NCBI RefSeq assembly: GCF_900167125.1
Contig: NZ_FUYC01000003.1
Coordinates: forward strand, 186,001-250,000
DNA length: 64,000 nt
From: Paucidesulfovibrio gracilis DSM 16080
GTDB taxonomy: Bacteria; Desulfobacterota; Desulfovibrionia; Desulfovibrionales; Desulfovibrionaceae
Reading direction: 5' to 3'
The position numbers and the translations under genes are program-made. This document shows positions 1 through 64,000 of this stretch, piece by piece. The notes under the pieces were generated by a model. The model did not search any database and was not told where the DNA came from. It was given only the letters and a program-made list of their open reading frames with translations. Each line of letters opens with the position of its first letter. Within the stretch, counting starts at the first letter, position 1.

Positions 1-110
1 AGGCTCCGGGGCAATGCAGGAATGCCTTCTTTCGTACTCATAATGAAAGCGTGATTGACTCGTGTTACTGCTGGGTGTAGTGTGCCATGCAACAACATTC
101 AGGAGGGAGT
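1..110. other. Left edge, no gene called
   Basis: Frames entering from the left edge stop at 43, 54 and 80, so at most a few C-terminal residues of an upstream gene could be present. I recognise none of them. The only clear signal is the ribosome binding site AGGAGGGA at 101-108, which serves the gene starting at 111. Confidence 0.4.
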
Positions 111-857
111 ATGAAATTTTTTCGAATCAGCATGATGGTTGGGATGGTGCTTTTGTTGCTTGCTTCCAATGCGTTGGCACATTTCGGCATGGTTATCCCG
201 GAACGTGACCAAGTGACCCAGGAAGACAAAAGCCTTGGCCTGACCCTTTCGTTTTCTCATCCATTCGAGGGGCATGGAATGGATTTGGTGAAGCCCGAGA
301 AGTTTGACGTCTATTTTGAAGGAAAGGCCACCAGTCTGCTTGAGACGCTCAAGCCTGCAACCGTGATGGACCACAAGGCCTGGACTGCGGAATATGCCGT
401 AAAGCGCCCGGGAATGTATACCTTTGTTATGGAGCCGAAAGCCTATCCGGAACCGGCGGAAGACAACTATATCATCCATTACACAAAGACCGTGGTGGAT
501 GCCTTTGAAGGCGGTGAGGAATGGAACCAGCCTCTGGGCATCAAGACCGAGATCGTTCCGCTTACGCGGCCGTTCGGCAACTATGCGGGCAATGTCTTCC
601 AGGGCGTTGTTCTGGTGGATGGTGAGCCTGCGCCGTACGTGCGTGTTGAGGTGGAATACTATAACCAGGACGGTTCCCGTGAGGCTCCTACGGGTCGCAT
701 GATCACGCAGGAAGTTCTGGCCGACGGAAACGGCGTCTTTACGTTTGCCTGCCCGTGGAAGGGCTGGTGGGGTTTTGCGGCGTTGACCGATGCTGATTAC
801 AAAATCGAAGGAAAGGATGTGGAACTCGGTGCCGTGCTGTGGGTTGAGATGCAGTAG
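111..857 (+). CDS. DUF4198 periplasmic protein, possible Ni/Co uptake accessory
   Basis: This 248-residue protein begins with a signal peptide (positive MKFFR, hydrophobic core, cleavage near ALA-HF at about residue 23). The start at 111 is chosen because AGGAGGGA lies just upstream; an earlier in-frame start at 87 has no such site. The mature N-terminus HFGMVIPERD and the later PAPYVRVEVEYYN segment resemble DUF4198 proteins, which are periplasmic and often sit beside nickel or cobalt ECF transporters or TonB receptors. The cbiO-cbiQ pair about 2.2 kb downstream fits that context, but two unrelated genes intervene. The metal link is inference from family and neighbourhood; no metal-binding residues were assigned. 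Confidence 0.7.
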   Translation: MKFFRISMMVGMVLLLLASNALAHFGMVIPERDQVTQEDKSLGLTLSFSHPFEGHGMDLVKPEKFDVYFEGKATSLLETLKPATVMDHKAWTAEYAVKRPGMYTFVMEPKAYPEPAEDNYIIHYTKTVVDAFEGGEEWNQPLGIKTEIVPLTRPFGNYAGNVFQGVVLVDGEPAPYVRVEVEYYNQDGSREAPTGRMITQEVLADGNGVFTFACPWKGWWGFAALTDADYKIEGKDVELGAVLWVEMQ

Positions 858-894
858 CATTACTGCATAGCACGGCGGTTTATCCGCATATGCA

Positions 895-926
895 AAGGGC
901 GTCCACCGGTTGTGGTGGGCGCCCTT
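895..926. terminator. Bidirectional hairpin terminator
   Basis: The arms AAGGGCGTCCACC and GGTGGGCGCCCTT form a 13-bp stem (one G-T pair) around a six-base loop. It lies between the convergent genes ending at 857 (+) and 958 (-). The T-run is weak on the plus strand and short on the minus strand. Confidence 0.6.
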
Positions 927-957
927 CGTGTGTGGTTCCGGCTGCTGAATTCGCAGG

Positions 958-1419
958 TTATGGTTCCATGGATTCGGGAGCCAATGGCTCAAGAAATTGG
1001 GATTCCGGTTCAGACTTATACAGCAGTCGGAGCATGTCCGGCACCATCTCATCCGGAAAGGCTCCGATGAATCCGCCAAAGCCCGCCCCCAGGCATGCGC
1101 CTACAGCGGTGTGCAGGTCATCACCGGCAATGGCCTGAAGAATGATGCCCAACACCGCTCCCACCAAGGCGCCGATGATTACGCCGTCGTTGCTCTGGCC
1201 CATGTAGGCGCTTCGGCCGCGGATCACTCGCAGGGTGTTTTTCATAAAAAAGCCTAAAAAACTGCCAAGAAATCCCGTTGTCCCAACCAGAATCAGACCG
1301 CTGAAGAAGTTGAAGCCCATTCCCTGATGCGCCCAGTGTTGCTCAACAGCTCCGGCGCATCCTCCGGTAAGCATCAATCCAAAAAAGCATCGTTGCCGAA
1401 TTTTCGCGAGAGTGGTCAC
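958..1419 (-). CDS. Small glycine-rich membrane protein, unknown function
   Basis: I place the start at a GTG at 1419, preceded by a strong AGGAGGA site; the longer open frame to 1512 has no ribosome site. The 153-residue product has about three hydrophobic segments rich in small residues (around FFSGLILVGTTGFLGSFLG, GVIIGALVGAVLGIILQ and GACLGAGFGGFIGAF), ending in a short acidic tail. The glycine spacing suggests tightly packed helices. I do not recognise a family. It is a single gene between convergent and divergent neighbours, so context gives no role. Confidence 0.6.
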   Translation of the reverse strand: MTTLAKIRQRCFFGLMLTGGCAGAVEQHWAHQGMGFNFFSGLILVGTTGFLGSFLGFFMKNTLRVIRGRSAYMGQSNDGVIIGALVGAVLGIILQAIAGDDLHTAVGACLGAGFGGFIGAFPDEMVPDMLRLLYKSEPESQFLEPLAPESMEP

Positions 1420-1674
1420 GCTTCCTCCTGCCTGCAAATAAAGTGTTGGTGCGTGCCGGCTGTGCACGACGCATGGTCTTGATGGAAAATTATCTTCCGT
1501 TGTTGATCTCATCGGCTAATTGCGGGGATTGTTTATGTTTACTTTTGCAATTTTTATGGGTATGAGGCGGAAGCCCTCTGTTACAAAAGTGTTTTGCGGA
1601 GAGAACCCCCGCTGAGAGCGTGGTTCAACAACCCCTGTCGTTGGAAAATTGCAGGGCTTTGTGTGAGTGTGGAG

Positions 1675-2925
1675 ATGAAGAAGGAAGCTGTATGGATTTT
1701 TATTGCCCTTGGAATGTGGGCGCTCACTTCTATAGCCTTGACGCCGCAGGTCCAGGCGGCAGGTTTCGGGCTGTATGAATGGAGTAACCGCGGTAACGCC
1801 ATGGGGGGGGCTTTGGTGGCCACCCAGGATCCTGACGCGTCTGCCGTGGCCTACAACCCTGCGAGCATGACCCGTCTTGAAGGGATTCAGGCCATGACGG
1901 GCGTTACGCTCATTGCTCCCAGCGCGGACGTCAACATCAAGGGTGGGGAGCACGTCACCACCAAGGGCAAGGTCTACGCCCCCCCGCACGCCTATGCCAC
2001 TTTCCAGATCAATGATTGGCTTTGGTTCGGCGTCGGCGAGTTCACCCGCTTTGGTCTTGGAACGAACTATGACCATGACTGGCAGGGAGCAGCCAATATT
2101 TACAAGGCGAGCGTGGAGACCTTCTCCGTGAATCCGAGTCTGGCGGCCAAGCTGTCGGATGAGCTTTCTTTGGCCGTGGGCGTGGAGTACGTATATGGCA
2201 AGATGGATTTGCGGAAGAACCTTCGTCACACGGTCATCGCACCTGGTCCCACGTACGGCAACGAGTGGATCATGTATCCTGAAGGGGACGCTTGGACCTG
2301 GAACGCCGGAATGCACTATGTCCCTAACGATTGGCTTTCTTTTGGTCTGACCTACCGTGATTGGTATGAATTTGAAGGAACCGGCGACGGTCATTTCACC
2401 AATGCGGCCGGTGATGACGACATCACCATGAGTGCCCGTTTCCCGGCTTCCGTGACCATGGGCGTGGCCGTGAAACCCATGGACAATTTGACCGTTGAGT
2501 TCGATTACATCTGGACGGAGTGGAGTTCCCTGTCGGCCATGTATTACGAATTTAGCGACAAGACGGTGACTGCTATTCCTGAAATCACGGGAAACGAAAT
2601 CACCTCCAAGAAGCATTATCGCGATGCAAGCCGCATCCAGCTGGGTATGGAGTACCTCGTGGATGATCAGCTGACGCTTCGTATGGGATATGTCTTTGAC
2701 CAAAGCCCTCAAAATCCGGAATACGCGGATTACATGCTGCCTTCCAACGACCGCCACATCGTGAGCAGCGGTATCGGCTATGATTGGGGTGATTGGACTA
2801 CGGACGTCTCCCTGATGTATCTCTGGGCCAAGGATCGCGACATTAACAACGCCGTTGTTCAGGATACGGAAATTCGTAACTGTACGACATGGCTGGGCGG
2901 CGTATCCATTGGGTACAAATTCTAA
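1675..2925 (+). CDS. FadL/TodX-family outer membrane transport protein
   Basis: This 416-residue protein starts with a signal peptide cleaved near VQAAGF. The mature start, AGFGLYEWSNRGNAMGG followed by DASAVAYNPASMTRLEG, is the conserved N-terminal hatch region of the OmpP1/FadL/TodX family, and the rest shows alternating aromatic beta strands ending in an aromatic C-terminus (GYKF). Such barrels pass hydrophobic compounds such as fatty acids or aromatics across the outer membrane. The ATG at 1675 is chosen because the signal peptide begins there; the in-frame start at 1594 would add residues with no export character. The gene is single, with a terminator directly after it. The substrate is unknown. 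Confidence 0.85.
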   Translation: MKKEAVWIFIALGMWALTSIALTPQVQAAGFGLYEWSNRGNAMGGALVATQDPDASAVAYNPASMTRLEGIQAMTGVTLIAPSADVNIKGGEHVTTKGKVYAPPHAYATFQINDWLWFGVGEFTRFGLGTNYDHDWQGAANIYKASVETFSVNPSLAAKLSDELSLAVGVEYVYGKMDLRKNLRHTVIAPGPTYGNEWIMYPEGDAWTWNAGMHYVPNDWLSFGLTYRDWYEFEGTGDGHFTNAAGDDDITMSARFPASVTMGVAVKPMDNLTVEFDYIWTEWSSLSAMYYEFSDKTVTAIPEITGNEITSKKHYRDASRIQLGMEYLVDDQLTLRMGYVFDQSPQNPEYADYMLPSNDRHIVSSGIGYDWGDWTTDVSLMYLWAKDRDINNAVVQDTEIRNCTTWLGGVSIGYKF

Positions 2926-2948
2926 CGTTTGATTCGAATCGGTTGTCG

Positions 2949-2977
2949 GGCGGTCCTTTTCAAGGGCCGCCTTTTTT
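2949..2977 (+). terminator. Rho-independent terminator after the FadL-type gene
   Basis: GGCGGTCCTT and AAGGGCCGCC pair (one G-T pair) around a three-base loop and are followed by six T residues. It separates the outer membrane protein gene from cbiO. Confidence 0.85.
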
Positions 2978-2983
2978 CTGTGC

Positions 2984-3012
2984 TTGACCAACGTGTGGCG
3001 GGTCACTAGCTT
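2984..3012 (+). promoter_or_regulatory. Possible sigma70 promoter for cbiO-cbiQ
   Basis: TTGACC (2984-2989) and TAGCTT (3007-3012) are 17 bases apart, immediately after the terminator and 35 bases before the cbiO start. The -10 box is a poor match, so this is tentative. Confidence 0.35.
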
Positions 3013-3046
3013 CTAATCCCCACAGAACATTCTGGAGAAGAATACG

Positions 3047-3772
3047 ATGATCCGTCTTAACGGCGTAAGCTATACGTACCAGGACTCCACCCAGGCGGTA
3101 CATGAGGTCGATCTGACGCTGCAGGAGGGCGGAGTGCATCTGCTGGCCGGAACGAACGGCAGCGGGAAGTCCACGTTGCTGTCTTTGTTGGCTGGGCTTG
3201 TTCAGCCTTCCTCTGGCTGCGCGTTTGTTGGGCAAGCGAGCGGGGAGGATATCCGCGATGTGTCCCGTCTGGTCTTGCAGGATGCGGATTTGCAACTGCT
3301 GGGAGCGACCGTGGGGGAGGATGCGATGCTCGGGCGAGAGACACGTCCCCAAGCCGAGGAAGAGGCTCGACTGTTTTTGCGGAGTTTTGACCTGGAGTCC
3401 TGTTGGGAGCGTCCCGTACATACCCTGTCTGGTGGTATGAAGCGTAAATTGTGTTTGGTTACGGCGCTTCTGGATGCGCCGCAAGTGCTTCTCCTGGATG
3501 AGCCGTTCAGTGGGCTGGACTACCCTGCGATTTTGGAGTTGCGTCGGATTGTGCGCGACAACAAGCGCAAAGGGATGACGCAGGTGTTGGCGGTGCATGA
3601 CCTGGAACCGGTTATTGATCTTGCCGACACGCTCAGCGTGTTATCGCAGGGAGGGCTTGCGTTGCACGGGAAACCGGAACACGTGCTGGACCATGTTCGG
3701 CGTTTTGGGGTCCGGCCTCCCGCGGCATGGCAGGCGGGGCTTGGAATCGTCCCTTGGGACGGCAAGCAATGA
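3047..3772 (+). CDS. cbiO: Energy-coupling factor transporter ATPase (CbiO/EcfA type)
   Basis: The 241-residue protein is an ABC ATPase with Walker A GTNGSGKST (residues 35-43), Q-loop LQDADLQLLG, signature LSGGMKRKL, Walker B VLLLDEPFSGLD and an H-loop in AVHDLE. This pattern and its overlap with a CbiQ-type gene identify it as the ATPase of an ECF transporter for a metal ion or vitamin. The start follows a GGAGAAG site. Only one ATPase is present, which suggests a homodimeric module as in cobalt and nickel systems. No S component is visible nearby, so the substrate cannot be read from this window. Confidence 0.85.
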   Translation: MIRLNGVSYTYQDSTQAVHEVDLTLQEGGVHLLAGTNGSGKSTLLSLLAGLVQPSSGCAFVGQASGEDIRDVSRLVLQDADLQLLGATVGEDAMLGRETRPQAEEEARLFLRSFDLESCWERPVHTLSGGMKRKLCLVTALLDAPQVLLLDEPFSGLDYPAILELRRIVRDNKRKGMTQVLAVHDLEPVIDLADTLSVLSQGGLALHGKPEHVLDHVRRFGVRPPAAWQAGLGIVPWDGKQ

Positions 3773-4491
3773 GTGGACGAAAAACAAAGGCCGGATTCAC
3801 CCTTTGCGAGTTGGATCCGAGGGTGAAAATCCTTTGTGCCGTTGGACTCGGTGTCCTTGTGTGGCGATCATCCTGGATTGGTTTGGGGAGTTATTGCTTT
3901 TTTTTGCTTGTCATTGTCCTCGCGCATCTGAACGCATGGCAGGGCGGTAAGAGGCTGATTAGGACATACCTGGCGTTTGTCATTTTTTGGACTGTGGCCA
4001 AAGGGGCATTGGATTTGGCGTGGGGGACCGCTCCGCAGGTTGCATTGCTTCAGGCGGTGTTGGTGGGGACACGCGTTTCTTGTTTGTTGCTGTTGGGCGT
4101 TGCCCTTACTTTGGTAACTTCTGCCCGGCAATTGGGCCGGGGGCTGTGCAGTTTGTTCCGACCGGTTCTTGGCCGGGAAGCTGCGTGGAAGACCGCTTTG
4201 GCCTTTTCCCTGATGATTCATTTTTTGCCGCTGACCTGGCAACGCGTTGATGACGTGCGACGGACGGTACAGCTTCGATGTCCCAATTTGCCATGGCGAC
4301 GGCGGATACCACTGCTGGTGTCGGCATCGCTGCGTGGGTTGGCCATGATCCCTTGGCAGCAATCATTGGGGGTGGCGGCCCGGGGGCTGGATCATTCCGA
4401 TGCCTGGGAAAGCAATCTGCCGTTTGTCTGTTCGCATTGGGTGCTTGGGCTGATGTTTCTTGCCGTGTCAGCGGGACTTTCGTTGCTTTAG
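3769..4491 (+). CDS. cbiQ: Energy-coupling factor transporter T component (CbiQ/EcfT)
   Basis: The ATG at 3769 overlaps the cbiO stop (ATGA), showing translational coupling. The 240-residue protein has the N-terminal LDPRVKILCAVG motif typical of CbiQ/EcfT followed by four to five hydrophobic helices, plus a charged cytoplasmic stretch around ARQLGRGLCSLFRP and SLRGLAMIPWQQSLGVAARG. The latter resembles the Ala-Arg-Gly coupling motif that contacts the ATPase. The family acts as the membrane scaffold joining ATPase and S component. Its last 24 bases overlap the convergent gene that ends at 4468. Confidence 0.8.
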   Translation: MSGRKTKAGFTLCELDPRVKILCAVGLGVLVWRSSWIGLGSYCFFLLVIVLAHLNAWQGGKRLIRTYLAFVIFWTVAKGALDLAWGTAPQVALLQAVLVGTRVSCLLLLGVALTLVTSARQLGRGLCSLFRPVLGREAAWKTALAFSLMIHFLPLTWQRVDDVRRTVQLRCPNLPWRRRIPLLVSASLRGLAMIPWQQSLGVAARGLDHSDAWESNLPFVCSHWVLGLMFLAVSAGLSLL

Positions 4492-4893
4492 CACCAGTTT
4501 GATAAAAACGGTGAATGATAACAGCCAAATGAGCGAATCGCGGGCCAGGGACCAAAGAGTGTCGGCCTGGGCGGAAGGATCCGTGGTGAAACAGCCACAG
4601 GCCACATCCAGCCCTCGAACATAGTTGAATGCCAGGGCGCTGAGGAAGATGGTCATCAGGAGAGTGACCGTGAAGGCGGCTCCCCGCGGCATGATATTGA
4701 ACGTCAGGGCGAGGCCGCAAAGAAATTCCAGCATGGGGAGCACCAGGGCTGCCCCATTGACCAAAACATCCGGTAATATCTGATAGTTTTGAACGATTTG
4801 AGCAAAAGCTTCAGGGTGTTGCAGCTTGTCGAAGCTGGCTAAGAGAAAGATGATTCCAAGAAGTGTTTGCAAGGGGGAGATCGTACGTTTCAT
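4468..4893 (-). CDS. MauE/DoxX-like membrane protein
   Basis: The ATG at 4893 overlaps the stop of the upstream rhodanese gene (ATGA), so the two are translated together. The 141-residue protein has four predicted helices and the motifs LLGIIFLLASFDKLQHPEAF and NYQILP seen in MauE/DoxX-type proteins, plus a Cys pair in GLDVACGCF. MauE-like proteins are membrane partners in disulfide or sulfur redox reactions, and the cysteines together with the rhodanese partner suggest a membrane sulfur-handling module. That role is inference. A longer in-frame extension to 5025 lies inside the rhodanese gene and is rejected. Confidence 0.7.
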   Translation of the reverse strand: MKRTISPLQTLLGIIFLLASFDKLQHPEAFAQIVQNYQILPDVLVNGAALVLPMLEFLCGLALTFNIMPRGAAFTVTLLMTIFLSALAFNYVRGLDVACGCFTTDPSAQADTLWSLARDSLIWLLSFTVFIKLVLKQRKSR

Positions 4894-5360
4894 TGTCCTG
4901 CCTCCAACAGACCGCCGCTGGCAAACCATCCGCTGATTCCTTGGGGCATGACCTGGACCCGGATTCCATCCTTGGCTGCTAATGCAGCGAAATTTTCCGC
5001 CATTCCGCATTCCGGACCACTGCAATATGCGATGATGCGCAACGCTTCGGATCGATCTTTGGCTTCCGTATAAGGAATACTGAGTGCGCCGCTCACATGT
5101 CCATCCGAATATTCCAACGCGGAGCGCACATCAACGAAGATTACGCCGCCTTCCAGAGCCATTTCCATGGCTTGAACCGGGGTGACCGTGGCAACATCTT
5201 TGGAACCGTCATGCTCGGCTGTGGAGGGATCCACGGGAACGGAAAATAAGGGGAGACTGTTGGACCGAAGATGGTTGGCCGCTACAGCAAGAAGAACCGA
5301 AAGAAGAAGAAGCCCGAAGGCTTCTCCAAAAAAGTAGCGCCAGATATTTGATTTTCGCAT
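4890..5360 (-). CDS. Membrane-anchored rhodanese-like sulfurtransferase
   Basis: The 156-residue protein has one N-terminal transmembrane helix (FGLLLLSVLLAVAANHL, about residues 14-31) followed by a single rhodanese domain. Landmarks are VDVRSALEYSDGHVSGALSIP and the active-site loop AYCSGPECGMA, which carries the catalytic Cys. The topology puts the domain outside the cytoplasmic membrane if the positive N-terminus stays inside. It is the first gene of a two-gene operon with the MauE/DoxX-like protein and is transcribed away from another rhodanese fusion gene at 5447. Sulfane-sulfur transfer is the family activity; the acceptor is unknown. Confidence 0.85.
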   Translation of the reverse strand: MRKSNIWRYFFGEAFGLLLLSVLLAVAANHLRSNSLPLFSVPVDPSTAEHDGSKDVATVTPVQAMEMALEGGVIFVDVRSALEYSDGHVSGALSIPYTEAKDRSEALRIIAYCSGPECGMAENFAALAAKDGIRVQVMPQGISGWFASGGLLEAGQ

Positions 5361-5383
5361 AGCCTTTTTTTATCTTTTCAGGT

Positions 5384-5389
5384 TATAAT
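5384..5389 (+). promoter_or_regulatory. Possible -10 box for the rhodanese-ferritin gene
   Basis: A perfect TATAAT lies in the 86-base divergent intergenic region, 57 bases before the GTG start at 5447. No good -35 box is visible at the right distance, so the promoter call is weak. Confidence 0.35.
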
Positions 5390-5446
5390 GTATAGTGATG
5401 ATACACTGACCCATAACGCTTGGCAATGCAGTGGGGGAGCCAACTC

Positions 5447-6277
5447 GTGAAACATTTGGATCCGGATACGGCTCGCACCTTGCTTGCCAAAGGACACCCT
5501 GGTGATTTCGAAGTCCTGGATGTTCGTCAGGAATGGGAATACTCCGAGATGCATGTTCCTGGTGCCCGGCTTATTCCTTTGCCGCAACTGGCGGACAAAA
5601 TCCGGGAGTTGGATCCGGATCGTCCTCTGATCGTGTACTGCCGTTCCGGGGCAAGAAGTCATTCCGCAGCACAATATCTTGAGGGCCATGGCTTTTCTGA
5701 CGTTTCAAATTTACAGGGCGGCATCATGGCTTGGCAAGGAGAAACTGCGGAAGGTGCCTGGCAGTTGGGGCTGGATCTTCTGTCGTCCTTGGGTGATTTG
5801 GCGGATGTTTTCTCCGCTGCCTATAATATGGAATTTTGTCTGGCGGATTTTTATTCCCGCCTGGCGGATCAATCCTCGCAGGAGGCTGTGCGGAAGCTTT
5901 TTCATGAACTTGCCGGGTTTGAAGACAAACATATGAATGCAATTTATGCCCTGTACCGGCGAAGTGTGGAACCTGCTCTGGACCGTGCCTCCTTTGCAGC
6001 CAGGACGATGCATTCCATTGGGGAAGGCGGGGTTGCGCCGCAGTGGTTTCTTCATGATGAGCAGAGGATTTTGAACAGTGTCTCGGGTGGTTGTGAACTG
6101 GCCATGTCCATTGAGGCACAGGCCTTGGATTTTTATTCCCGCTGCGCCCAACATGCTGAAACAGGCGAGCAGGCATCTGTTTTTTTCCGTTTGGCCAAGG
6201 AGGAACAGAGCCATTTACGCATGATTGGGCGTTTTTTTGATGCCGCAGCCAAGGACGGTTCTGCAGTAGCCTCTTGA
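5447..6277 (+). CDS. Rhodanese and ferritin-like (rubrerythrin-type) fusion protein
   Basis: I choose the GTG at 5447 because GGGGGAG lies seven bases upstream; in-frame starts at 5420 and 5426 have none. The 276-residue product joins a cytoplasmic rhodanese domain (about residues 1-95, VLDVRQEWEYSEMHVPGA, active loop YCRSGARS) to a helical ferritin-like domain (about residues 110-265). In the latter, acidic residues recur in helices, for example MEFCLADFYSRL, ELAGFEDKHMNAI, IEAQALDFY and KEEQSHL, as expected for a di-iron site. A sulfurtransferase joined to a di-iron oxidase/peroxidase-like fold points to oxidative or sulfur stress handling. The reaction is not established. Confidence 0.85.
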   Translation: MKHLDPDTARTLLAKGHPGDFEVLDVRQEWEYSEMHVPGARLIPLPQLADKIRELDPDRPLIVYCRSGARSHSAAQYLEGHGFSDVSNLQGGIMAWQGETAEGAWQLGLDLLSSLGDLADVFSAAYNMEFCLADFYSRLADQSSQEAVRKLFHELAGFEDKHMNAIYALYRRSVEPALDRASFAARTMHSIGEGGVAPQWFLHDEQRILNSVSGGCELAMSIEAQALDFYSRCAQHAETGEQASVFFRLAKEEQSHLRMIGRFFDAAAKDGSAVAS

Positions 6278-6373
6278 TTCTGACGGTTCATTTGAAGCCG
6301 ATAGAAGCCGGTTTGTCCGGTTTCTTTTTGATGTGTGCAACGCGAAATCTATTACAAGCTGGATGTTTGGTTC

Positions 6374-7027
6374 ATGGATATCAGTATTGGTGGAAGCGTG
6401 CTCATGGAGTCGAGTGGGGCACTGGACCGGATTAAATGCCATATGGTTGGCTACGTGAAGGATGAATACGTGTTGTTGCGGGTGCCGCTTGTTCCGGGTA
6501 TTCGCAGCCGGGTTCCCGAAGGGGCTTCCTTGACGTTTCGGTATCTTCGCCACGGAAAGTTGGTTTCGTTTCGTTCCGTGGTCAAAAATTATATCGCCAC
6601 CCCGTATTCTTTACTTTTTGTGACCTACCCAAACCGGTTGGATTTCCATGAACTGCGGAATGAAAAACGATATACCTGCAATTTTCCCGCGTTGATCCAG
6701 GCCTTTTCTCAAGAATATTCCGGTTTATTGCTGGACCTCAGCCCTGGGGGGTGCCGATTTTTTTTTGACGATAAAAACGTTGAACCTCCTGGGAATCTAC
6801 GCATTGATTTGTGGCTTCGCGGAACCTTTCGGCCGCCAAATACCGAGCCGATTCCGTTCCGGGGGCAGATTGTTTCGTTGGCCGGGTATAGCAGAACAAG
6901 AACTGTGAACCTACGTTTTGCGCCAGATCAAGCGCCGCTGACCTCGGAATTGCGTGAGTATATGAGCGAAACCCAGGAAATGCTGGATCGTATGCATGCC
7001 CTGGATACGGATTATTGTGCGGGGTGA
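6374..7027 (+). CDS. PilZ-domain c-di-GMP binding protein (YcgR-like)
   Basis: The C-terminal half has both c-di-GMP signatures: RNEKR (RxxxR) and DLSPGG (DxSxxG). This is the PilZ arrangement, and the N-terminal half (about residues 1-95) resembles the flagellar-brake domain that precedes PilZ in YcgR-type proteins. The product would sense c-di-GMP and act on motility or surface functions. The start is uncertain: ATG 6374 gives 217 residues beginning at the domain edge, while GTG 6335 would add 13 residues; neither has a strong ribosome site. It is monocistronic and convergent with tlyA. Confidence 0.8.
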   Translation: MDISIGGSVLMESSGALDRIKCHMVGYVKDEYVLLRVPLVPGIRSRVPEGASLTFRYLRHGKLVSFRSVVKNYIATPYSLLFVTYPNRLDFHELRNEKRYTCNFPALIQAFSQEYSGLLLDLSPGGCRFFFDDKNVEPPGNLRIDLWLRGTFRPPNTEPIPFRGQIVSLAGYSRTRTVNLRFAPDQAPLTSELREYMSETQEMLDRMHALDTDYCAG

Positions 7028-7053
7028 GTGCGTCCCCTGGAAGTGGTCTGCAG

Positions 7054-7809
7054 CTATCTTTTGGGGGAATTTTGCAAGAGCGCTAGGTATTCCTGGTTGC
7101 CTTTCGGGCCTTTGATGGACGAGGGAACGACATCCGTAACGGTAAGCCCGAGTTCCTGTTGTGCAAATTCACGAACCAGAGTGACCGCTTGCAGCCGGTC
7201 TGCTTCGTTCCGCACAACACCTTTGTGGTTTTTTTCCGGTCCCAATTCAAATTGTGGTTTGATGAGCACGACCAGAAATCCGGCGGGCGACAGATAGTGC
7301 ATGCAGGCAGGAAGAATTCGCGTCAATGAGATAAACGATACGTCCATGACCACCGCGTCTACGGTTTCCGGCAGCAAATCCGCTGGGGCCGTGCGCAGAT
7401 TGGTGTTTTCCATGCTGATCACGCGAGGGTCATTGCGTAGTTTTTCATGGAGTTGCGCGGTTCCCACATCCACGGCGTAGACTTTCTGCGCCCCGTGCTG
7501 GAGCAGGCAGTCCGTAAAGCCTCCTGTGGAAGCTCCGGCATCGAGGCAAGTTAAACCCTCGAAATCCAGATTGAAGTGCTCAATGGCTGTGAGTAGTTTG
7601 TACCCTCCACGACTTACGAAACGTTCCGCCTCCTTCAGTTCCAGAAGATCGTCTTCGCGCAGTTGTTGACCGGGTTTGTCCACAAGAACAGGCGTACCCT
7701 TGGTCACCAGCAGGGCTTGACCGGCCATGATCAGGCGTTTTGCCTTTTCACGGCTCTCGGCCAGTCCCTGCTGAAACAAAAGCTGATCCGCCCGAATGCG
7801 TTTCGCCAT
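7054..7809 (-). CDS. tlyA: TlyA-family rRNA 2'-O-methyltransferase
   Basis: The 251-residue protein has an N-terminal S4 RNA-binding domain (RADQLLFQQGLAESREKAKR, about residues 5-60) and an FtsJ-like Rossmann methyltransferase. The SAM site reads LDAGASTGGFTDCLL and the catalytic region VMDVSFISLT, followed by LIKPQFE. This order is diagnostic of TlyA, which methylates ribosomal RNA and is often misnamed hemolysin. Length matches the family. Eight bases separate it from thrC upstream, so the two are probably cotranscribed. Confidence 0.9.
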   Translation of the reverse strand: MAKRIRADQLLFQQGLAESREKAKRLIMAGQALLVTKGTPVLVDKPGQQLREDDLLELKEAERFVSRGGYKLLTAIEHFNLDFEGLTCLDAGASTGGFTDCLLQHGAQKVYAVDVGTAQLHEKLRNDPRVISMENTNLRTAPADLLPETVDAVVMDVSFISLTRILPACMHYLSPAGFLVVLIKPQFELGPEKNHKGVVRNEADRLQAVTLVREFAQQELGLTVTDVVPSSIKGPKGNQEYLALLQNSPKR

Positions 7810-7817
7810 GCCTGCCT

Positions 7818-9278
7818 CTATTTTTTTTCCAGGCCCAGGCGGTTTACAATATTCGTTGCGGCGGCCACGGCATACTCTTCCGGGGGAAGGCGGTCGCGTT
7901 CCGATGCGTCAATGACCGGAGTCGGAAGGTTGGCCATTTCTGGGTTCGGTGTGACTTCAAATTCCGGGGGGAACCTGTCTTGGAAGTACATATTTTGGAA
8001 GTCGACGAATTTAAGCTGATGCGCGGTGGAGTCGAGGACAGCGAGTTCCGACGGAGAAATAAGCCCCAATTTTCCGGCCCTGGTGGCACCGGCCAAACAC
8101 TCGCCGCCCTGGGTACAGGCGATGTGACCGTTGCGGTTAGCCAGAATCATGCCTTCCATGATCTGTTGCTCCGTGACCTGCACAACCTGGAAGGCACCAG
8201 GGCCGCCAATGGCTTCAAAACGTTCTGCAAAATGGCGAACACGTGGAAATGAGACCGGGTTGCCGATCATGGCGGCCTGGGCCACGGAAGGTGTCACCTG
8301 GACCGGCTCAAACAGGCGCTCGGTTGGATCTTCAACCGCATAGTAACGGAATACTGGATCGGCGTGATGGGACTGAACCCCGAAGATTCTCGGTAAATCT
8401 GAGATGATTTCCAGTTGATGCAGCTTCAGAAAACCTGCCATGATGGCCGTGACATTGCCTGCGTTGCCAATGGGGACAAAAATGCACTTGTCGGCCACAT
8501 CCCAATCAAACCACTGCGCAATTTCAAAGGCGTAGGACTCTTGTCCCAGGATACGCCAGGCGTTTTTGGAGTTGAGCAGCGCCACCCGGTAGTTGTCGGC
8601 GAGGTGTTCCACCACTTTCATGCAGTCGTCAAAGACACCGGGTACCTCCAGCACCGTGGCGCCGCTTCCCAAGGGTTGGGCGAGCTGCTGGGGTGTGACC
8701 TTGCCCTGCGGGAGGATGACAACGCTTTGGACCGGACCGCCGATGGCGGAAGCATACAGGGCGGCAGCAGCAGAAGTATCGCCGGTGGACGCGCAAACCG
8801 TGAGAACCTGGTCCCAATGGTTTTTGCGGATGAGATGTTGCAGGTAGCTGAAAGCACAGGCCATGCCCCGATCCTTGAAGGAGGCCGAGGGGTTCTGCCC
8901 GTCGTTTTTGAATGCCGCGGTCACTCCGGTAGTCTGCTGGAGATTGGCGGGAGACTTCACAATGGGAGTGTTGCCTTCGCCAAGGTACAAAATGTCTTCT
9001 TCTTCAAGCACCGGGGCGATCAGTTCGTAAAAACGGAAGATACCGCGCAAAGCCGTGTTCTTCGTGCCTGCGCGTGCGTCGAACAAAGCACGCCACTCAG
9101 CGCCGGAGGTTTTTTTCAGCTGTTCGAAGTCAAGATTTTCCAAAAGAAAAACCCCGCCGCATTCCGGGCAGGTATAGAGCAGTTCGTCAATGGGGAAACG
9201 TTTGCCGCAACCCAGACAGACGTATTCCATGCGGCCCCGATAAACGGGGAAAGAGTTGGCGTCGATTGTGGTGGACAT
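7818..9278 (-). CDS. thrC: Threonine synthase
   Basis: The 486-residue PLP enzyme converts O-phosphohomoserine to threonine. The PLP lysine lies in NPSASFKDRGMA, the substrate loop in LGEGNTPIV, and the phosphate-binding region in GNAGNVTAIMAGF. A zinc-ribbon-like N-terminus (CLGCG at residues 21-25, CPEC at 37-40) precedes the catalytic fold, a feature of one threonine synthase subfamily. The ATG at 9278 has AAGGAATC just upstream; the longer frame to 9302 does not. It sits in a minus-strand run with tlyA and a DUF456 gene. Confidence 0.92.
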   Translation of the reverse strand: MSTTIDANSFPVYRGRMEYVCLGCGKRFPIDELLYTCPECGGVFLLENLDFEQLKKTSGAEWRALFDARAGTKNTALRGIFRFYELIAPVLEEEDILYLGEGNTPIVKSPANLQQTTGVTAAFKNDGQNPSASFKDRGMACAFSYLQHLIRKNHWDQVLTVCASTGDTSAAAALYASAIGGPVQSVVILPQGKVTPQQLAQPLGSGATVLEVPGVFDDCMKVVEHLADNYRVALLNSKNAWRILGQESYAFEIAQWFDWDVADKCIFVPIGNAGNVTAIMAGFLKLHQLEIISDLPRIFGVQSHHADPVFRYYAVEDPTERLFEPVQVTPSVAQAAMIGNPVSFPRVRHFAERFEAIGGPGAFQVVQVTEQQIMEGMILANRNGHIACTQGGECLAGATRAGKLGLISPSELAVLDSTAHQLKFVDFQNMYFQDRFPPEFEVTPNPEMANLPTPVIDASERDRLPPEEYAVAAATNIVNRLGLEKK

Positions 9279-9302
9279 GATGATTCCTTTGTATCTCTTC
9301 AA

Positions 9303-9806
9303 TTAAGGCCAGACGCGCGGTGCGCAAAGCGCGAACATGGTCAGGCCCAACGAAAGTTTAATGGTCATGCCGAGGGATTTTCCAAAAAAAGCACCCATAG
9401 AGGCCCGTGACGCTTCGGATGCAGGGCGGCCATGGCTGATTTCAAATACGAAGCAACCGGCATAGGCTCCCAGAAGCGCGCCGAGAAGCGCGCCCACGCC
9501 AAATAAAAAAGGCGCCCCTAGGATTGCCCCTACGATGGCACCGATAAAACCACCAAAATTACCCCGTCCCGAAGCTCCGTATTTTTTGGCTCCCCACGAC
9601 TGCGCCAGCCATTCCACCGCTTCACCGGCAAAGGCCAAGGCAGCCAGAACCCCGACAAAAAGCCACGTGAGACCATGCTCCGGTCTCACTAGAACCCAGG
9701 CAGAGGCAAAGATTACCACCAGCCAGTTTCCAGGAAGGCTGAAGATATTCAAGCTCTGGGCCGCAAAAAGAAGAAGCAGGAACAGGAAAGCCCAAATATG
9801 ATCCAT
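9303..9806 (-). CDS. DUF456 membrane protein
   Basis: This 167-residue protein has four to five hydrophobic segments and the family hallmark LPGNWLVV near residue 25. Glycine-rich helices follow in the middle (FGGFIGAIVGAILGAPF and GVGALLGALLGAYAGCF). DUF456 proteins are integral membrane proteins without an assigned function. The gene lies 24 bases upstream of thrC and 27 bases downstream of the paaK stop, in the same direction. Its ribosome site is weak. Confidence 0.85.
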   Translation of the reverse strand: MDHIWAFLFLLLLFAAQSLNIFSLPGNWLVVIFASAWVLVRPEHGLTWLFVGVLAALAFAGEAVEWLAQSWGAKKYGASGRGNFGGFIGAIVGAILGAPFLFGVGALLGALLGAYAGCFVFEISHGRPASEASRASMGAFFGKSLGMTIKLSLGLTMFALCAPRVWP

Positions 9807-9833
9807 GGCGGCGTGCCTTTGGTTCTCTACCCG

Positions 9834-11126
9834 TTAGTCGTCGCGAAGATCCACAACCCGTTTGGCTTTGCCTTGGGTCTTGGGAATGGACTCGGATTGC
9901 ACCAGTTCCACGCGCGGAGTAACCAGAATTTCATCCCGGAGGCGGGTCGCGATGCGTTTTTGCAGGCCTTGAAGCTTGCGCATATCCTCAACAAAGAATT
10001 CTTCACGAATTTCCACTTTGACGCGGATTTGATCCATAACGCCTTCACGGAAGAGTTCAATAAGATAGTTTTGCCCGACTTCCGGCATGGACATGAGTGT
10101 TTGTTCGATTTGCATGGGGTAGATGTTCACGCCCTTGATGATCAGCATGTCGTCGGCGCGTCCCTGAATACGGTCCAGACGGCGGTGAGTTCGACCACAG
10201 GCACACTCACCGGGAATGAAGCGGCTCAAGTCGCGGGTGCGGTAGCGAAGGAGCGGCATGCCTTGCCGTGTCAGGTTGGTCATGACCACTTCGCCGATTT
10301 CGCCATCCGCGACATGTTCGCCTGTTTCCGGGTTGATGATCTCCACAAGAAAGGCATCCTCCCAGACATGCATCCCATTTTGTTCCGTACATTCAAAAGC
10401 AACTCCCGGACCGTTCATCTCAGAAAGGCCGTAGGAGTTGTAGGCCTTGAGGTGCAGCATGCTTTCAATGCGCTGACGGATTTCCTCGGTGTGCGGCTCT
10501 GCACCGATCAGGGCGATACGTAAAGGAAGACTCTCGGGATCTATGCCTTCATGATGCAGAAACTCTGAAAAATACATGGCATACGAAGGGATGATATGGG
10601 CTACGGTCACGTTGAAGTCGCGGATGAGCTTGACTTGGCGTTTGGAATTGCCTGCGCCTGCGGGAACAGTGAGGCAACCGAGCCGCTCCGATCCGTAGTG
10701 AATGCCGAGGCCGCCGGTAAACAAACCGTACCCGGCCATGTTTTGCAATACGTCGCCTTTGCGGATACCGCAGGAGTACATACTCCGGGCCATGAGTGAC
10801 GCCCATTCATCCAGATCATGTTGTGTGTAGAACACGGCGGTAGGATTGCCCGTGGTGCCTGACGAGGCGTGCAAACGGACAAACTCCTCAATTGGCTTGC
10901 AGAGCATGCCGTAGGGATACTCGTTTCGCAAATCATCTTTGGTGGTGAAGGGGAGCCGTTTAACATCGGCCACGCTTCGAATGCTCTCCGGGGTAACGCC
11001 CGCTTCTCCGAGGGTTCTGGAATAATACGGAGATTGCAAAGCCATGGATATGGTCTTTTTGAGTCGTTCCGTCTGCAGTGTTTCCAGTTCCTTGCGCGGG
11101 AGCGTTTCCACGGGGTTGAAGTACAT
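9834..11126 (-). CDS. paaK: Phenylacetate-CoA ligase family protein
   Basis: The 430-residue protein is an adenylate-forming CoA ligase. The phosphate-binding loop is LHASSGTTGNPT, the core has SYGLSEMNGPGVAFEC, and the C-terminal hinge has RTRDLSRF, the order and length typical of PaaK-type enzymes. It would activate an aryl acid such as phenylacetate or indoleacetate with ATP and CoA. The ATG at 11126 follows GGAGGCG; the open frame upstream to 11327 runs into dnaB and is rejected. Sulfate reducers carry several such ligases, so the substrate is uncertain. Confidence 0.88.
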   Translation of the reverse strand: MYFNPVETLPRKELETLQTERLKKTISMALQSPYYSRTLGEAGVTPESIRSVADVKRLPFTTKDDLRNEYPYGMLCKPIEEFVRLHASSGTTGNPTAVFYTQHDLDEWASLMARSMYSCGIRKGDVLQNMAGYGLFTGGLGIHYGSERLGCLTVPAGAGNSKRQVKLIRDFNVTVAHIIPSYAMYFSEFLHHEGIDPESLPLRIALIGAEPHTEEIRQRIESMLHLKAYNSYGLSEMNGPGVAFECTEQNGMHVWEDAFLVEIINPETGEHVADGEIGEVVMTNLTRQGMPLLRYRTRDLSRFIPGECACGRTHRRLDRIQGRADDMLIIKGVNIYPMQIEQTLMSMPEVGQNYLIELFREGVMDQIRVKVEIREEFFVEDMRKLQGLQKRIATRLRDEILVTPRVELVQSESIPKTQGKAKRVVDLRDD

Positions 11127-11148
11127 GTCGCCTCCAGTGTTGAGCGAG

Positions 11149-12594
11149 TTAGGCGGTCGGCCCGTTTTCCGAAGGGTAGGGCGTTGTGGTGAGGTCTTCA
11201 AATCGGGTCCATTGTTTGTGGAAGTAGAGATCCACATCCCCAATGGGACCGTTGCGTTGCTTGCCGATGATGACCTCTGCCATGTTCTTTTTAGGATTGT
11301 CTTCGTTTTGGTTATAAAAATCGTCACGATACAGGAAGAGAATAACGTCCGCGTCCTGCTCGATTGCCCCGGACTCGCGAAGGTCTGAGAGCATGGGGCG
11401 TGGCGGCTTGCGCTCTTCTACTTTGCGGTTCAGCTGGGATAAGGCAATGACGGGAATGTTCAGCTCTTTGGCCAATGCCTTAAGGCTGCGTGAAATATCG
11501 GAAATTTCTTGTTCACGGGAGTCGATTTTCCGGCTGGAACGCATGAGCTGGAGATAGTCGACAACCACGAGGCCCAGATTATGTTCGGCCTTGAGGCGAC
11601 GGCAGCGCGCGCGTAGTTCCAGTGTAGAGAGAGCCGGTGTGTCGTCGATGAACAGCGGTGAGCTGGACAGGTCGTTGGCCGCATTGTGAAGCTTGAGCCA
11701 ATCCTCATCCTGCAGGTAGCCAGTGCGCAGGTTGCCCAGATTGACCCTGCCCTGACATGCCAGCAGTCGAGTCATGAGCTGTTCCTTGCTCATTTCCAGG
11801 GAAAAGACGGCAGTTGTAATTGCTTCGTTCAAAGCCGCACGCAGGCCCAGGTTAAGGGCAAAAGCTGTTTTTCCCATGGATGGACGGCCCGCCACGATGA
11901 TGAGGTCCGACTTCTGCAATCCAGCGGTCATATCGTCATATTTTTGGTAGCCGGTTTTGATACCCGTAACCGCGGATTTGTTTTCAAATCGTTTGGTGAG
12001 TTCGTCAAAAACCGAATTTACCAGGTCGCGGCTGTTAGCGATGGTGCCCGTGGTCTTGGCATCCGCGATTTCAAAAATGGATTTTTCCGCTTCGTCAAGC
12101 AGGGCGTCCACATCTTGGGCGTCGTAACAATTGGAAATAATGTCGCTGGCTGTTTGGATCAGGTCGCGGAGAATAGCCTTGTCACGCACAATGTGAGCAT
12201 GCCGTGATGCGTTGGCCGAACTGACGGGGGAATCCGCCAACTCCGCGAGGTAGACCGGGCCGCCAAGTTCATCCAAAACGCCTTTGGTGCGCAGCCAGTC
12301 CGAGACCGTAATGAGGTCAATAGGGGTGTTTTTGTTGTAAAGATCGATGAAAGTCTGAAAGATGGTCTGGTGAACCGGGGAGTAGAAATCCTCGGGGCTG
12401 ACCACATCGACCAGGGAGTGGAACAGGGAATTCGTCTGAAAAACCCCCCCCAGAACCGCCTGTTCGGCTTCCAGGTTCTGAGGGGGGACATTGCGCAATA
12501 AATCGGCGGAAGCCCTATCCAGGGCTTCACCGTTTTGTGTGCGCGATTTCTTGCTGTTAGGCCTCTTCTGGGGCTGATTCGTCCGCTCCGGCAT
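11149..12594 (-). CDS. dnaB: Replicative DNA helicase DnaB
   Basis: The 481-residue protein has the N-terminal DnaB domain (VPPQNLEAEQAVLGG, from about residue 36) and the RecA-type helicase domain with Walker A GRPSMGKTAFALN, VVVDYLQLM (Walker B) and the EQDADVILFLYRDD segment. It unwinds DNA at the replication fork. The start overlaps rplI by 38 bases and is preceded by GAGG, consistent with translational coupling to the ribosomal protein genes. The first 35 residues are a basic, unstructured extension. Confidence 0.95.
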   Translation of the reverse strand: MPERTNQPQKRPNSKKSRTQNGEALDRASADLLRNVPPQNLEAEQAVLGGVFQTNSLFHSLVDVVSPEDFYSPVHQTIFQTFIDLYNKNTPIDLITVSDWLRTKGVLDELGGPVYLAELADSPVSSANASRHAHIVRDKAILRDLIQTASDIISNCYDAQDVDALLDEAEKSIFEIADAKTTGTIANSRDLVNSVFDELTKRFENKSAVTGIKTGYQKYDDMTAGLQKSDLIIVAGRPSMGKTAFALNLGLRAALNEAITTAVFSLEMSKEQLMTRLLACQGRVNLGNLRTGYLQDEDWLKLHNAANDLSSSPLFIDDTPALSTLELRARCRRLKAEHNLGLVVVDYLQLMRSSRKIDSREQEISDISRSLKALAKELNIPVIALSQLNRKVEERKPPRPMLSDLRESGAIEQDADVILFLYRDDFYNQNEDNPKKNMAEVIIGKQRNGPIGDVDLYFHKQWTRFEDLTTTPYPSENGPTA

Positions 12595-13120
12595 CGCTAT
12601 CCTCGACCACGTCCTGCGTGGCCTCCTCGACGGGCTGTTCGACCTCGTCCGTTACGGATTCTTCCACTATCGCCGCGCCATGGCGCAACACAGCGACGTT
12701 GAGTTCGCCGCGAACGTCCGGGTGCAGTTTGACTTCCAGGGTGTACTCTCCCAGGGAGCGGATGGGATCGTCAAGCAGGATTTTACGCTTGTCCACATCA
12801 ATGCCCTGCTCAAGGAGAGCATCCGCGATCATGGCGGTGGTGACGGAGCCGTAGAGCTTGTCACCCTCACCGACGCGCACGCGGATTTCCACGGGGGCGG
12901 AGGCGATTTTTTCAGCCATCAGTTCGGCGTCGGTACGCAGCGCGTCCGCCTGAGCCTTGAGTTTGTTCAGCTCCAGGTCGAATTGCTTTTGGTTGCCTTC
13001 GGTGGCGGGCATGGCCAGCCCCTGGGGCAGCAGGTAGTTCCGGCCGTAGCCGGGCTTGACATTGACGATGTCTCCAAGGCGGCCGAGGTTGTCCACGTCG
13101 GCCCTAAGAATGAGTTTCAT
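12557..13120 (-). CDS. rplI: Ribosomal protein bL9 with an acidic C-terminal extension
   Basis: The N-terminus (MKLILRADVDNLGRLGDIVN, then VKPGYGRNYLLPQGLA) is classic bL9 RNA-binding sequence. At 187 residues it is about 35-40 longer than usual L9 (near 150), because of a C-terminal tail rich in Glu, Asp and Ala after about residue 150. The end of that tail overlaps the start of dnaB. An AGGAGGGG site precedes the start. It is third in rpsF-rpsR-rplI-dnaB. Confidence 0.95.
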   Translation of the reverse strand: MKLILRADVDNLGRLGDIVNVKPGYGRNYLLPQGLAMPATEGNQKQFDLELNKLKAQADALRTDAELMAEKIASAPVEIRVRVGEGDKLYGSVTTAMIADALLEQGIDVDKRKILLDDPIRSLGEYTLEVKLHPDVRGELNVAVLRHGAAIVEESVTDEVEQPVEEATQDVVEDSDAGADESAPEEA

Positions 13121-13132
13121 TGTCGGCCCCTC

Positions 13133-13393
13133 CTAGACGCTCTTTTTCTTGACGTCGGTGCTGTGTACGGTGGTGTAGAACAGCAGAGCCATCTGGCGAG
13201 CGCGCTTGATTTCAGTGGTCAGGCTGCGCTGATGCTTGGCGCAGGTGCCGGTGATGCGGCGAGGAATGATCTTACCGCGATCCGTGATGAAATCCCGGAG
13301 GATGTCGGGGCGCTTGTAATCGAGAGGAAGATTTTTGTCCGCGCAGAAGCGGCAGAACTTCTTCCGGGGAGTGAATCTTTTTCTGAAGGCCAT
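13133..13393 (-). CDS. rpsR: Ribosomal protein bS18
   Basis: The 86-residue protein has the conserved core [19 protein letters not shown] and the N-terminal KFCRFCADK. The CxxC pair together with the later Cys in GTCAKHQ is the zinc-type (C+) form of S18. It binds 16S rRNA as a heterodimer with S6. It lies five bases after rpsF and 12 bases before rplI. Confidence 0.96.
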
Positions 13394-13398
13394 GCTAT

Positions 13399-13707
13399 CT
13401 ATCCCTCCTGGCTCGCAGCCGGGTTGTCCAGTTTCACGGTGATGAACTTGAAAATGCCGTCAGCAATGCGAATCTTGCGTTCCAGCTCGGTCACCAACGC
13501 GCCCGGAGCCTCGTAGACCATGCGCATGTAAAAACCGCGGGTCTGCTTGTTGACGGGATAGGCGAGGGTACGCATGCCCCACTCGTCCATTTCCACGATT
13601 TTGCCTTCACCACCCTCGATGGTTTCAGAGAGGTTGGTGAAGATCTCGTTGCGACGCTCTTCCTCAAGCTCGGGAGAGAGCAGCAACAAGGTTTCGTAGT
13701 TCTGCAT
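13399..13707 (-). CDS. rpsF: Ribosomal protein bS6
   Basis: At 102 residues, with [17 protein letters not shown] at the start and [16 protein letters not shown] in the middle, this is ribosomal protein S6. An AAGGAGG site precedes the ATG. It is the first gene of rpsF-rpsR-rplI-dnaB and has its own promoter and a leader hairpin upstream, so the operon can be transcribed independently of purC. Confidence 0.96.
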
Positions 13708-13727
13708 GTTTGTCCTCCTTACGGTCG

Positions 13728-13758
13728 TTGGTCCTCCCCAAAAAGCGGGGAGAACAAG
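13728..13758 (-). promoter_or_regulatory. rpsF leader hairpin, possible S6:S18 autoregulatory site
   Basis: In the 5' leader of rpsF the arms at 13728-13739 and 13748-13758 pair: CCCC with GGGG, extended outward through about five more pairs. No T-run follows on the minus strand. In many bacteria rpsF leaders bind the S6:S18 complex for feedback control. Whether this hairpin carries that motif is not proven. Confidence 0.4.
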
Positions 13759-13770
13759 GCAGAACGGGTC

Positions 13771-13799
13771 GTATAGACCCTGGATTTCCAGGTGTCAAG
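13771..13799 (-). promoter_or_regulatory. Sigma70 promoter for rpsF-rpsR-rplI-dnaB
   Basis: On the minus strand a perfect TTGACA (13794-13799) and TATACG (13771-13776) are separated by exactly 17 bases. The spacer holds the perfect palindrome CCTGGA-TT-TCCAGG (13780-13793), a possible operator. The -10 box is about 63 bases before the rpsF start. Confidence 0.7.
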
Positions 13800-13816
13800 T
13801 CCGGGACATACTCCTG

Positions 13817-14017
13817 TCAGGGCTTTTCATCCTTGGAAGTGGTGTTCGACCGGTCTGTGTCATCGGTGTTTTCGTTCGTTTCCGTGTCATCTTTCGGCGG
13901 CGTCCAGCCGCACTTGTTCGGAGCTGCTCAAGTGGGAATGCCCAGCCGGGGAAGAATAAACCGGTTGAAAACCATGACCACGGCGAACACGCCGAGGAGA
14001 ATAAGAATATCTTTCAT
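13817..14017 (-). CDS. Candidate membrane selenoprotein, 66 residues, UGA read as Sec at position 30
   Basis: The ATG at 14017 directly abuts the purC stop (TAG-ATG) and has GGAG seven bases upstream inside purC. Read conventionally, the gene encodes 29 residues (one hydrophobic helix, then FNRFILPRLGIPT) and stops at a TGA at 13928-13930. The frame stays open for 36 more codons to a second TGA at 13817-13819. They encode a hydrophilic tail that begins AAPNKCGW and is rich in Asp, Glu, Thr and Asn. A UGA between a membrane helix and a nearby Cys (U-x5-C), plus a hairpin at 13897-13911, matches a bacterial selenocysteine context. selC is present at 49826. The product would be a single-span protein with a redox-active Sec/Cys pair just outside the helix. 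An ordinary 29-residue peptide is the alternative. Confidence 0.6.
13897..13911 (-). promoter_or_regulatory. Candidate bacterial SECIS hairpin
   Basis: In the mRNA sense GCGGC-UGGAC-GCCGC forms a five-base-pair stem with a five-base loop. The loop begins 21 bases after the UGA at 13928-13930 and has G as its second base. Bacterial SECIS elements place a short hairpin, with a G in the first two loop positions, roughly 16-37 bases after the UGA. It lies inside the coding frame, as bacterial elements do. Confidence 0.5.
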
Positions 14018-14914
14018 CTAGGCTCCGACGGTTTGACCGGTAAGCCGTTCATATGCTTCAGCATATTTTTCAAAGGTACGCTGGAGCACGTTATCCGGGA
14101 TGTGCGGCGCCGGCGGTTGTTTATTAAAGCCGATTTCCGTCAGCCAGTCGCGCAGGTATTGCTTGTCGAAACTGGGCTGTCCCTGTCCGGGGCGGTAGCC
14201 GTCCATGGGCCAGAAACGAGAGGAGTCCGGGGTCAGCACTTCATCAATAAGGATCAGGCCATCGTCCGTAAGTCCGAATTCAAATTTGGTATCCGCGATG
14301 ATGATGCCGCGCTCACGAGCATAGTCCCTGGCCCGGCTGTAGATATCCAGGCTGACGCTCTGGACTTGTTGCATCAACTCTTTTCCGATCAGGTCCGTGG
14401 CCTTTGCCACGCTGATGTTCTCATCGTGGTCACCCAGATCTGCCTTGGTGGAAGGAGTGAAGAGAGGTTCCGGGAACATCTCGGATTCCTGCATGTCCTC
14501 TGGCAGGGCGTGACCGCAAAGCGTACCCGTGGCTTGATAATCTTTCCAGCCGGAACCGGTGATATAGCCGCGGACAATGCATTCGATGGGCAGTGGTTTG
14601 GCGCGTTTGGCCAAAACGCTTCGCCCTGCAAGGTCGTCTGCATGAGCCTGAAGTTCCTCGGGGTAGTCGGCGACGTCCGCGCTGATGACATGGTTGGGGA
14701 TCAGGTCCGTGAATCGTCGCATCCAGAACAGAGTGATCTGATTCAGGATCCAGCCCTTCATGGGAACCGGTTCCGGCATGATCACATCATAGGCGGATAC
14801 GCGGTCCGTGGTGACCAGGAGCAGACTGTCCTGCGAAATTTCATAGATATCACGAACTTTTCCGCGTGAAAGCAGCGGATAGTTTTTGATGTTGGTTTCA
14901 ATGACGGGTTGCAT
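14018..14914 (-). CDS. purC: Phosphoribosylaminoimidazole-succinocarboxamide synthase
   Basis: The 298-residue protein makes SAICAR from CAIR, aspartate and ATP in purine synthesis. It has LLSRGKVRDIYE, TTDRVSAYDVIMP, ECIVRGYITGSGWKDY and the C-terminal LIDEVLTPDSSRFWP, all diagnostic for PurC. Length fits the long form of the family. It overlaps hisD by 17 bases and is followed at zero spacing by the candidate selenoprotein gene. An AGAGGTG site precedes the start. Confidence 0.96.
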   Translation of the reverse strand: MQPVIETNIKNYPLLSRGKVRDIYEISQDSLLLVTTDRVSAYDVIMPEPVPMKGWILNQITLFWMRRFTDLIPNHVISADVADYPEELQAHADDLAGRSVLAKRAKPLPIECIVRGYITGSGWKDYQATGTLCGHALPEDMQESEMFPEPLFTPSTKADLGDHDENISVAKATDLIGKELMQQVQSVSLDIYSRARDYARERGIIIADTKFEFGLTDDGLILIDEVLTPDSSRFWPMDGYRPGQGQPSFDKQYLRDWLTEIGFNKQPPAPHIPDNVLQRTFEKYAEAYERLTGQTVGA

Positions 14915-16235
14915 CGTTCACCTCTTCATCGTCGTTATTTCGAATTTCCACGGAACGTGCATGGGCTTCCAAAGCTTCCAACCGCGCAAAGCGGGCAATT
15001 TTGGAACCATGCTCCCTCACATATTGTTTCGACGCTGCGATTACACTGGTTTTTTTGTAAAAATTCTGAACGGACAGGGCAGAAGAAAACCGGGCGGTCC
15101 CCAGAGTCGGGAGTACGTGATTCGGCCCGGCAAAGTAATCGCCCACGGGTTCCGGGCAGTGGTGGCCCATGAATACGGCACCGGCGTTGCGTATTTTGCC
15201 CAGTAGCGGCCATGGATCGGATACGCAGAGTTCCAGGTGTTCCGGCGCTATGCGGTTAGTCAGCTTCACGGCTGTATCCATATCCGGCGTAACGATAATG
15301 CCGCCCCACTCCGCGAGAGATTTGGCCGCGATTTCTCCTCTGGGCAAACTTGCTGTCTGCCTTTCAAGCTTCTGTGTAACCCGGTTCGGCAGTTGTTTAT
15401 CCGTGGTAACGAGGAGCGCTGCGGCCAAAGGGTCGTGTTCGGCTTGCGAGAGCAGGTCCGCTGCAATCCAGGCCGGGTTCGCGGAATCGTCCGCAATGAT
15501 CGCTATTTCACTCGGACCAGCAACCATGTCAATGCCCACTTCTCCAACGAGGAGGGCTTTTGCAGTGGCAACATAGATATTCCCCGGGCCGGCGATGAAA
15601 TCGCAGGCGGGGATGGAGGGTGTGCCAAAGGCAAGTGCGCCGATGGCCCAGGCACTACCCACAGCAAAGACATCCTTGATCTCAAGAAGAGCGGCCGTGG
15701 CCAGGAGGTACGGGTTCAGGGTGCCGTCCTTGCGCGGGGGCGACGTCATGATGATCTGATCCACTCCAGCCACACGGGCAGGTACGGCATTCATAATGAT
15801 GCTGGAAATGAGCGGAGTGGACCCTCCCTGTCCGCCGGGGACATAAAGGCCGACACGACCTACGGGAAGAACCATTTGTCCTAGTACGGTTCCGTCCTCC
15901 TGAGTGGTCCACCAGGAGTTTTCCCGTTGTCGTTCATGAAAGGCCTGCACGTTGGCGATGGATTCCTTCAGAATACGAAGGTCTTCCGGCGGAATTTCAG
16001 AAGGGGCGGCTTCGATGGCGGATTGCGGCACACGGAGTTGCTCCGCGCAAAAGTCCGGACAATCGAATTTCTGGGTGTATTCGACCAGGGCTTGATCCTG
16101 GTTGCTTTGTACATTGTCGAGGATGGCGCGGACCCGGTCCTGAACCACGGAATCCGGATTTTTTCGACCGGAAAGACGTTGCTTCAGGGAAAACCAGTCG
16201 TTCTCCCCGTCATAGGAAAAAATGGGGCAGGGCAT
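14898..16235 (-). CDS. hisD: Histidinol dehydrogenase
   Basis: The 445-residue enzyme oxidises histidinol to histidine in two NAD-dependent steps. Landmarks are VGLYVPGGQGG, DFIAGPGNIYVA, VGIDMVAGPSEI, the zinc-binding QAEHDP and the C-terminal RFARLEALEAHARSVEIR. It is apparently the first gene of hisD-purC-selenoprotein ORF, transcribed from the region above 16235. No other his genes are nearby, so the histidine pathway is scattered in this genome. Confidence 0.96.
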   Translation of the reverse strand: MPCPIFSYDGENDWFSLKQRLSGRKNPDSVVQDRVRAILDNVQSNQDQALVEYTQKFDCPDFCAEQLRVPQSAIEAAPSEIPPEDLRILKESIANVQAFHERQRENSWWTTQEDGTVLGQMVLPVGRVGLYVPGGQGGSTPLISSIIMNAVPARVAGVDQIIMTSPPRKDGTLNPYLLATAALLEIKDVFAVGSAWAIGALAFGTPSIPACDFIAGPGNIYVATAKALLVGEVGIDMVAGPSEIAIIADDSANPAWIAADLLSQAEHDPLAAALLVTTDKQLPNRVTQKLERQTASLPRGEIAAKSLAEWGGIIVTPDMDTAVKLTNRIAPEHLELCVSDPWPLLGKIRNAGAVFMGHHCPEPVGDYFAGPNHVLPTLGTARFSSALSVQNFYKKTSVIAASKQYVREHGSKIARFARLEALEAHARSVEIRNNDDEEVNDATRH

Positions 16236-16423
16236 GAGGATATTCCTTGCAGAGAATGGATGAAATGAAGATTGCCTGAAGCGCTATATTTACCGAACCA
16301 CGCGAAAAAAGTCGAGAGGTGGAGTTCGGGCATTTAGCGAATGTATCAGCACCATGGGAAGGCTGCGGAAAAAAGCTGAAAGCGAGGCAATACGGTTGGC
16401 TACGTGGTTGGCTGCAATCAAAA

Positions 16424-16449
16424 GGGCCGGAACCTATCGGTTCCGGCCC
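16424..16449 (-). terminator. Rho-independent terminator of the porin gene
   Basis: An 11-bp perfect stem (GGGCCGGAACC with its complement) around a four-base loop is followed on the minus strand by TTTTG. It lies 35 bases after the porin stop. Confidence 0.88.
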
Positions 16450-16484
16450 AGCGGGTCGTTTCAGCGAGAAGCCCTAAGGCTTGC

Positions 16485-17933
16485 TTAGAACTTGTACTCG
16501 ATGCCGATGGACATACGAGCGCCGTCTTCGTCGTCAGCACCGGCGGTCAGGCCGTTGCCGCGCCAGACGTCTTCGTCGTAGTCAGCAGCGATGTAGGCCA
16601 GACCCAGAGTCGCGGTCAGCTCGTCGTAGATCTGGTATTCGTTGACCAAGGAGAATTCCCAGATGGAATCTTCGTCGGTCAGGGTGTTGCCGTAAGCAGC
16701 GATGCCATTGAAGTTGGCGTTGGCGGCAGCGTGAGCAACGAGGTTTTCATCGTTGGTACCGGCAGCGTACATGATGCCGACACGGTGGGTCAGGCCGTCC
16801 AGGAAGGAGATGTCCTTCAGGTTCAGGCCCAAGGCCCAGTAGCCGAGCTGAGCGGCCATGTCCTGGGGACCGTCGATGACCAGTCCGCCAGAGTTGAAGA
16901 AGTAGTCGCCCTGAGCGTAGTCACCAGCGATGGTGGGCAGACGCTCGGAGTCACCACGATCATCGTCTTCACCGGAGGTGTAGGCGAAGAACAGTTCCGG
17001 GGTCACAACGTCGAAGCCGTTGTAGGCCACGGCCACGTCAGCCTGCCAACCGGAGCGATCAAAATCGGCACCGGCGTCGGCGGAGCCGTACACGAAGCTG
17101 GCGTCCACGGTGAACGGATCAAACATGGTCATGTTGAAAGCGAAACCGCCCCACCACGCATCCAAAGATTCAGTGCCGAAGTTGACGTCGTTGGTCGGAG
17201 CCATGTTGGACAGGGTGCCGGCCAGCTGACCCATGTCAGCTTCGTTGAAGAGACCAGCGTTAGCGGGATTCAGCACCTGAGCGCCGAAGTCCTCGTTGGA
17301 GTAGGCGTAGGCGAAGTACGGGGTCACGCCGATACCGTCAAAGGTGACGGGCAGCACGGCAAAGACCACGTCCAGGTAAGCGTTCTGGGTGGTGTTAGCG
17401 CCGGCAATGGTGCCGTCGTCGTCCAGGTTGCTGGCGGCACGGGCCCAACCAGCCAGGATGCCGACGTTCTCGGTGATGGGGGCGTTGGCCACAAAGGCGG
17501 CAACGTCGTCATCCATCACGGGGTTGCCGAAGCGGCCGGTGGGCAGAGCCAGAGGCATCAGACCAGCGGTCAGGGACACGTCCGTGTTGGGCCAGACCCA
17601 ATTCACGTAGGCGCTCTTCACTTCGATGGCCACATCGTCGCCGCCCAGGTCGGCGCCGGCTCCGGGCTCACCCCAGGCGCTGGTGCCGATTTCGAGCTGC
17701 AGAGCACCGGTGAGGTTCTCGCTGGCGGTGAAGTTGAACTGCGTACGCATGCGCTGCCAAACGTCGAAATCGCTCTCAGCAGCAGCGTCGGTGTCGTCGT
17801 CGTAGTCCAGGTTGTCGGACCAAGCGGCGAAGATTTTCCAAGAACCAGTGGCGGTGATGTCAGCGGCGGACGCCATGGAGGCGGTGCCGATGACCATGGC
17901 GAGCAGAGTCGCCAGAACCACGATACGTTTCAT
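16485..17933 (-). CDS. Outer membrane homotrimeric porin, Desulfovibrio type
   Basis: The 482-residue protein has a signal peptide cleaved near ASMASA-ADITATG and a long acidic beta-barrel rich in Asp, Gly, Ala and aromatic residues, ending in a C-terminal Phe (IGIEYKF), the usual outer membrane assembly signal. The N-terminal GSWKIFAAWSDN and DVWQRMRTQFNF patterns resemble the abundant porins of Desulfovibrio. The start at 17933 follows AGGAAGGAAA. Base usage is strongly biased (C or G in most third positions), as in very highly expressed genes. This leaves the antisense frame open along the whole gene. It is monocistronic with its own promoter and terminator. Confidence 0.88.
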   Translation of the reverse strand: MKRIVVLATLLAMVIGTASMASAADITATGSWKIFAAWSDNLDYDDDTDAAAESDFDVWQRMRTQFNFTASENLTGALQLEIGTSAWGEPGAGADLGGDDVAIEVKSAYVNWVWPNTDVSLTAGLMPLALPTGRFGNPVMDDDVAAFVANAPITENVGILAGWARAASNLDDDGTIAGANTTQNAYLDVVFAVLPVTFDGIGVTPYFAYAYSNEDFGAQVLNPANAGLFNEADMGQLAGTLSNMAPTNDVNFGTESLDAWWGGFAFNMTMFDPFTVDASFVYGSADAGADFDRSGWQADVAVAYNGFDVVTPELFFAYTSGEDDDRGDSERLPTIAGDYAQGDYFFNSGGLVIDGPQDMAAQLGYWALGLNLKDISFLDGLTHRVGIMYAAGTNDENLVAHAAANANFNGIAAYGNTLTDEDSIWEFSLVNEYQIYDELTATLGLAYIAADYDEDVWRGNGLTAGADDEDGARMSIGIEYKF

Positions 17934-17989
17934 AATACTTTCCTTCCTTCTTTTGCAGGTACGCTGAAACAACCCTATCCTTCAGCGCC

Positions 17990-18018
17990 CTTATACAGAC
18001 CTCAGATTCCCTTGGCAA
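17990..18018 (-). promoter_or_regulatory. Sigma70 promoter of the porin gene
   Basis: On the minus strand TTGCCA (18013-18018) and TATAAG (17990-17995) are 17 bases apart. The leader to the porin start is about 50 bases long. Confidence 0.65.
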
Positions 18019-18024
18019 GGGTTT

Positions 18025-18053
18025 TTGACCATTTTTTTGACATAGGTTTAAGT
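18025..18053 (+). promoter_or_regulatory. Possible promoter for uvrC
   Basis: TTGACC (18025-18030) and TTAAGT (18048-18053) are 17 bases apart, 86 bases before the uvrC ATG and back-to-back with the porin promoter. The -10 match is partial. Confidence 0.35.
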
Positions 18054-18139
18054 TTTTTTACCGTGCAAGTTTTTGTACTTACACTCAGTGCAGTTCAACA
18101 GCACTTGTCAGAAACAAAAAAAACGGAAATGATTCAGGC

Positions 18140-19975
18140 ATGCCCAAAATAGAATTCGTTTCTCCATATCGCTTTGTCCCAGCCGAACATCCGGACGCTC
18201 CCGGTGTGTATCTCATGAAGGATCAAAGCGGACACATATTATATGTTGGAAAGGCTGTGAGCTTGCGTAAACGGCTGGCATCGTATTTTCGATCCGGGGT
18301 ACATCTGACGCCGAAAACCAAGGCTTTGGTGTCCCGGGTGTACCGAGTGGACACGCTACTGGCCGGAACGGAAAAGCAGGCGCTTTTGCTTGAAGCCAGT
18401 TTGATCAAGAAGCACCGTCCACGATATAATATCGTTTTGCGCGATGATAAACAGTACGTACTCTTTCGTCTGGAAAAGCGAAGTGCATTCCCCCGATTGT
18501 TGATGACGCGTCGAACGGTTCGTGATGGATCGGTCTATTTTGGTCCCTTTACCTCGGCGCACGCGGCCCGGCAGACCTGGAAATTGTTGGGCAAGGCTTT
18601 TCCTTTGCGTAAGTGCTCGGACAACGTGTTTAACAATCGGGTTCGTCCCTGTCTTTATTATGACATCGGCCAATGCTGGGCACCCTGCGTGAAAAATGTG
18701 GACAAGTCCGCCTATGCGGATGTGGTGCGGCGGGTAGAGTTGTTTTTGCGTGGACGGACCGGTGAGCTTTTGACTGCTTTGGAGCAAGAGATGCGTGATT
18801 GTGCGGAATCGTTGCAGTTCGAGCAAGCCGCCGAGCTTCGGGATCGAATCCGTGCCGTGCATCGGACCGTGGAACGGCAAACCGTTGTGTTGCAGCGGGA
18901 GGCGGACATGGATGTCCTGGCCTTGGCCGAAACAGGGGCAGGCCTGGGGTTAGGACAAATATTTGTTCGGCAGGGGCGGCTGCTGGATGAAAAGCGTTTT
19001 TTTTGGCCGGGCTTATCGCTAGAAGAAGGGGATGAGGCGCTACGCTCGTTTATAAGCCAGTTCTATGATGTTCATCGGTTTATTCCGCGGCGGATCGTTT
19101 TGCCATGGGCCATGGAGACAGACATCCTTTCGGAATTGCTTGCGGAGCGTCGTGAAGGGCGGGTGAGCATCTCTCCGGCACGCGGCCCAGAGGAAACTGG
19201 GTTGGTGGATCTGGCACGTAAGGTGGCCGCCCGTGAGGATTTGGATCGTGAGTCGATTGACGTGGGAGAGCTTTTGCGGCGGGCGTTGCGGTTGTCTTTC
19301 GGCATTGAGCGTATCGAAGGAGTGGATGCGTCTCATTTTGCTGGTAAAGGGGTACGCGTCGGTCAGGTTTGTTTTGTGGATGGGCAGCCGGTAAAGGCGG
19401 AATACCGCGTGTATGCATTCCCTGAGCTGGAAGGGAGCGGCGACGATTATGCGGCCTTGGCCGGATGGATGGAACGACGCTTGGATGCTGGCCCGCCGTG
19501 GCCGGATTTGATTCTGCTTGATGGCGGCAAGGGGCAGCTTGCCGCGGTTCAGCGTGTTTTGAGGGAGCACTGGTCGGATCAGGAGAACGCTCCGCCAGCT
19601 TTGGCGGCGATTGCCAAAGGGCCGTCAAGACGAGCCGGTGAATTGGAAGATCGCATTTTTTTGCCTGATAGGAAAAATCCCCTGAACCTCAAAGCTGGTG
19701 GACCGGCTTTACTGTTTTTGCAGCGCGTGCGCGACGAATCCCATCGTTATGTATTGGGGCGGCAGCGTATCGCCCGGAAAGGGGTCACATTGCAGAGCCA
19801 AGTCCAATCGTTGCCGGGGGTTGGACCGAAAACGGCACGACTGTTGTGGGAGCACTTTGGAACGTTAGAGTCCATGGCGGGAGCCGATGCCGAGCAGCTC
19901 CGGGCAATACCCGGCATCGGTGCCAAAAAAGCGGATCAATTGGCCGCAGCCTTGCGGACGTTGCGGAAGCAGTAA
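18140..19975 (+). CDS. uvrC: Excinuclease ABC subunit C
   Basis: The 611-residue nucleotide excision repair nuclease has an N-terminal GIY-YIG domain (PGVYLMKDQSGHILYVGKA, residues about 20-40), a UVR helix pair (LQFEQAAELRDRI, about 220), and an RNase H-like C-terminal nuclease (VDASHFAGKGVRVG and LILLDGGKGQLAAV). Two helix-hairpin-helix motifs follow at the end (LPGVGPKTARLLWEHFG and IPGIGAKKADQL). Length and order match UvrC. It is monocistronic and converges on the UPF0173 gene. Confidence 0.96.
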   Translation: MPKIEFVSPYRFVPAEHPDAPGVYLMKDQSGHILYVGKAVSLRKRLASYFRSGVHLTPKTKALVSRVYRVDTLLAGTEKQALLLEASLIKKHRPRYNIVLRDDKQYVLFRLEKRSAFPRLLMTRRTVRDGSVYFGPFTSAHAARQTWKLLGKAFPLRKCSDNVFNNRVRPCLYYDIGQCWAPCVKNVDKSAYADVVRRVELFLRGRTGELLTALEQEMRDCAESLQFEQAAELRDRIRAVHRTVERQTVVLQREADMDVLALAETGAGLGLGQIFVRQGRLLDEKRFFWPGLSLEEGDEALRSFISQFYDVHRFIPRRIVLPWAMETDILSELLAERREGRVSISPARGPEETGLVDLARKVAAREDLDRESIDVGELLRRALRLSFGIERIEGVDASHFAGKGVRVGQVCFVDGQPVKAEYRVYAFPELEGSGDDYAALAGWMERRLDAGPPWPDLILLDGGKGQLAAVQRVLREHWSDQENAPPALAAIAKGPSRRAGELEDRIFLPDRKNPLNLKAGGPALLFLQRVRDESHRYVLGRQRIARKGVTLQSQVQSLPGVGPKTARLLWEHFGTLESMAGADAEQLRAIPGIGAKKADQLAAALRTLRKQ

Positions 19976-20004
19976 GAGGATGTGACCATGTTTTTGGGGG
20001 CAGA

Positions 20005-20682
20005 TTAGAGGGAGATTGTTTCCCCGGGCTGCATGGCCAGCAACTTGGTGTCTGGGGCTGTGGCTTTGAGTTGGTAGGCGAAGTTGTCCGTGCTCTGTTC
20101 CAGGATCGGGAACGTTCCCCAGTGCATAGGGACCACATTTTTGCATCCGAGCATTTTGCAGGCAAAGGCGGCCTGGCGCGGTCCCATTGTGAAATGCCCA
20201 CCAGTGGGCAACAGGGCCACGTCGATGTCATGGAAGGCACTGAACAGCTGCATGCTGGCGAACAACCCCGTGTCTCCGGCATGGTAGAGACAGAAGCCGT
20301 CCGGGTAGGTCAGGATGTAGCCCGCTGCCACGCCTGTTGCCGTGGAGTGCATGGCCTGGACCATGTGGATTTGAACGCCGTCAATTTCCACTGTCCCACC
20401 TATATTCATGCCGATTCCCTGCTCCGGGGGGAGGCCTTGGTCTATCAGGCTGTTGACGGTATCAAAAACAGCTACAAGCGGTGCGCCGGTTGCCCGACAG
20501 ATATCCACAGCCTGGCCGACATGGTCCCCATGGTCGTGGGTCACCAAGACGGCGTCCATGGGTTGAGTCAGGTCACAGGTTTGCGGCGCGCAGGGGTTGC
20601 CTTCAAAGAACGGGTCAATAAGAAAGGTGGTCCCTTCATGTTCAAAGCAAAAATTGGAATGGCCGTTCCATGTGATCTGCAT
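20005..20682 (-). CDS. UPF0173 metal-dependent hydrolase (beta-lactamase fold)
   Basis: The 225-residue protein starts with MQITWNGHSNFCFEHEGTT and carries the metal motif THDHGDHVGQ plus HAGDTGLF and PMHWGTFP. This is the UPF0173/YtkL branch of the metallo-beta-lactamase fold. Its substrate is unknown. The ATG at 20682 follows AAGGAGGAAA. It lies 17 bases after the ubiX stop, so the two form an operon. Confidence 0.9.
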   Translation of the reverse strand: MQITWNGHSNFCFEHEGTTFLIDPFFEGNPCAPQTCDLTQPMDAVLVTHDHGDHVGQAVDICRATGAPLVAVFDTVNSLIDQGLPPEQGIGMNIGGTVEIDGVQIHMVQAMHSTATGVAAGYILTYPDGFCLYHAGDTGLFASMQLFSAFHDIDVALLPTGGHFTMGPRQAAFACKMLGCKNVVPMHWGTFPILEQSTDNFAYQLKATAPDTKLLAMQPGETISL

Positions 20683-20699
20683 GTTGTTTCCTCCTTGAA

Positions 20700-21269
20700 T
20701 CAAGTTGACTCTCCCCAACGTCGGGTAAGGTCGTGCGTTAGATCAAGTTGGTCCAGAACGCGTCCCGCCATTTGACGTATGACGTCTTCCAGGTTTTGCG
20801 GGGAATGGTAGAAGCCGGGTGACGCTGGCATGATGACGGCGCCCGCCCGGTGCGCCCGAAGCATGTTTTGCAAGTGAACTTCGTTGAGCGGTGTTTCTCT
20901 GGGAACCAGCACAAGGGGTCGCCGTTCTTTCAGGGTGACGTCCGCAGCCCGGTGGATCAGATTATTTCCGGTGCCGTTGGCGATGTTCCCCAACGTTGCC
21001 ATGCTGCAGGGGCAGACAATCATACCGTGATGTCGCCACGACCCACTGGCGGGCGGGGCGCCGATATGGCTGATGCTGTGAACGGCAAAGGCTTGGTCGG
21101 TGATGCTTTCTGGTGAGCCTCCGGTTTCCAGTTGCATGACTTGTCGGGCGGCATCAGAAACGATGACATGAAGCTCAAGTTGCTCATGCCTGCCGAGTTC
21201 CTGAGCGATTCTGACTGCGTACGGGGAGCCACTGGCACCGCTGACGGCAAGGATAATACGTTTTTTCAT
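20700..21269 (-). CDS. ubiX: UbiX-family flavin prenyltransferase
   Basis: The 189-residue protein has the flavoprotein start ILAVSGASGSPYAVRIAQEL, the CSMATLGNIANGTGNNLI segment and the dimethylallyl-phosphate site RRPLVLVPRETPLNEVHL, followed by MPASPGFYH. UbiX makes prenylated FMN, the cofactor of UbiD decarboxylases. A ubiD-family gene lies 12 kb away at 33079, so the pair is split in this window. The start has a weak ribosome site. Confidence 0.93.
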   Translation of the reverse strand: MKKRIILAVSGASGSPYAVRIAQELGRHEQLELHVIVSDAARQVMQLETGGSPESITDQAFAVHSISHIGAPPASGSWRHHGMIVCPCSMATLGNIANGTGNNLIHRAADVTLKERRPLVLVPRETPLNEVHLQNMLRAHRAGAVIMPASPGFYHSPQNLEDVIRQMAGRVLDQLDLTHDLTRRWGEST

Positions 21270-21401
21270 TCAGAAAGGATAGCCTAGGGGCGTTGGACTG
21301 GCAAGATGCCCAGTCAGGGATGGTGCCGGGATTCACCGACTGGGGGAAGGAACGTTTTAGCGGGTTTCACTGTGGGCTTTTCATTGGTGGCAGAAAAAGA
21401 G

Positions 21402-21428
21402 TTGACAGGGGACTCAATGCGGTATAGC
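21402..21428 (+). promoter_or_regulatory. Probable promoter of tRNA-Arg(CCG)
   Basis: A perfect TTGACA (21402-21407) is followed 15 bases later by TATAGC (21423-21428), which ends 13 bases before the mature tRNA 5' end. The spacing is short but the position is right. Confidence 0.5.
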
Positions 21429-21441
21429 CATCTCTCTTTGT

Positions 21442-21518
21442 GGGCAATTAGCTCAGGTGGATAGAGCGCCAGCCTCCGGAGCTGGAGGCCGCACGTTCGA
21501 GTCGTGCATTGCCCACCA
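21442..21518 (+). tRNA. tRNA-Arg (anticodon CCG)
   Basis: A full cloverleaf is visible: acceptor GGGCAAT with ATTGCCC, D arm GCTC/GAGC, anticodon stem CCAGC/GCTGG with loop CTCCGGA (anticodon CCG at 21476-21478), T arm GCACG-TTCGAGT-CGTGC, and an encoded CCA. It reads the CGG arginine codon. Confidence 0.97.
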
Positions 21519-21528
21519 TTAGAAAGAC

Positions 21529-21565
21529 AAGGAGTTGTACACTGTTTCAGTGGCAGCTCCTTTTT
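21529..21565 (+). terminator. Terminator after tRNA-Arg
   Basis: An outer AAGGAG/CTCCTT stem and an inner CACTG/CAGTG stem form one extended hairpin, followed by five T residues. Confidence 0.8.
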
Positions 21566-21749
21566 CATTTGTGAGTATCCCGTTTGCGGTCAGTTTCCCA
21601 AAACTCCACCTATACGAATATCCCTCTTCCTCGACGGATTTATGTGCCTACGCTCCGAGGTCAACAGAGCTTTGGCATACTGTTTCTTGCCCTTTATGTC
21701 CTTTGCCAAAGGGGCTGGATGAGCAGGGATCTGTTTGCTGGTGGGTAGC

Positions 21750-23450
21750 CTAGTGCTCCCAATGCATTTTGACGACGGCCTGGCCATTGAACGTCGTGCT
21801 GGTGATGTTGTCTGTCAACCGTGCGCACATCCATGCCCCCATTAGCGTCATGCCCTTTTCGGATTCCAGCAATGTTTCCGGCGTAGGGCGCTGTTCAGGG
21901 ATGGGAAGTGGCGTTCCCTGGTGCAGAATTTGAATTTTGAGATGTAACTCATCGAACGAGACCTGCACGGTAGCCGGGTTTGGGTCGTATGCTTCCCGGA
22001 GTGCTTCAAGATATTCCATGACGGCGGTGCTTGCCCGTGCAATGATTTCCGGGCGGGCGCCCCATGCGGCACCCTGTTTGTCCATAAATTGGGTAATAAT
22101 TTCGCCGATGGGATCGTTTTTCGATATGGTGATTCGGACGGAGTGTTTGATGCCGATTCGAAAGATGAGGTTTAGAAGTACGGCAGTGATGGTGCAGGCC
22201 GAGAGTGAAGAGGAAAAGACAGGCTGCAGTATTGGGGGAACTGCTGTAAATGCTTCTGGAAGCACGTCCACGAGAAGACCGGCAATAATGCTGAGACCGA
22301 TGACAAAAGTTTTTCGTGCGTCCAACATGCGCGAGGTCATGATCTGGACTCCGGCTACAATCATGAAGCTCAGAGCAAAAAAAAGCGTGGCACCGACCAC
22401 AGGGGCAGGCATTACGGCAAAAATGGCAGCGAGTTTGGGGCAAAACGCCAGAAGCGCCAGTATGCCCCCGATGAAAAGTGAAAGGGTCCGACTCGTGGCC
22501 TTCGTGGCAATGGAAAGTCCGATGTTGGCCGAGGAGGTGGATTGCGCCATCCCTCCGAAAACTCCGGCAGCAAAGCAACCTGTGGCATCCCCCAGAACCC
22601 CTTTGCGGATGTTTTCCATGTCCGGCCTGACCCAATTCGTCTTGTTGATGCGTTGACACGTCGTCAAGTCGCCAACGCTTTTGAGCATTGAGCAGAGCAC
22701 GGCCACGGCAAACGGGCCGGTTAGGGCGATATCAAAGCTCCACCCAGGATGATGGGCAAAAGGATTCCAAACTATGGGCTGGCTGAGGGTTTGGGTCAGT
22801 TCGTCCACCGGCAGCAGCCCGACAGTCATGGCGGCACCGTATCCAACGAGCATTCCGACAAGGATACAGAAGAGCTTGAGATTTCCCTTGCTCCAGACAT
22901 TCAGACCAATCATGGTCAACAGGGTAATCATGGCAACGGTCAGACTTGATGGGTCAATGGCGTTTCCTCCGCGTTCAAAGCCAAGGAAGTTTTTCCCGGC
23001 CACGGCAATAACAGTGATTCCGACCATGGAGACGATGACGCCGGTGACTTCGGCCGGAAACAGAAAGCGGAGTTTGTGCAGAACACGTGAAAGTAGCGCT
23101 TCGAATGCTCCGGCGAACATCGTCATACCCAGAACAAGCGGAAGACCGCCTGCATGGGCCGCAAGAAGGGAGGCTGTTAAAAAGGATGGGCCGCATACTT
23201 GTGGACACAAATAACCAGAACCCAACGGACCGCGTTTTAGTGCTTGAACTACTACGCCTACGGCTCCGGCGAGCATGGACATACTGACCATGAATGAGGC
23301 TTCAAGGGTTGTTCCTCCTGTTTCTCGAACGAGAAGTACGGGAAAAACAAAAGCAATTGCCACGATACTGACATGCTGCAGGCCAAGCAGTGTCCCGATG
23401 GAGGGGGAAGGGCGATCGTCCAACGCATAAATTAAGTTTGGTGGCCTCAT
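21750..23450 (-). CDS. NCS2 purine/uracil permease with a C-terminal ATPase-like domain
   Basis: Residues 1 to about 425 form a nucleobase:cation symporter-2 permease, with multiple membrane helices, CPQVCGPSFLTAS and GVFGGMAQSTSSANIGLSIATKATSR. The last 130 or so residues are soluble and look like a degenerate HATPase/anti-sigma-kinase fold (VMEYLEALREAY, LKIQILHQGTPLP, then EKGMTLMGAWMCARLTDN). The usual ATP-site Asn and Asp positions do not look intact. Most NCS2 permeases end near 430-450 residues, so the 566-residue length reflects this addition. The ATG at 23450 is preferred because GGAG lies seven bases upstream. The gene is single. Confidence 0.82.
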   Translation of the reverse strand: MRPPNLIYALDDRPSPSIGTLLGLQHVSIVAIAFVFPVLLVRETGGTTLEASFMVSMSMLAGAVGVVVQALKRGPLGSGYLCPQVCGPSFLTASLLAAHAGGLPLVLGMTMFAGAFEALLSRVLHKLRFLFPAEVTGVIVSMVGITVIAVAGKNFLGFERGGNAIDPSSLTVAMITLLTMIGLNVWSKGNLKLFCILVGMLVGYGAAMTVGLLPVDELTQTLSQPIVWNPFAHHPGWSFDIALTGPFAVAVLCSMLKSVGDLTTCQRINKTNWVRPDMENIRKGVLGDATGCFAAGVFGGMAQSTSSANIGLSIATKATSRTLSLFIGGILALLAFCPKLAAIFAVMPAPVVGATLFFALSFMIVAGVQIMTSRMLDARKTFVIGLSIIAGLLVDVLPEAFTAVPPILQPVFSSSLSACTITAVLLNLIFRIGIKHSVRITISKNDPIGEIITQFMDKQGAAWGARPEIIARASTAVMEYLEALREAYDPNPATVQVSFDELHLKIQILHQGTPLPIPEQRPTPETLLESEKGMTLMGAWMCARLTDNITSTTFNGQAVVKMHWEH

Positions 23451-23726
23451 TTTTTTCTCCAAAAGAGATCAAAGAATTTCAAATCCATAGCGTTCGAAAC
23501 GAGGCAAGTCAAACAAGATATGTAATTTTTGGTATTCTGCTAAGCCTGCGTGGGAGTCGACGTGCAAGGCAATGTCGAAATGTATTGCGCAAAATAGATC
23601 TACAAAACAGTAGGTTGTGTAGGTTGGCACCTTGCGCTGATGGGGATACAGGATAATCGTGTGAAAGGTTTATAGAGTGACAAATCTGCTTAGCTGATTG
23701 ATCCGTCTTTTTTGATTTTTTTTCTC

Positions 23727-23755
23727 TTGACGAAGGGGATGGAATCCCGTAAAGA
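23727..23755 (+). promoter_or_regulatory. Possible promoter of the RRM gene leader
   Basis: TTGACG (23727-23732) and TAAAGA (23750-23755) are 17 bases apart. The -35 is good and the -10 weak. Transcription from here would give a leader of about 165 bases. Confidence 0.35.
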
Positions 23756-23770
23756 CACTCATGCGAACGT

Positions 23771-23893
23771 CGGAGGCGTCCAGAAAGACGCTGTCGCACA
23801 CGGTCGACATGCTCCGGCGGCATAAATCGCGGTTAGCAAGGGGCAGTGTGGCATCTTGTTCACTGTCCCTTGTTTGTTAGGTGCGAAAGCACC
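23771..23893 (+). ncRNA. Structured 5' leader (or separate small RNA) of the RRM gene
   Basis: Four nested or consecutive stems are visible: CGGAG/CTCCG (23771-23816), enclosing GCGTC/GACGC (23776-23791); a 12-bp stem with one G-T pair (23837-23872) followed by a T-rich stretch; and GGTGC-GAAA-GCACC (23880-23893). The 12-bp hairpin resembles a weak terminator, so the RNA could be a cis-regulatory leader, an attenuator or a short independent RNA. Confidence 0.4.
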
Positions 23894-23927
23894 ATAGACT
23901 GTATTACGTTTTGGAGTTTTTTCAGGA

Positions 23928-24191
23928 ATGAGCAAGAACATCTATGTGGGCAACCTGCCCTGGAGTTCCACCGAAGAGGAAGTGCGTGCCGCCTTTGCCA
24001 ACTATGGTGAAGTTCTGTCCGTGAAGTTGATTGAGGACCGTGAAACCGGCCGCCCCCGTGGTTTCGGCTTTGTCGAAATGGACGACCAGGGTGCCCTCGC
24101 CGCTATCGAAGGCCTGGACGGCAGCAATTTCGGTGGCCGCAATATCAAGGTCAACGAAGCCCGGCCTCGCGCCGAGCGTCCGCGCTGGTAG
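23928..24191 (+). CDS. Small RNA-recognition-motif (RRM) protein
   Basis: The 87-residue protein is one RRM domain with RNP2 (IYVGNLP, residues 4-10) and RNP1 (RGFGFVEM, about 44-51), plus a short basic tail. Such proteins in bacteria resemble cyanobacterial and plant glycine-rich RNA-binding proteins and are often cold-inducible. It lies upstream of infA and a DEAD-box helicase, which supports a role in RNA metabolism or cold response. The long structured leader suggests post-transcriptional control. Confidence 0.92.
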
Positions 24192-24223
24192 TTCCAGCCT
24201 ATTCGCCGTTACTCGGCACTTTC

Positions 24224-24254
24224 AGCCCGTCCCTTTCACCGGGGGCGGGCTTTC
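24224..24254 (+). terminator. Terminator after the RRM gene
   Basis: AGCCCGTCCC pairs with GGGGCGGGCT (one G-T pair) and is followed by TTT. It separates the RRM gene from infA. Confidence 0.7.
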
Positions 24255-24292
24255 CCATCTCTTTATCATCACATAAGCAGGGAGGGTATTCC

Positions 24293-24511
24293 ATGTCCAA
24301 AGAGGAAGGAATCACCGTTCAAGGCACTGTCGAAGAGGCACTGCCCAATGCCATGTTTCGTGTGGAGCTTGAAAACGGGCACGAAGTCCTGGCTCATATT
24401 TCCGGGAAAATGCGCAAGTTTCGCATCCGTGTGATGCCCGGAGATACGGTCACCGTTGAGTTGTCGCCGTATGACTTGACCCGGGGCCGCATTACCTTCC
24501 GTCCCCGCTAG
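24293..24511 (+). CDS. infA: Translation initiation factor IF-1
   Basis: At 72 residues with [38 protein letters not shown] and [11 protein letters not shown] this is IF-1, a one-domain OB-fold protein that occupies the ribosomal A site during initiation. An AGGGAGGG site precedes the ATG. It is followed 30 bases later by an RNA helicase gene. Confidence 0.97.
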
Positions 24512-24541
24512 GGCGGATTCAATCTTTTGCAGCAGGATCAA

Positions 24542-26107
24542 ATGAACGATTTTCAATCCCTGGGGCTTTCGGAGACTACAATCCAAGCCCTGGAAGCCAA
24601 GGGGTTTCAAGCCCCAACCCCGATTCAGGCCCAGACTATTCCTCTTCTTTTATCCGGTAAAACAGACATTGTCGGCCAGGCCATGACCGGCACGGGCAAA
24701 ACCGCTGCCTTCGGCCTCCCCATCGTCGAGTGTATTCCTGAAAAAGCTGGCCACGTCCAGGCGTTGGTTTTGGCTCCCACACGTGAGCTTGCAATTCAGG
24801 TGGCTGACGAAATTCATTCCTTGAAAGGTCAGCGGCGGCTTTCCGTGGTTCCTATCTATGGTGGCCAGGCCATGGCGCCACAGCTCAATGCATTGCGTCG
24901 TGGAGCCGATGTTGTCGTCGGAACTCCTGGGCGAGTTTTGGACCATCTTCGCCGTGGAACGTTGCGACTTGATCACGTCTCCTTTTTGGTTCTCGATGAA
25001 GCTGACGAGATGTGCAATATGGGTTTTGTGGATGACGTGCGTGAAATCTTCTCCCATGCGGGGCAAGATCGACGGACCTTGTTGTTTTCCGCCACTATGC
25101 CTCGGGAAGTGCTCAGCATTGCCGCGGAGTTCATGGCCGACTACAAGGTGATCAACGTACGGAATGAAGCGGATGCTGTTCCGTTGACACGTCAGATTTT
25201 TCATGAAGTCATGGCGCAGGATCGTTTTGAAGCGCTTTGTCGGGTCATTGACGCGGAACCGGATTTTTACGGGTTGGTCTTTTGCCGGACCAAGGCGGAA
25301 TGTGATCGTTTGGCGGAATGGCTTTCGGAGCGGGGGTATCCCGCAGAGCCGATTCACGGCGATCTGTCACAGCCCCGGCGTGAGGACATTCTTCAGCGAT
25401 TCCGCCGTCGTCGTGCCACGATTTTGGTTGCCACGGATGTAGCTGCCCGCGGTATCGACGTGCCGGATTTGACCCACGTGGTAAACTTTGCTCCGCCGCA
25501 AAGCGCGGAAACGTACGTTCATCGTACTGGCCGAACCGGACGCGCTGGCAAAGAAGGCGTGGCGGTATCCCTTATCGCGCCGAGCGAATTTCGTAAGCTG
25601 ATGTATATCGCCCGAAGTGCCGGTCTGCGTCTGGAAAAAAAGCCGCTTCCCACTGTTGAGGATGTGATCCGGGTTCGCCGGAAAAACATTCTGCGACAGT
25701 TTGCCTTGGAGAACGCTGATACCGCTTCGCAGGCGTACCACGACTTGGCGCGTGAAGTATTGGCCGAAGGTGATCCGGAAGAAATCCTTGCCGGTCTCCT
25801 GCAACGTCTCTATGGAAAGCAACTCGACCCCAAAGCCTATCGGGAAGTGCGCAGCATCCGCAAACCCGGTCATAGTGGGGGACGGGTTCGTTTCCGGGCC
25901 GCTGTTGGTCGCGCTCATGGTATGACCCCGAGGAAGTTTGTGGATTTTGTTTGTCAACAAGCTCACATCCGGCCGTTTAAGGTGCAGAATGTTCGCATTA
26001 GTGGGAAGCATTCCACCTTTACCGTTCCGGAACGGGATGGAGAAACCGTGATGCGGTCCCTCAACCGTCGAAATAATGGGGAGCGTCCCTTGGTTTCCCG
26101 GGGGTAA
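24542..26107 (+). CDS. DEAD-box RNA helicase with a DbpA-type RNA-binding domain
   Basis: The 521-residue protein has all DEAD-box motifs in order: GFQAPTPIQ (Q), AMTGTGKT (I), PTRELA (Ia), VLDEADEM (II), FSATMP (III) and HRTGRTGRAG (VI). The last 75 or so residues (RFRAAVGRAHGMTPRKFVDF onward) match the DbpA/CsdA C-terminal RNA-binding domain, pointing to ribosome assembly or cold-shock RNA remodelling. The ATG at 24542 is preferred over a TTG five codons earlier because AGGA lies just upstream. It follows infA closely and is probably cotranscribed. Confidence 0.94.
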   Translation: MNDFQSLGLSETTIQALEAKGFQAPTPIQAQTIPLLLSGKTDIVGQAMTGTGKTAAFGLPIVECIPEKAGHVQALVLAPTRELAIQVADEIHSLKGQRRLSVVPIYGGQAMAPQLNALRRGADVVVGTPGRVLDHLRRGTLRLDHVSFLVLDEADEMCNMGFVDDVREIFSHAGQDRRTLLFSATMPREVLSIAAEFMADYKVINVRNEADAVPLTRQIFHEVMAQDRFEALCRVIDAEPDFYGLVFCRTKAECDRLAEWLSERGYPAEPIHGDLSQPRREDILQRFRRRRATILVATDVAARGIDVPDLTHVVNFAPPQSAETYVHRTGRTGRAGKEGVAVSLIAPSEFRKLMYIARSAGLRLEKKPLPTVEDVIRVRRKNILRQFALENADTASQAYHDLAREVLAEGDPEEILAGLLQRLYGKQLDPKAYREVRSIRKPGHSGGRVRFRAAVGRAHGMTPRKFVDFVCQQAHIRPFKVQNVRISGKHSTFTVPERDGETVMRSLNRRNNGERPLVSRG

Positions 26108-26130
26108 CAACCGGTACGTGTCCTTATGTA

Positions 26131-26168
26131 AAAAGGCCCGAAACAATCAGTATGTTTCGGGCCTTTTT
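26131..26168. terminator. Strong bidirectional terminator
   Basis: A stem of about 15 bp (AAAAGGCCCGAAACA with its complement) around a seven-base loop has T-runs in both directions. It lies between the convergent helicase and peptidase genes. Confidence 0.92.
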
Positions 26169-26202
26169 ACGTGGTGTTGCGAATGTGGTGTCGAAGAGTG
26201 GT

Positions 26203-27150
26203 CTACCGTGCGTTTTCAATTCCAGCATGGAGTGGTTGGTCAGCCGCTTGCAGTGCATAGGCAATGTTGCGGCAGTTGTGCGCAACGCCGACGTCTCCGT
26301 TAGGAGATAGCAGGATCAAGCCGCCTTTCCCGCTGGTCCGCGTCCCCAGTTGGGCGATAGTCGCATCGGCTGCTTCTTGGGCCGTCATGCCGGATTTCAT
26401 AAAGTCACAGGCTGTTTTGCAGGCTACAATTTTCATAAAGGTTTCCCCCTGGCCGGTGGAGGAGGCAGCCCCTGCCAAGTTGTCCGCATAGCAACCACAT
26501 CCCACTAGAGGAGAATCCCCCACCCGTCCGGGGAGCTTATTGAATGTACCCCCGGTGGACGTGGCGCCGGCGATTTTGCCATTTTGGTCAATAGCAACAG
26601 CTCCTACGGTGTCGGAAGGCATTTCCAAGGGGTTGCCGAATTCGTCATACTTTTGTTGCTCGCCTGAACGTGCTTTTTCCCAACGCTCTCTTTCTCGTCC
26701 ATGCAGCAAATCCTGTGTTCGGCAAGGACGAATACCCATCTTGTCGGCAAACTGAAAAGCGCCGTTTCCGGCCAGCATGCAGTGGCCGCTTTTGTCCATG
26801 ACCAAACGAGCCAGGGAAACAGGATTTTTGATTCGTTGAACAGCTGCAACGGATCCGAAGTTCAACGTGGCACCGTCCATAATGATGGAATCAAGTTCAA
26901 CTTCACCATCAGCGTTGAGAAATGATCCAAGTCCGGCATCAAATGTCGGGTCGTCCTCCATGATGCGGACAGCCGCTTCCACGGCGTCCAGCGCCGATCC
27001 GCCCTGGGCAAGTATTTGATACCCGGCTTGAGCGGCGTTGGAGCAGCCTGACAAGTGTGCCTGATGAGCCGTTTCGGGGATGTCGTATGCACCGCCGTGC
27101 ACCAGGATCAGTGGACGTTGCAGGGGGGAGGAGACCGGGGGATTTGCCAT
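26203..27150 (-). CDS. Isoaspartyl peptidase/L-asparaginase (plant type, Ntn hydrolase)
   Basis: The 315-residue precursor starts with PLILVHGGAYDIP and has GGSALDAVEAAVRIMEDD. The self-cleavage site lies in MPSDTVGAVA, where the Thr becomes the N-terminal nucleophile, and GATSTGGTFNKLPGRVGDSPLVG contains the substrate site. Such enzymes cleave isoaspartyl dipeptides and asparagine. The start follows GAGG. The gene lies downstream of a polar amino acid ABC transporter on the same strand, which fits peptide and amino acid recycling. Confidence 0.93.
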   Translation of the reverse strand: MANPPVSSPLQRPLILVHGGAYDIPETAHQAHLSGCSNAAQAGYQILAQGGSALDAVEAAVRIMEDDPTFDAGLGSFLNADGEVELDSIIMDGATLNFGSVAAVQRIKNPVSLARLVMDKSGHCMLAGNGAFQFADKMGIRPCRTQDLLHGRERERWEKARSGEQQKYDEFGNPLEMPSDTVGAVAIDQNGKIAGATSTGGTFNKLPGRVGDSPLVGCGCYADNLAGAASSTGQGETFMKIVACKTACDFMKSGMTAQEAADATIAQLGTRTSGKGGLILLSPNGDVGVAHNCRNIAYALQAADQPLHAGIENAR

Positions 27151-27226
27151 TGGTGAGCCTCATATAATCAAGTGAAAAGGAAAGGCCGCTTGCGCGGCCC
27201 GTTCGATTGTTCATAGTGGAATCAGA

Positions 27227-29053
27227 CTACATTTCCAGACGGACCTGTTCCGGACTGAGTCGATGTTCAAGGCGTCTGGCCCAGAGACTCAGGCTGTAGC
27301 ACATCAGGAAGTACAGCAGGGCGATCACAGTGTAAATCTCAAAGATCAGGTCGGTACGCCTGTTGATGATGATCTGGCCTGCAAGGGTCAACTCCGTGGC
27401 ACCGATGATATATGCCAGGGAGGTGTCTTTGATCATGGCCACGGACTGCCCCACAATAGCTGGCAACATTTGTTTCAAGGACTGCGGCAATACGATTTTT
27501 CGCATGGTTTGCCAGTAGCCGAGTCCTGTAGAGTAGGCAGCTTCAAATTGGCCGGAAGGCAGATTTTGGATGCCCGCACGGACGATTTCCGCGATGTAGG
27601 CAGCGTTGAAAACGGTCATGGCGATAGTCGCCGAGGTGATCGCGTCAAGGTAGTTGCCGCCGCGTACTACCCCGATGAAGAAGTAGGACCAGAAGATGAC
27701 CATGATCAGGGGGTTGCCGCGGATCAGCTCAATGTATGCCGTGCATGGAATCCGAAAGAGCTGATTTCGTGAGGAGCGACCCAGCCCGACAAGAAGACCG
27801 ATCGGGAAACTCACAGCCAGGACAATGATGGACATGATCAGGGTCAGAACCAGGCCGCCGAGTCCCCAGTAGATTGCTTCGGAAGCCGGAGCGGGGAAGC
27901 GGAACAAGGTCAGGACATGGAGATTTTCCTTAATGCCGCTCCAATCGTAGCCCCACAGCGCGATAAGGGTTTTGCCGACAAGAAATAGCAGAATGAGTAC
28001 AAAGGCAATTTTAAGAATTGCTACAAAGATGACCCATATTTTTTCCAGATAAACCTGCCAAAGTGGAACCACACCCACCTCTGCCCGGGCGCGGCGTTTG
28101 AGCTTTCTTTTGCGCTCAGCTCTGCGCAGTGTCCTTGAAACATTACGATATCCCTTTTCAACAGGGGCAAGGCAACAATCAAGACATCGGTCCATCAGAC
28201 CGCTTCGAGGGGTGCCGTTGGAGACCTGCAATCGACGGTTGATGGAGTTCATCACGCCGGATGTAAACAAGCAGGTCAGCAAATACAGCACGGAAGCGGC
28301 ACAGGCTGCTTCAAAGCCCTTGAATGTGAGGGCTTCCACGTCCTGGGACGTCCATGTCAATTCCGCCACGCCAACAACCATGGCCAGGGAGGAGTTTTTC
28401 AGGTTGTTCAGAAATTCGCTGCCCAGGGGAGGGATAATGTTGCGGAAGGCAATGGGCAGGATGATTTTCATCAAAACCTGCATGTAGCTTAAGCCAGAAG
28501 AATATGCCGCTTCCAACAGGCCTTTGGGGATGGACTGCAGACCCGCACGAATGACCTCGGCCATATAGGAGCCGGTGTACACGGCCAGTCCCACCGTGGC
28601 ACACCAGAATTCAAAGGCGATTTTCATGCCGAACCAGGTCATGTCGATATCGAAGTAAACCCAATCCCGAATGCCGTCCGGTAAAAGCTGTGGAAAGGCG
28701 TAGTACCAGAAGAAAAGTTGGATCAGCAGAGGAGTATTACGGAAAAATTCCACATACGCCGTAGCTAGCCAGTACAAAGGCTTGAATTCAGAAAGTCTGG
28801 CCAGGCCGAAAAAGACTCCCAGCAGCAGGGCAATGGCTGCGCTGATCAGGGAGATGGTGATGGTGGTCAGCAGACCATGCAGGAGTTCCAGGCCGAAATG
28901 TTTGTCATAAGTGGTGTTATGCTCAAAGAGCACGCTCCACTGGAACTCGTACGGAGATTTAAAGGCGTATATCCAATAAAAAAGAATACAGCCGACAATT
29001 CCGAAGAGTAGCAGGTATTGTACCCAGGTCTTTTCAAGCCAAAATTTAATCAT
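27227..29053 (-). CDS. Polar amino acid ABC transporter, two permease domains fused
   Basis: The 608-residue protein contains two complete HisM/GltK-type permease units in one chain. The first (about residues 50-275) has the coupling segment EVIRAGLQSIPKGLLEAAYS; the second (about 395-600) has EIVRAGIQNLPSGQFEAAYS. A basic linker around residues 285-320 (many Arg and Lys) joins them. The usual arrangement is two separate genes. It pairs with the substrate-binding protein at 29277 and the ATPase at 30194. The ATG at 29053 is chosen because it begins just before the first helix; its ribosome site is weak. Confidence 0.92.
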   Translation of the reverse strand: MIKFWLEKTWVQYLLLFGIVGCILFYWIYAFKSPYEFQWSVLFEHNTTYDKHFGLELLHGLLTTITISLISAAIALLLGVFFGLARLSEFKPLYWLATAYVEFFRNTPLLIQLFFWYYAFPQLLPDGIRDWVYFDIDMTWFGMKIAFEFWCATVGLAVYTGSYMAEVIRAGLQSIPKGLLEAAYSSGLSYMQVLMKIILPIAFRNIIPPLGSEFLNNLKNSSLAMVVGVAELTWTSQDVEALTFKGFEAACAASVLYLLTCLFTSGVMNSINRRLQVSNGTPRSGLMDRCLDCCLAPVEKGYRNVSRTLRRAERKRKLKRRARAEVGVVPLWQVYLEKIWVIFVAILKIAFVLILLFLVGKTLIALWGYDWSGIKENLHVLTLFRFPAPASEAIYWGLGGLVLTLIMSIIVLAVSFPIGLLVGLGRSSRNQLFRIPCTAYIELIRGNPLIMVIFWSYFFIGVVRGGNYLDAITSATIAMTVFNAAYIAEIVRAGIQNLPSGQFEAAYSTGLGYWQTMRKIVLPQSLKQMLPAIVGQSVAMIKDTSLAYIIGATELTLAGQIIINRRTDLIFEIYTVIALLYFLMCYSLSLWARRLEHRLSPEQVRLEM

Positions 29054-29226
29054 GACGATGTCCGCTTGCTGTTGCGCTGAGTGGATTGATTGAAGCCGTA
29101 CCGGAGGAGACCCGAAAAACATTGGCTGCCGCTGCTGTGTGCCGACGTGTGGGGAGCCAAGTCTCCTGGTATAAGAAAGGCAAGTGGGCCATGTTCAACA
29201 TCCACAATGGTATGGTTTCACGAGTC

Positions 29227-29259
29227 AAAAGGGGGGCGGGAAATATCCCCGCGCCCCCC
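29227..29259 (-). terminator. Internal terminator/attenuator between binding protein and permease
   Basis: On the minus strand a G-rich arm (GGGGGGCG then GGGG) pairs with a C-rich arm and is followed by TTTT. It follows the binding-protein stop by 18 bases and precedes the permease gene by 170. It would make the binding protein more abundant than the permease. Confidence 0.8.
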
Positions 29260-29276
29260 GTGATTGTTGTGTGCGT

Positions 29277-30104
29277 TTACGGCCAAAGCTCGATTTCATC
29301 GGTGAGCGGGAACGCCCACTTGGATTCCGGGCCATACCACTTGTCGTAGATCTTTTTGTAGGTGCCGTCCTGCCACATATCCTGCAGCGCAAAGTTGATG
29401 GCGTCGCGCCAGGCGGAGTCATCTTCGGGCAGGCCAACGCCGTACGGCTCGTTGGAGAAGAAGTCGCCGATCAGCTCAAACTTGCCGGGTTCCTCGGCAG
29501 CGTAGCCGATGAGCAGGGTGGAGTCCGTAGACCATGCAGCCACACGGCCCATCTTCAGCGCCTGGAAGCACTCAGCTTCGTTCTGGTAGGAGATGACATT
29601 ATTGTCGGCATCGGGATCACCGAGCTTTTTCAGCAGAGCGCGAACGTTCAGTTCGGAGGTGGTTCCCTGCATGGAAGCGATCTTTTTGCCGACTAGATCC
29701 TGCCAGGAAGAGGCGGTACCCTTGCGGACCAGGAATTTCTGGCCGTCAAAGAAATACGTGATGGAGAAGTCGATGGACTTATCACGCTCGCGTTTGTGGG
29801 TCATGTTGGCCAGAGACATGTCGATCTGACCGGTCTGGACCATGGTCACTCGGGTTTTGTTGTTGACCTGGACCTTTTCGATTTTCACACCAAGGCGGCG
29901 GCAAAGTTCCGTGGCGATGTCCACGTCAAAGCCGATCCAGTCGCCGTTCTCATTGATGAACCCAGCGGGCTTGGAGTTGGCCATCAGGCCGACACGACAG
30001 ACTTTTTCCTGCATGACACGGTCGTAAGTAGGACCGGCATAGGCCAGGGAGGTGGCCAACATGACCACCAGGGCGGCGAGGGCGACGATTCTGGTTTTTC
30101 TCAT
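29277..30104 (-). CDS. Polar amino acid ABC transporter substrate-binding protein
   Basis: The 275-residue periplasmic protein has a signal peptide (MRKTRIVALAALVVMLATSLAYA) and the family-3 solute-binding fold. Visible landmarks are CRVGLMANSKPAGFINENGDWIG, FDVDIATELCRRLG, and DMSLANMTHKRERDKSIDFS with the conserved Arg that contacts the amino acid carboxylate. EPYGVGLPEDD lies near the end. AGGAG lies nine bases before the ATG. It is the second of three transporter genes, with the ATPase upstream. Confidence 0.93.
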   Translation of the reverse strand: MRKTRIVALAALVVMLATSLAYAGPTYDRVMQEKVCRVGLMANSKPAGFINENGDWIGFDVDIATELCRRLGVKIEKVQVNNKTRVTMVQTGQIDMSLANMTHKRERDKSIDFSITYFFDGQKFLVRKGTASSWQDLVGKKIASMQGTTSELNVRALLKKLGDPDADNNVISYQNEAECFQALKMGRVAAWSTDSTLLIGYAAEEPGKFELIGDFFSNEPYGVGLPEDDSAWRDAINFALQDMWQDGTYKKIYDKWYGPESKWAFPLTDEIELWP

Positions 30105-30193
30105 CACTCCACACTCCTTTCATTGTTGAGATTGAAAACCGCGCAACGAAGAAGACCAGCCCGCGACGGTCGCCGACCGGTCCGACATCCATA

Positions 30194-30922
30194 TTAGTGG
30201 GAAAGAATTTTGCCGAGAAAGTCTTTGGTCCGGTCGCTTTGGGGGTTGTGAAAGAACTCGTCCGGGGTGTTTTCCTCAATGAGAATGCCCTCGTCCATGA
30301 AGATGACGCGGTCGGCCACTTCGCGAGCAAACCCCATTTCGTGTGTGACGCAGACCATGGTCATTCCTTCCAGGGCCAGTTGTTTCATGACGTCCAAAAC
30401 CTCGTTGATCATTTCCGGATCCAGCGCCGAAGTCGGTTCGTCGAAAAGCATGATTTTCGGTTGCATGGCCAGACCACGGGCAATGGCTACACGTTGCTGC
30501 TGCCCGCCTGAGAGCTGACAGGGGTAGGCATCTGCTTTGTCCGGAATATCCACCTTTTCCAGGAGCTTCATGGCCGCCTCTTCAGCTTCGACACGCGGCA
30601 TCAATCGCACCATGCGGGGAGCCAGCATGATATTGTCCAGAACCGTCATGTGCGGGTAGAGGTTGAACTGCTGGAATACGAACCCTACTTCGGCCCGCAG
30701 TCTGGTCAGGTTGGTACGTGGATCGTTCACATCCATGCCGTCAACAAGGATGCGCCCTTTCTGTATTGGTTCAAGTCGGTTGATGCAGCGGATTAAGGTA
30801 CTTTTACCCGATCCGGAGGGACCGCAGACCACAACAACTTCACCCTTTTTGATCTGCAAATCAATATGTTGGAGAACGTGATGCTCTCCGTACCATTTAT
30901 CTACATTTTTGAAAGAAATCAT
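30194..30922 (-). CDS. Polar amino acid ABC transporter ATPase (GlnQ/HisP type)
   Basis: At 242 residues with Walker [11 protein letters not shown]-loop [12 protein letters not shown], signature [13 protein letters not shown], Walker [15 protein letters not shown] and H-loop VTHEMGFA, this is a GlnQ-type ATPase. It powers the uptake system whose other parts lie directly downstream. An AGGGGCG site precedes the ATG. It is the first gene of the operon. Confidence 0.95.
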
Positions 30923-31553
30923 GAAATTCGCCCCTTTATCCCGATTGGCATTCTAGCAATTGCAACAAGATCATCTAACAGATTCAGGAGGTTGGGGCAA
31001 GCTGTGCAATAATTACGCGTTCCTTGGTGATGGCTGGCGGGGTTTGTGTGTTTGACGATTTGGAACGCTGAATTTTGCGAAACAAGAAAAAAGTGACCAG
31101 AACAGTCAGGTGGAAAATGTGGGGGTACAGCATGGGTACAGAGCTAGGGAAAACACAAAAACAGCGAGTAAGGGGTCACCGCAAAATGCGATGCGAGGCG
31201 GGACATACGTAGGAATTGAGAAAGCCCGTATGTACGTTGACGGCAACTGGACGGCTGAAGGAAGCGTTTGCTTGCGGTCATTGGTTGGCTGGCCCTTGAA
31301 AAAAAACGATATTACAGGCTGTTCAAAAATGAGCCAGTGTAAGGCGCGAAAAAATATCAAGGCCGACGTTTGCTTCCTGTACGCGAATATCTGACGTCAT
31401 TGAAGCAAGACAGCAGTCGAGCGTTTTTCAGCAGCATGTTCGGTGGAGGGGGTGCTATGGGGGTGGGGCGATTCGTTTTTCAGGAGAGGGGGGCGAAAAG
31501 GCAATTCGGCCATTGGAGCAGAACCGTCCGTGAGGCTTGGATCCGACTGTCTG
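30923..31553. other. 631-base gene-poor region with an inverted-repeat element
   Basis: No credible gene is found. A plus-strand open frame at 31110-31394 and a minus-strand frame at 31106-31360 have no ribosome sites, no family resemblance and odd composition. The notable structure is the imperfect inverted repeat at 31314-31439. A short dyad (CATACG with CGTATG) lies near 31203-31233. Confidence 0.5.
31314..31439. repeat. Imperfect terminal inverted repeat element, MITE-like
   Basis: The left end (31314-31335, containing GGCTGTTCAAAAATGAGCC) is mirrored at the right end (31419-31439, GCGTTTTTCAGCAGCATGT), about 13 of 19 positions matching as reverse complements. The interior is AT-rich and non-coding. 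No transposase is nearby. It could be a decayed non-autonomous element or a chance dyad. Confidence 0.35.
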
Positions 31554-31994
31554 CTAGTGCTCCGGTGGAAACATTTTTTTGAGTTCCAGGACCGTATCTT
31601 CATCTATGAAACCAAGGGCTAGGCATGTGCCGAGCAGGTCCAGCTTCATGGTTTGCATGGTGTGCGTCGCTTTTTCATGTTGTTCCAGCGTGATCAGGCC
31701 GGATGTGAGCATGTGGGCGGAGAGGGCTTCTTCCGAATTGGGCGCATTTTTGGAGACACGCCCTGGTCTCAACGGAGGCGCATCGTGCTGCGAACGGATG
31801 ATTTGCTGGGTAAGGGTTTTGATCTCGCTGTTGATTTCATTTTGCTCACGCAAAAGCTCTTCGTATTGATTTATGAGCGTGGCATGAGCCTCCTTGTACC
31901 CCTGTCGCCGCTGATGGTGATCCTGGGTAATGGAGCTGCGCACGTAAAAAAAGGCCGCAAGGGAAAGAATGAAAAGGATAATGTAGATAATCAT
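31554..31994 (-). CDS. Membrane-anchored coiled-coil protein, unknown function
   Basis: The 146-residue protein has an N-terminal membrane helix (about residues 2-18), then a likely coiled coil (HATLINQYEELLREQNEINSEIKTLTQQII, about 38-68 in two heptad runs). A C-terminal helical region follows (SEEALSAHMLTSGLITLEQHEKATHTMQ). Its start overlaps the stop of the gene upstream by one base (TAATG), so the two are coupled. I recognise no family. The C-terminal pattern, a low-gain or adaptor-like helical bundle, resembles N-terminal domains of type II/IV secretion ATPases only loosely. Confidence 0.6.
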   Translation of the reverse strand: MIIYIILFILSLAAFFYVRSSITQDHHQRRQGYKEAHATLINQYEELLREQNEINSEIKTLTQQIIRSQHDAPPLRPGRVSKNAPNSEEALSAHMLTSGLITLEQHEKATHTMQTMKLDLLGTCLALGFIDEDTVLELKKMFPPEH

Positions 31995-32227
31995 TATATA
32001 GAGGGACCGGATCCCGCTTCCTGCCGTTTGGCCTCAAGCTCTCTGCGGGATTCCTGAATGGTCAGTTGGAGGGCTTCGATTTTTTTCTTGAGCTTGTCGT
32101 TTTCCATTTCCAGGAAGTTTTTCATTTGAACGGTTCGGTCCGTGTGGGCTTGATGGTGGATCAGGAGCAGGACCACTTCCGTAAACAGAAATAAAAGCAA
32201 CAACAGCAGATATGTTGTGTGTGACAT
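31994..32227 (-). CDS. Small membrane-anchored coiled-coil protein, unknown function
   Basis: The 77-residue protein has one N-terminal transmembrane helix (YLLLLLLFLFTEVVLLLIHH) followed by an uninterrupted charged helix with heptad spacing (EMENDKLKKKIEALQLTIQ). It looks like a bitopic protein with a cytoplasmic coiled coil. It is the first gene of a two-gene operon with the similarly built protein at 31554, and the pair may interact through the coiled coils. No family recognised. Confidence 0.6.
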   Translation of the reverse strand: MSHTTYLLLLLLFLFTEVVLLLIHHQAHTDRTVQMKNFLEMENDKLKKKIEALQLTIQESRRELEAKRQEAGSGPSI

Positions 32228-32260
32228 TTACCGGAACCCTTTTTAAACTTTGGAAATGAT

Positions 32261-32289
32261 ATTATGTTCCATAGTGGTGTTCCTGTCAA
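32261..32289 (-). promoter_or_regulatory. Sigma70 promoter for the two coiled-coil genes
   Basis: On the minus strand a perfect TTGACA (32284-32289) and CATAAT (32261-32266) lie 17 bases apart, 34 bases before the ATG at 32227. Confidence 0.65.
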
Positions 32290-32408
32290 CGAGTCTGCAA
32301 CTCGACAAACGAAACCGCATTGGGTAGTTCCCTAGGGCTTGGAGTGATTGCCGTTGCAAACCGGCGGTTCACTGTTGGGTGCGGAATCCATCTGTTTCAG
32401 GGGGCGGC

Positions 32409-33092
32409 ATGCGGCATTTTATGGTCTGGCTATGCTTGATGACTCCTTGTTTGGTTGTCTGTGGCTGCAGCATTCGGGATGCCTCGGTCCCCGAAACGTT
32501 ACGCAAGTACCGCATGGTGTCCCACCCCACTCCCCGGGGGTTTGATGTTTGTGATCGTTTTGGTTGCCGGGGGAGCGTTGGTGTCTCCTTGACAGCGAAA
32601 CAATGGAGTCAAGTACGTTCCTTGCTGGCTCCCGCAGCGGAATCACCGTCAACGGAGCGGCGAAGTATCGCTCAGGCTGTGGCGTTGCTGGAGTCGTTTG
32701 TAGGGGTTCAGGTTGGGACTTCTGCGGATGTGGCCAAAAATGACCATGCCGGGGCCGGGCAGTTGGATTGTGTGGCCGAATCCGTCAATACCAGTGTGTA
32801 TTTGTTCATGCTTGAGCGGGACGGGCTACTGCGGCACCATGAAGTGGCTCCCCCCACAAAACGGGGGACGTTCATCTTTTATCCGCACAACACGGCAGTG
32901 TTGTTGGAGCGTGCATCGGGCCGGGCTTTTGCGGTGGATTCCTGGTTTCGTGATAACGGGTTGCCTCCATATGTGGTCCCTTTGAAGGTGTGGCGTTCCG
33001 GCTGGCGCCCGGAGGATGGGACCGACGGCCTGGATAGTGAGGACGATATGGCGAGACAGCTCGATTCGGAGGAAGGACATGGGGTATCGTAA
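32409..33092 (+). CDS. Conserved hypothetical lipoprotein
   Basis: The ATG at 32409 gives a 227-residue protein with a short lipoprotein signal (MRHFMVWLCLMTPCLVVCGC, lipid-modified Cys at about residue 20). The body contains DCVAESVNTSVYLFMLERDGLL, FYPHNTAVLLERASG and AFAVDSWFRDNGLPP. To my memory these recur in uncharacterised proteobacterial proteins; no function is known to me. The last 14 bases overlap the UbiD-family gene, so the two are probably translated together. Confidence 0.7.
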   Translation: MRHFMVWLCLMTPCLVVCGCSIRDASVPETLRKYRMVSHPTPRGFDVCDRFGCRGSVGVSLTAKQWSQVRSLLAPAAESPSTERRSIAQAVALLESFVGVQVGTSADVAKNDHAGAGQLDCVAESVNTSVYLFMLERDGLLRHHEVAPPTKRGTFIFYPHNTAVLLERASGRAFAVDSWFRDNGLPPYVVPLKVWRSGWRPEDGTDGLDSEDDMARQLDSEEGHGVS

Positions 33093-34944
33093 TCTTGGAG
33101 AGTGCCTTACCGATCTGGAACAAGCGGGTCGTTTGGTGCGCATCCATTCCGAAATTGATCCATTTCTAGAAGCGGGCGCCATTCAACGGCGGGTGTTCCA
33201 GGCCGGTGGACCCGCAGTGCTGTTCACTCGGGTCAAGGGGACAGCCTTTCCCATGGTCTGCAATCTGTTCGGCACACTGGAACGGACACGCTGGATATTC
33301 AGGGACACGCTGCGGTCTGTGGAACACATGCTGGCTCTTAAGGCGGATCCGATGCAGGGCTTGCGACGTGTCTTTCGATCCCCCGGACAACTCCCGGGGC
33401 TTGCCCGAACCGCATGGAGCGTCCCTCCGAAAAAGGTGTCCGGCGGTCCGGTTTTTGAGCGGACCACAACCATCTCGGATTTGCCGCATCTCGTTTCCTG
33501 GCCCAATGATGGCGGAGCGTATGTTACGCTGCCGCAAGTCTATTCGGAGCACCCCGACCAGCGTGGCTTTAGTGGATCCAATTTAGGGATGTATCGTGTC
33601 CAATTGACGGGGAACGAGTATGCCCCGGATACGGAAGTTGGGCTGCACTATCAAATCCATCGTGGAATAGGTGCTCATCATTCCAAGGCGTTGGAACGCG
33701 GAGAGGCGCTCCCCGTGAATGTTTTTGTTGGAGGTTCCCCGGCCATGACCCTGGCTGCGGTGATGCCGCTTCCCGAGGGGATGCCGGAATTGTTTTTTGC
33801 CGGGGCCATGGGAGGACGTCGTGTGCGCATGGCAACGCCGCCGGGCACGGATCGCGGGGCGCTTCCTGTGTTGGCCGAAGCGGATTTCTGTATTAGTGGA
33901 GAAATCCTGCCCGGCGCGGAAAAACCGGAAGGTCCGTTTGGCGATCATCTCGGTTATTACAGTCTTACCCACGAATTTCCCGTGTTGCGGGTGCGCCGAG
34001 TCTGGCACCGGAGGAATGCGGTCTGGCCGTTTACCACTGTGGGGCGGCCACCGCAGGAGGACACGGTGTTCGGCACCTTCATTCATGAACTCACCGAACC
34101 GTTGGTTCCCACCGTGTTCAGCGGTGTGCACGAGGTGCATGCCGTGGATCAGGCCGGGGTGCATCCCTTGTTGTTGGCAGTGGGGAGCGAACGATATGTT
34201 CCATACGAAAAGGAACGCAAGCCGCAGGAGCTGCTGACCAATGGATTGTCCCTTTTGGGCAACACCCAAACTTCTCTTTCCAAGTATGTGCTTCTCGGAG
34301 CACGAGAGGACGATCCCGATTTGTCGGCCCATGATATTCCGGAATTTTTCCGTCATGTCCTGGAACGGGTTGACTTGAGCCGTGATTTACATTTTATCAC
34401 CCGAACAACCATCGATACCCTGGATTATTCCGGCATCAGCCTGAACCAAGGCTCCAAGCTGCTGCTGACCGTGGCGGGGACTCCAAAACGAAAATTGGCT
34501 CGGCAGCTTCCCGGTGAGTTGCGGCTGCCGGATTTTGTGGGGCGTCCACAGGTTATGGCTCCCGGAATTCTCGTGGTCCAGGGACCATCGCACGATCAGG
34601 AAAGAGACCAGCATGATCCACGCATGCAAGCATTGGCCGAGGCCATGGAATCTCAGTCTGGGCTGGAAGGGTTTCCTCTGCTGGTTGTTGTCGATGACGC
34701 GTTGTTCGCTGCAGCGGATTGGGACAATTTCCTTTGGGTCGCGTTCACTCGATCCGACCCGGCTACGGATCTGTATGGGGTAGGGGCTTTTACCCATTGC
34801 AAGCACTGGGGATGCCGTGGTCCCTTGATTATGGATGCCCGGTTGAAAACCTACCATGCTCCGCCGCTGGAGACCGACCCCGAGGTGGACCGGCGTGTCG
34901 ATGCCTTGGCAGCTCCAGGTGGACCATTGCACGGCATCCTCTAA
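33079..34944 (+). CDS. UbiD-family decarboxylase
   Basis: The 621-residue protein has the UbiD pattern: VNVFVGGSPAMTLAAVMPLPEG, ADFCISGEILPGAEKPEGPFGDHLGYYS (prenyl-FMN and acid-base region with the Glu-Arg-Glu type residues) and VRRVWHRRNAVWPFTTVG. It is longer than E. coli UbiD (near 500) and closer in size to decarboxylases linked to menaquinone synthesis, which is a possible but unproven role. It needs prenylated FMN, which the ubiX gene at 20700 could provide. The ATG at 33079 follows GGAGGAAGG. Confidence 0.88.
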   Translation: MGYRNLGECLTDLEQAGRLVRIHSEIDPFLEAGAIQRRVFQAGGPAVLFTRVKGTAFPMVCNLFGTLERTRWIFRDTLRSVEHMLALKADPMQGLRRVFRSPGQLPGLARTAWSVPPKKVSGGPVFERTTTISDLPHLVSWPNDGGAYVTLPQVYSEHPDQRGFSGSNLGMYRVQLTGNEYAPDTEVGLHYQIHRGIGAHHSKALERGEALPVNVFVGGSPAMTLAAVMPLPEGMPELFFAGAMGGRRVRMATPPGTDRGALPVLAEADFCISGEILPGAEKPEGPFGDHLGYYSLTHEFPVLRVRRVWHRRNAVWPFTTVGRPPQEDTVFGTFIHELTEPLVPTVFSGVHEVHAVDQAGVHPLLLAVGSERYVPYEKERKPQELLTNGLSLLGNTQTSLSKYVLLGAREDDPDLSAHDIPEFFRHVLERVDLSRDLHFITRTTIDTLDYSGISLNQGSKLLLTVAGTPKRKLARQLPGELRLPDFVGRPQVMAPGILVVQGPSHDQERDQHDPRMQALAEAMESQSGLEGFPLLVVVDDALFAAADWDNFLWVAFTRSDPATDLYGVGAFTHCKHWGCRGPLIMDARLKTYHAPPLETDPEVDRRVDALAAPGGPLHGIL

Positions 34945-34954
34945 AAAAAGTGTA

Positions 34955-35032
34955 TCTTTGGGGACACATTGTAATGTTTCGGGACGGCCCTTTTGTTCGA
35001 AACCACGTCCCCGCGTTGGGACACATGGCATA
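34955..35032. repeat. Direct repeat of a GGGACACAT motif around a dyad
   Basis: TTGGGGACACATTGTAATG near 34956 recurs as TTGGGACACATGGCATAATG near 35014. Between them GTTTCG (34975) pairs with CGAAAC (34998). It lies between ubiD and the next gene. The origin is unknown. Confidence 0.35.
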
Positions 35033-35046
35033 ATGAGGAGAGGATG

Positions 35047-35553
35047 ATGGATGAGAACGTTCTGAAAACGCTAACCATGGCGTTTGCCGCCGACGTGTAC
35101 GAAAGTGTTGACGCAGCTCGCAAAGATAGGGATTTAAAGGTTTTTCGCCATACCATGTTTGAAGGTGAGGATGGCTTGCAAGTCTTTTGCGGTTTTTTCC
35201 CCAAGGCCGACCTTCAGGCCATTCCGGGCCTGACGGAGGAGTTTCTTTCGCAACTCAAAACGTTCAACATGGTTGGCGTCATCACGGACGGCAAACGTGC
35301 CATGGAGCTGTTTCACGTGGGGGCGCAGAACAAGCCATTTCAGGGATTGGAGAAGGCGGAAGACTTGGCCAAGGTTTTGGACCGGGATCGGCTTATGATT
35401 TTTTTGCAATCCTACTTCGACGTCAGAGGCATCACCATTGACTTGGAAACCGTTTCCTATGAGGATTTTTTGAAAGTGGTGGAGGAGCAGGTTTTTCAGT
35501 TCACGACCATGAAAGAAATGCAGATAGTTGATCAGTTTCTTGGCGAGAATTAA
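35047..35553 (+). CDS. Hypothetical cytoplasmic protein
   Basis: The 168-residue acidic protein has no signal peptide or membrane helix. It contains VFRHTMFEGEDGLQVFCGFFP, GLEKAEDLAKVLDRDRLM and a C-terminal helix ending FTTMKEMQIVDQFLGEN. I recognise no domain. The ATG at 35047 is preferred, with GGAG six bases upstream; an ATG one codon earlier is also possible. The gene has its own terminator. Confidence 0.7.
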   Translation: MDENVLKTLTMAFAADVYESVDAARKDRDLKVFRHTMFEGEDGLQVFCGFFPKADLQAIPGLTEEFLSQLKTFNMVGVITDGKRAMELFHVGAQNKPFQGLEKAEDLAKVLDRDRLMIFLQSYFDVRGITIDLETVSYEDFLKVVEEQVFQFTTMKEMQIVDQFLGEN

Positions 35554-35575
35554 TCCTGCGGCGTGACTTTTTCGG

Positions 35576-35604
35576 AAAAGGCTCCACATTTGGAGCCTTT
35601 TTTT
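35576..35604 (+). terminator. Rho-independent terminator
   Basis: AAAAGGCTCCA pairs with TGGAGCCTTTT around a short loop and ends in seven T residues. It also has an A/T-run suited to the convergent Hpt gene. Confidence 0.9.
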
Positions 35605-35611
35605 GTTCGAT

Positions 35612-36007
35612 CTACTCCGTCCAGTTTTGGGCCATGGCGCAGAGGTCGCCGTGCAAATCTTCCACATCCTGCTCGTCACTGGATGCCACATCTTCAAACA
35701 ACTCGTTAATGCTGTCCACGGCTTCGAGCAGTAGGGTCGCCACTTGGTTGTCAGGAATCAGACCTCCGCCTCGGATGCGGTCCAGAACGTTTTCCAGGCC
35801 ATGGGAAAGCCGCTCGATATTGCGCAGCCCCAGCAGGTTTGCCCCGGCCTTGATGGAATGCGCATCTCGGAAAATACTGTGAATGAGTTCCGGGTCGGTC
35901 TCTTCTCCATAGTTTTCCATGGCGAGAATGCCTGACTCAATGTCCATGAGCCGGTCTTCGGATTCACTGAGAAACGTGGAAAGGACTTCGTCGTCAATGG
36001 TCGTCAA
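35612..36007 (-). CDS. Stand-alone histidine phosphotransfer (Hpt) protein
   Basis: The 131-residue helical protein has the CheA P1-type Hpt motif SIFRDAHSIKAGANLLGL, with the phosphorylatable His at about residue 50 and the downstream Lys. It begins at a TTG whose TTGA overlaps the cheV stop, so it is coupled to cheV. A free Hpt beside a response-regulator-containing CheV suggests a small phosphorelay branch in chemotaxis. The partner kinase is not in the window. Confidence 0.88.
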   Translation of the reverse strand: MTTIDDEVLSTFLSESEDRLMDIESGILAMENYGEETDPELIHSIFRDAHSIKAGANLLGLRNIERLSHGLENVLDRIRGGGLIPDNQVATLLLEAVDSINELFEDVASSDEQDVEDLHGDLCAMAQNWTE

Positions 36008-36924
36008 GAGACACTTCCTTCAATGAGATTGGATGCGATTTCCGGGATGCGTTCCATTTCCGGTTTAGAGACCTGGGCGTCCGCTCCCACGGACTCACCT
36101 TTGTGTCGTAGTTCCTTTGTGATGATGGAAGAATATAGAATCACGGGAAGTTTTTGGAATATCTTATGTGTTTTTATCTCTTTGGTAAGGCTGAACCCAT
36201 CCATGAGCGGCATTTCAATATCGGAAATGATGATATCCGGCATAGGGGTTCCCTGTTCTTCCATGGAGGTGAGCGTAGCCAATGCTTCCTTGCCGTTGAC
36301 GGTGATAATTGGGTCGAACCCTGCGGACGTGAGACTGTTTTTCAGCATGAGGCGGATGGTTGCGGAATCGTCGGCAACCAGGGCCGTGTATCGGCTTTCC
36401 GTCATTGTATCCATGGGGCGGTGGTGGTCGATGGGATTAACTTCGGAAAGAATGGTTTCCAAATCCAGTAATTGGATGAAGCGATCCCCCATGTTGACCA
36501 TGCCGATGATGGACCCGGTTCCCAGAGAGTTGAGATAGGTTCCCGGAGGGATGACCTCTTCCCAATTCACACGGTGGATTTCGGTGACGCCCGAAACCAG
36601 GAAGCCGGTAACGGTTTGGCTGAATTCCGTCACGATGACGATGTCCATCCCGTCGGGAGACCTATTGATGTCAAGCCATACCGCCAGGTCGAGTACGGGA
36701 AGAATCAAGTCCCGCAGAGGAATATTACCCAAAAACGAAGGATGGGGAGCGGATTCCGGCGGTTCCAGGTTCGGCGATTCGATAACCTGCATCACCTTGG
36801 CTACGTTAATGCCAAAGTGACTTGTAACAGGCGGTTTCCCGCCTTGTGCCGGTTCGGTGATGAAAAACTCGAGAATTTCAAGTTCATTCGTGCCGGTTTC
36901 AAGCAGGATTTCTTTTTGACTCAT
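36004..36924 (-). CDS. cheV: Chemotaxis protein CheV (CheW-REC)
   Basis: The 306-residue protein has an N-terminal CheW-like domain (about residues 15-165, FGINVAKVMQVIE and GNIPLRDLILPVLDLAVWL) and a C-terminal receiver domain (about 180-305). The receiver has VADDSATIRLML, the phospho-Asp in IIISDIEMPLMDGFS and the Lys in QVSKPE. CheV couples receptors to CheA and tunes adaptation. A GGGGAGG site precedes the start, and the Hpt gene follows with overlapping stop and start. Confidence 0.95.
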   Translation of the reverse strand: MSQKEILLETGTNELEILEFFITEPAQGGKPPVTSHFGINVAKVMQVIESPNLEPPESAPHPSFLGNIPLRDLILPVLDLAVWLDINRSPDGMDIVIVTEFSQTVTGFLVSGVTEIHRVNWEEVIPPGTYLNSLGTGSIIGMVNMGDRFIQLLDLETILSEVNPIDHHRPMDTMTESRYTALVADDSATIRLMLKNSLTSAGFDPIITVNGKEALATLTSMEEQGTPMPDIIISDIEMPLMDGFSLTKEIKTHKIFQKLPVILYSSIITKELRHKGESVGADAQVSKPEMERIPEIASNLIEGSVS

Positions 36925-37042
36925 AGCCTCCCCTTTCCCGCGATACGGAGTTTTCCCTCATTTGGCTTTTACCTTGGTGTCCCGTCCCCTGTAAAGGGGC
37001 GTTTTCTTCGAAAGGCAAAAGGTGTTTGATTGTTGCCGCGGA

Positions 37043-37071
37043 TTTGGTATTTGCTGAGTCTGGTGTATAAA
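37043..37071 (+). promoter_or_regulatory. Promoter of the glutamate dehydrogenase gene
   Basis: TTTGGT (37043-37048) and TATAAA (37066-37071) are 17 bases apart, 57 bases before the ATG. The -10 box is good, the -35 moderate. Confidence 0.5.
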
Positions 37072-37127
37072 GAATGCCTTTTTGAATGATTTTATTTCGA
37101 CGAATGTCGAAAATCAGGGAGGAATCC

Positions 37128-40070
37128 ATGGCATCGGATGTAGAAAACGGCGTTGATGCGGTTCTTGATCGGCTCAAAAGCGATTTGCGGGAGGCTGCCG
37201 ACTCCCTGGTCCCCTGGTTCCATCAAAACATGCCCGAGTATTATTTCCGAACGCATACCAAGGAGGAGCAACTCTGGCATCTGCATGCCATGCTTTCGGC
37301 CGGGGTGCTCACAGAGCAGCAGGCCGTGGTTTTGAAAAGTCCGTGCGGCACCAGGGTGACGCACATCATGCCAGGGAGCGATATGGCTTCCCTGATTCAT
37401 TCGGTCGGGTTGCTGGCGGAGGAGCGGATTCAGACCGCCAGGCTGTATACGAGCATGGATGATTCCCTCCGCCTGGATACGTTTCTGCTGGGCAAGCAGG
37501 CTTTGTGTGAAACACGCACCACGCCGTTCCGTCAGGCTCTGGATCTAGTGCGTTCCGCAGGGATGCGACTGGATGACGAGGCGGCCTTTGAAGAATTCCT
37601 GGCTTCGGCTTCCCAGGATTATGTCGATAAGTTTGAACCGAATCGAGCAGTACGCCATTTTGAAATGTGCCGCTGTGTGGAGTCCACGGAGCGGGTACAT
37701 GTTGTTTTGGATTCCGATGATGCCCAGGGATTCGATCGCATCATGCTGGCCATGGAAAACCCGCCCGCCCGGGGCGTGCTTCTGCAGGCATTGAAGGTGT
37801 TCCAGCGGGAAGGGTATGAAGTGCTCCGGGCTTACGGGGACGAATTCGAACGCGGCGAGTCCGGTCGTATGGCGGTCATGTCGTTTTATCTGGATCGCTC
37901 CCAGGGAGGTTTGGAGGAGAGCAGTCCCGCTTTTCAACGTTTGAAGCGGCAGCTTATGGCTGTAAAATGGTTTACTTTCCATAGCCTGGAGCTGTTGGCG
38001 GAAGAGGACGGCTGGGAGATAGGCCGGGTGATGCTCCTGCAGGCAGCCTGTGAGTTTGCGCATCAGTTTTTGATCCGGAAAAATATTTACGCCTACACGT
38101 CGGCCAAAATCGTACGGACCGCGCTGAAGCATCGGGAACTTCTGGATCACATGGCCTCATATTTCGAGGCGCGTTTCGACCCGGAGATTCGCGAGCCACG
38201 GGAGGAGTTGGAGCAGAAACGTCGGGATATGGTTCATGCGCTTTTGCGGGATGTGAATGATGACATCGCCCGCAAGATCTTGGGCTATATCTTTCGTTTT
38301 TTCCGCCATGTGCTCCGCTGCAACTACTATATGCCCAATCGGTTCGGATTGAGCTTCCGCATGGATCCACGGGTGCTTCCTCCCTTGCCGGATGAGGAAC
38401 GGCCCTATGCCTTTTATTGCTTCCACGGGCCGAGTTGTTTTGGATTCCATGTGCGCTATCGGGACATGTCCCGCGGTGGGGTGCGCGTAGTTCGGACCCG
38501 TACCCAGGAACAGTTTGAAATCGAATCGAACCGGCTTTTCGACGAGGCCAATCAATTGGCCCGGGCGCAGCAATACAAAAATAAGGATATCCCCGAAGGC
38601 GGCTCAAAGGCCGTGATCCTGCTCGGGCCTACAGGAGAGATCGATCTTGCCGTAAAGAGCATGGTGGATTCCCTCCTGGACATCATCGTCACCGACGAGA
38701 AAGGCCGACTGGCTCCGCAGATAGTGGATTATCTCCAACATGAGGAAATAATTTATCTCGGTCCGGACGAGAACATTACACCCCGGCATATTGAGTGGAT
38801 TACGGCCCGGGCGGCGAAACGCGGATATCGGTGGCCCAATGCGTTTATGAGTTCCAAGCCCCGTACCGGCATCAACCATAAGCGATACGGCGTGACCAGC
38901 GAAGGAGTCATCGTTTTTGCCGAGGAGGTGTTGCGATCCCTGGACATTGATCCGCATCGGGATCCTTTTACTGTGAAGCTTACGGGTGGACCCGCTGGTG
39001 ACGTGGCCTCCAATGTGGTTAAGATTCTGCACCGAGAGTTCGGGGACAAGGCCCGTGTTGTGGCCATGTCGGACGGCCATGGTGCCGTACATGATCCGGA
39101 TGGATTGAACTATGAGGAACTGCTTCGTTTGATTGAGGCTGATTTGCGAACCAGCCACTTTGATGCTTCCAAGCTGACAGGGAAAGGAGCCTTTGTCGTT
39201 TCCACGGATACGCCGGATGGGGTGCGCAAACGAGATGACCTCCACAATATCGTGGAGGCGGACATCTTTATTCCAGCCGGCGGCCGTCCGGACACTATGA
39301 ATATCAAAAATTGGCAACGATTTATGCGCAAGGATGGTACGCCAACGGCTCGGGCCGTGGTGGAGGGGGCGAACTTGTTCATCGCCCCGGATGCCCGTGC
39401 CCGGTTGGAAAGCAAAGGGGTTCTTTGTGTACCTGGTCCTTCGGCCAACAAAACAGGTGTGATTTGTTCCTCCTATGAAATCTTGGCCGGGCTGATTCTT
39501 TCGGATGAGGAATTTTTAGAGATGAAGGATCAATATGCCGAGGAGCTTTTGGAAATTCTGCGGCAAAGAGCCAGGGACGAAGCCCGGCTTTTGCTCCGGG
39601 AGTACCGTTACGCTTCTGGCACCATGACCTTGACGGAGCTTTCCTACGAAGTGTCCCGGGCCATCAATTCCTTGGGGGACTCTATCGTGACCATGCTTTC
39701 CAAGGACGTGTCCTCTTTGCCGGACGACAAGCCGCTGTGCGACCTCTTGCTGGCCTATTGTCCTCCCATCTTGGTGGAACGCTATGCGGACAGAATCATC
39801 CAAAACGTTCCCCGACGACATCAGTTTGCTTTGCTGGCGGCGTTTATGGCTTCCCGAATTCTGTATGCTGAGGGGTTGGGCTGGATCAACCGATTGACCC
39901 GGGTCCGCTCCATGCGCGATGTGGTGTACGCCTATCTTGAGGAAGAAAAGCGGGTCGCTGCATTGGTCCGCACGATCCAGGAATGCGGGTTTGCCGAGAA
40001 GGACTTGGTTGCCGATATTGTGGGCGCGACCGGGCGAAAGCTGCTTACGTCGAAACGTCTCGGCCTGTGA
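37128..40070 (+). CDS. Large NAD-dependent glutamate dehydrogenase
   Basis: The 980-residue protein has a long N-terminal regulatory half and a catalytic Glu/Leu/Phe/Val dehydrogenase half. The latter contains RYRDMSRGGVRVVRTRTQEQ, the substrate-site DIPEGGSKAVILLGP, the NAD-binding TGGPAGDVASNVVKIL and the C-terminal GANLFIAPDARARLE. Size and order match the roughly 1000-residue NAD-GDH class, smaller than the 1600-residue proteobacterial type. It would deaminate glutamate to 2-oxoglutarate. The ATG at 37128 follows GGGAGGAA; the open frame extends upstream to 37086 without a site. The gene has its own promoter and terminator. Confidence 0.9.
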   Translation: MASDVENGVDAVLDRLKSDLREAADSLVPWFHQNMPEYYFRTHTKEEQLWHLHAMLSAGVLTEQQAVVLKSPCGTRVTHIMPGSDMASLIHSVGLLAEERIQTARLYTSMDDSLRLDTFLLGKQALCETRTTPFRQALDLVRSAGMRLDDEAAFEEFLASASQDYVDKFEPNRAVRHFEMCRCVESTERVHVVLDSDDAQGFDRIMLAMENPPARGVLLQALKVFQREGYEVLRAYGDEFERGESGRMAVMSFYLDRSQGGLEESSPAFQRLKRQLMAVKWFTFHSLELLAEEDGWEIGRVMLLQAACEFAHQFLIRKNIYAYTSAKIVRTALKHRELLDHMASYFEARFDPEIREPREELEQKRRDMVHALLRDVNDDIARKILGYIFRFFRHVLRCNYYMPNRFGLSFRMDPRVLPPLPDEERPYAFYCFHGPSCFGFHVRYRDMSRGGVRVVRTRTQEQFEIESNRLFDEANQLARAQQYKNKDIPEGGSKAVILLGPTGEIDLAVKSMVDSLLDIIVTDEKGRLAPQIVDYLQHEEIIYLGPDENITPRHIEWITARAAKRGYRWPNAFMSSKPRTGINHKRYGVTSEGVIVFAEEVLRSLDIDPHRDPFTVKLTGGPAGDVASNVVKILHREFGDKARVVAMSDGHGAVHDPDGLNYEELLRLIEADLRTSHFDASKLTGKGAFVVSTDTPDGVRKRDDLHNIVEADIFIPAGGRPDTMNIKNWQRFMRKDGTPTARAVVEGANLFIAPDARARLESKGVLCVPGPSANKTGVICSSYEILAGLILSDEEFLEMKDQYAEELLEILRQRARDEARLLLREYRYASGTMTLTELSYEVSRAINSLGDSIVTMLSKDVSSLPDDKPLCDLLLAYCPPILVERYADRIIQNVPRRHQFALLAAFMASRILYAEGLGWINRLTRVRSMRDVVYAYLEEEKRVAALVRTIQECGFAEKDLVADIVGATGRKLLTSKRLGL

Positions 40071-40092
40071 TCTCGGGTTAGGTGAAGATCGT

Positions 40093-40125
40093 CCCGGGAA
40101 GGCCGAAGACCTTCCCGGGTTTTTT
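40093..40125 (+). terminator. Rho-independent terminator of glutamate dehydrogenase
   Basis: A perfect 10-bp stem, CCCGGGAAGG with CCTTCCCGGG, around a seven-base loop ends in six T residues. Confidence 0.95.
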
Positions 40126-40223
40126 CATGGCTGGCTTCCACTGCAGAAATTTGTGGAATTTGTTATGAGGGGCGAAGAGCAAACAGGCCTTCATCCAAAT
40201 AAAAAGAGAAAAGGGAGGTGTTC

Positions 40224-41309
40224 ATGTCCCTGCCGTTTGAAAATAGTGATACCGCGTTGCGGGAACAGGTGGACCAGACGCTTCAGACGAGGAAGGCGGC
40301 TGGACTGGAAGGAATGGTGGGCGGGCTGGAAGCCGTGGTGGTCAACGTGGAGCCGGAATCTTTGCGTGATGCTGCCCAGGAGTTTTTGTCCGTCACAGGC
40401 TATATGTTTGAGCAGGCGTGGCGAAGTGAATCCGGTCGTGGATGCCAGTTACGGCAGGAGGGATCAGCTGATTTTCTGTTTACGTGCAGGTCTGGCGAAT
40501 GCACGCCATTTGCTCCGTTCAATCCAGGGCCGAAGTCGCAGCATCTGCCGCAAACCCGCTTGGAAACATTTATTTTCAAATGTCCGGACCTGGAACGTTT
40601 TGTGGCGTTACAAAGAGAACAGGGGCGTTGTTTTCTCACTGCGGAGCCGATCCGTACGCAGAACTTTTTGTTTATTCAAACTCCGCCGTCGCGGTATACG
40701 GGGAATTCCATCGGCTTTGTGCAATGGTTGCAAGAGGAAGGACAGTGGGCCTGGCCGGGCAGTGTGCCGTTGAACTGGCGCTTGGAAAAGCCGGATTATC
40801 CTCATCTCTCCAATGTTCGAGAGCTTGACCACGCAGCGACCAGGGTGCGTGCTGAGGAGCGGGATCGCGCCATTATTGAGTTTATGGAATGGACCAACTA
40901 CCAATTCGATTTCGCCGTCTATGTGGAGTCCCTCAATTCTATTACCAATGTTGCTCGTCTTTCTGCAGAAGATTTTTCCATGGTTTTTACGTCCGGCATC
41001 AAACCCTTTGCAGGGATGGAAGATTCTGGTCCAACGGAAAAATATATCCATAATTACAATACAAGAGTGCATCACTTGGCGTTTCACACGCAGAACATCG
41101 AACAAACGTTTCAAGGGTTGCAGGAGCAAGGGGTCGAATTTCTTGTGGAGTTGGTCGGTGGTCCCTCCGAAGGCTTGCATCAGACCTTCACCAAACCCAT
41201 GGAGCATACGCTGTTGGTCAATGAGTACATCCTCCGTTACGGGGATTTCGACGGTTTTTTCACCAAAAGCAATGTGACCAAGCTTACGGCTGCAACAGAG
41301 GCTCAATAG
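40224..41309 (+). CDS. VOC-superfamily protein related to 4-hydroxyphenylpyruvate dioxygenase
   Basis: The 361-residue protein has two VOC-like halves. The second is clearly HPPD-like (ELDHAATRV, FMEWTNYQFDFAVYV, HNYNTRVHHLAFHTQNIEQTF and a terminal YGDFDGFF), with His in ELDH and VHHLAF as likely iron ligands. The first half (GGLEAVVVNVEPESL onward) is weaker. The typical HPPD C-terminal QIF/Glu ligand segment is not obvious, so activity may differ. ATG 40224 follows GGGAGG. It lies between the glutamate dehydrogenase and an ABC transporter and is probably single. Confidence 0.7.
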   Translation: MSLPFENSDTALREQVDQTLQTRKAAGLEGMVGGLEAVVVNVEPESLRDAAQEFLSVTGYMFEQAWRSESGRGCQLRQEGSADFLFTCRSGECTPFAPFNPGPKSQHLPQTRLETFIFKCPDLERFVALQREQGRCFLTAEPIRTQNFLFIQTPPSRYTGNSIGFVQWLQEEGQWAWPGSVPLNWRLEKPDYPHLSNVRELDHAATRVRAEERDRAIIEFMEWTNYQFDFAVYVESLNSITNVARLSAEDFSMVFTSGIKPFAGMEDSGPTEKYIHNYNTRVHHLAFHTQNIEQTFQGLQEQGVEFLVELVGGPSEGLHQTFTKPMEHTLLVNEYILRYGDFDGFFTKSNVTKLTAATEAQ

Positions 41310-41385
41310 CTGGTTCGCCGGGGTTGATGCTTGCGCCATATCCATTTAAGACACGGAAATACTTTTGTTCGAGGGGAAAAAGGAA

Positions 41386-42327
41386 ATGAAGCGAAACGTC
41401 GTCTGGCTGACGCTCGCCTTTCTGATGTGTCTCTGGTGGAATGGTGCCGTATGGGCCGGAGAGACGATTCGGTTCGGCGTCCTCAATGTCCTGGATACGC
41501 TGCCGTTGCAGGTGGCGGAGCAGGAAGGGCTGTTTGATGAACAGGGGTTGGATGTGGAGCTGGTTCCCTTTGCCAGTGCCATGGAGCGGGATGTGGCGGT
41601 GCAGGCTGGTCGTTTGGACGGGTATTTCGGCGACTTGATTGCGGCATTGCTGCTTCTGGACCAAGGGCGTCCTTTTCCCGTGGTTACGGTTTCCTACCGG
41701 ACCACTCCCGGGCAGCCCATGTTTGGTCTGGCTACGGCTCCAGGCCTGGAGACGGCGGAGCATGATTTGCCGGGTGCCAAAGTGGGGTATTCTCGTTCCA
41801 CGATTATGGAATATTTACTGGACAAGATCGCTGAAGACCGGGGGTTGGCTCCGGACCATTGGGATAGGGTGGAGGTGAAAAAAATCCCCATCCGCTTCCA
41901 AATGTTGCTGTCCGGTCAGCTCGACGCCGCGTTGCTCCCTGAGCCGCTGCTTTCATTGGCACGGCTCAAAGGCGGCTCCACGGCCATGACCACGGAGCAG
42001 TTGGATTTGCCGCTGACCGTGCTGTGCCTGCATCAACGCTTTGCTGCCGGGAATGCCCGGGTGTTGCGTTCATTCATGACCGCCTACGAGGCGGCTTTGC
42101 GGCATTTGCGGGAACAGCCTGAGAAGTACCGTTCGCTCATGGCGGAAACGTGCCGGATACCCAAACCGCTTGTTTCGGATTTTCCCATTTATACCTACCC
42201 GGAACCGGCATTGCCGTCTGCGGATGAAGTCATGGACGTCCAGACCTGGATGCGTGGGAAAGACATGCTTTCGGCCCCTATTCCATATACTGAAGTGGTA
42301 GCTTCCGTTGAACAGGATAACGGGTAA
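41386..42327 (+). CDS. NitT/TauT-type ABC transporter substrate-binding protein
   Basis: The 313-residue protein has a signal peptide (MKRNVVWLTLAFLMCLWWNGAVWA) and the NMT1/SsuA-like fold (IRFGVLNVLDTLPLQVAEQEGLF, GRLDGYFGDLIAALLLLDQGRPF, YSRSTIMEYLLDKIAE). It would bind a small organic or oxyanion substrate such as a sulfonate, a pyrimidine or a metal-free thiamine precursor; the choice cannot be made from sequence. It is the first gene of a run in which spacing is 8 bases or overlap throughout. Confidence 0.85.
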   Translation: MKRNVVWLTLAFLMCLWWNGAVWAGETIRFGVLNVLDTLPLQVAEQEGLFDEQGLDVELVPFASAMERDVAVQAGRLDGYFGDLIAALLLLDQGRPFPVVTVSYRTTPGQPMFGLATAPGLETAEHDLPGAKVGYSRSTIMEYLLDKIAEDRGLAPDHWDRVEVKKIPIRFQMLLSGQLDAALLPEPLLSLARLKGGSTAMTTEQLDLPLTVLCLHQRFAAGNARVLRSFMTAYEAALRHLREQPEKYRSLMAETCRIPKPLVSDFPIYTYPEPALPSADEVMDVQTWMRGKDMLSAPIPYTEVVASVEQDNG

Positions 42328-42335
42328 TCGCGGCA

Positions 42336-43145
42336 ATGGGCAATGATTGCTGTCTGTCGGCGGACGATGCCGTAGTGGGAAACGCGCTCCCCCGAGAGGA
42401 TCGTCCGGTACTTGAAGCACGGGCGTTGTCCCTGGAACACCGGCCCGGGCATCCCGTGTTGGCGGATGTGGATTTGGCCCTGTCCTCCGGCCGTACCCTG
42501 GCAGTGGTCGGACCGTCCGGTTGCGGTAAATCAACGTTGCTGTATGCGCTGAGCGGACTTCTGCATCCTGCCCGGGGGTCCGTGCTGCTGCGCGGAGAAC
42601 CCGTAGTTCGTCCTACCCAGGAAATCTCCATCATTCTTCAGGATTATGGTTTGCTCCCCTGGCGTACCGTACTGCAAAATGTGACATTGGGGTTGAAGAT
42701 TCGCGGCACATCCCGCGCCGTCCGTTGCGATATGGCGCGGGCGCAACTCCGCCAAGTCGGGATTGTCGGAAGGGATAATGATTTTCCCGGTGCCCTCAGC
42801 GGTGGGGAACAGCAGCGGGTGGCCATCGCCCGAGCTTTTGTTTCTTCCCCCTCTGTCCTTTTGATGGATGAACCGTTTTCTTCCCTGGATGCACTCACTC
42901 GGGAGCGGCTTCAGGCTACGCTTTTGGAGACGTGGAATCGGAATCGGACTCCTTATCTCCTCGTGACGCATAGTCTTGAGGAGGCGATTTTTTTAGGGGG
43001 ACGCATCGTCGTGTTGGCCGGATGCCCGGCGCGGATAGCCGCTTGCTTTGACAACCCTGGTTTCGGCACGCCGGGTCATCGCGACAGCGACGGGTATTTT
43101 GTGCTGTTGCGTGAATTGCGGCGTTGCGTGGAGCGGCTTTGGTGA
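42336..43145 (+). CDS. NitT/TauT-type ABC transporter ATPase
   Basis: The 269-residue ATPase has Walker A GPSGCGKSTLLYALSG, Q-loop ILQDYGLLPWRT, signature [14 protein letters not shown], Walker B VLLMDEPFSSLDAL and H-loop VTHSLEEA, close to SsuB/TauB. A 30-residue N-terminal extension precedes the fold. It lies eight bases after the binding-protein gene, and its stop overlaps the permease start (TGATG). The short spacing shows cotranscription. Confidence 0.92.
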   Translation: MGNDCCLSADDAVVGNALPREDRPVLEARALSLEHRPGHPVLADVDLALSSGRTLAVVGPSGCGKSTLLYALSGLLHPARGSVLLRGEPVVRPTQEISIILQDYGLLPWRTVLQNVTLGLKIRGTSRAVRCDMARAQLRQVGIVGRDNDFPGALSGGEQQRVAIARAFVSSPSVLLMDEPFSSLDALTRERLQATLLETWNRNRTPYLLVTHSLEEAIFLGGRIVVLAGCPARIAACFDNPGFGTPGHRDSDGYFVLLRELRRCVERLW

Positions 43146-43918
43146 TGTTGCAATATTTTCGTTCCTGGGCTGCCTATGTGCTGGTGGTGGCGGTGTTGGC
43201 CCTTGTGTGGAAGCTTGCTGCCTTGGGGCTTGGAAATGCCCTGCTGCCCCATCCGGAGGAGGCACTGACTGCATTTGTGGCCGCCCTGGGAACAACGGCG
43301 TTTTGGGGTCATTTTCAATCTTCGGCGTATCGTGCCGTGGCCGCCATGGCCTTGGCCTTTGCCTTCGGGTTTCCCCTTGGGGTGCTCATGGGGGGATCTT
43401 CCAAAGTAGACGGTGTGCTGGCTCCGTTCGTTTTTTTGACATATCCCATCCCCAAGATCGTACTGCTCCCGGTGTTTTTGCTTTTGCTCGGCCTGGGCGA
43501 CATCGCCAAGATCGCCATGATCAGTCTGATCCTCTGGTACCAGATTCTGGTGACGACCCGTGACGGGGTGCGTCTGGTCAATCGCAAATACCTTGACAGC
43601 GTCCGGCTTTTGGGAGGAACTCGTCGTCATGTGGCTCTGGACGTATTGATTCCCGCGGGATTACCCCATGGATTTACGGCGTTGCGGCTTGGCACGGGAA
43701 CGAGCGTGGCCGTTCTGTTTTTTGTAGAGTCCTTTGCCACGTCGTCCGGTCTCGGCTATCTGATCATGGACGCTTGGGGGCGTATGAATTATCCGGAGAT
43801 GTTTACCGGGATAATCGGCATGAGCGCTTTGGGCGCGGCATTATATGAACTTGCGAATCTTCTGGAACGGCGTGTGTGTCGTTGGAAGCTCGTGCAACGC
43901 GGCAATGGGACGGCATGA
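43145..43918 (+). CDS. NitT/TauT-type ABC transporter permease
   Basis: The 257-residue membrane protein has about six helices and the SsuC-like coupling loop RLLGGTRRHVALDVLIPAGLPH with KYLDSVR upstream. SLILWYQILVTTRDG and LGYLIMDAWGRMNYPEMFTGI are also typical. The ATG overlaps the ATPase stop, and its own stop overlaps the phoH-family start (ATGA). This couples uptake to the downstream RNA genes. Confidence 0.92.
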   Translation: MLQYFRSWAAYVLVVAVLALVWKLAALGLGNALLPHPEEALTAFVAALGTTAFWGHFQSSAYRAVAAMALAFAFGFPLGVLMGGSSKVDGVLAPFVFLTYPIPKIVLLPVFLLLLGLGDIAKIAMISLILWYQILVTTRDGVRLVNRKYLDSVRLLGGTRRHVALDVLIPAGLPHGFTALRLGTGTSVAVLFFVESFATSSGLGYLIMDAWGRMNYPEMFTGIIGMSALGAALYELANLLERRVCRWKLVQRGNGTA

Positions 43919-44934
43919 TGGCCACGCAAACATTGGAATTTGACGATAGCGAATTGGCGGCGCGGCTTTTCGGACCCCGGAACGCGCATCTGGACCTGCT
44001 GGCGGAAAAGGCGGGTGTGCAGATCGATACACGCGGCAGCCATGTGGTGTTGCGAGGAGACAATCCTTCGGATGTGGATCTCGCGGCCAACGTGCTGCGC
44101 CAGTTGTATGGCATGCTGCAGGCCGGGCAACGGATCCATCCTCAGGATGTGGACTGTGCCTGTCGGATTTTGCTCAAGGATCCTTCGGCCCAAGTGCGAG
44201 AAGTCTTTGAGGACACGGTCTATGCGGTTTCCCCACGTAAGACCATAGCCCCCAAGACATTGACCCAGCGGGAATATTTGCAGGCTATTCGGTCCAATGA
44301 CCTTGTCTTCGGCATCGGCCCGGCCGGAACGGGCAAAACGTACATGGCGGTTGCCATGGCTGCTGCGGCCCTGACCAAACGCACGGTCAAGCGGATCATT
44401 TTGACGCGGCCCGCCGTTGAAGCCGGGGAGAAGCTGGGTTTTTTGCCCGGTGATTTGGTGGAAAAGGTCAATCCCTATCTTCGTCCACTGTATGATGCCT
44501 TGCATGATATGATGGAGTTTGAGCGGGTGCAGGAGCTTATGGGGACCGGAATCATCGAGGTGGCTCCCTTGGCTTTCATGCGCGGGCGGACCCTCAACGA
44601 TGCCTTTGTGATCCTTGATGAGGCCCAGAACACCACGCCTGAACAAATGAAAATGTTTTTGACCCGGTTGGGATTCGGTTCCCGGGCCGTGGTCACCGGG
44701 GACGTGACCCAGATCGACCTGCCCAGTCGACAAATTTCCGGACTGGTTCAGGCCGTGCGGGTTCTTGATACGGTGCCGGGAATTGCCACGGTTCGTTTTC
44801 AAGAGGCGGACGTGATTCGGCATCCGCTGGTGGGACGTATCGTACAAGCCTATGACCGCCACGAGACCCAGAATGGCAATGGTGGACGCAATCATGACGG
44901 AAGCGTTTCTCATGACGCCGGAGCCGGGAACTGA
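43915..44934 (+). CDS. ybeZ: PhoH-family ATPase (YbeZ type)
   Basis: The 339-residue protein has an N-terminal KH-like region (FDDSELAARLFGPRNAHLDLL) and the PhoH P-loop NTPase domain with Walker A GPAGTGKTYMAV, LTRPAVEAGEKLGFLPGD and Walker B FVILDEAQNTTPEQMKM. PhoH/YbeZ commonly sits next to ybeY and is implicated in RNA processing. Its start overlaps the permease stop and its end overlaps ybeY (TGATG). Two in-frame ATGs at 43915 and 43918 are possible. Confidence 0.93.
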   Translation: MMATQTLEFDDSELAARLFGPRNAHLDLLAEKAGVQIDTRGSHVVLRGDNPSDVDLAANVLRQLYGMLQAGQRIHPQDVDCACRILLKDPSAQVREVFEDTVYAVSPRKTIAPKTLTQREYLQAIRSNDLVFGIGPAGTGKTYMAVAMAAAALTKRTVKRIILTRPAVEAGEKLGFLPGDLVEKVNPYLRPLYDALHDMMEFERVQELMGTGIIEVAPLAFMRGRTLNDAFVILDEAQNTTPEQMKMFLTRLGFGSRAVVTGDVTQIDLPSRQISGLVQAVRVLDTVPGIATVRFQEADVIRHPLVGRIVQAYDRHETQNGNGGRNHDGSVSHDAGAGN

Positions 44935-45380
44935 TGCGCATCGTAATGGAGGCTCGGCCGGACCCACGGTTCCCCATGAGCCGGAGTGAACTGTTGCCGC
45001 TTCTTCAGGCCATATTGTCGGAGTTGTCGCTGGATGGTGCGGATCTGACGTTGCGGGTTGTTGGCGATGCGGAGATCGGGCGATTGAACCAAGCCTTTCT
45101 TGGCTGTTTTGGGCCGACCAATATATTGAGTTTTCCCGCCATGGCTGATGAAGACGATGGCGAGACCATACTGCCCGTTGCGGCGGAAGAGGACGATTCG
45201 TATTTGGGAGAGATGGTCCTTTCGGTTGACACATTGGTGCGTGAGGTGCGCCTTTATGGGCAGGAGCCAAAAGAACATTTAATCCGTTTGCTGACCCACT
45301 CCGTATTGCATTTGGCGGGTTTTGATCATGGTCCGGAAATGGATTTTTTGACGGAATCGACCTTGGATTCGTTGGCCTGA
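44934..45380 (+). CDS. ybeY: Endoribonuclease YbeY
   Basis: The 148-residue zinc protein has the YbeY active-site motif HSVLHLAGFDHG, whose three His bind zinc, where the second residue is Ser rather than the usual Gly. LNQAFLGCFGPTNILSFP and SYLGEMVLSVDT are also conserved positions. YbeY matures 16S rRNA and takes part in ribosome quality control. It closes the five-gene chain from the ABC transporter. Confidence 0.93.
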   Translation: MRIVMEARPDPRFPMSRSELLPLLQAILSELSLDGADLTLRVVGDAEIGRLNQAFLGCFGPTNILSFPAMADEDDGETILPVAAEEDDSYLGEMVLSVDTLVREVRLYGQEPKEHLIRLLTHSVLHLAGFDHGPEMDFLTESTLDSLA

Positions 45381-45563
45381 GCAGCCAGTGGTTCATGTTT
45401 TCCTGCGGCGCGTTCCGATTTACGAATTTGCAGAGTGAAATACCCCTCGCGAAACCCGGATGAAACGTGCTTTCCGCGCTTCATTCGCGCTTTACTTTCG
45501 TGTCCGTGTCATGCATCATTCATCCCTTTTCTATGATCCACACAGAGGAATTGGAGTCATTAC

Positions 45564-46463
45564 ATGAAACACGTTTTGTCCATCCTGGATTTTTCCAAAG
45601 AAGATGCCGCCCGGATTCTCCTACGCGCCGACCGCATGAAGGCGGAGCGGCACCGAGGAAGCGTGCTGAACGGGAAAAACGTGGTCCTGATTTTTGAAAA
45701 AGCTTCCACGCGAACCCGTGTTTCTTTTGAGGTGGGCATCCGCCAGTTGGGTGGACAGAGTCTTCTGATGACTCCTGCCGAATCCCAGTTGGGTCGCAGT
45801 GAGCCGCTCAAGGATACGGCGCGGGTGCTGTCCCGGTATGCGGATGGTCTTGTGGTGCGTACCTTCGGGCAGGACGTGCTCGAAACACTGGTGGAGTACG
45901 GAACCATTCCTGTGATTAACGCGCTGACGGATAAATACCATCCCTGTCAGGTCATGAGCGACATGCTCACCATGTACGAACGAACCCCGAAGCTTGAGGA
46001 CGTTCGTGTGGCCTGGATCGGCGATGGGAACAACATGGCGCATTCCTTTATCAATGCGGCCGCACGTTTTCCGTTTTCCTTGATCCTGGCGTGTCCGGCA
46101 GGATATCGGCCTGATCCGGAAATTTTGGAAAAGGCCAGATCCGAGGGCGCGAAGATCGAGTTGACGGATGATCCGCAACAAGCCGCCACAGGAGCGCATT
46201 ACATCAATACGGATGTCTGGGCGTCCATGGGGCAGGAAGCGGAGCAGAAGCAGCGCGAAGCTGCGTTTGCCGGGTATCTTGTTGACGCGAAATTGATGGC
46301 CCTGGCCCAGCCTGATTGCAAGTTCCTGCATTGCCTGCCTGCACATCGCGGTGAAGAGGTGAGTGAGGAGGTTTTTGAAGGGGCGGCCTCCGTGGTCTTT
46401 GACCAGGCTGAGAATCGTTTGCATATGCAAAAGGCCATTATGGAATGGGTGTTTGCCGAATAG
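45564..46463 (+). CDS. argF: Ornithine carbamoyltransferase
   Basis: The 299-residue enzyme makes citrulline from ornithine and carbamoyl phosphate. It has the carbamoyl-phosphate motif EKASTRTRVSFEVG, the HPCQVMSDMLTM segment, the ornithine-binding DVWASMGQE and the catalytic HCLPAHRGEEVS. An AGAGGAATTGGAG site precedes the ATG. It is followed after 183 bases by argG and then argH, giving the last three steps of arginine synthesis. Confidence 0.96.
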   Translation: MKHVLSILDFSKEDAARILLRADRMKAERHRGSVLNGKNVVLIFEKASTRTRVSFEVGIRQLGGQSLLMTPAESQLGRSEPLKDTARVLSRYADGLVVRTFGQDVLETLVEYGTIPVINALTDKYHPCQVMSDMLTMYERTPKLEDVRVAWIGDGNNMAHSFINAAARFPFSLILACPAGYRPDPEILEKARSEGAKIELTDDPQQAATGAHYINTDVWASMGQEAEQKQREAAFAGYLVDAKLMALAQPDCKFLHCLPAHRGEEVSEEVFEGAASVVFDQAENRLHMQKAIMEWVFAE

Positions 46464-46492
46464 GCACCCGGCTGAAAAAGGAAAAGCAGACG

Positions 46493-46636
46493 ATGTGGCA
46501 TGGTGACGGTCAGCGTGCAGCGGGCCAACGATTGTGGCCGTGGATAGCCTTGACGAGCGCTTTCGTTACTCCCAGCACGGGGCAGAGCACCAACCCGCAC
46601 AGCAGTTTGTTGCATCCACAAAACAATAATTTTTAA
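46493..46636 (+). CDS. Possible short ORF upstream of argG
   Basis: An ORF of 47 codons ([12 protein letters not shown], then ending [10 protein letters not shown]) fits between argF and argG and stops ten bases before argG. AAAAGGAAAAG lies upstream. It has no recognised relative and may be noise; a leader-peptide role is not suggested by its composition. Confidence 0.15.
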
Positions 46637-46646
46637 GGTACCAACA

Positions 46647-47870
46647 ATGAGCAGCATCAAGAAGGTCGTTTTGGCCTATTCCGGCGGTCTGGATACGTCG
46701 GTTATTTTGAAATGGATCAAGAAGCACTACGATTGCGAAGTGGTGACTCTCACGGCTGACCTGGGTCAGGGAGAAGAACTGGACGGCATTGAAGGAAAGG
46801 CTCTGGAAACCGGGGCCACCAAAGCGTTCGTGGAAGATCTTCGCGAAGAGTTTGTTCGGGACTATATTTTCCCCGCATTCCGCGCCAATGCCATCTATGA
46901 AGGACGGTATCTGTTGGGTACCTCCATTGCCCGGCCGCTTATCGCCAAGCGCATGGTTGAAATCGCCAACATGGAGGATGCCCAGGCACTGGCGCACGGC
47001 GCCACCGGCAAAGGGAACGACCAGGTTCGTTTCGAGTTGGCGGCTATGGGACTGGATCCCCGTCTCAAGACGATTGCCCCTTGGCGCGAGTGGGATCTTA
47101 AATCGCGCTCGGATTTAATGGCTTTTGCCGAGGAGAATGGTATCCCCATCCCGGTCAGCAGAAAAAAGCCCTGGTCCATTGATGCGAACCTTCTGCACGT
47201 CAGTTTTGAGGGTGGCGAATTGGAGGATCCGTGGAATGAGCCAGGTCCGGATTGCTACCGTTTGGTCCAGCCCGTGGAAAAAACTCCGGATGAGCCTGAG
47301 GTTATTACCATTGATTTCGAATCCGGTGATCCGGTCGCCATCAACTCGGTTAAACATTCACCGGCGGCTTTGCTGCAAAAGCTCAACGAATTGGGCGGTA
47401 AGCACGGCATCGGGCGTGTGGACATGGTGGAAAACCGTTTTGTGGGGATGAAGTCCCGCGGTGTCTATGAGACCCCGGGTGGAACCATTCTACACGCGGC
47501 ACATCGTGACCTGGAAGGGCTGACCATGGACCGTGAGGTTATGCATCTGCGTGACGGCCTCATTCCGAAATATGCGGAGATGATTTATTACGGCTACTGG
47601 TTCTCGCCCGAGCGGGAATCGTTGCAGGCCATGATCGATAAGACGCAGGAGCGCGTTACCGGAACCGTGCGATTGAAGCTGTTCAAGGGTAATGTTATTC
47701 CTCTTGGACGCAAGTCGCCGTATTCCATGTATAATCCAGAATTGGCCACGTTTGAGGAAGACGCGGTCTACGATCAGGCCGACGCCGACGGCTTCATCAA
47801 ACTGGTGGGGCTGCGGCTCAAGGGACGCATGCGTCAGAACAAATGGGGCGGTCGGGATTCCGACGACTAA
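46647..47870 (+). CDS. argG: Argininosuccinate synthase
   Basis: The 407-residue enzyme joins citrulline and aspartate using ATP. Landmarks are [15 protein letters not shown] (ATP pyrophosphatase P-loop), [31 protein letters not shown] and the long C-terminal [14 protein letters not shown]. It is 12 bases before argH, so the two are one operon. The start has a weak ribosome site (TTTTTAAGGT). Confidence 0.97.
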
Positions 47871-47882
47871 GCGGGAACCATT

Positions 47883-49274
47883 ATGGCGGATAAAAAACTT
47901 TGGGGCGGCCGATTCAAGGAAGGTACCAGTGCTTCTGTGGAAGCCTATACGGAATCTGTGTCGTATGATTGGCGCCTCTACCGAGAAGATATTGCCGGTT
48001 CTCAAGCCCATGCGCGTATGCTCGCCCGCCAGGGGGTGATCTCAGGAGATGAGGCCGAGACCTTATGCCGTGGACTGGAACAGGTGCGTGCCGAAATCGA
48101 TGCCGGAGATTTTCAATGGAAGGTCGAGCTTGAAGATGTTCATATGAACATTGAGGCTCGTCTGACGGAGATCGTCGGGCCTGTGGGCGGCAAGCTGCAC
48201 ACGGGGCGGAGCCGGAACGACCAGATCGGCGTGGATTTCCGGCTGCATGTGAATCGAAGCCTGAAAGAGTGGAGCGAGCTGCTGGCCGGGCTGGTGAACG
48301 TGCTGGTGCACCGGGCAAAGGAACATCAAGACACACTGTTGCCGGGATGCACACATTTGCAGCCCGCTCAGGCGGTGAGCCTGGCCCAGCATCTGCTGGC
48401 CTACGCCTGCATGTTTCGGCGTGACCACGAACGCGTGGCGGATTGCCTCAAACGGGTTCGCGTATCTCCCTTGGGGGCCGCGGCCCTGTCGGGTACCACG
48501 TATCCCCTTGATCCGGCGTCTGCCGCCATGGACCTTGGTTTTGACCGCGCCTTTGAGAACAGTATGGATGCGGTTTCGGATCGTGATTTTGCCGTGGAGG
48601 CGATCGGAGCGGGTAGCCTGATCATGGCCCATTTGAGCAGACTTTGCGAAGAGCTGATTCTTTGGGCCAATCCGCAGTTCGGGTATATTCGTCTTCCCGA
48701 TGCCTATTCCACTGGATCGTCTATTATGCCTCAGAAGAAAAATCCCGACATTTGTGAGCTCATGCGGGGCAAGACTGGGCGCGTTTACGGTTCCCTCATG
48801 GGGATGCTGACGCTGCTCAAGGGGCTGCCCATGACCTACAATCGGGATCTTCAGGAAGACAAAGAACCGTTTTTTGATGTGGATCGCACGGTTGGTGCAT
48901 CCGTCGGAATCATGGCCGATATGCTCGATCAGGTCGAATTTGTGCCTCAGGCTATGGAGCGGGCATTGGAAGCCGGATTCCTTAACGCTACGGAATTAGC
49001 TGATTATCTCGTGGGGCGCGGAATGCCTTTTCGGCAGGCGCACCATGCTTCCGGTGCTTGTGTCGCTTTGGCCGAGTCCCTTGGTTGTGGTCTTGCGGAG
49101 CTTAGCGTGGAGCAGATGCGAGAAGCTGGGGCGGGCGTCGATGAAGATGTCTATGCAGTACTTTCTTACCGAGCCTCGGTGCAGCGCCGTGTATCGCCTG
49201 GAGGCACCGGACCCGATTCGGTTCGGGAGCAGTTGCGGGTTTTTGACGATTGGCTTGCGCAGCACCTTGGGTAA
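47883..49274 (+). CDS. argH: Argininosuccinate lyase
   Basis: The 463-residue lyase releases fumarate and arginine. It has the signature [21 protein letters not shown] with catalytic Ser, [16 protein letters not shown] and [17 protein letters not shown]. It is the last arg gene here. Two bases later begins the unknown gene at 49277, so the operon may include that gene as well. Confidence 0.97.
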
Positions 49275-49276
49275 CT

Positions 49277-49819
49277 ATGATTCTTACCAGAGAACATATT
49301 CAACTCCTGAAGCATGTCCAGGCGTATTCCAATGTGAAGCGGTATCACGGCATGCTGCCCGAACGTGAGGCTCTGGCCTATGACTCAAAGATGTTGGACC
49401 ATCTGAAAGAGTGCGGCCTTTTGGAAGAGGGAACGATCCTGACTTCCTGCGGATCTAATCCTCGCGGGTATCGATTGGCAAAGAATGCACGCAAGGAATT
49501 GAATTCACTCGGCATTGATTTCGCCGACCGTGCCTGGGAAAAAGTCCGTAACGACGATGAAGTCACTTTGGACCAGCTGGATAAGGAGCACATTGATCTG
49601 CTCCGTGATATCTACCATTTGTCCAAAGTCACGCGGTTTTGTGGCGTAGCTCCCAAAGACATGCTGCGGGACTACAATAACACTGTTTTGTATATGCTTT
49701 ATGATATGGGGTATGTGTACCATATCAAGCTCAAAGGGAAGAATGTCCGGCACGGAGACGGGTATGTGCTTTCGGATAAGGCGCAACGTCTGCTGTTGCA
49801 ATATGGGCTGGAAGCCTGA
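49277..49819 (+). CDS. Unknown protein with two tandem winged-helix-like modules
   Basis: The 180-residue protein is built of two similar halves. Residues 4 to about 78 (EHIQLLKHVQAYSNV to GYRLAKNARKEL) and about 103 to 177 (EHIDLLRDIYHLSKV to GYVLSDKAQRLL) align without large gaps. Each half has a helix, a YHG or FCG turn and a closing Gly-Tyr strand that resembles a winged-helix wing. There is no membrane segment. It starts two bases after argH and converges on selC. I do not recognise a family; nucleic acid binding is inference from the fold impression. Confidence 0.7.
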   Translation: MILTREHIQLLKHVQAYSNVKRYHGMLPEREALAYDSKMLDHLKECGLLEEGTILTSCGSNPRGYRLAKNARKELNSLGIDFADRAWEKVRNDDEVTLDQLDKEHIDLLRDIYHLSKVTRFCGVAPKDMLRDYNNTVLYMLYDMGYVYHIKLKGKNVRHGDGYVLSDKAQRLLLQYGLEA

Positions 49820-49825
49820 GGAACT

Positions 49826-49919
49826 TGGCGGAAGCGTACAGGAGTCGAACCTGCCCTGGACATCACTGCCCAACATTGGTTTTGAAGACCAAGCGCCACA
49901 CCGGTGACGAAACGCTTCC
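49826..49919 (-). tRNA. selC: tRNA-Sec (anticodon TCA), selenocysteine tRNA
   Basis: On the minus strand an eight-base-pair acceptor stem (GGAAGCGT with ACGCTTCC), a six-base-pair D stem, the anticodon loop CTTCAAA between TTGGT and ACCAA, a long extra arm, a T arm with GGTTCGACTCC and an encoded GCCA are all visible. The long acceptor, long D stem and TCA anticodon are unique to tRNA-Sec. The 94-base gene shows that the organism can insert selenocysteine at UGA, which supports reading the UGA at 13928. Confidence 0.96.
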
Positions 49920-49932
49920 CAACCGCAAAGGA

Positions 49933-49961
49933 TAAATAGCAGCTTTCGTCCCCAGGGGCAA
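49933..49961 (-). promoter_or_regulatory. Promoter of selC
   Basis: On the minus strand TTGCCC (49956-49961) and TATTTA (49933-49938) are 17 bases apart, and the -10 box ends 13 bases before the mature tRNA 5' end. Confidence 0.6.
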
Positions 49962-50006
49962 GAAGACGAAGTTTGTCTTCCCCTCTTGTCTTTTTCAGCA
50001 AGAGGG
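49962..50006. promoter_or_regulatory. Two consecutive hairpins between selC and ftsH
   Basis: GAAGAC-N7-GTCTTC (49962-49980) is followed immediately by CCCTCTTG-N10-CAAGAGGG (49981-50006). They could lie in the ftsH leader on the plus strand, 80 bases before its start, or upstream of the selC promoter on the other. No function can be assigned. Confidence 0.4.
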
Positions 50007-50087
50007 TTACATTGGATTGGACCAACCGAATCCAGTCGACGGATTGAAAATCGTCGAACGCCACAGTACCGATCCGGAGGAACAAGC

Positions 50088-52106
50088 TTGAATAATTTCG
50101 GCAAGAATCTGCTTATTTGGGCGACCATCTCAATAATGATGGTTGTTCTTTTCAATCTCCTGAACCAGTCACAGGTCCAGGAGACTCGTATCCCCTACAG
50201 TGAATTTCTCGCTCGTGTTGAGTCTGGAAGCGTTGACTCCGTCCTGATCCAGGGACAGCAGATCAGCGGTGTGTCCGGCCAGGGGGAGAAGTTCAGCACC
50301 TATTCGCCTGACGACCCGGACCTCGTCCCAACTCTTGTGGACAGCGGGGTTAGGATCATGGCAGAGCCTCCTGAAGAAGCTCCATGGTATATGACCGTCT
50401 TGGTTTCCTGGTTCCCCATGTTGCTGCTTATCGGTGTGTGGATTTTCTTCATGCGCCAGATGCAGGGCGGCGGCTCAGGTGGTCGTGGGGCCATGTCTTT
50501 TGGGCGTTCCAAGGCCCGCCTCATCAATGAAGAAATGACGAAGGTCACGTTTGAGGATGTGGCCGGCGTGGATGAAGCCAAAGAGGAATTGTCCGAAGTT
50601 GTCGATTTTCTGCGTGAACCGCGGAAGTTCACCCGACTCGGCGGACGCATCCCCAAAGGCGTGCTTTTGGTCGGCCCTCCCGGCACGGGTAAGACTTTGA
50701 TGGCCCGTGCTGTAGCCGGAGAAGCCGGTGTCCCGTTCTTCTCCATTTCAGGATCTGACTTCGTTGAGATGTTCGTCGGTGTTGGTGCCTCCCGGGTGCG
50801 TGACCTTTTTAGCCAGGGCAAAAAGAATGCTCCTTGTCTTATCTTTATTGATGAGATTGATGCAGTGGGTCGGCAACGTGGAGCTGGTCTCGGCGGTGGA
50901 CATGATGAACGGGAACAAACTCTGAACCAGCTCCTGGTGGAGATGGATGGTTTCGAGTCCAACGAGGGCGTTATCCTGGTGGCTGCCACCAACCGGCCCG
51001 ATGTCCTGGATCCTGCGTTGTTGCGTCCCGGTCGGTTCGACCGGCAAGTGGTTGTCCCGACTCCTGATGTTCGCGGCCGTGAACGTATTTTGCGAGTGCA
51101 CACCCGCCGCACCCCGCTGTCTCCGGATGTTGACTTGGCCTCCATTGCCAGAGGTACTCCGGGATTTTCCGGCGCGGATCTTGAGAACCTGGTCAATGAG
51201 GCGGCGTTGTATGCCGCTAAAATGAACCAAGAACACGTGCTGAATCGGGACTTCGAAGAAGCCAAGGACAAGGTGTTGATGGGCAAGGAGCGTCGTAGCG
51301 TGATTCTCAGCGAGAATGAGAAGAAAACCACTGCCTATCATGAGGCGGGACACGCTTTGGTCGCGAAATTGTTGCCGGGAACCGATCCCGTTCACAAAGT
51401 TTCCATCATTCCTCGTGGTATGGCCTTGGGCGTTACCCAGCAATTACCCGTGGATGATCGGCATAATTATTCTCTGGATTATTTGCGCAACCAACTGGCC
51501 ATGCTGCTTGGTGGCCGTGTGGCCGAGGAAGTGGCTCTGGATCAGAAAACCACCGGCGCTTCCAACGATATTGAACGTGCCACGAAAATGGCGCACAGTA
51601 TGGTTTGCCAGTGGGGCATGAGCGAAAAGCTCGGACCGTTGTCCTTTGGTGATAACCAGGAATCCGTGTTCCTTGGCAAAGAGTTGGTGCATAATCGGAA
51701 TTACGGTGAGGAGACCGCCCGCACTATCGATGAAGAAGTTCGCCGTATCATCGACGAAGCTCATGAACAGGCGCGTTCTTTGATCAAGGAGAATTCCGAG
51801 TCGTTGGAAAAAATTGCCATGGCTTTGCTCGACCGCGAGACCATCAGTGGTTCTGACATCGATCTGTTGATGAAGGGCGAAGAGCTTCCCCCGCAGCCGC
51901 CGGTTAGCGAAAATGGCGGCTCCGGACACGGTTCCTCGGAATCTTCTGGTAGTGGTCCCGGGTATACGCCTGTGGAAGAAGCCGATGCATCGGCCTCACC
52001 TGGGGAAACAGAGGACTCCCCGGATTCCGATGAAGGAGAATTCCTCCTTGAAGAGGATGATGAGGGTGGTCGTGGTGGCTCAGACGACGGCCCAAAGATT
52101 CAATAA
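50088..52106 (+). CDS. ftsH: ATP-dependent zinc metalloprotease FtsH
   Basis: The 672-residue membrane protease has two N-terminal membrane helices (about residues 6-23 and 107-125) flanking a periplasmic loop. The AAA module has Walker A GPPGTGKT, Walker [13 protein letters not shown] and second-region-of-homology [17 protein letters not shown]; the protease site is [11 protein letters not shown]. The C-terminal 70 residues are a Ser, Gly, Glu and Asp-rich tail. I place the start at a TTG (50088) with GGAGG seven bases upstream; an upstream ATG at 49986 would remove the hydrophobic start from the N-terminus. It begins the ftsH-folP-cdaA-cdaR-glmM run. Confidence 0.95.
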
Positions 52107-52125
52107 TCCGGGAGCCTGTGTTTAT

Positions 52126-52974
52126 ATGCAGCATCAATGGACAATCGCAAGGGGCAGGGTTCTCGGACCCGCCCCTTTTTTTGTTGCCGGGATTGTCAAT
52201 GTGACGCCGGATTCTTTCTATGACGGAGGGGAGTGGGATGATCCCGCCGTGGCTGTTCGTCATGCGCAGTCACTCGCTGCCCAAGGGGCCGATATTTTGG
52301 ATATCGGCGGGGAGAGCACTCGGCCCGGCGCTGAATTGGTGGAGGCCGAAGCCGAATTGCAACGCGTGCTCCCTGTGGTGCGCGCCTTGAAAAGTGGCGC
52401 TGATTCCGATTCGTCCGGCCCTGTCATCTCCGTGGATACCAACAAGGCGGAAGTGGCCCGGCAGGTTTTGAAGGCGGGAGCCGATATCATCAATGATGTG
52501 TCAGCTTGTCGATTTGATCCTGCGTTAGTCGATGTCTTGGCGGAGTATCAACCCGGGTATGTGCTCATGCATTCGTCAGGGTTGCCGAGAGATATGCAGA
52601 AAAGGCCGCAATATCAGGATATCGTCTCTGAACTTTTGTCCTTTTTTGAGGGACGCCTCAAGGCGCTTCAACAGGCTGGACTTGATGAATCACGCATTGT
52701 TCTTGACCCGGGGATCGGATTCGGCAAAACATTGGAACATAATTTGACGTTGCTTCGTCAGATGCAACGGTTTTGCGAACTGGGATTCCCCGTCTATGTC
52801 GGACTGTCCAACAAATCCATGTTCGGGGATCTGCTGGGTCTCTCCGTGCGGGAAAGGGGAGAGGCCACTCGTGTGGCTACGGCACTTCTTGCCACTCGGG
52901 GAGTAGCGGTGCATCGCGTACATGAAGTGGCATTGGCACGAAACGCCCTAACCCTGGCTACGGCCATGATGTAA
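52126..52974 (+). CDS. folP: Dihydropteroate synthase
   Basis: The 282-residue enzyme condenses p-aminobenzoate with the pterin diphosphate in folate synthesis. It has GIVNVTPDSFYDGG, DILDIGGESTRPGAE, VISVDTNKAEVA, INDVSACRFDP and LDPGIGFGKTLEHN. The ATG at 52126 gives the normal N-terminus; the longer open frame from 51913 is inside ftsH. It follows ftsH by 19 bases. Confidence 0.95.
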   Translation: MQHQWTIARGRVLGPAPFFVAGIVNVTPDSFYDGGEWDDPAVAVRHAQSLAAQGADILDIGGESTRPGAELVEAEAELQRVLPVVRALKSGADSDSSGPVISVDTNKAEVARQVLKAGADIINDVSACRFDPALVDVLAEYQPGYVLMHSSGLPRDMQKRPQYQDIVSELLSFFEGRLKALQQAGLDESRIVLDPGIGFGKTLEHNLTLLRQMQRFCELGFPVYVGLSNKSMFGDLLGLSVRERGEATRVATALLATRGVAVHRVHEVALARNALTLATAMM

Positions 52975-52979
52975 TGTGA

Positions 52980-53729
52980 ATGGTTGAACTGCTTGGACTA
53001 CAAATCGCTTGGCGTGACATAATAGACATCGCCATTATTACGATTGTCTATTATCAGCTCATTCTTCTTGTCCGCGGCACTCGTGCCGTGGCAGTGATCT
53101 ATGGGCTTATGTTGCTGCTGGTGGTGTACTGGGTCTCGGACGAGTTGGGGCTTTTTACTCTGAACTGGCTGCTGACGAATTTTCTTGGTTCTTTTTTTCT
53201 GGTCATCATTATTTTGTTTAGGAACGATATTCGGAAGGCCTTGGCGCAGATCGGGGTTGGCCGGTTTTGGCGAAGAACCCCGGTGGAAGAGCAAAGCCTT
53301 AATGAAATCGTGCTTGCTGTCATGGCTATGGCCCGTCGGCGTTGTGGTGCCCTTATCGTCATGGAGCGCGGCGTTCCCCTCGGGGATATTATGGAGCGCG
53401 GCATTGAAGTGGATGCCCGCATTTCCAAAGAATTGCTCATGAGTATCTTTAAAACCGATACTCCCCTGCATGACGGCGCCGTGGTCATCCGGAACGGTCG
53501 AGTGGCGGCAGCTGCGTGTATTTTACCGCTGTCTTCCAAGTTTCGTGGGCAGACGGTTTTTGGCACGCGCCACCGGGCTGCGTTGGGAATCAGCGAGGAA
53601 GGCGATGCCGTTTCCGTGGTTGTTTCTGAGGAGACCGGAGATGTGTCCATCGCCATGAACGGCCGTCTGACCACCAGCCTGGATGAACTGCGTCTGCGCC
53701 GCGTACTCAAGAATGTTTTGGAGCGTTGA
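52980..53729 (+). CDS. cdaA: Diadenylate cyclase (c-di-AMP synthase)
   Basis: The 249-residue protein has three N-terminal membrane helices (within residues 1-80) and the DAC domain with the catalytic DGAVVI and the GTRHRAALG motif. It makes c-di-AMP from two ATP. It lies upstream of a YbbR (CdaR) gene and glmM, the classic cdaA-cdaR-glmM arrangement best known from Firmicutes and also found in some deltaproteobacteria. The five-base gap to folP and the three-base gap to the YbbR gene suggest one transcript. Confidence 0.94.
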   Translation: MVELLGLQIAWRDIIDIAIITIVYYQLILLVRGTRAVAVIYGLMLLLVVYWVSDELGLFTLNWLLTNFLGSFFLVIIILFRNDIRKALAQIGVGRFWRRTPVEEQSLNEIVLAVMAMARRRCGALIVMERGVPLGDIMERGIEVDARISKELLMSIFKTDTPLHDGAVVIRNGRVAAAACILPLSSKFRGQTVFGTRHRAALGISEEGDAVSVVVSEETGDVSIAMNGRLTTSLDELRLRRVLKNVLER

Positions 53730-53731
53730 TC

Positions 53732-54649
53732 ATGGCAATTCGTTGGCAAACCATGCTTGTGGCTTTTTTGCTTGCCGTTGCCACCTGGTACTTGGTGACC
53801 GGGCGTGAAAAAGTGGAAACCTGGCTGCCTTTGCCCGTAGAAATGACCAACAGTCCTGAAGGACTGGTCATTCAAAAAGGCATGGTTAAACGCATTGAGG
53901 TTCGGGTCCGCGGTCCCAAGGGGATGATCAGCACGCTGGATTTCAAGAAACTTGCCTATCCTTTGGATGTGAGCAGCTTGAAGGTCGGAGAGAATTTGAT
54001 TGATTTGGATGCCCGCAAGGTTCCGCTTTCCCGGGCGTATGAGGTGGTCCAGATCAAACCGGACAGGCTGATCTTGACAGTGGACCGTGAGGCCGTCAAA
54101 ACCGTTCCTGTCCATATTGAGTGGACCGGCGCCCCCAAGCTGCACCGGGACATGCAGGTGGACGACCTTCGCTCTGATCCGGAATTTGTGCAGTTACATG
54201 GCCCGGCCAGCGAGCTTCGCAAGTTGGACGTGGCTGAAGTGCGCATGGATACGGTTTTCGAGGACGATACCGCTCGAACCTGGACCGAGGACTTGCCGAT
54301 TCTTCTGCCGGACTCCGTCAAGGCGCAGCCGGGGCTGGTGCGTGTGAGTCTGGAGCTTGGGCCGAAAACCCAGCGGATTGTCGTCAAGATTCGAAGTATT
54401 GAGGCGGAGCCTCCCAGGGGGTTGACCGTTGAGGTGGCGGATAATCTTGTGACTCTGGAAATCGAAGGTCCGGTGGCCCTTTTCCGCAACGATCAGTTCC
54501 GTCGTGAGATCGCCGCATACCCCAAAATTGAGCCGGGCATGAAGCCCGGGAACCACGAATTGGAATATTGGGTCAGTCTTCCCCAGGGATGTCGGTTGGT
54601 AGGCAAGAAACCGGAAACACTTTCCGCTGTTGTCCGCCGTGTCGAATAA
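53732..54649 (+). CDS. YbbR-domain protein, CdaA regulator (CdaR)
   Basis: The 305-residue protein has one N-terminal membrane helix (MLVAFLLAVATWYLVTG, about residues 7-23) and extracytoplasmic repeats typical of YbbR domains (VQIKPDRLILTVDREAVKTVPVHIEWTG and PRGLTVEVADNLVTLEIEGP). CdaR modulates the diadenylate cyclase in Firmicutes. It starts three bases after the cdaA stop, which supports a functional pair. Three or so repeats are visible; exact boundaries are uncertain. Confidence 0.85.
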   Translation: MAIRWQTMLVAFLLAVATWYLVTGREKVETWLPLPVEMTNSPEGLVIQKGMVKRIEVRVRGPKGMISTLDFKKLAYPLDVSSLKVGENLIDLDARKVPLSRAYEVVQIKPDRLILTVDREAVKTVPVHIEWTGAPKLHRDMQVDDLRSDPEFVQLHGPASELRKLDVAEVRMDTVFEDDTARTWTEDLPILLPDSVKAQPGLVRVSLELGPKTQRIVVKIRSIEAEPPRGLTVEVADNLVTLEIEGPVALFRNDQFRREIAAYPKIEPGMKPGNHELEYWVSLPQGCRLVGKKPETLSAVVRRVE

Positions 54650-54673
54650 CATTGTTTTGGAGTTGCATCCTCG

Positions 54674-56026
54674 ATGAATCAAAAGCTTTTTGGAACAGAC
54701 GGCCTTCGAGGTCGGGTCAATATATTCCCCATGACTCCGGAAGTCGCTTTACGCCTTGGTTTGGCGGCAGGCCAATATTTCCGTAACGGCAGCAAACGGC
54801 ATAAAGTGCTTATCGGCAAGGATACGCGGCTTTCCGGATATGTTTTTGAAACCGCCTTGACGTCTGGTTTTTGTGCCACGGGGATGGATGTTCTTCTTGT
54901 CGGGCCGCTTCCGACTCCTGCGATTTCCTTTTTGACGCGGAATATGCGTGCAGATTTAGGCGTTGTTATCTCCGCTTCCCACAATCCTTTCAGCGACAAC
55001 GGGATCAAATTTTTCAACCGGGACGGATTCAAGTTACCGGACCAAGCTGAACAGGAAATCACGGATATGGTGCTTTCCGGCGATTCCAATTGGGATTTTC
55101 CGGCCGGGGAAGATATTGGTCGGGCGAAGCGCATTGTTGACGCTAATGGTCGTTATGTCGTGTTCTTAAAGAATACGTTTCCTCAGGATCGGACTTTGGA
55201 TGGCATGAAAATCGTGCTGGACTGCGCCAATGGAGCGGCCTACGGGGTGGCTCCTATGGTTTTGCGCGAGCTTGGCGCCGAGGTTGTCCCCCTTGCCTGC
55301 AAACCGAATGGACTGAATATCAATGAATGCTGCGGTTCGTTGCATCCGGAGCTGATCGCTCAAACCGTGGTTGAGCAAGGTGCTGATATCGGTCTGGCAT
55401 TGGATGGCGACGCGGACCGTCTTATTGTTGTGGATGAAAAGGGGAGTGTTCTTGATGGAGATCAGATCATGGCCCTTTGCGCACAAAATTTGTTGGACCG
55501 GGACGCATTGCCGGGAAATACGCTCGTTGCCACGGTCATGAGCAATATGGCACTGGAAATTTTTATGCAGGAACGCGGCGGACGGTTGCTCCGTACGCCC
55601 GTGGGCGATCGGCACGTGGTGGAGGCTATGCGGCGGGAAGGCGCAGTGCTGGGGGGAGAGCAGTCCGGACATTTGATTTTTCTGAACCACAGCACAACTG
55701 GCGATGGCCTCCTGGCGGGTTTGCAGCTGCTTCGCATCATGCAGGAAAAGGACCGCCCTTTGTCCGAGCTGGCGAATTTGTTGCAACCGTTGCCCCAGAT
55801 GTTGAAAAATGTTTGTGTGGAGCGCAAAATTCCATTTGATTCCGTTCCGGCAGTGGACAAGGCTGTCCGGGAGGCGGAAGGGGAATTGTGCGGCCGGGGG
55901 CGTGTGTTGCTTCGTTACTCCGGCACCGAATCACTGGCTCGTGTCATGGTCGAAGGGGATGAAGAGAGCAAGGTGGAAGCCTTGACCGAGCGTCTTTGCT
56001 GTGTGCTGCAGGAGCATTTGCGCTAA
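54674..56026 (+). CDS. glmM: Phosphoglucosamine mutase
   Basis: The 450-residue enzyme interconverts glucosamine-6- and glucosamine-1-phosphate for UDP-GlcNAc supply. It starts [12 protein letters not shown] and has the phosphoserine loop [18 protein letters not shown], the metal motif [15 protein letters not shown] and the phosphate-binding [12 protein letters not shown]. It completes the cdaA-cdaR-glmM trio; in Firmicutes GlmM interacts with CdaA. Confidence 0.96.
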
Positions 56027-56117
56027 TGTTCTTGCAATTTTATGATTTTTTGTCTTTCCTTCTTTTTTTGAGCAATGCTAATTGACCATCGTGCGAAGTC
56101 CAGGAAGAGGAGAAGCG

Positions 56118-56990
56118 ATGCAGATCAAAAAGGTCGTTATACCGGTCGCGGGGTGGGGAACACGCTCTCTGCCGGCCACGAAGAGCATCCCCAAAGAGAT
56201 GCTGCCTGTCTACCGTAAACCCGTGGTACAGTACATTGTCGAGGAAGGCATGGAAGCCGGACTCGAAGACGTTGTGTTTGTTACCAATCAGAATAAAAAG
56301 ATTATCGAAGATCATTTTGATCGCAGCTTTTTGCTGGAGAACTTGCTTGAACGGAGCGGCAAGACGCAGTTGCTTGAAGAGGTTCGCGCCGTGGCGGACA
56401 TGGTCAACGTTATTGCCGTGCGCCAGAAGGAGCAATTGGGTCTTGGACACGCCGTGCTTTGTGCGCGTGAGGTTTGCCGCAATGAGCCTTTTGCCGTCAT
56501 GTTGGGCGATGACATGGTTTTTGGCAAGGGAGCGGGCATCCGTCAACTCATCGAAGCGGCTGAGACGGAAAAAGCCGCTGTGGTCGGCGTGATCGAAGTC
56601 CCTGACGATCGGGTTCACAAGTATGGAATCATTCAGGGGGAAGAGTTCGCTCCTGGCATGTTCCGGGTTTCAAACCTTGTGGAAAAGCCGAGCCTTGAAG
56701 AAGCTCCGTCCCGGCTTGCGATCATTGGCCGATATGTCCTGTTGCCGGAAATCTTTGATATTCTTGAGCATCAATCCGCCGGCGTCGGTGGTGAAATTCA
56801 ACTGACCGATGCCTTGCAGGGGTTGGCCGACAACGGCAAGCTCATTGCTGTGAAACTCAAGGGACGGCGATTTGATGCCGGGGATTGGGTTGAATACCTG
56901 ACGGCGAATATCTATTTCGCATTGCAGGATGAAGCCCTGCATGAAGATATCTCTGCCCGCCTGCGGGAATTGCTGCCTCCTACCAAATAA
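56118..56990 (+). CDS. galU: UTP-glucose-1-phosphate uridylyltransferase
   Basis: The 290-residue enzyme makes UDP-glucose. It has the nucleotide-binding start VIPVAGWGTRSLPATKSIPKEMLPV, EQLGLGHAVLCA, LGDDMVFG, the VEKPSLEEAPS lysine and GEIQLTDALQ. An AGGAG site precedes ATG 56118, chosen over an earlier in-frame ATG at 56082. It follows glmM, together supplying sugar nucleotides. Confidence 0.95.
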   Translation: MQIKKVVIPVAGWGTRSLPATKSIPKEMLPVYRKPVVQYIVEEGMEAGLEDVVFVTNQNKKIIEDHFDRSFLLENLLERSGKTQLLEEVRAVADMVNVIAVRQKEQLGLGHAVLCAREVCRNEPFAVMLGDDMVFGKGAGIRQLIEAAETEKAAVVGVIEVPDDRVHKYGIIQGEEFAPGMFRVSNLVEKPSLEEAPSRLAIIGRYVLLPEIFDILEHQSAGVGGEIQLTDALQGLADNGKLIAVKLKGRRFDAGDWVEYLTANIYFALQDEALHEDISARLRELLPPTK

Positions 56991-57005
56991 AGATAGCAAA
57001 AACCG

Positions 57006-57031
57006 GCGGTGCCTCTGAAAAGGGGCACCGC
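57006..57031 (+). promoter_or_regulatory. Hairpin between galU and priA
   Basis: GCGGTGCC pairs with GGCACCGC around a ten-base loop, without a T-run. It ends seven bases before the priA ATG and contains AAGGGG, the only ribosome-site-like sequence there. It could limit priA translation or be an incomplete terminator. Confidence 0.4.
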
Positions 57032-57037
57032 AATTCT

Positions 57038-59392
57038 ATGCGACAATACTGGCGGATATTGCTCCCTACCCCACCGTATTCGGAACTCACATATGAGTTG
57101 CCGGAGTGGTTTCCTGCGTTGCAACCCGGGTGCCGCGTACTGGTTTCGGTCCGCCGCTCCCTGCGTGTGGGCGTGGCCGTGGGAAAAGAAGAGGAGCAAC
57201 CTGGGTTTACCACAAAGCCGATCCTTTGGGTGCTGGATAAGGCTCCGATTCTGGATGCCCCATATTTGGAACTGGTTCGCGAATTGGCTTGCCGCCAGAT
57301 GAGCGATGCCGGAGCCATTTTGCACCAACTGCTTCCAGCAGGATTGCGCTCGTCGGATTTTGTTTTCGCCATTGATGGAGCCGAGTTTCCCTCGCGTCTT
57401 CGCCCGCAGGCTGTCGCACGTATGACCGATTCGGAAGTGCGTCGGTTGCTGGCGCTGTGGGAAAATGGTTCCATGCGGTTGCATCTGAATCCCGCTCGAG
57501 AGGCTGAAGAAACGGTCGTACGGTTGATGGCGGATCCGCCATGGCCAGTTCGTCCGAATGCGGTGCAACAGCTCGCTTTGTTGGAGTACTTGCTGGAAAA
57601 TGGACAGACCACTCGTCAACGTTTAAACAAAGAACTTGGATCGAAAGTCGGTCCGGCCTTGCGCCGACTTACAACGTTGGGACTTGTTTGTACTGGGCGA
57701 CAGGAGGTCGGTGATGATCTCGTTGATCAGGCCTGTGTACCGGCTGCAGATGCCCCGGTGAACTCTCCGGAACAAAACCAAGCCTTGGAGCGGCTTTCCA
57801 AGGCATTGCGCTCCGATTGTGCGGAAACCGCTTTGCTCCATGGCGTAACCGGCAGCGGCAAGACCCATGTGTACCTCTCACTGGCGGAACAATGCTTAGC
57901 CTCGGGACGTTCCGTTCTTTTACTCGCTCCGGAAGTGGCTCTCGCGTGCGGTCTGTTTCGGGCAGTGCAGCAGCGTTTTCCAGGAAAACGTTGCTTACTT
58001 TACCATGGCTATCAGTCCCCGGGATCCCGGCGTGATGCATTTTTATCCGTGGCATCGGGAGAACCAACCCTGGTGGTTGGAACCCGTTCCGCTTTGTTTT
58101 TGCCAATTCGTGAGCCAGGTTTGATCGTCGTTGATGAAGAACATGACGAAAGTTTCAAGCAGGAAGAGCGCCTCGCGTACCAAGCCAAGGAAATCGCCTG
58201 GTTTCGGGCCAAGCAGGCCCATGGTTTATTGGTTCTTGGCTCGGCTACTCCCGATGTAAAGTCATATTATGCAGCCAGTCAGGGACATCTGCCCTTAATT
58301 CCCATGACACACCGCGTTGGCGGCGGTACGCCGCCGGATATTCGCCTGGTCAGCATCGCGGGGATGAAGAATGCGGATAATCCGTTGGCACCGGAGACCG
58401 TTGAAGCTTTGCGGGAAACAGTTTCAAACGGCGGACAGGCCATCGTCATGCTCAACCGGCGTGGCTATGCGCCCTTGATGTATTGTTTGGATTGTGAAGA
58501 AGTTATTCGGTGTCCGCATTGCCAGGTAGCCATGACGTTCCACAAAAGCCGAGAACGGCTGGTTTGTCATTATTGCGGCACGGCGTACCCCTATCCCATG
58601 CTTTGCATGAAATGTGGGGGCGGGAAGTTCCTGCCCATGGGCGAAGGGACCGAGCGCTTAGAAGAAAGCCTTGCCAAAGCCTTGCCTGAGGGGGTGGGGA
58701 TTTTGCGCATGGACCGGGATACCACACGTCGACAAGAGCGCATGGAAGAAATTTTGAGCGCTTTTTCGCGGGAAGAGGCCCAGGTGCTCGTAGGGACGCA
58801 GATGTTGTCCAAGGGACACCATTTTCCCAACGTCACGCTGGTCGTGGTAGTTGATGGTGATTTGGGCCTGAATTTACCGGATTATCGTTCTGCCGAACGA
58901 ACGTATCAATTGTTATTGCAAGTGGCGGGACGTGCCGGGCGAAGCACCTTGCCGGGTCGCGTCTTGGTGCAGACGCGCAATCCGGGACACCCGTTTTGGC
59001 AGCATGTTCTTGGCGCGGATTATTCCACGTTTTACCAACGGGAAATCGAACAACGGGAACGTTTCAGCTACCCACCTTTTGTTCGTTTGGGATTGATTCG
59101 GATGAGTATACCGGCTTGCGATGCCGAAGGCGAAGAACTGCCCGAAGATCCGAAACTGCTCATGAAGGCTGGCGATGCGTTGCAGGGCGCAGCCCGTCGA
59201 TGCGGAGTCAAAGCATTGGGACCGGCCCCGGCACCCTTGGCCATGCTGCGTGGACGCCGTCGATACAATTGCCTCCTCAAGGCCGGACAGTGGCCCGACA
59301 TTCGAAGTGTGTTTGCGGCCTTTTCCTCCTGGAATCCGGATCCTGCCAATATTCGGATGCGTCTGGATTTAGATCCCGTCAATATGCTGTGA
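57038..59392 (+). CDS. priA: Primosomal protein N' (replication restart helicase PriA)
   Basis: The 784-residue protein has a long N-terminal DNA-binding part, Walker A GVTGSGKTHVYL, the DEEH box VVDEEHDESFKQ and a zinc-binding insert (CLDCEEVIRCPHC, then CHYCGTAYPYPMLCMKC). The helicase C-terminal part carries LVGTQMLSKGHHFPNV and QVAGRAGRS. It reloads the replisome at stalled forks. The start has no separate ribosome site outside the upstream hairpin. Confidence 0.95.
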   Translation: MRQYWRILLPTPPYSELTYELPEWFPALQPGCRVLVSVRRSLRVGVAVGKEEEQPGFTTKPILWVLDKAPILDAPYLELVRELACRQMSDAGAILHQLLPAGLRSSDFVFAIDGAEFPSRLRPQAVARMTDSEVRRLLALWENGSMRLHLNPAREAEETVVRLMADPPWPVRPNAVQQLALLEYLLENGQTTRQRLNKELGSKVGPALRRLTTLGLVCTGRQEVGDDLVDQACVPAADAPVNSPEQNQALERLSKALRSDCAETALLHGVTGSGKTHVYLSLAEQCLASGRSVLLLAPEVALACGLFRAVQQRFPGKRCLLYHGYQSPGSRRDAFLSVASGEPTLVVGTRSALFLPIREPGLIVVDEEHDESFKQEERLAYQAKEIAWFRAKQAHGLLVLGSATPDVKSYYAASQGHLPLIPMTHRVGGGTPPDIRLVSIAGMKNADNPLAPETVEALRETVSNGGQAIVMLNRRGYAPLMYCLDCEEVIRCPHCQVAMTFHKSRERLVCHYCGTAYPYPMLCMKCGGGKFLPMGEGTERLEESLAKALPEGVGILRMDRDTTRRQERMEEILSAFSREEAQVLVGTQMLSKGHHFPNVTLVVVVDGDLGLNLPDYRSAERTYQLLLQVAGRAGRSTLPGRVLVQTRNPGHPFWQHVLGADYSTFYQREIEQRERFSYPPFVRLGLIRMSIPACDAEGEELPEDPKLLMKAGDALQGAARRCGVKALGPAPAPLAMLRGRRRYNCLLKAGQWPDIRSVFAAFSSWNPDPANIRMRLDLDPVNML

Positions 59393-59504
59393 TTTTTTGT
59401 TCGGGGCGTGTGCCTCGACAGTCGCGGTAAAGACAGCTAGTATTTGTGACCGTTACGACAGATATTTTGATCCCGACCCTATGAGCGCAGGAGTACGATT
59501 CGTT

Positions 59505-60050
59505 ATGATGAGGGTAGGCCGAGGCTTGAAGCGATGGTTGCCTTTTGGGGGCAGTGTCCTTGTGCTGGCTTTGTTGCTTTCAGGGGTTGCTTGGCCCGGA
59601 GATGTTCTGGCGCAACAAAAGGTGGGCTTTGTCAATCCTCAGCGGTTGATCGACGAGTCCGACATCGGTAGGACCGCGCAACAGGATCTTGCCAAGCTGG
59701 GGCAGGAGAAGGATCGCCAGATTCGTGACAGTGCCAAGAATATCAATGAACTCAAAGCCCGGCTTGCGGATGCGACGCTTTCTGACTCGGAGCAACGCAC
59801 TTTGGAGAGCAAACTTCAGATATTGTATGAACAGCATGATCGGTTGATCCAAAAGAGCAATGAAGACATTCAGTATGAGGAGGCCCGCTTGATTCAATTC
59901 ATCATGAAGCGCGCCGATGCAAGCTTGCGGCACATTGCGCAACAGCAAGGGTTTTCCCTGGTTCTGACCGATCCGGATATTGTGGGTTATATTGAAGATT
60001 CCGCTGACCTCACTGATCTTGTCATTCAAGACCTCAACCAACGGTATTGA
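59505..60050 (+). CDS. OmpH/Skp-family periplasmic chaperone
   Basis: The 181-residue protein has a signal peptide (LVLALLLSGVAWPGDVLAQQ, cleavage near residue 37). The mature region starts KVGFVNPQRLIDESDIGR and continues as a coiled-coil stretch, the Skp/OmpH pattern. Skp escorts outer membrane proteins across the periplasm. Two adjacent ATGs at 59505 and 59508 are possible; AGGAGT lies about 11 bases upstream. Its stop overlaps the start of the SH3 protein gene (TGATG). Confidence 0.8.
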   Translation: MMRVGRGLKRWLPFGGSVLVLALLLSGVAWPGDVLAQQKVGFVNPQRLIDESDIGRTAQQDLAKLGQEKDRQIRDSAKNINELKARLADATLSDSEQRTLESKLQILYEQHDRLIQKSNEDIQYEEARLIQFIMKRADASLRHIAQQQGFSLVLTDPDIVGYIEDSADLTDLVIQDLNQRY

Positions 60051-61507
60051 TGCTTACCATGCTGCAACGGATTATTATTTTTTTACTCGTCACGATGGTC
60101 TGGCTGGGAGGCGTCCCCGCATCGGCCGCAGCCGAGGGCTGGGGGCGCCTCATGACACCCAAAAGTCCCCTTAACCTGCGAGCGGGACGGGGACCATCCA
60201 GCAAGCGAATCACTACGTTCATGCCGGGCCGTCGAATCCGGGTCGATTTTGAAAAAAACGGTTGGGTGGCCGTATTTGAGCCGGACGTGAAGGAGCGAGA
60301 CATCTCCAAGGCCATAGGCTACGTCAAGGCGAGTTATTTGGTCCCCGTGGGTGACTGGGGTGAATATCGCACCCCACGGGGAATGCTTAACATTCGAAAA
60401 GGGCGTGGTCCTCGGACCGCGCATGTGCGGACGCTTCAACCAGGCGATCTGGTTAAGGTGGATTTTGAAAAAAATGGCTGGGTGGCCGTGTTTGAGGCCG
60501 AAGAAAAAGTGCGGTCGTTGGACCGGGCCATCGGCTACTCCAAGAGCAAATTCCTTTTTCCTGCGGATCCGGAACAAATTGAACGGGCACTTTCCGCAGG
60601 CAAGCCCGATGCCGGGAAAGGCGCTTCGGAGGTGGCAGTCCAATCCTCTTCCGTTTCAGCGGAAGCTGACCAGGAGGGGCATGAACCGTCCGCACCGTCC
60701 GAACAGGCCGTGACGGATCCTTCCTCGGCATCCCCCGCACATTGGGGACGGCTTGTGAAGGTTTCCAGAAGAGTGAATGTGCGAAAAAAGCGGACCGCGG
60801 CGTCCGAGCTGGTGGATACGCTGGAACCGGGACAGGCCGTGCGGGTGGATCTGCTTCGCAAAGGGTGGTACGCCGCTTTTGCCTTAGGAGAATCGCAACG
60901 GGATGAAGCCCACGCACTGGGGTTTATTTATTCGCCATTGCTGGAAAACGATCTGGATGCCCTGCCGGAGTTGGACCGGGAACGTGAATCTGTCCCTGCG
61001 CCGCAGCATAATGACATGGAAGCCGCGCCCATGAACCAGGTGCGGGGAACTGTGAGCAGTGAACCACCTGCAGAATTGCGTGAGTCCAGCTCCACCCCCG
61101 AGGCCCAGCAACCTCCACAGGCGCCGGAATCGCAAAGTATGGTCGTGGAACCGCCTGAAACATCGGAGCCGCACAAAGGCCCGATGCCGGTGGCCGATGA
61201 AACGCGACATGGATTTCATTTTAAGGTCATGGAGCGGATGGAGAGCCGTCAGGGGAGATATCCCCTCGATGTGTTGAAAGTTTTCCTCGATGTGACCGTG
61301 GTTCCCGGCAGTGAATCCCTGAGCGACTTTTGTCGAACACTTTGGAAGGAGCAATGGCGACAGGGAACCTTGATGCGTGTGGATGTGTATCTTCCCGGAA
61401 TGGATCTTAAGGATTTGTCATACGGTGAGGCGCTTTTTGATGGAAAAGGAATACGTCAGTTCTGGACTCGCGAGGCCGTTTTGTATGGAACTCGCTTTCA
61501 GCGCTGA
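60050..61507 (+). CDS. Exported protein with three SH3-like domains
   Basis: The 485-residue protein has a signal peptide (about residues 1-25) and three bacterial SH3 repeats, marked by PLNLRAGRGPSSKRITTF, GMLNIRKGRGPRTAHVRTL and RRVNVRKKRTAASELVDTL. The first two repeats share FEKNGWVAVFE. A Pro/Ser/Glu-rich linker precedes a C-terminal domain (DVLKVFLDVTVVPGSESL onward). Bacterial SH3 domains usually bind peptidoglycan or peptides. It is translationally coupled to the Skp-like gene. Confidence 0.8.
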   Translation: MLTMLQRIIIFLLVTMVWLGGVPASAAAEGWGRLMTPKSPLNLRAGRGPSSKRITTFMPGRRIRVDFEKNGWVAVFEPDVKERDISKAIGYVKASYLVPVGDWGEYRTPRGMLNIRKGRGPRTAHVRTLQPGDLVKVDFEKNGWVAVFEAEEKVRSLDRAIGYSKSKFLFPADPEQIERALSAGKPDAGKGASEVAVQSSSVSAEADQEGHEPSAPSEQAVTDPSSASPAHWGRLVKVSRRVNVRKKRTAASELVDTLEPGQAVRVDLLRKGWYAAFALGESQRDEAHALGFIYSPLLENDLDALPELDRERESVPAPQHNDMEAAPMNQVRGTVSSEPPAELRESSSTPEAQQPPQAPESQSMVVEPPETSEPHKGPMPVADETRHGFHFKVMERMESRQGRYPLDVLKVFLDVTVVPGSESLSDFCRTLWKEQWRQGTLMRVDVYLPGMDLKDLSYGEALFDGKGIRQFWTREAVLYGTRFQR

Positions 61508-61573
61508 CATTTGGAGCGAAATTCCGGTCGTCCAAAGGGATTTCGGCACACCTAACGAATGAGGGATGGGATA

Positions 61574-61903
61574 ATGCAGGAACCTGCTGAAAAGGCCACC
61601 GAGCTGTTTCGACTGATGAATCGGCATCGTCGCGATGTCTTTAAAGGATACCGCGATTTTACCGCTACAATTAAAAAGGACAGCACCATTGACAGCAAAA
61701 CGCAGAGCCTGATTCTCATTGCCTGCTCTATTCTGTCGCAGTGCGATATGTGTATTTCACTGCACGTGCAGAATGCGGCTTCGCATGGAGCCACGCGCGA
61801 TGAGATCATTGATGCGGCCCTGCTCTCAGTGGCCATGGGCGGTTCGCCCAAAATGATGTATATGAAATACGTCTACGACGAAGTGGACAAACTGTTCGAC
61901 TGA
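61574..61903 (+). CDS. Carboxymuconolactone decarboxylase/AhpD-like protein
   Basis: The 109-residue protein carries the family redox motif CDMCISLHVQNAASHGATRDEI (positions about 58-79), with the CxxC pair and following His, and FKGYRDFTATIKKDS at the start. Members are peroxidase partners or ring-opening enzymes; the CxxC suggests a thiol-disulfide role. I choose ATG 61574, with GAGGGA eight bases upstream; an ATG at 61559 is possible. A bidirectional terminator follows. Confidence 0.88.
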   Translation: MQEPAEKATELFRLMNRHRRDVFKGYRDFTATIKKDSTIDSKTQSLILIACSILSQCDMCISLHVQNAASHGATRDEIIDAALLSVAMGGSPKMMYMKYVYDEVDKLFD

Positions 61904-61909
61904 TTTAAA

Positions 61910-61938
61910 AATCCCGGGGGTGTCCTGCTCCCGGGATT
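61910..61938. terminator. Bidirectional terminator
   Basis: AATCCCGGG pairs with CCCGGGATT around an 11-base loop, between the convergent AhpD-like and tetratricopeptide genes. Confidence 0.75.
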
Positions 61939-62488
61939 ATAATTTATCAAGCAGCCAAAATTGTTTTCCTTCACGATGGTCTGCAAGATCCTGCTGCAGG
62001 ATTCCCTGTTCGATGGCGGTGGCGGCCTCCGCCAACGAGATTTCGTCTGACTGCAATTCAATACATTGTGCTTGAACAATTTTTCCTAACACAGGCTGTT
62101 TGGCCTGAATTGCTGAGAAATTGTTCCAATATTCCAGTGCCGTTTTTTGTTCCCCCTGGTGCGCAAAGGCTAAGCCCGCCCAAGGGTACGCCGCAAAAAG
62201 AACATTTTGCCGTTGAATTGCTTCGCGAAGCAGTGGCGCCGCATCTTGGGCATTGCCCGTTCTCAGCAGCGTAATTCCCGCAGCGGCAAGACGCGCAGGG
62301 AAGGTTCGTTTGCCGTTTGTTTTGTCGTGATCCAGCATGGAGAGAAACGCTTGCGCTGCCGCGTTGTTATATTCTCTTGCCTTGTCCATGTCTCCGCGAA
62401 TCTGGGCCCGCCATGCGCGTTCAAGATTGCGTTTACCCACTTGGCTTGATGGCGGAGTGGATAGTTTTTTCCATAGTTTTCCGAGCAT
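61937..62488 (-). CDS. Tetratricopeptide-like helical protein
   Basis: The 183-residue protein has repeated helical segments with TPR-like spacing, such as AWRAQIRGDMDKAREYNNAAAQAF, GITLLRTGNAQDAAPLLREAIQ and AGLAFAHQGEQKTALEYWNNF. The signal peptide and membrane helices are absent. A GAGGAGGGA site precedes the start. The partner is unknown. Confidence 0.7.
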   Translation of the reverse strand: MLGKLWKKLSTPPSSQVGKRNLERAWRAQIRGDMDKAREYNNAAAQAFLSMLDHDKTNGKRTFPARLAAAGITLLRTGNAQDAAPLLREAIQRQNVLFAAYPWAGLAFAHQGEQKTALEYWNNFSAIQAKQPVLGKIVQAQCIELQSDEISLAEAATAIEQGILQQDLADHREGKQFWLLDKL

Positions 62489-62670
62489 CGTTATCCCTCC
62501 TCGTTTGATAATAGCCGGGTTGCTCGCTTTCGGTCAATTCCTGCAAAGAGACTTTGCCGATTGTCTGAAACGAAATGCATTTTTCCGGTTTCAGATGGCA
62601 TTGGAACCTCTTGTGCCTTTTTCGACCCTCGGGTAAATTAGTTTGAAAATGTAAAGAATTGGAGGGAATT

Positions 62671-63150
62671 ATGAAGCATACCCTTTCCGCCCTTGTGCGC
62701 AACGAGCCTGGCGTCCTCGCCCATATGGCACGCCATTTTGGTGAAGCAAAGTTAAATATCAACTCCATTGCCTGCGGGGAAACAGAAAATCCTGATATTT
62801 CGCGGATGGTTATTCGTATTGAGGCAAACCCGGAACGAATCAGCCGGATTACAGAACGAATGCAAGCATTGGATGTCGTCATTCAGGTGGATGATCTGTC
62901 CAGGAAAGAATTTGTGGATCGCGAGCTGGCCCTTATCAAGGTGGCATTGACACCAGAGGACACGGCTCAAATTATGCAAATTTTTGAGGTGTTTCGGGCA
63001 GACGTGGTGGGCATGGGGCAGCGAAGCGTTACCGTAGAATTGACCGGGGATGAAGCGCGGGTGGATGGGCTGATCAAGATGTTGAAACCCTATGGGATTT
63101 TGAGCATGTGCCGTACCGGCACCATCGCCTTGAAGCGCGGGGACGAATAA
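62671..63150 (+). CDS. ilvN: Acetolactate synthase small (regulatory) subunit
   Basis: The 159-residue protein has an N-terminal ACT domain (HTLSALVRNEPGVLAHMARHF, then LNINSIACGETENPDISRMVI) and the C-terminal subunit domain (VDRELALIKVALTPED onward, ending LKPYGILSMCRTGTIAL). It confers valine feedback on the catalytic subunit IlvB. No ilvB gene is next to it, which is unusual. A GGAGGGAA site precedes the ATG. Confidence 0.92.
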   Translation: MKHTLSALVRNEPGVLAHMARHFGEAKLNINSIACGETENPDISRMVIRIEANPERISRITERMQALDVVIQVDDLSRKEFVDRELALIKVALTPEDTAQIMQIFEVFRADVVGMGQRSVTVELTGDEARVDGLIKMLKPYGILSMCRTGTIALKRGDE

Positions 63151-63152
63151 GT

Positions 63153-64000
63153 ATGACCATTCGTTCCTTGGACGAGTTGGTAAAGGGCGAATTGAACCGG
63201 GGTGGGATGCCGCGGGTGGCTGTGGCGCCTTGCGCCGATGCCTTCGTGCTTGAGGGAGCGTTGAATGCCTATGCCAAGGGCGTGGCCGAGCCGGTACTCA
63301 TCGGCGATATGCAGCGAACCACCGGTCTGGCCAGTGAGCTGGGGGTGGACATAGGACCACTTTGGGCCGAGCACGAACCGAACCCTGAAGCTGCTGTTCA
63401 GCGGGCCGTGACGTTGTATCGCGAGGGGGAAGTGGCCATCCTCATGAAGGGGCTGGTGGGTACGGCAGTGGTGCTCAAAGCTATTTTGAACAAGGAAACC
63501 GGTGTGCCGCCGAAGCAGGGCATCTTGAGCCATGTTACGGTGTTTGCCGCCCCTGAAGAACGCCGACTTATGTTGCTCACGGATGCAGGAGTGAATATCC
63601 GGCCTAATTTGCAACGCAAGGCGGACATTTTGCGCAATGCGTTGGGGGTGGCACGGGTGCTGGGGATTGAGAAACCAAAGGCAGCCATGCTTGCAGCAAC
63701 GGAAAAGGTGAACTACCCGGCAATGCCAGCGACGTTGGACGCGGATGTAATCAGTAAAATGGCTGTGCAGGGGCAATTCGGCGATTGTTTGGTTTATGGA
63801 CCATTGGCATTGGATTTGGCTATTTCCCGGCAATCCGCAATGACCAAGGGCATTGATCATCCAGTGGCAGGCCGGGCCGATATCCTTTGCGCGCCGGATA
63901 TCGAGAGCGGAAACATTTTGTATAAGGCCTTGGGGTCGCTTCTGCGTACGCCGCTGGCCAGTGTGGTCGTGGGCAGCGCCGTCCCCGTGGTCGTTCCGTC
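63153..64000 (+). CDS. Phosphate acetyl/butyryltransferase family protein (cut by the window edge)
   Basis: The frame starts at ATG 63153, two bases after the ilvN stop, and runs 282 codons to the right edge with no stop. PRVAVAPCADAFVLEGALNAYAKGVAEPVLIGD and GILSHVTVFAAPEERRLMLLTDAG are typical of phosphate acyltransferases, and VLCAPDIESGN-like sequence (ILCAPDIESGN) with the following LYKALG matches the family. It would exchange acyl-CoA and acyl phosphate, such as butyryl or acetyl. The C-terminus is missing, so the exact subfamily is open. Confidence 0.85.
   Translation, partial: MTIRSLDELVKGELNRGGMPRVAVAPCADAFVLEGALNAYAKGVAEPVLIGDMQRTTGLASELGVDIGPLWAEHEPNPEAAVQRAVTLYREGEVAILMKGLVGTAVVLKAILNKETGVPPKQGILSHVTVFAAPEERRLMLLTDAGVNIRPNLQRKADILRNALGVARVLGIEKPKAAMLAATEKVNYPAMPATLDADVISKMAVQGQFGDCLVYGPLALDLAISRQSAMTKGIDHPVAGRADILCAPDIESGNILYKALGSLLRTPLASVVVGSAVPVVVP

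Follow-up and report, generated by a model that had tools for sequence, protein, structure and literature searches.

The window, the whole stretch of 64,000 nucleotides of Paucidesulfovibrio gracilis DSM 16080 that was analysed, carries on its minus strand purC, encoding SAICAR synthetase (positions 14018 to 14914; PF01259, E 3.7e-75), and, downstream of it, rpsF, encoding ribosomal protein S6 (13399 to 13707; PF01250, E 8e-27). Between these two neighbours, on the same strand, lies a reading frame of 66 residues plus a TGA stop codon (13817 to 14017), which its sequence and its homologues mark as the coding sequence of a small membrane selenoprotein. The ATG (14017-14015) stands directly 3' of the purC stop codon TAG (14020-14018), and a GGAG within the 3' end of purC, 5 nt upstream of the ATG (14023 to 14026, minus strand), is a candidate ribosome binding site. 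Codon 30 is an in-frame UGA (13928 to 13930, minus strand), assigned to selenocysteine (Sec) from its conservation in homologues, and 36 codons follow it up to a second TGA (13819-13817). A sequence-only reading of this DNA had proposed such a gene, and we confirmed its coordinates, the GGAG and the TGA at codon 30.

The encoded protein reads MKDILILLGVFAVVMVFNRFILPRLGIPT-U-AAPNKCGWTPPKDDTETNENTDDTDRSNTTSKDEKP. A transmembrane helix is predicted for residues 2-21 (13955 to 14014, minus strand), probably oriented N-out/C-in, from single-sequence AlphaFold2 and from hydropathy and charge bias in the family. The juxtamembrane segment LPRLGIPT (13931 to 13954, minus strand), with the family's conserved P at -7 and G at -4, lies directly 5' of the Sec codon. 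Downstream, the published bacterial SECIS model identifies a hairpin, GCGGC-UGGAC-GCCGC (13897 to 13911, minus strand; 5-nt loop 13906-13902), and Cys36 (13910 to 13912, minus strand), at +6 from Sec, is a candidate partner thiol, judged by the Cys spacing in homologues. The tRNA-Sec gene (selC), which the earlier reading had also recognised in the window, was found at 49826 to 49919 on the minus strand by both ARAGORN and Rfam RF01852 (81.9 bits). selA and selB lie on the window's contig, about 45-48 kb beyond the window, and selD lies elsewhere in the genome, with an in-frame TGA of its own. The full set of selA, selB, selC and selD is thus encoded in the source genome; absence of selA, selB and selD had been named as an argument against the proposal.

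The first protein search covered 59 related genomes and returned 24 places at E < 0.02, of which 23 were accepted; the TGA was found at the same place in 23/23. Both purC and rpsF were present in the 3-kb loci of 9 of these 23, purC alone in 5 and neither in 9. Alignment A1 comprised the 23 sequences L001-L020 and L022-L024, with L021 left out. Because the A1 profile carries Cys at the site, searching with it is not biased toward UGA. The profile was run against 247 order and 297 phylum genomes, some genomes being common to both, and gave matches at E <= 0.01 in 141/247 order genomes (41 of 51 genera) and 129/297 phylum genomes (96 of the 199 genera sampled), a few of them spurious. The best place of each remaining order genome and of 20 further phylum genomes was read later. 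Three order matches (G218, G228, and G239) proved to be chance matches, leaving 138 accepted genomes, a few of them weak, G145 above all; the 15-residue match in G218, a Sec-negative genome, lacks a helix ahead of its Cys. Two phylum matches (G421 and G425) were spurious, and the phylum places that were not fetched as loci are known by their TGA flag only.

A GTDB-wide scan used the pattern NRW[VI][LF]P[KR]LG, which stops before the site and so leaves its residue out. It yielded 45 matches, 40 of them confirmed as relatives, from Desulfobacterota and kin, two Spirochaetota (L177 and L196) and five Planctomycetota (L182, L187, L188, L197, and L199). The cultured Desulfuromusa kysingii DSM 7343 is among the carriers. 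The scan reaches relatives bearing that exact motif, and a diverged Cys clade may exist beyond it, outside the sampled phylum. The viral scan gave 28 pattern matches, with no relative among them. In all, about 260 distinct UGA-bearing sequences were collected (261 counted, at least two of them, L211 and L216, by chance). The survey of 119 sequences described below comprises the distinct sequences of the loci first fetched, with L101, L102, L106, and L107 left out. The substitution, folding-energy, protein-property, FmdB, covariation and SECIS-model statistics exclude the 107 loci read later; one of the two L010 copies is missing from the substitution, folding-energy, protein-property and SECIS-model sets, and L185, which contains an N, was omitted from the folding-energy and SECIS-model sets.

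The residue at the site is nearly invariant. Among the first 119 distinct sequences it is UGA in 118 and Cys in 1, the UGA falling at codon 25-32 and exactly at codon 30 in 89/118. In the order, 137/138 accepted genomes have UGA and one has Cys, and the residue-agnostic GTDB scan found UGA in 40/40 relatives. Neither UAA nor UAG occurs at the site among the accepted homologues read, whereas the true terminators of the 119 genes are mixed (TAA 44, TGA 43, and TAG 32). With UGA in all but one and UAA or UAG in none, the site therefore does not behave like a terminator. No accepted homologue stops there, and the proposal that codon 30 encodes Sec, and is not a chance in-frame TGA, held throughout the order and at the GTDB loci. 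A reassignment of UGA to some ordinary amino acid across the host genomes would account for its being read through, but 43/119 of the same genes terminate with TGA, Cys occupies the site in one homologue and the presence of the gene tracks the Sec machinery, which leaves that explanation a negligible probability.

We read all 28 places that were flagged as lacking TGA. In sixteen, the standard codon is UGA and falls right past the matched part; three are in-frame-UGA variants (L101, L102, and L215), and one is a true Cys homologue (L089). L106 and L107 were rejected as family members, being other Cys-rich small proteins without the LPKLG motif, and L210-L214 and L216 appear to be chance matches. 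L089, from genome G226, is the sole natural Cys form, 1 among about 260 distinct sequences, and its frame reads straight on. G226 retains tRNA-Sec and SelB, and UGA is present in G230 of the same genus (L046); the Cys version is useful for asking what replaces Sec. The three variants belong to genus g76 of the phylum set and represent a diverged second form, in which the in-frame TGA follows CPT in place of LPKLG; g76 genomes with this form also carry the standard one. Head-to-tail double copies were observed as well (L010/L150 in G030, L247 in G112, L274 in G211, L243 in G224, and also L218 and L258), the second copy beginning about 150-210 bp after the first and each having its own UGA.

The gene and the Sec machinery occur together. 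Within the order, where tRNA-Sec was called from matches better than 1e-10, 26/247 genomes fell short; SelB exceeded the cut-off in four of the 26, and G109, whose SelB is split over two contigs, was counted as negative, giving 22 Sec-negative genomes. An accepted copy is present in 138/225 Sec-competent and 0/22 Sec-negative order genomes (Fisher p 4e-9, kinship ignored). Over both surveys, 14 gene-bearing genomes lack a confident tRNA-Sec call, and SelB was over the cut-off in 14/14. Among the genomes of GTDB-scan loci that were tested it was over the cut-off in 8/9, the exception being G546 (L188), and the phylum survey contains 22 genomes with neither the tRNA-Sec call nor the gene. Many Sec-competent genomes are without the gene, so organisms that use Sec can dispense with it. 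In genus g46, 36/47 genomes have tRNA-Sec by the same cut and none has an accepted copy, which suggests that the gene is absent or was lost in one large genus.

The frame downstream of the UGA evolves as coding sequence, to judge from the substitutions. We compared 40 ungapped pairs, not independent of one another, that differ at 1-25% of bases. The codons after the UGA contain 118 synonymous and 65 nonsynonymous single-base changes, with an expected synonymous share of 0.20 without selection. Past the first 12 codons, beyond the hairpin, the counts are 56 and 32 (expected share 0.195), so that the pattern points to purifying selection there too. The coding-like base pattern noted earlier after the UGA is thereby substantiated, and the 36 codons, whose lack of conservation would speak against the gene, are conserved as codons in homologues. 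An SD-like motif stands at most 18 nt away at 98/119 homologues.

The same stretch also appears to carry an RNA signal. The bacterial SECIS model requires a loop of 3-9 nt with a G within its first two positions, a stem of 4-16 bp, a spacing of 16-37 nt and an MFE <= -7.5 (PMC13188914). The window hairpin conforms to this model, its loop starting 21 nt after the UGA; its stability is no better than that of synonymous randomisations (z +0.09). Over 150 distinct sequences, 125 conform, as against 42.5 in synonymous randomisation, 36.0 in codon shuffling and 27 in the upstream stretch of the same genes. The 25/150 that fail under MFE folding include L002, from the window's own genus. A first hairpin criterion was discarded as too loose (114/118 vs 76.5 expected). 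The folding energy lies below that of synonymous copies, with a mean z of -1.07, although singly only 21% of the 150 reach p <= 0.05; the upstream control, itself slightly structured, has a mean z of -0.31, with 11% at p <= 0.05.

Covariation was measured on all 47 sequences with U-x4-C and 500 shuffles. Stem cells are paired in 66.7% (shuffles 50.5%) and doubly changed paired cells number 51 (shuffles 25.8), neither value being reached in any of the 500 shuffles; the covariation score is 0.386 as against 0.186. Stem versions slid along the alignment were all worse on these three measures. The other two of the five measures did not rise above the shuffles: both-side-changed pairs numbered 6 (shuffles 5.2) and further pair types 16 (shuffles 15.2). 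The count to trust is that of all 47 rows and not that of subset A3, 30 of these rows picked with the hairpin in view, in which 83.3% of cells are paired and 35 are doubly changed (14.5 in shuffles). A4 (40 of the 55 sequences with the other two spacings) was left out, since from one subtype to another the stem shifts by three columns. The stem is encoded by differing amino acids in different lineages (SIEDRY, EVGSRP, and SPASRE), as selection at the RNA level predicts, and the conservation of C-x-W-x-P in the window's order is likely due in part to the hairpin encoded there.

These data bear on a reading in which the product is a 29-residue hydrophobic peptide ending at the UGA, for instance of type I toxin kind, and the downstream conservation reflects an RNA element only. 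Taken alone, the N-terminal part looks like a small peptide of the membrane, and downstream of it there is indeed a conserved RNA hairpin. Against this, UAA and UAG are absent from the site in the accepted homologues read although the family's terminators are mixed, purifying selection acts on the downstream codons, including those past the hairpin, L089 has Cys and reads on, and the gene is missing from all 22 Sec-negative order genomes. Moreover, those hairpins that were read by eye are mostly trailed by A-rich sequence, with no T run. We therefore regard the peptide reading as highly improbable. As far as sequence goes, the selenoprotein claim is established by UGA recoding, the coding tail, the SECIS element and co-occurrence with the Sec machinery, and the product of the window gene is almost certainly a selenoprotein on these grounds.

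The members of the family are 44-66 residues long (first 119 sequences). AlphaFold2, given the single sequence, folded residues 2-21 into a helix and, at low confidence, left the remainder without structure (mean pLDDT 64), in agreement with the single hydrophobic helix that had been noticed earlier, and the strongest 17-residue hydropathy has a family median of 2.39. The helix is closed by a common motif, (N/Q)-(R/K)-W-(V/I)-(L/F)-P-(K/R)-L-G-(I/V)-x-(T/G), which Sec then follows. Among 151 distinct sequences, P is found at -7 in 141, G at -4 in 142, and T or G immediately before Sec in 132. The mean net charge is -0.57 before the helix and +1.99 just after it; the charge is more positive after the helix in 146/151, or in 130/151 with the whole tail counted. 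This bias and the positive-inside rule suggest an N-out/C-in arrangement, and from charge and hydropathy we consider it likely that the protein is single-pass with Sec at the inner face of the membrane.

The tail is short and hydrophilic, and probably disordered. Its hydrophilic character had been described correctly, whereas the acidity ascribed to it is not general, the mean tail charge being +0.97 over 151 sequences. Likewise, the Cys six positions after the UGA is present in the window gene, but the U-x5-C spacing is not fixed across the family. The first Cys lies at +5, +6, and +7 in 47, 28, and 27 sequences, respectively (102/118), at +5 to +8 in 103/118, and farther off or nowhere in 15/118; 6/151 sequences have no Cys anywhere in the tail. 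In part of genus g8 (L090-L094, L209, and L217), the close Cys is gone and the protein has a GGCGG-type C terminus about 17-21 residues past Sec; in several cases such copies lie directly before an FmdB gene.

The genomic context is variable. Neighbours were clustered at 119 loci and a conserved operon was rejected, since no cluster exceeded 12 loci; by eye, the larger clusters resemble response regulators, sensor kinases and purC. The next downstream gene is on the opposite strand at 65 loci and on the same strand at 54. Upstream of the Planctomycetota copy L199, ORFs resemble, by eye, a sulfite-oxidase-type molybdoprotein and a sulfide:quinone-reductase-type flavoprotein. Because neighbours vary among lineages, the context does not reveal the function, FmdB excepted. 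It also weighs on the idea of a leader ORF that senses Sec status, read-through of its UGA controlling a neighbouring gene. The window ORF, starting directly at the purC stop codon between purC and the rpsF operon, would suit such a leader, but the neighbours differ widely by lineage (commonest cluster 12/119) and on either strand, and it is the protein motif that is conserved and not the context, which makes a Sec-sensing leader very improbable.

The one context-derived functional lead, a modest one, is an FmdB-like zinc ribbon, a recurrent same-strand neighbour that is itself a zinc-ribbon protein and not homologous to the family. Its gene starts within -700..+500 bp, before or after the selenoprotein gene, at 16/157 distinct sites, a count for which the range was set after some neighbours had been seen, several sites are from one genus and kinship is ignored. 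In the outer flanks of the same loci it occurs once in 760 kb. Three of the neighbouring zinc ribbons were confirmed as PF09723. No FmdB gene lies next to the window's own gene. An earlier paper reports Sec-bearing FmdB homologues (PMC2398784).

The earlier reading had recognised no named family, and we likewise found none: the window protein matched 0 Pfam-A and NCBIfam families. The 23 members gave scattered weak matches only, the best in Pfam at E 0.0056 to an unrelated arabinan-synthesis family and the best in NCBIfam at 0.095, with no selenoprotein model among the latter, and the PDB profile search returned 0 matches. Table 1 of PMC9312934 and Table 1 of PMC13188914 (119 families/subfamilies, 2026 review) contain nothing of the same motif or build. 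Among the papers listed by literature searches, no title or abstract opening describes such a family; the families of Haft and Tolstoy 2025 are represented here through Table 1 of PMC13188914 and NCBIfam. In the absence of matches in Pfam, NCBIfam and PDB and from the published family tables, we therefore call this a new family, apparently a widespread one of tiny bacterial membrane selenoproteins. Like KCU-star, TsoA/TsoC/TsoX/TsoY and others in Table 1 of PMC13188914, it is a predicted bacterial selenoprotein without assigned function, but motif and build differ, judged by the table's descriptions.

Several other small proteins invite comparison. FeoB-associated-type small Cys-rich proteins share one N-terminal helix and a short Cys-bearing tail; L106 and L107, which match the family profile weakly (E 8e-4 and 4e-4), are presumably of this type, and they differ from the family in having neither the LPKLG motif nor a UGA. 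No FeoB-associated-type family appeared in the Pfam scan of the 23 members. The eukaryotic SELENOK and SELENOS are single-pass proteins of N-out/C-in topology with Sec in a disordered tail. They resemble the family in architecture, with no homology claimed, in being small selenoproteins of the membrane whose Sec lies outside the membrane domain, whereas the present family is bacterial, measures 44-66 residues and has Sec directly after the helix rather than near the C terminus. Compared with other bacterial selenoproteins, its distinctive traits are that Sec is almost never replaced and that there is no thioredoxin fold.

Taken as a whole, the best explanation is probably that of a widespread selenoprotein family composed of a membrane helix, Sec and a tail. 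About 29 N-terminal residues would form one transmembrane helix ending in the conserved motif, and Sec would be inserted at the UGA by SelB and tRNA-Sec with the aid of the SECIS hairpin about 21 nt downstream. From chemistry, the selenolate may attack a substrate, oxidised or sulfur-bearing, at the surface of the membrane. The intermediate may then be resolved by the nearby Cys (usually 5-7 positions after Sec) through a selenenylsulfide, and the protein could be reset by a thiol system of the cytoplasm, either thioredoxin or, as the neighbourhood hints, the FmdB-type zinc-ribbon protein. The 2026 review makes the case that a redox role is likely for most selenoproteins still uncharacterised (PMC13188914). 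Such a Sec/Cys redox relay is plausible on chemical reasoning but falls a little short of likely, and FmdB as its partner is doubtful. With the close Cys missing in 15/118 and no tail Cys in 6/151, a Sec-Cys relay could not be universal in the family.

The serious rival is a selenoprotein without a relay of its own, in which Sec serves as a metal ligand or the protein belongs, as an accessory element, to a larger membrane complex. Accessory subunits are often small single-helix proteins, Sec is nearly invariant while the close Cys is sometimes missing, and a zinc-ribbon gene recurs as a neighbour; yet no partner complex is consistently encoded alongside, and a Cys at +5 to +8 is kept in most members. 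We consider this alternative possible, if tentative. A bolder version of the selenoprotein reading, in which minimal membrane selenoproteins of at least three phyla, with a SELENOK/SELENOS-like build and a practically irreplaceable Sec, present an inner-face selenolate that serves an FmdB thiol or metal partner, is rather unlikely.

The family bears on how selenoproteins are searched for. Ordinary gene finders cut the gene short at the UGA, and methods relying on Cys/Sec pairs would miss it, given the near-absence of Cys homologues. According to the deep-Sep paper (PMC12013277), Cys homologues now seem to exist for every known selenoprotein. Candidates are retained there only if a Sec homologue is already known or if two or more of the top ten matches are Cys homologues; the authors warn that this homology filter may drop selenoproteins without Cys homologues. 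The present family would fail that filter. In a table of that paper, the number of new candidates is zero for both Salidesulfovibrio onnuriiensis IOR2 and Desulfomicrobium orale DSM 12838 (PMC12013277), two test genomes that seem to carry the family gene. Should the bolder version be true, it would contradict the published rule that Cys homologues of selenoproteins are abundant, and a common class would be missing from present counts of selenoproteomes. Confirmation of the family would bring in a membrane selenoprotein that is both common and very small, and with it a way to test directly why Sec persists where Cys fails.
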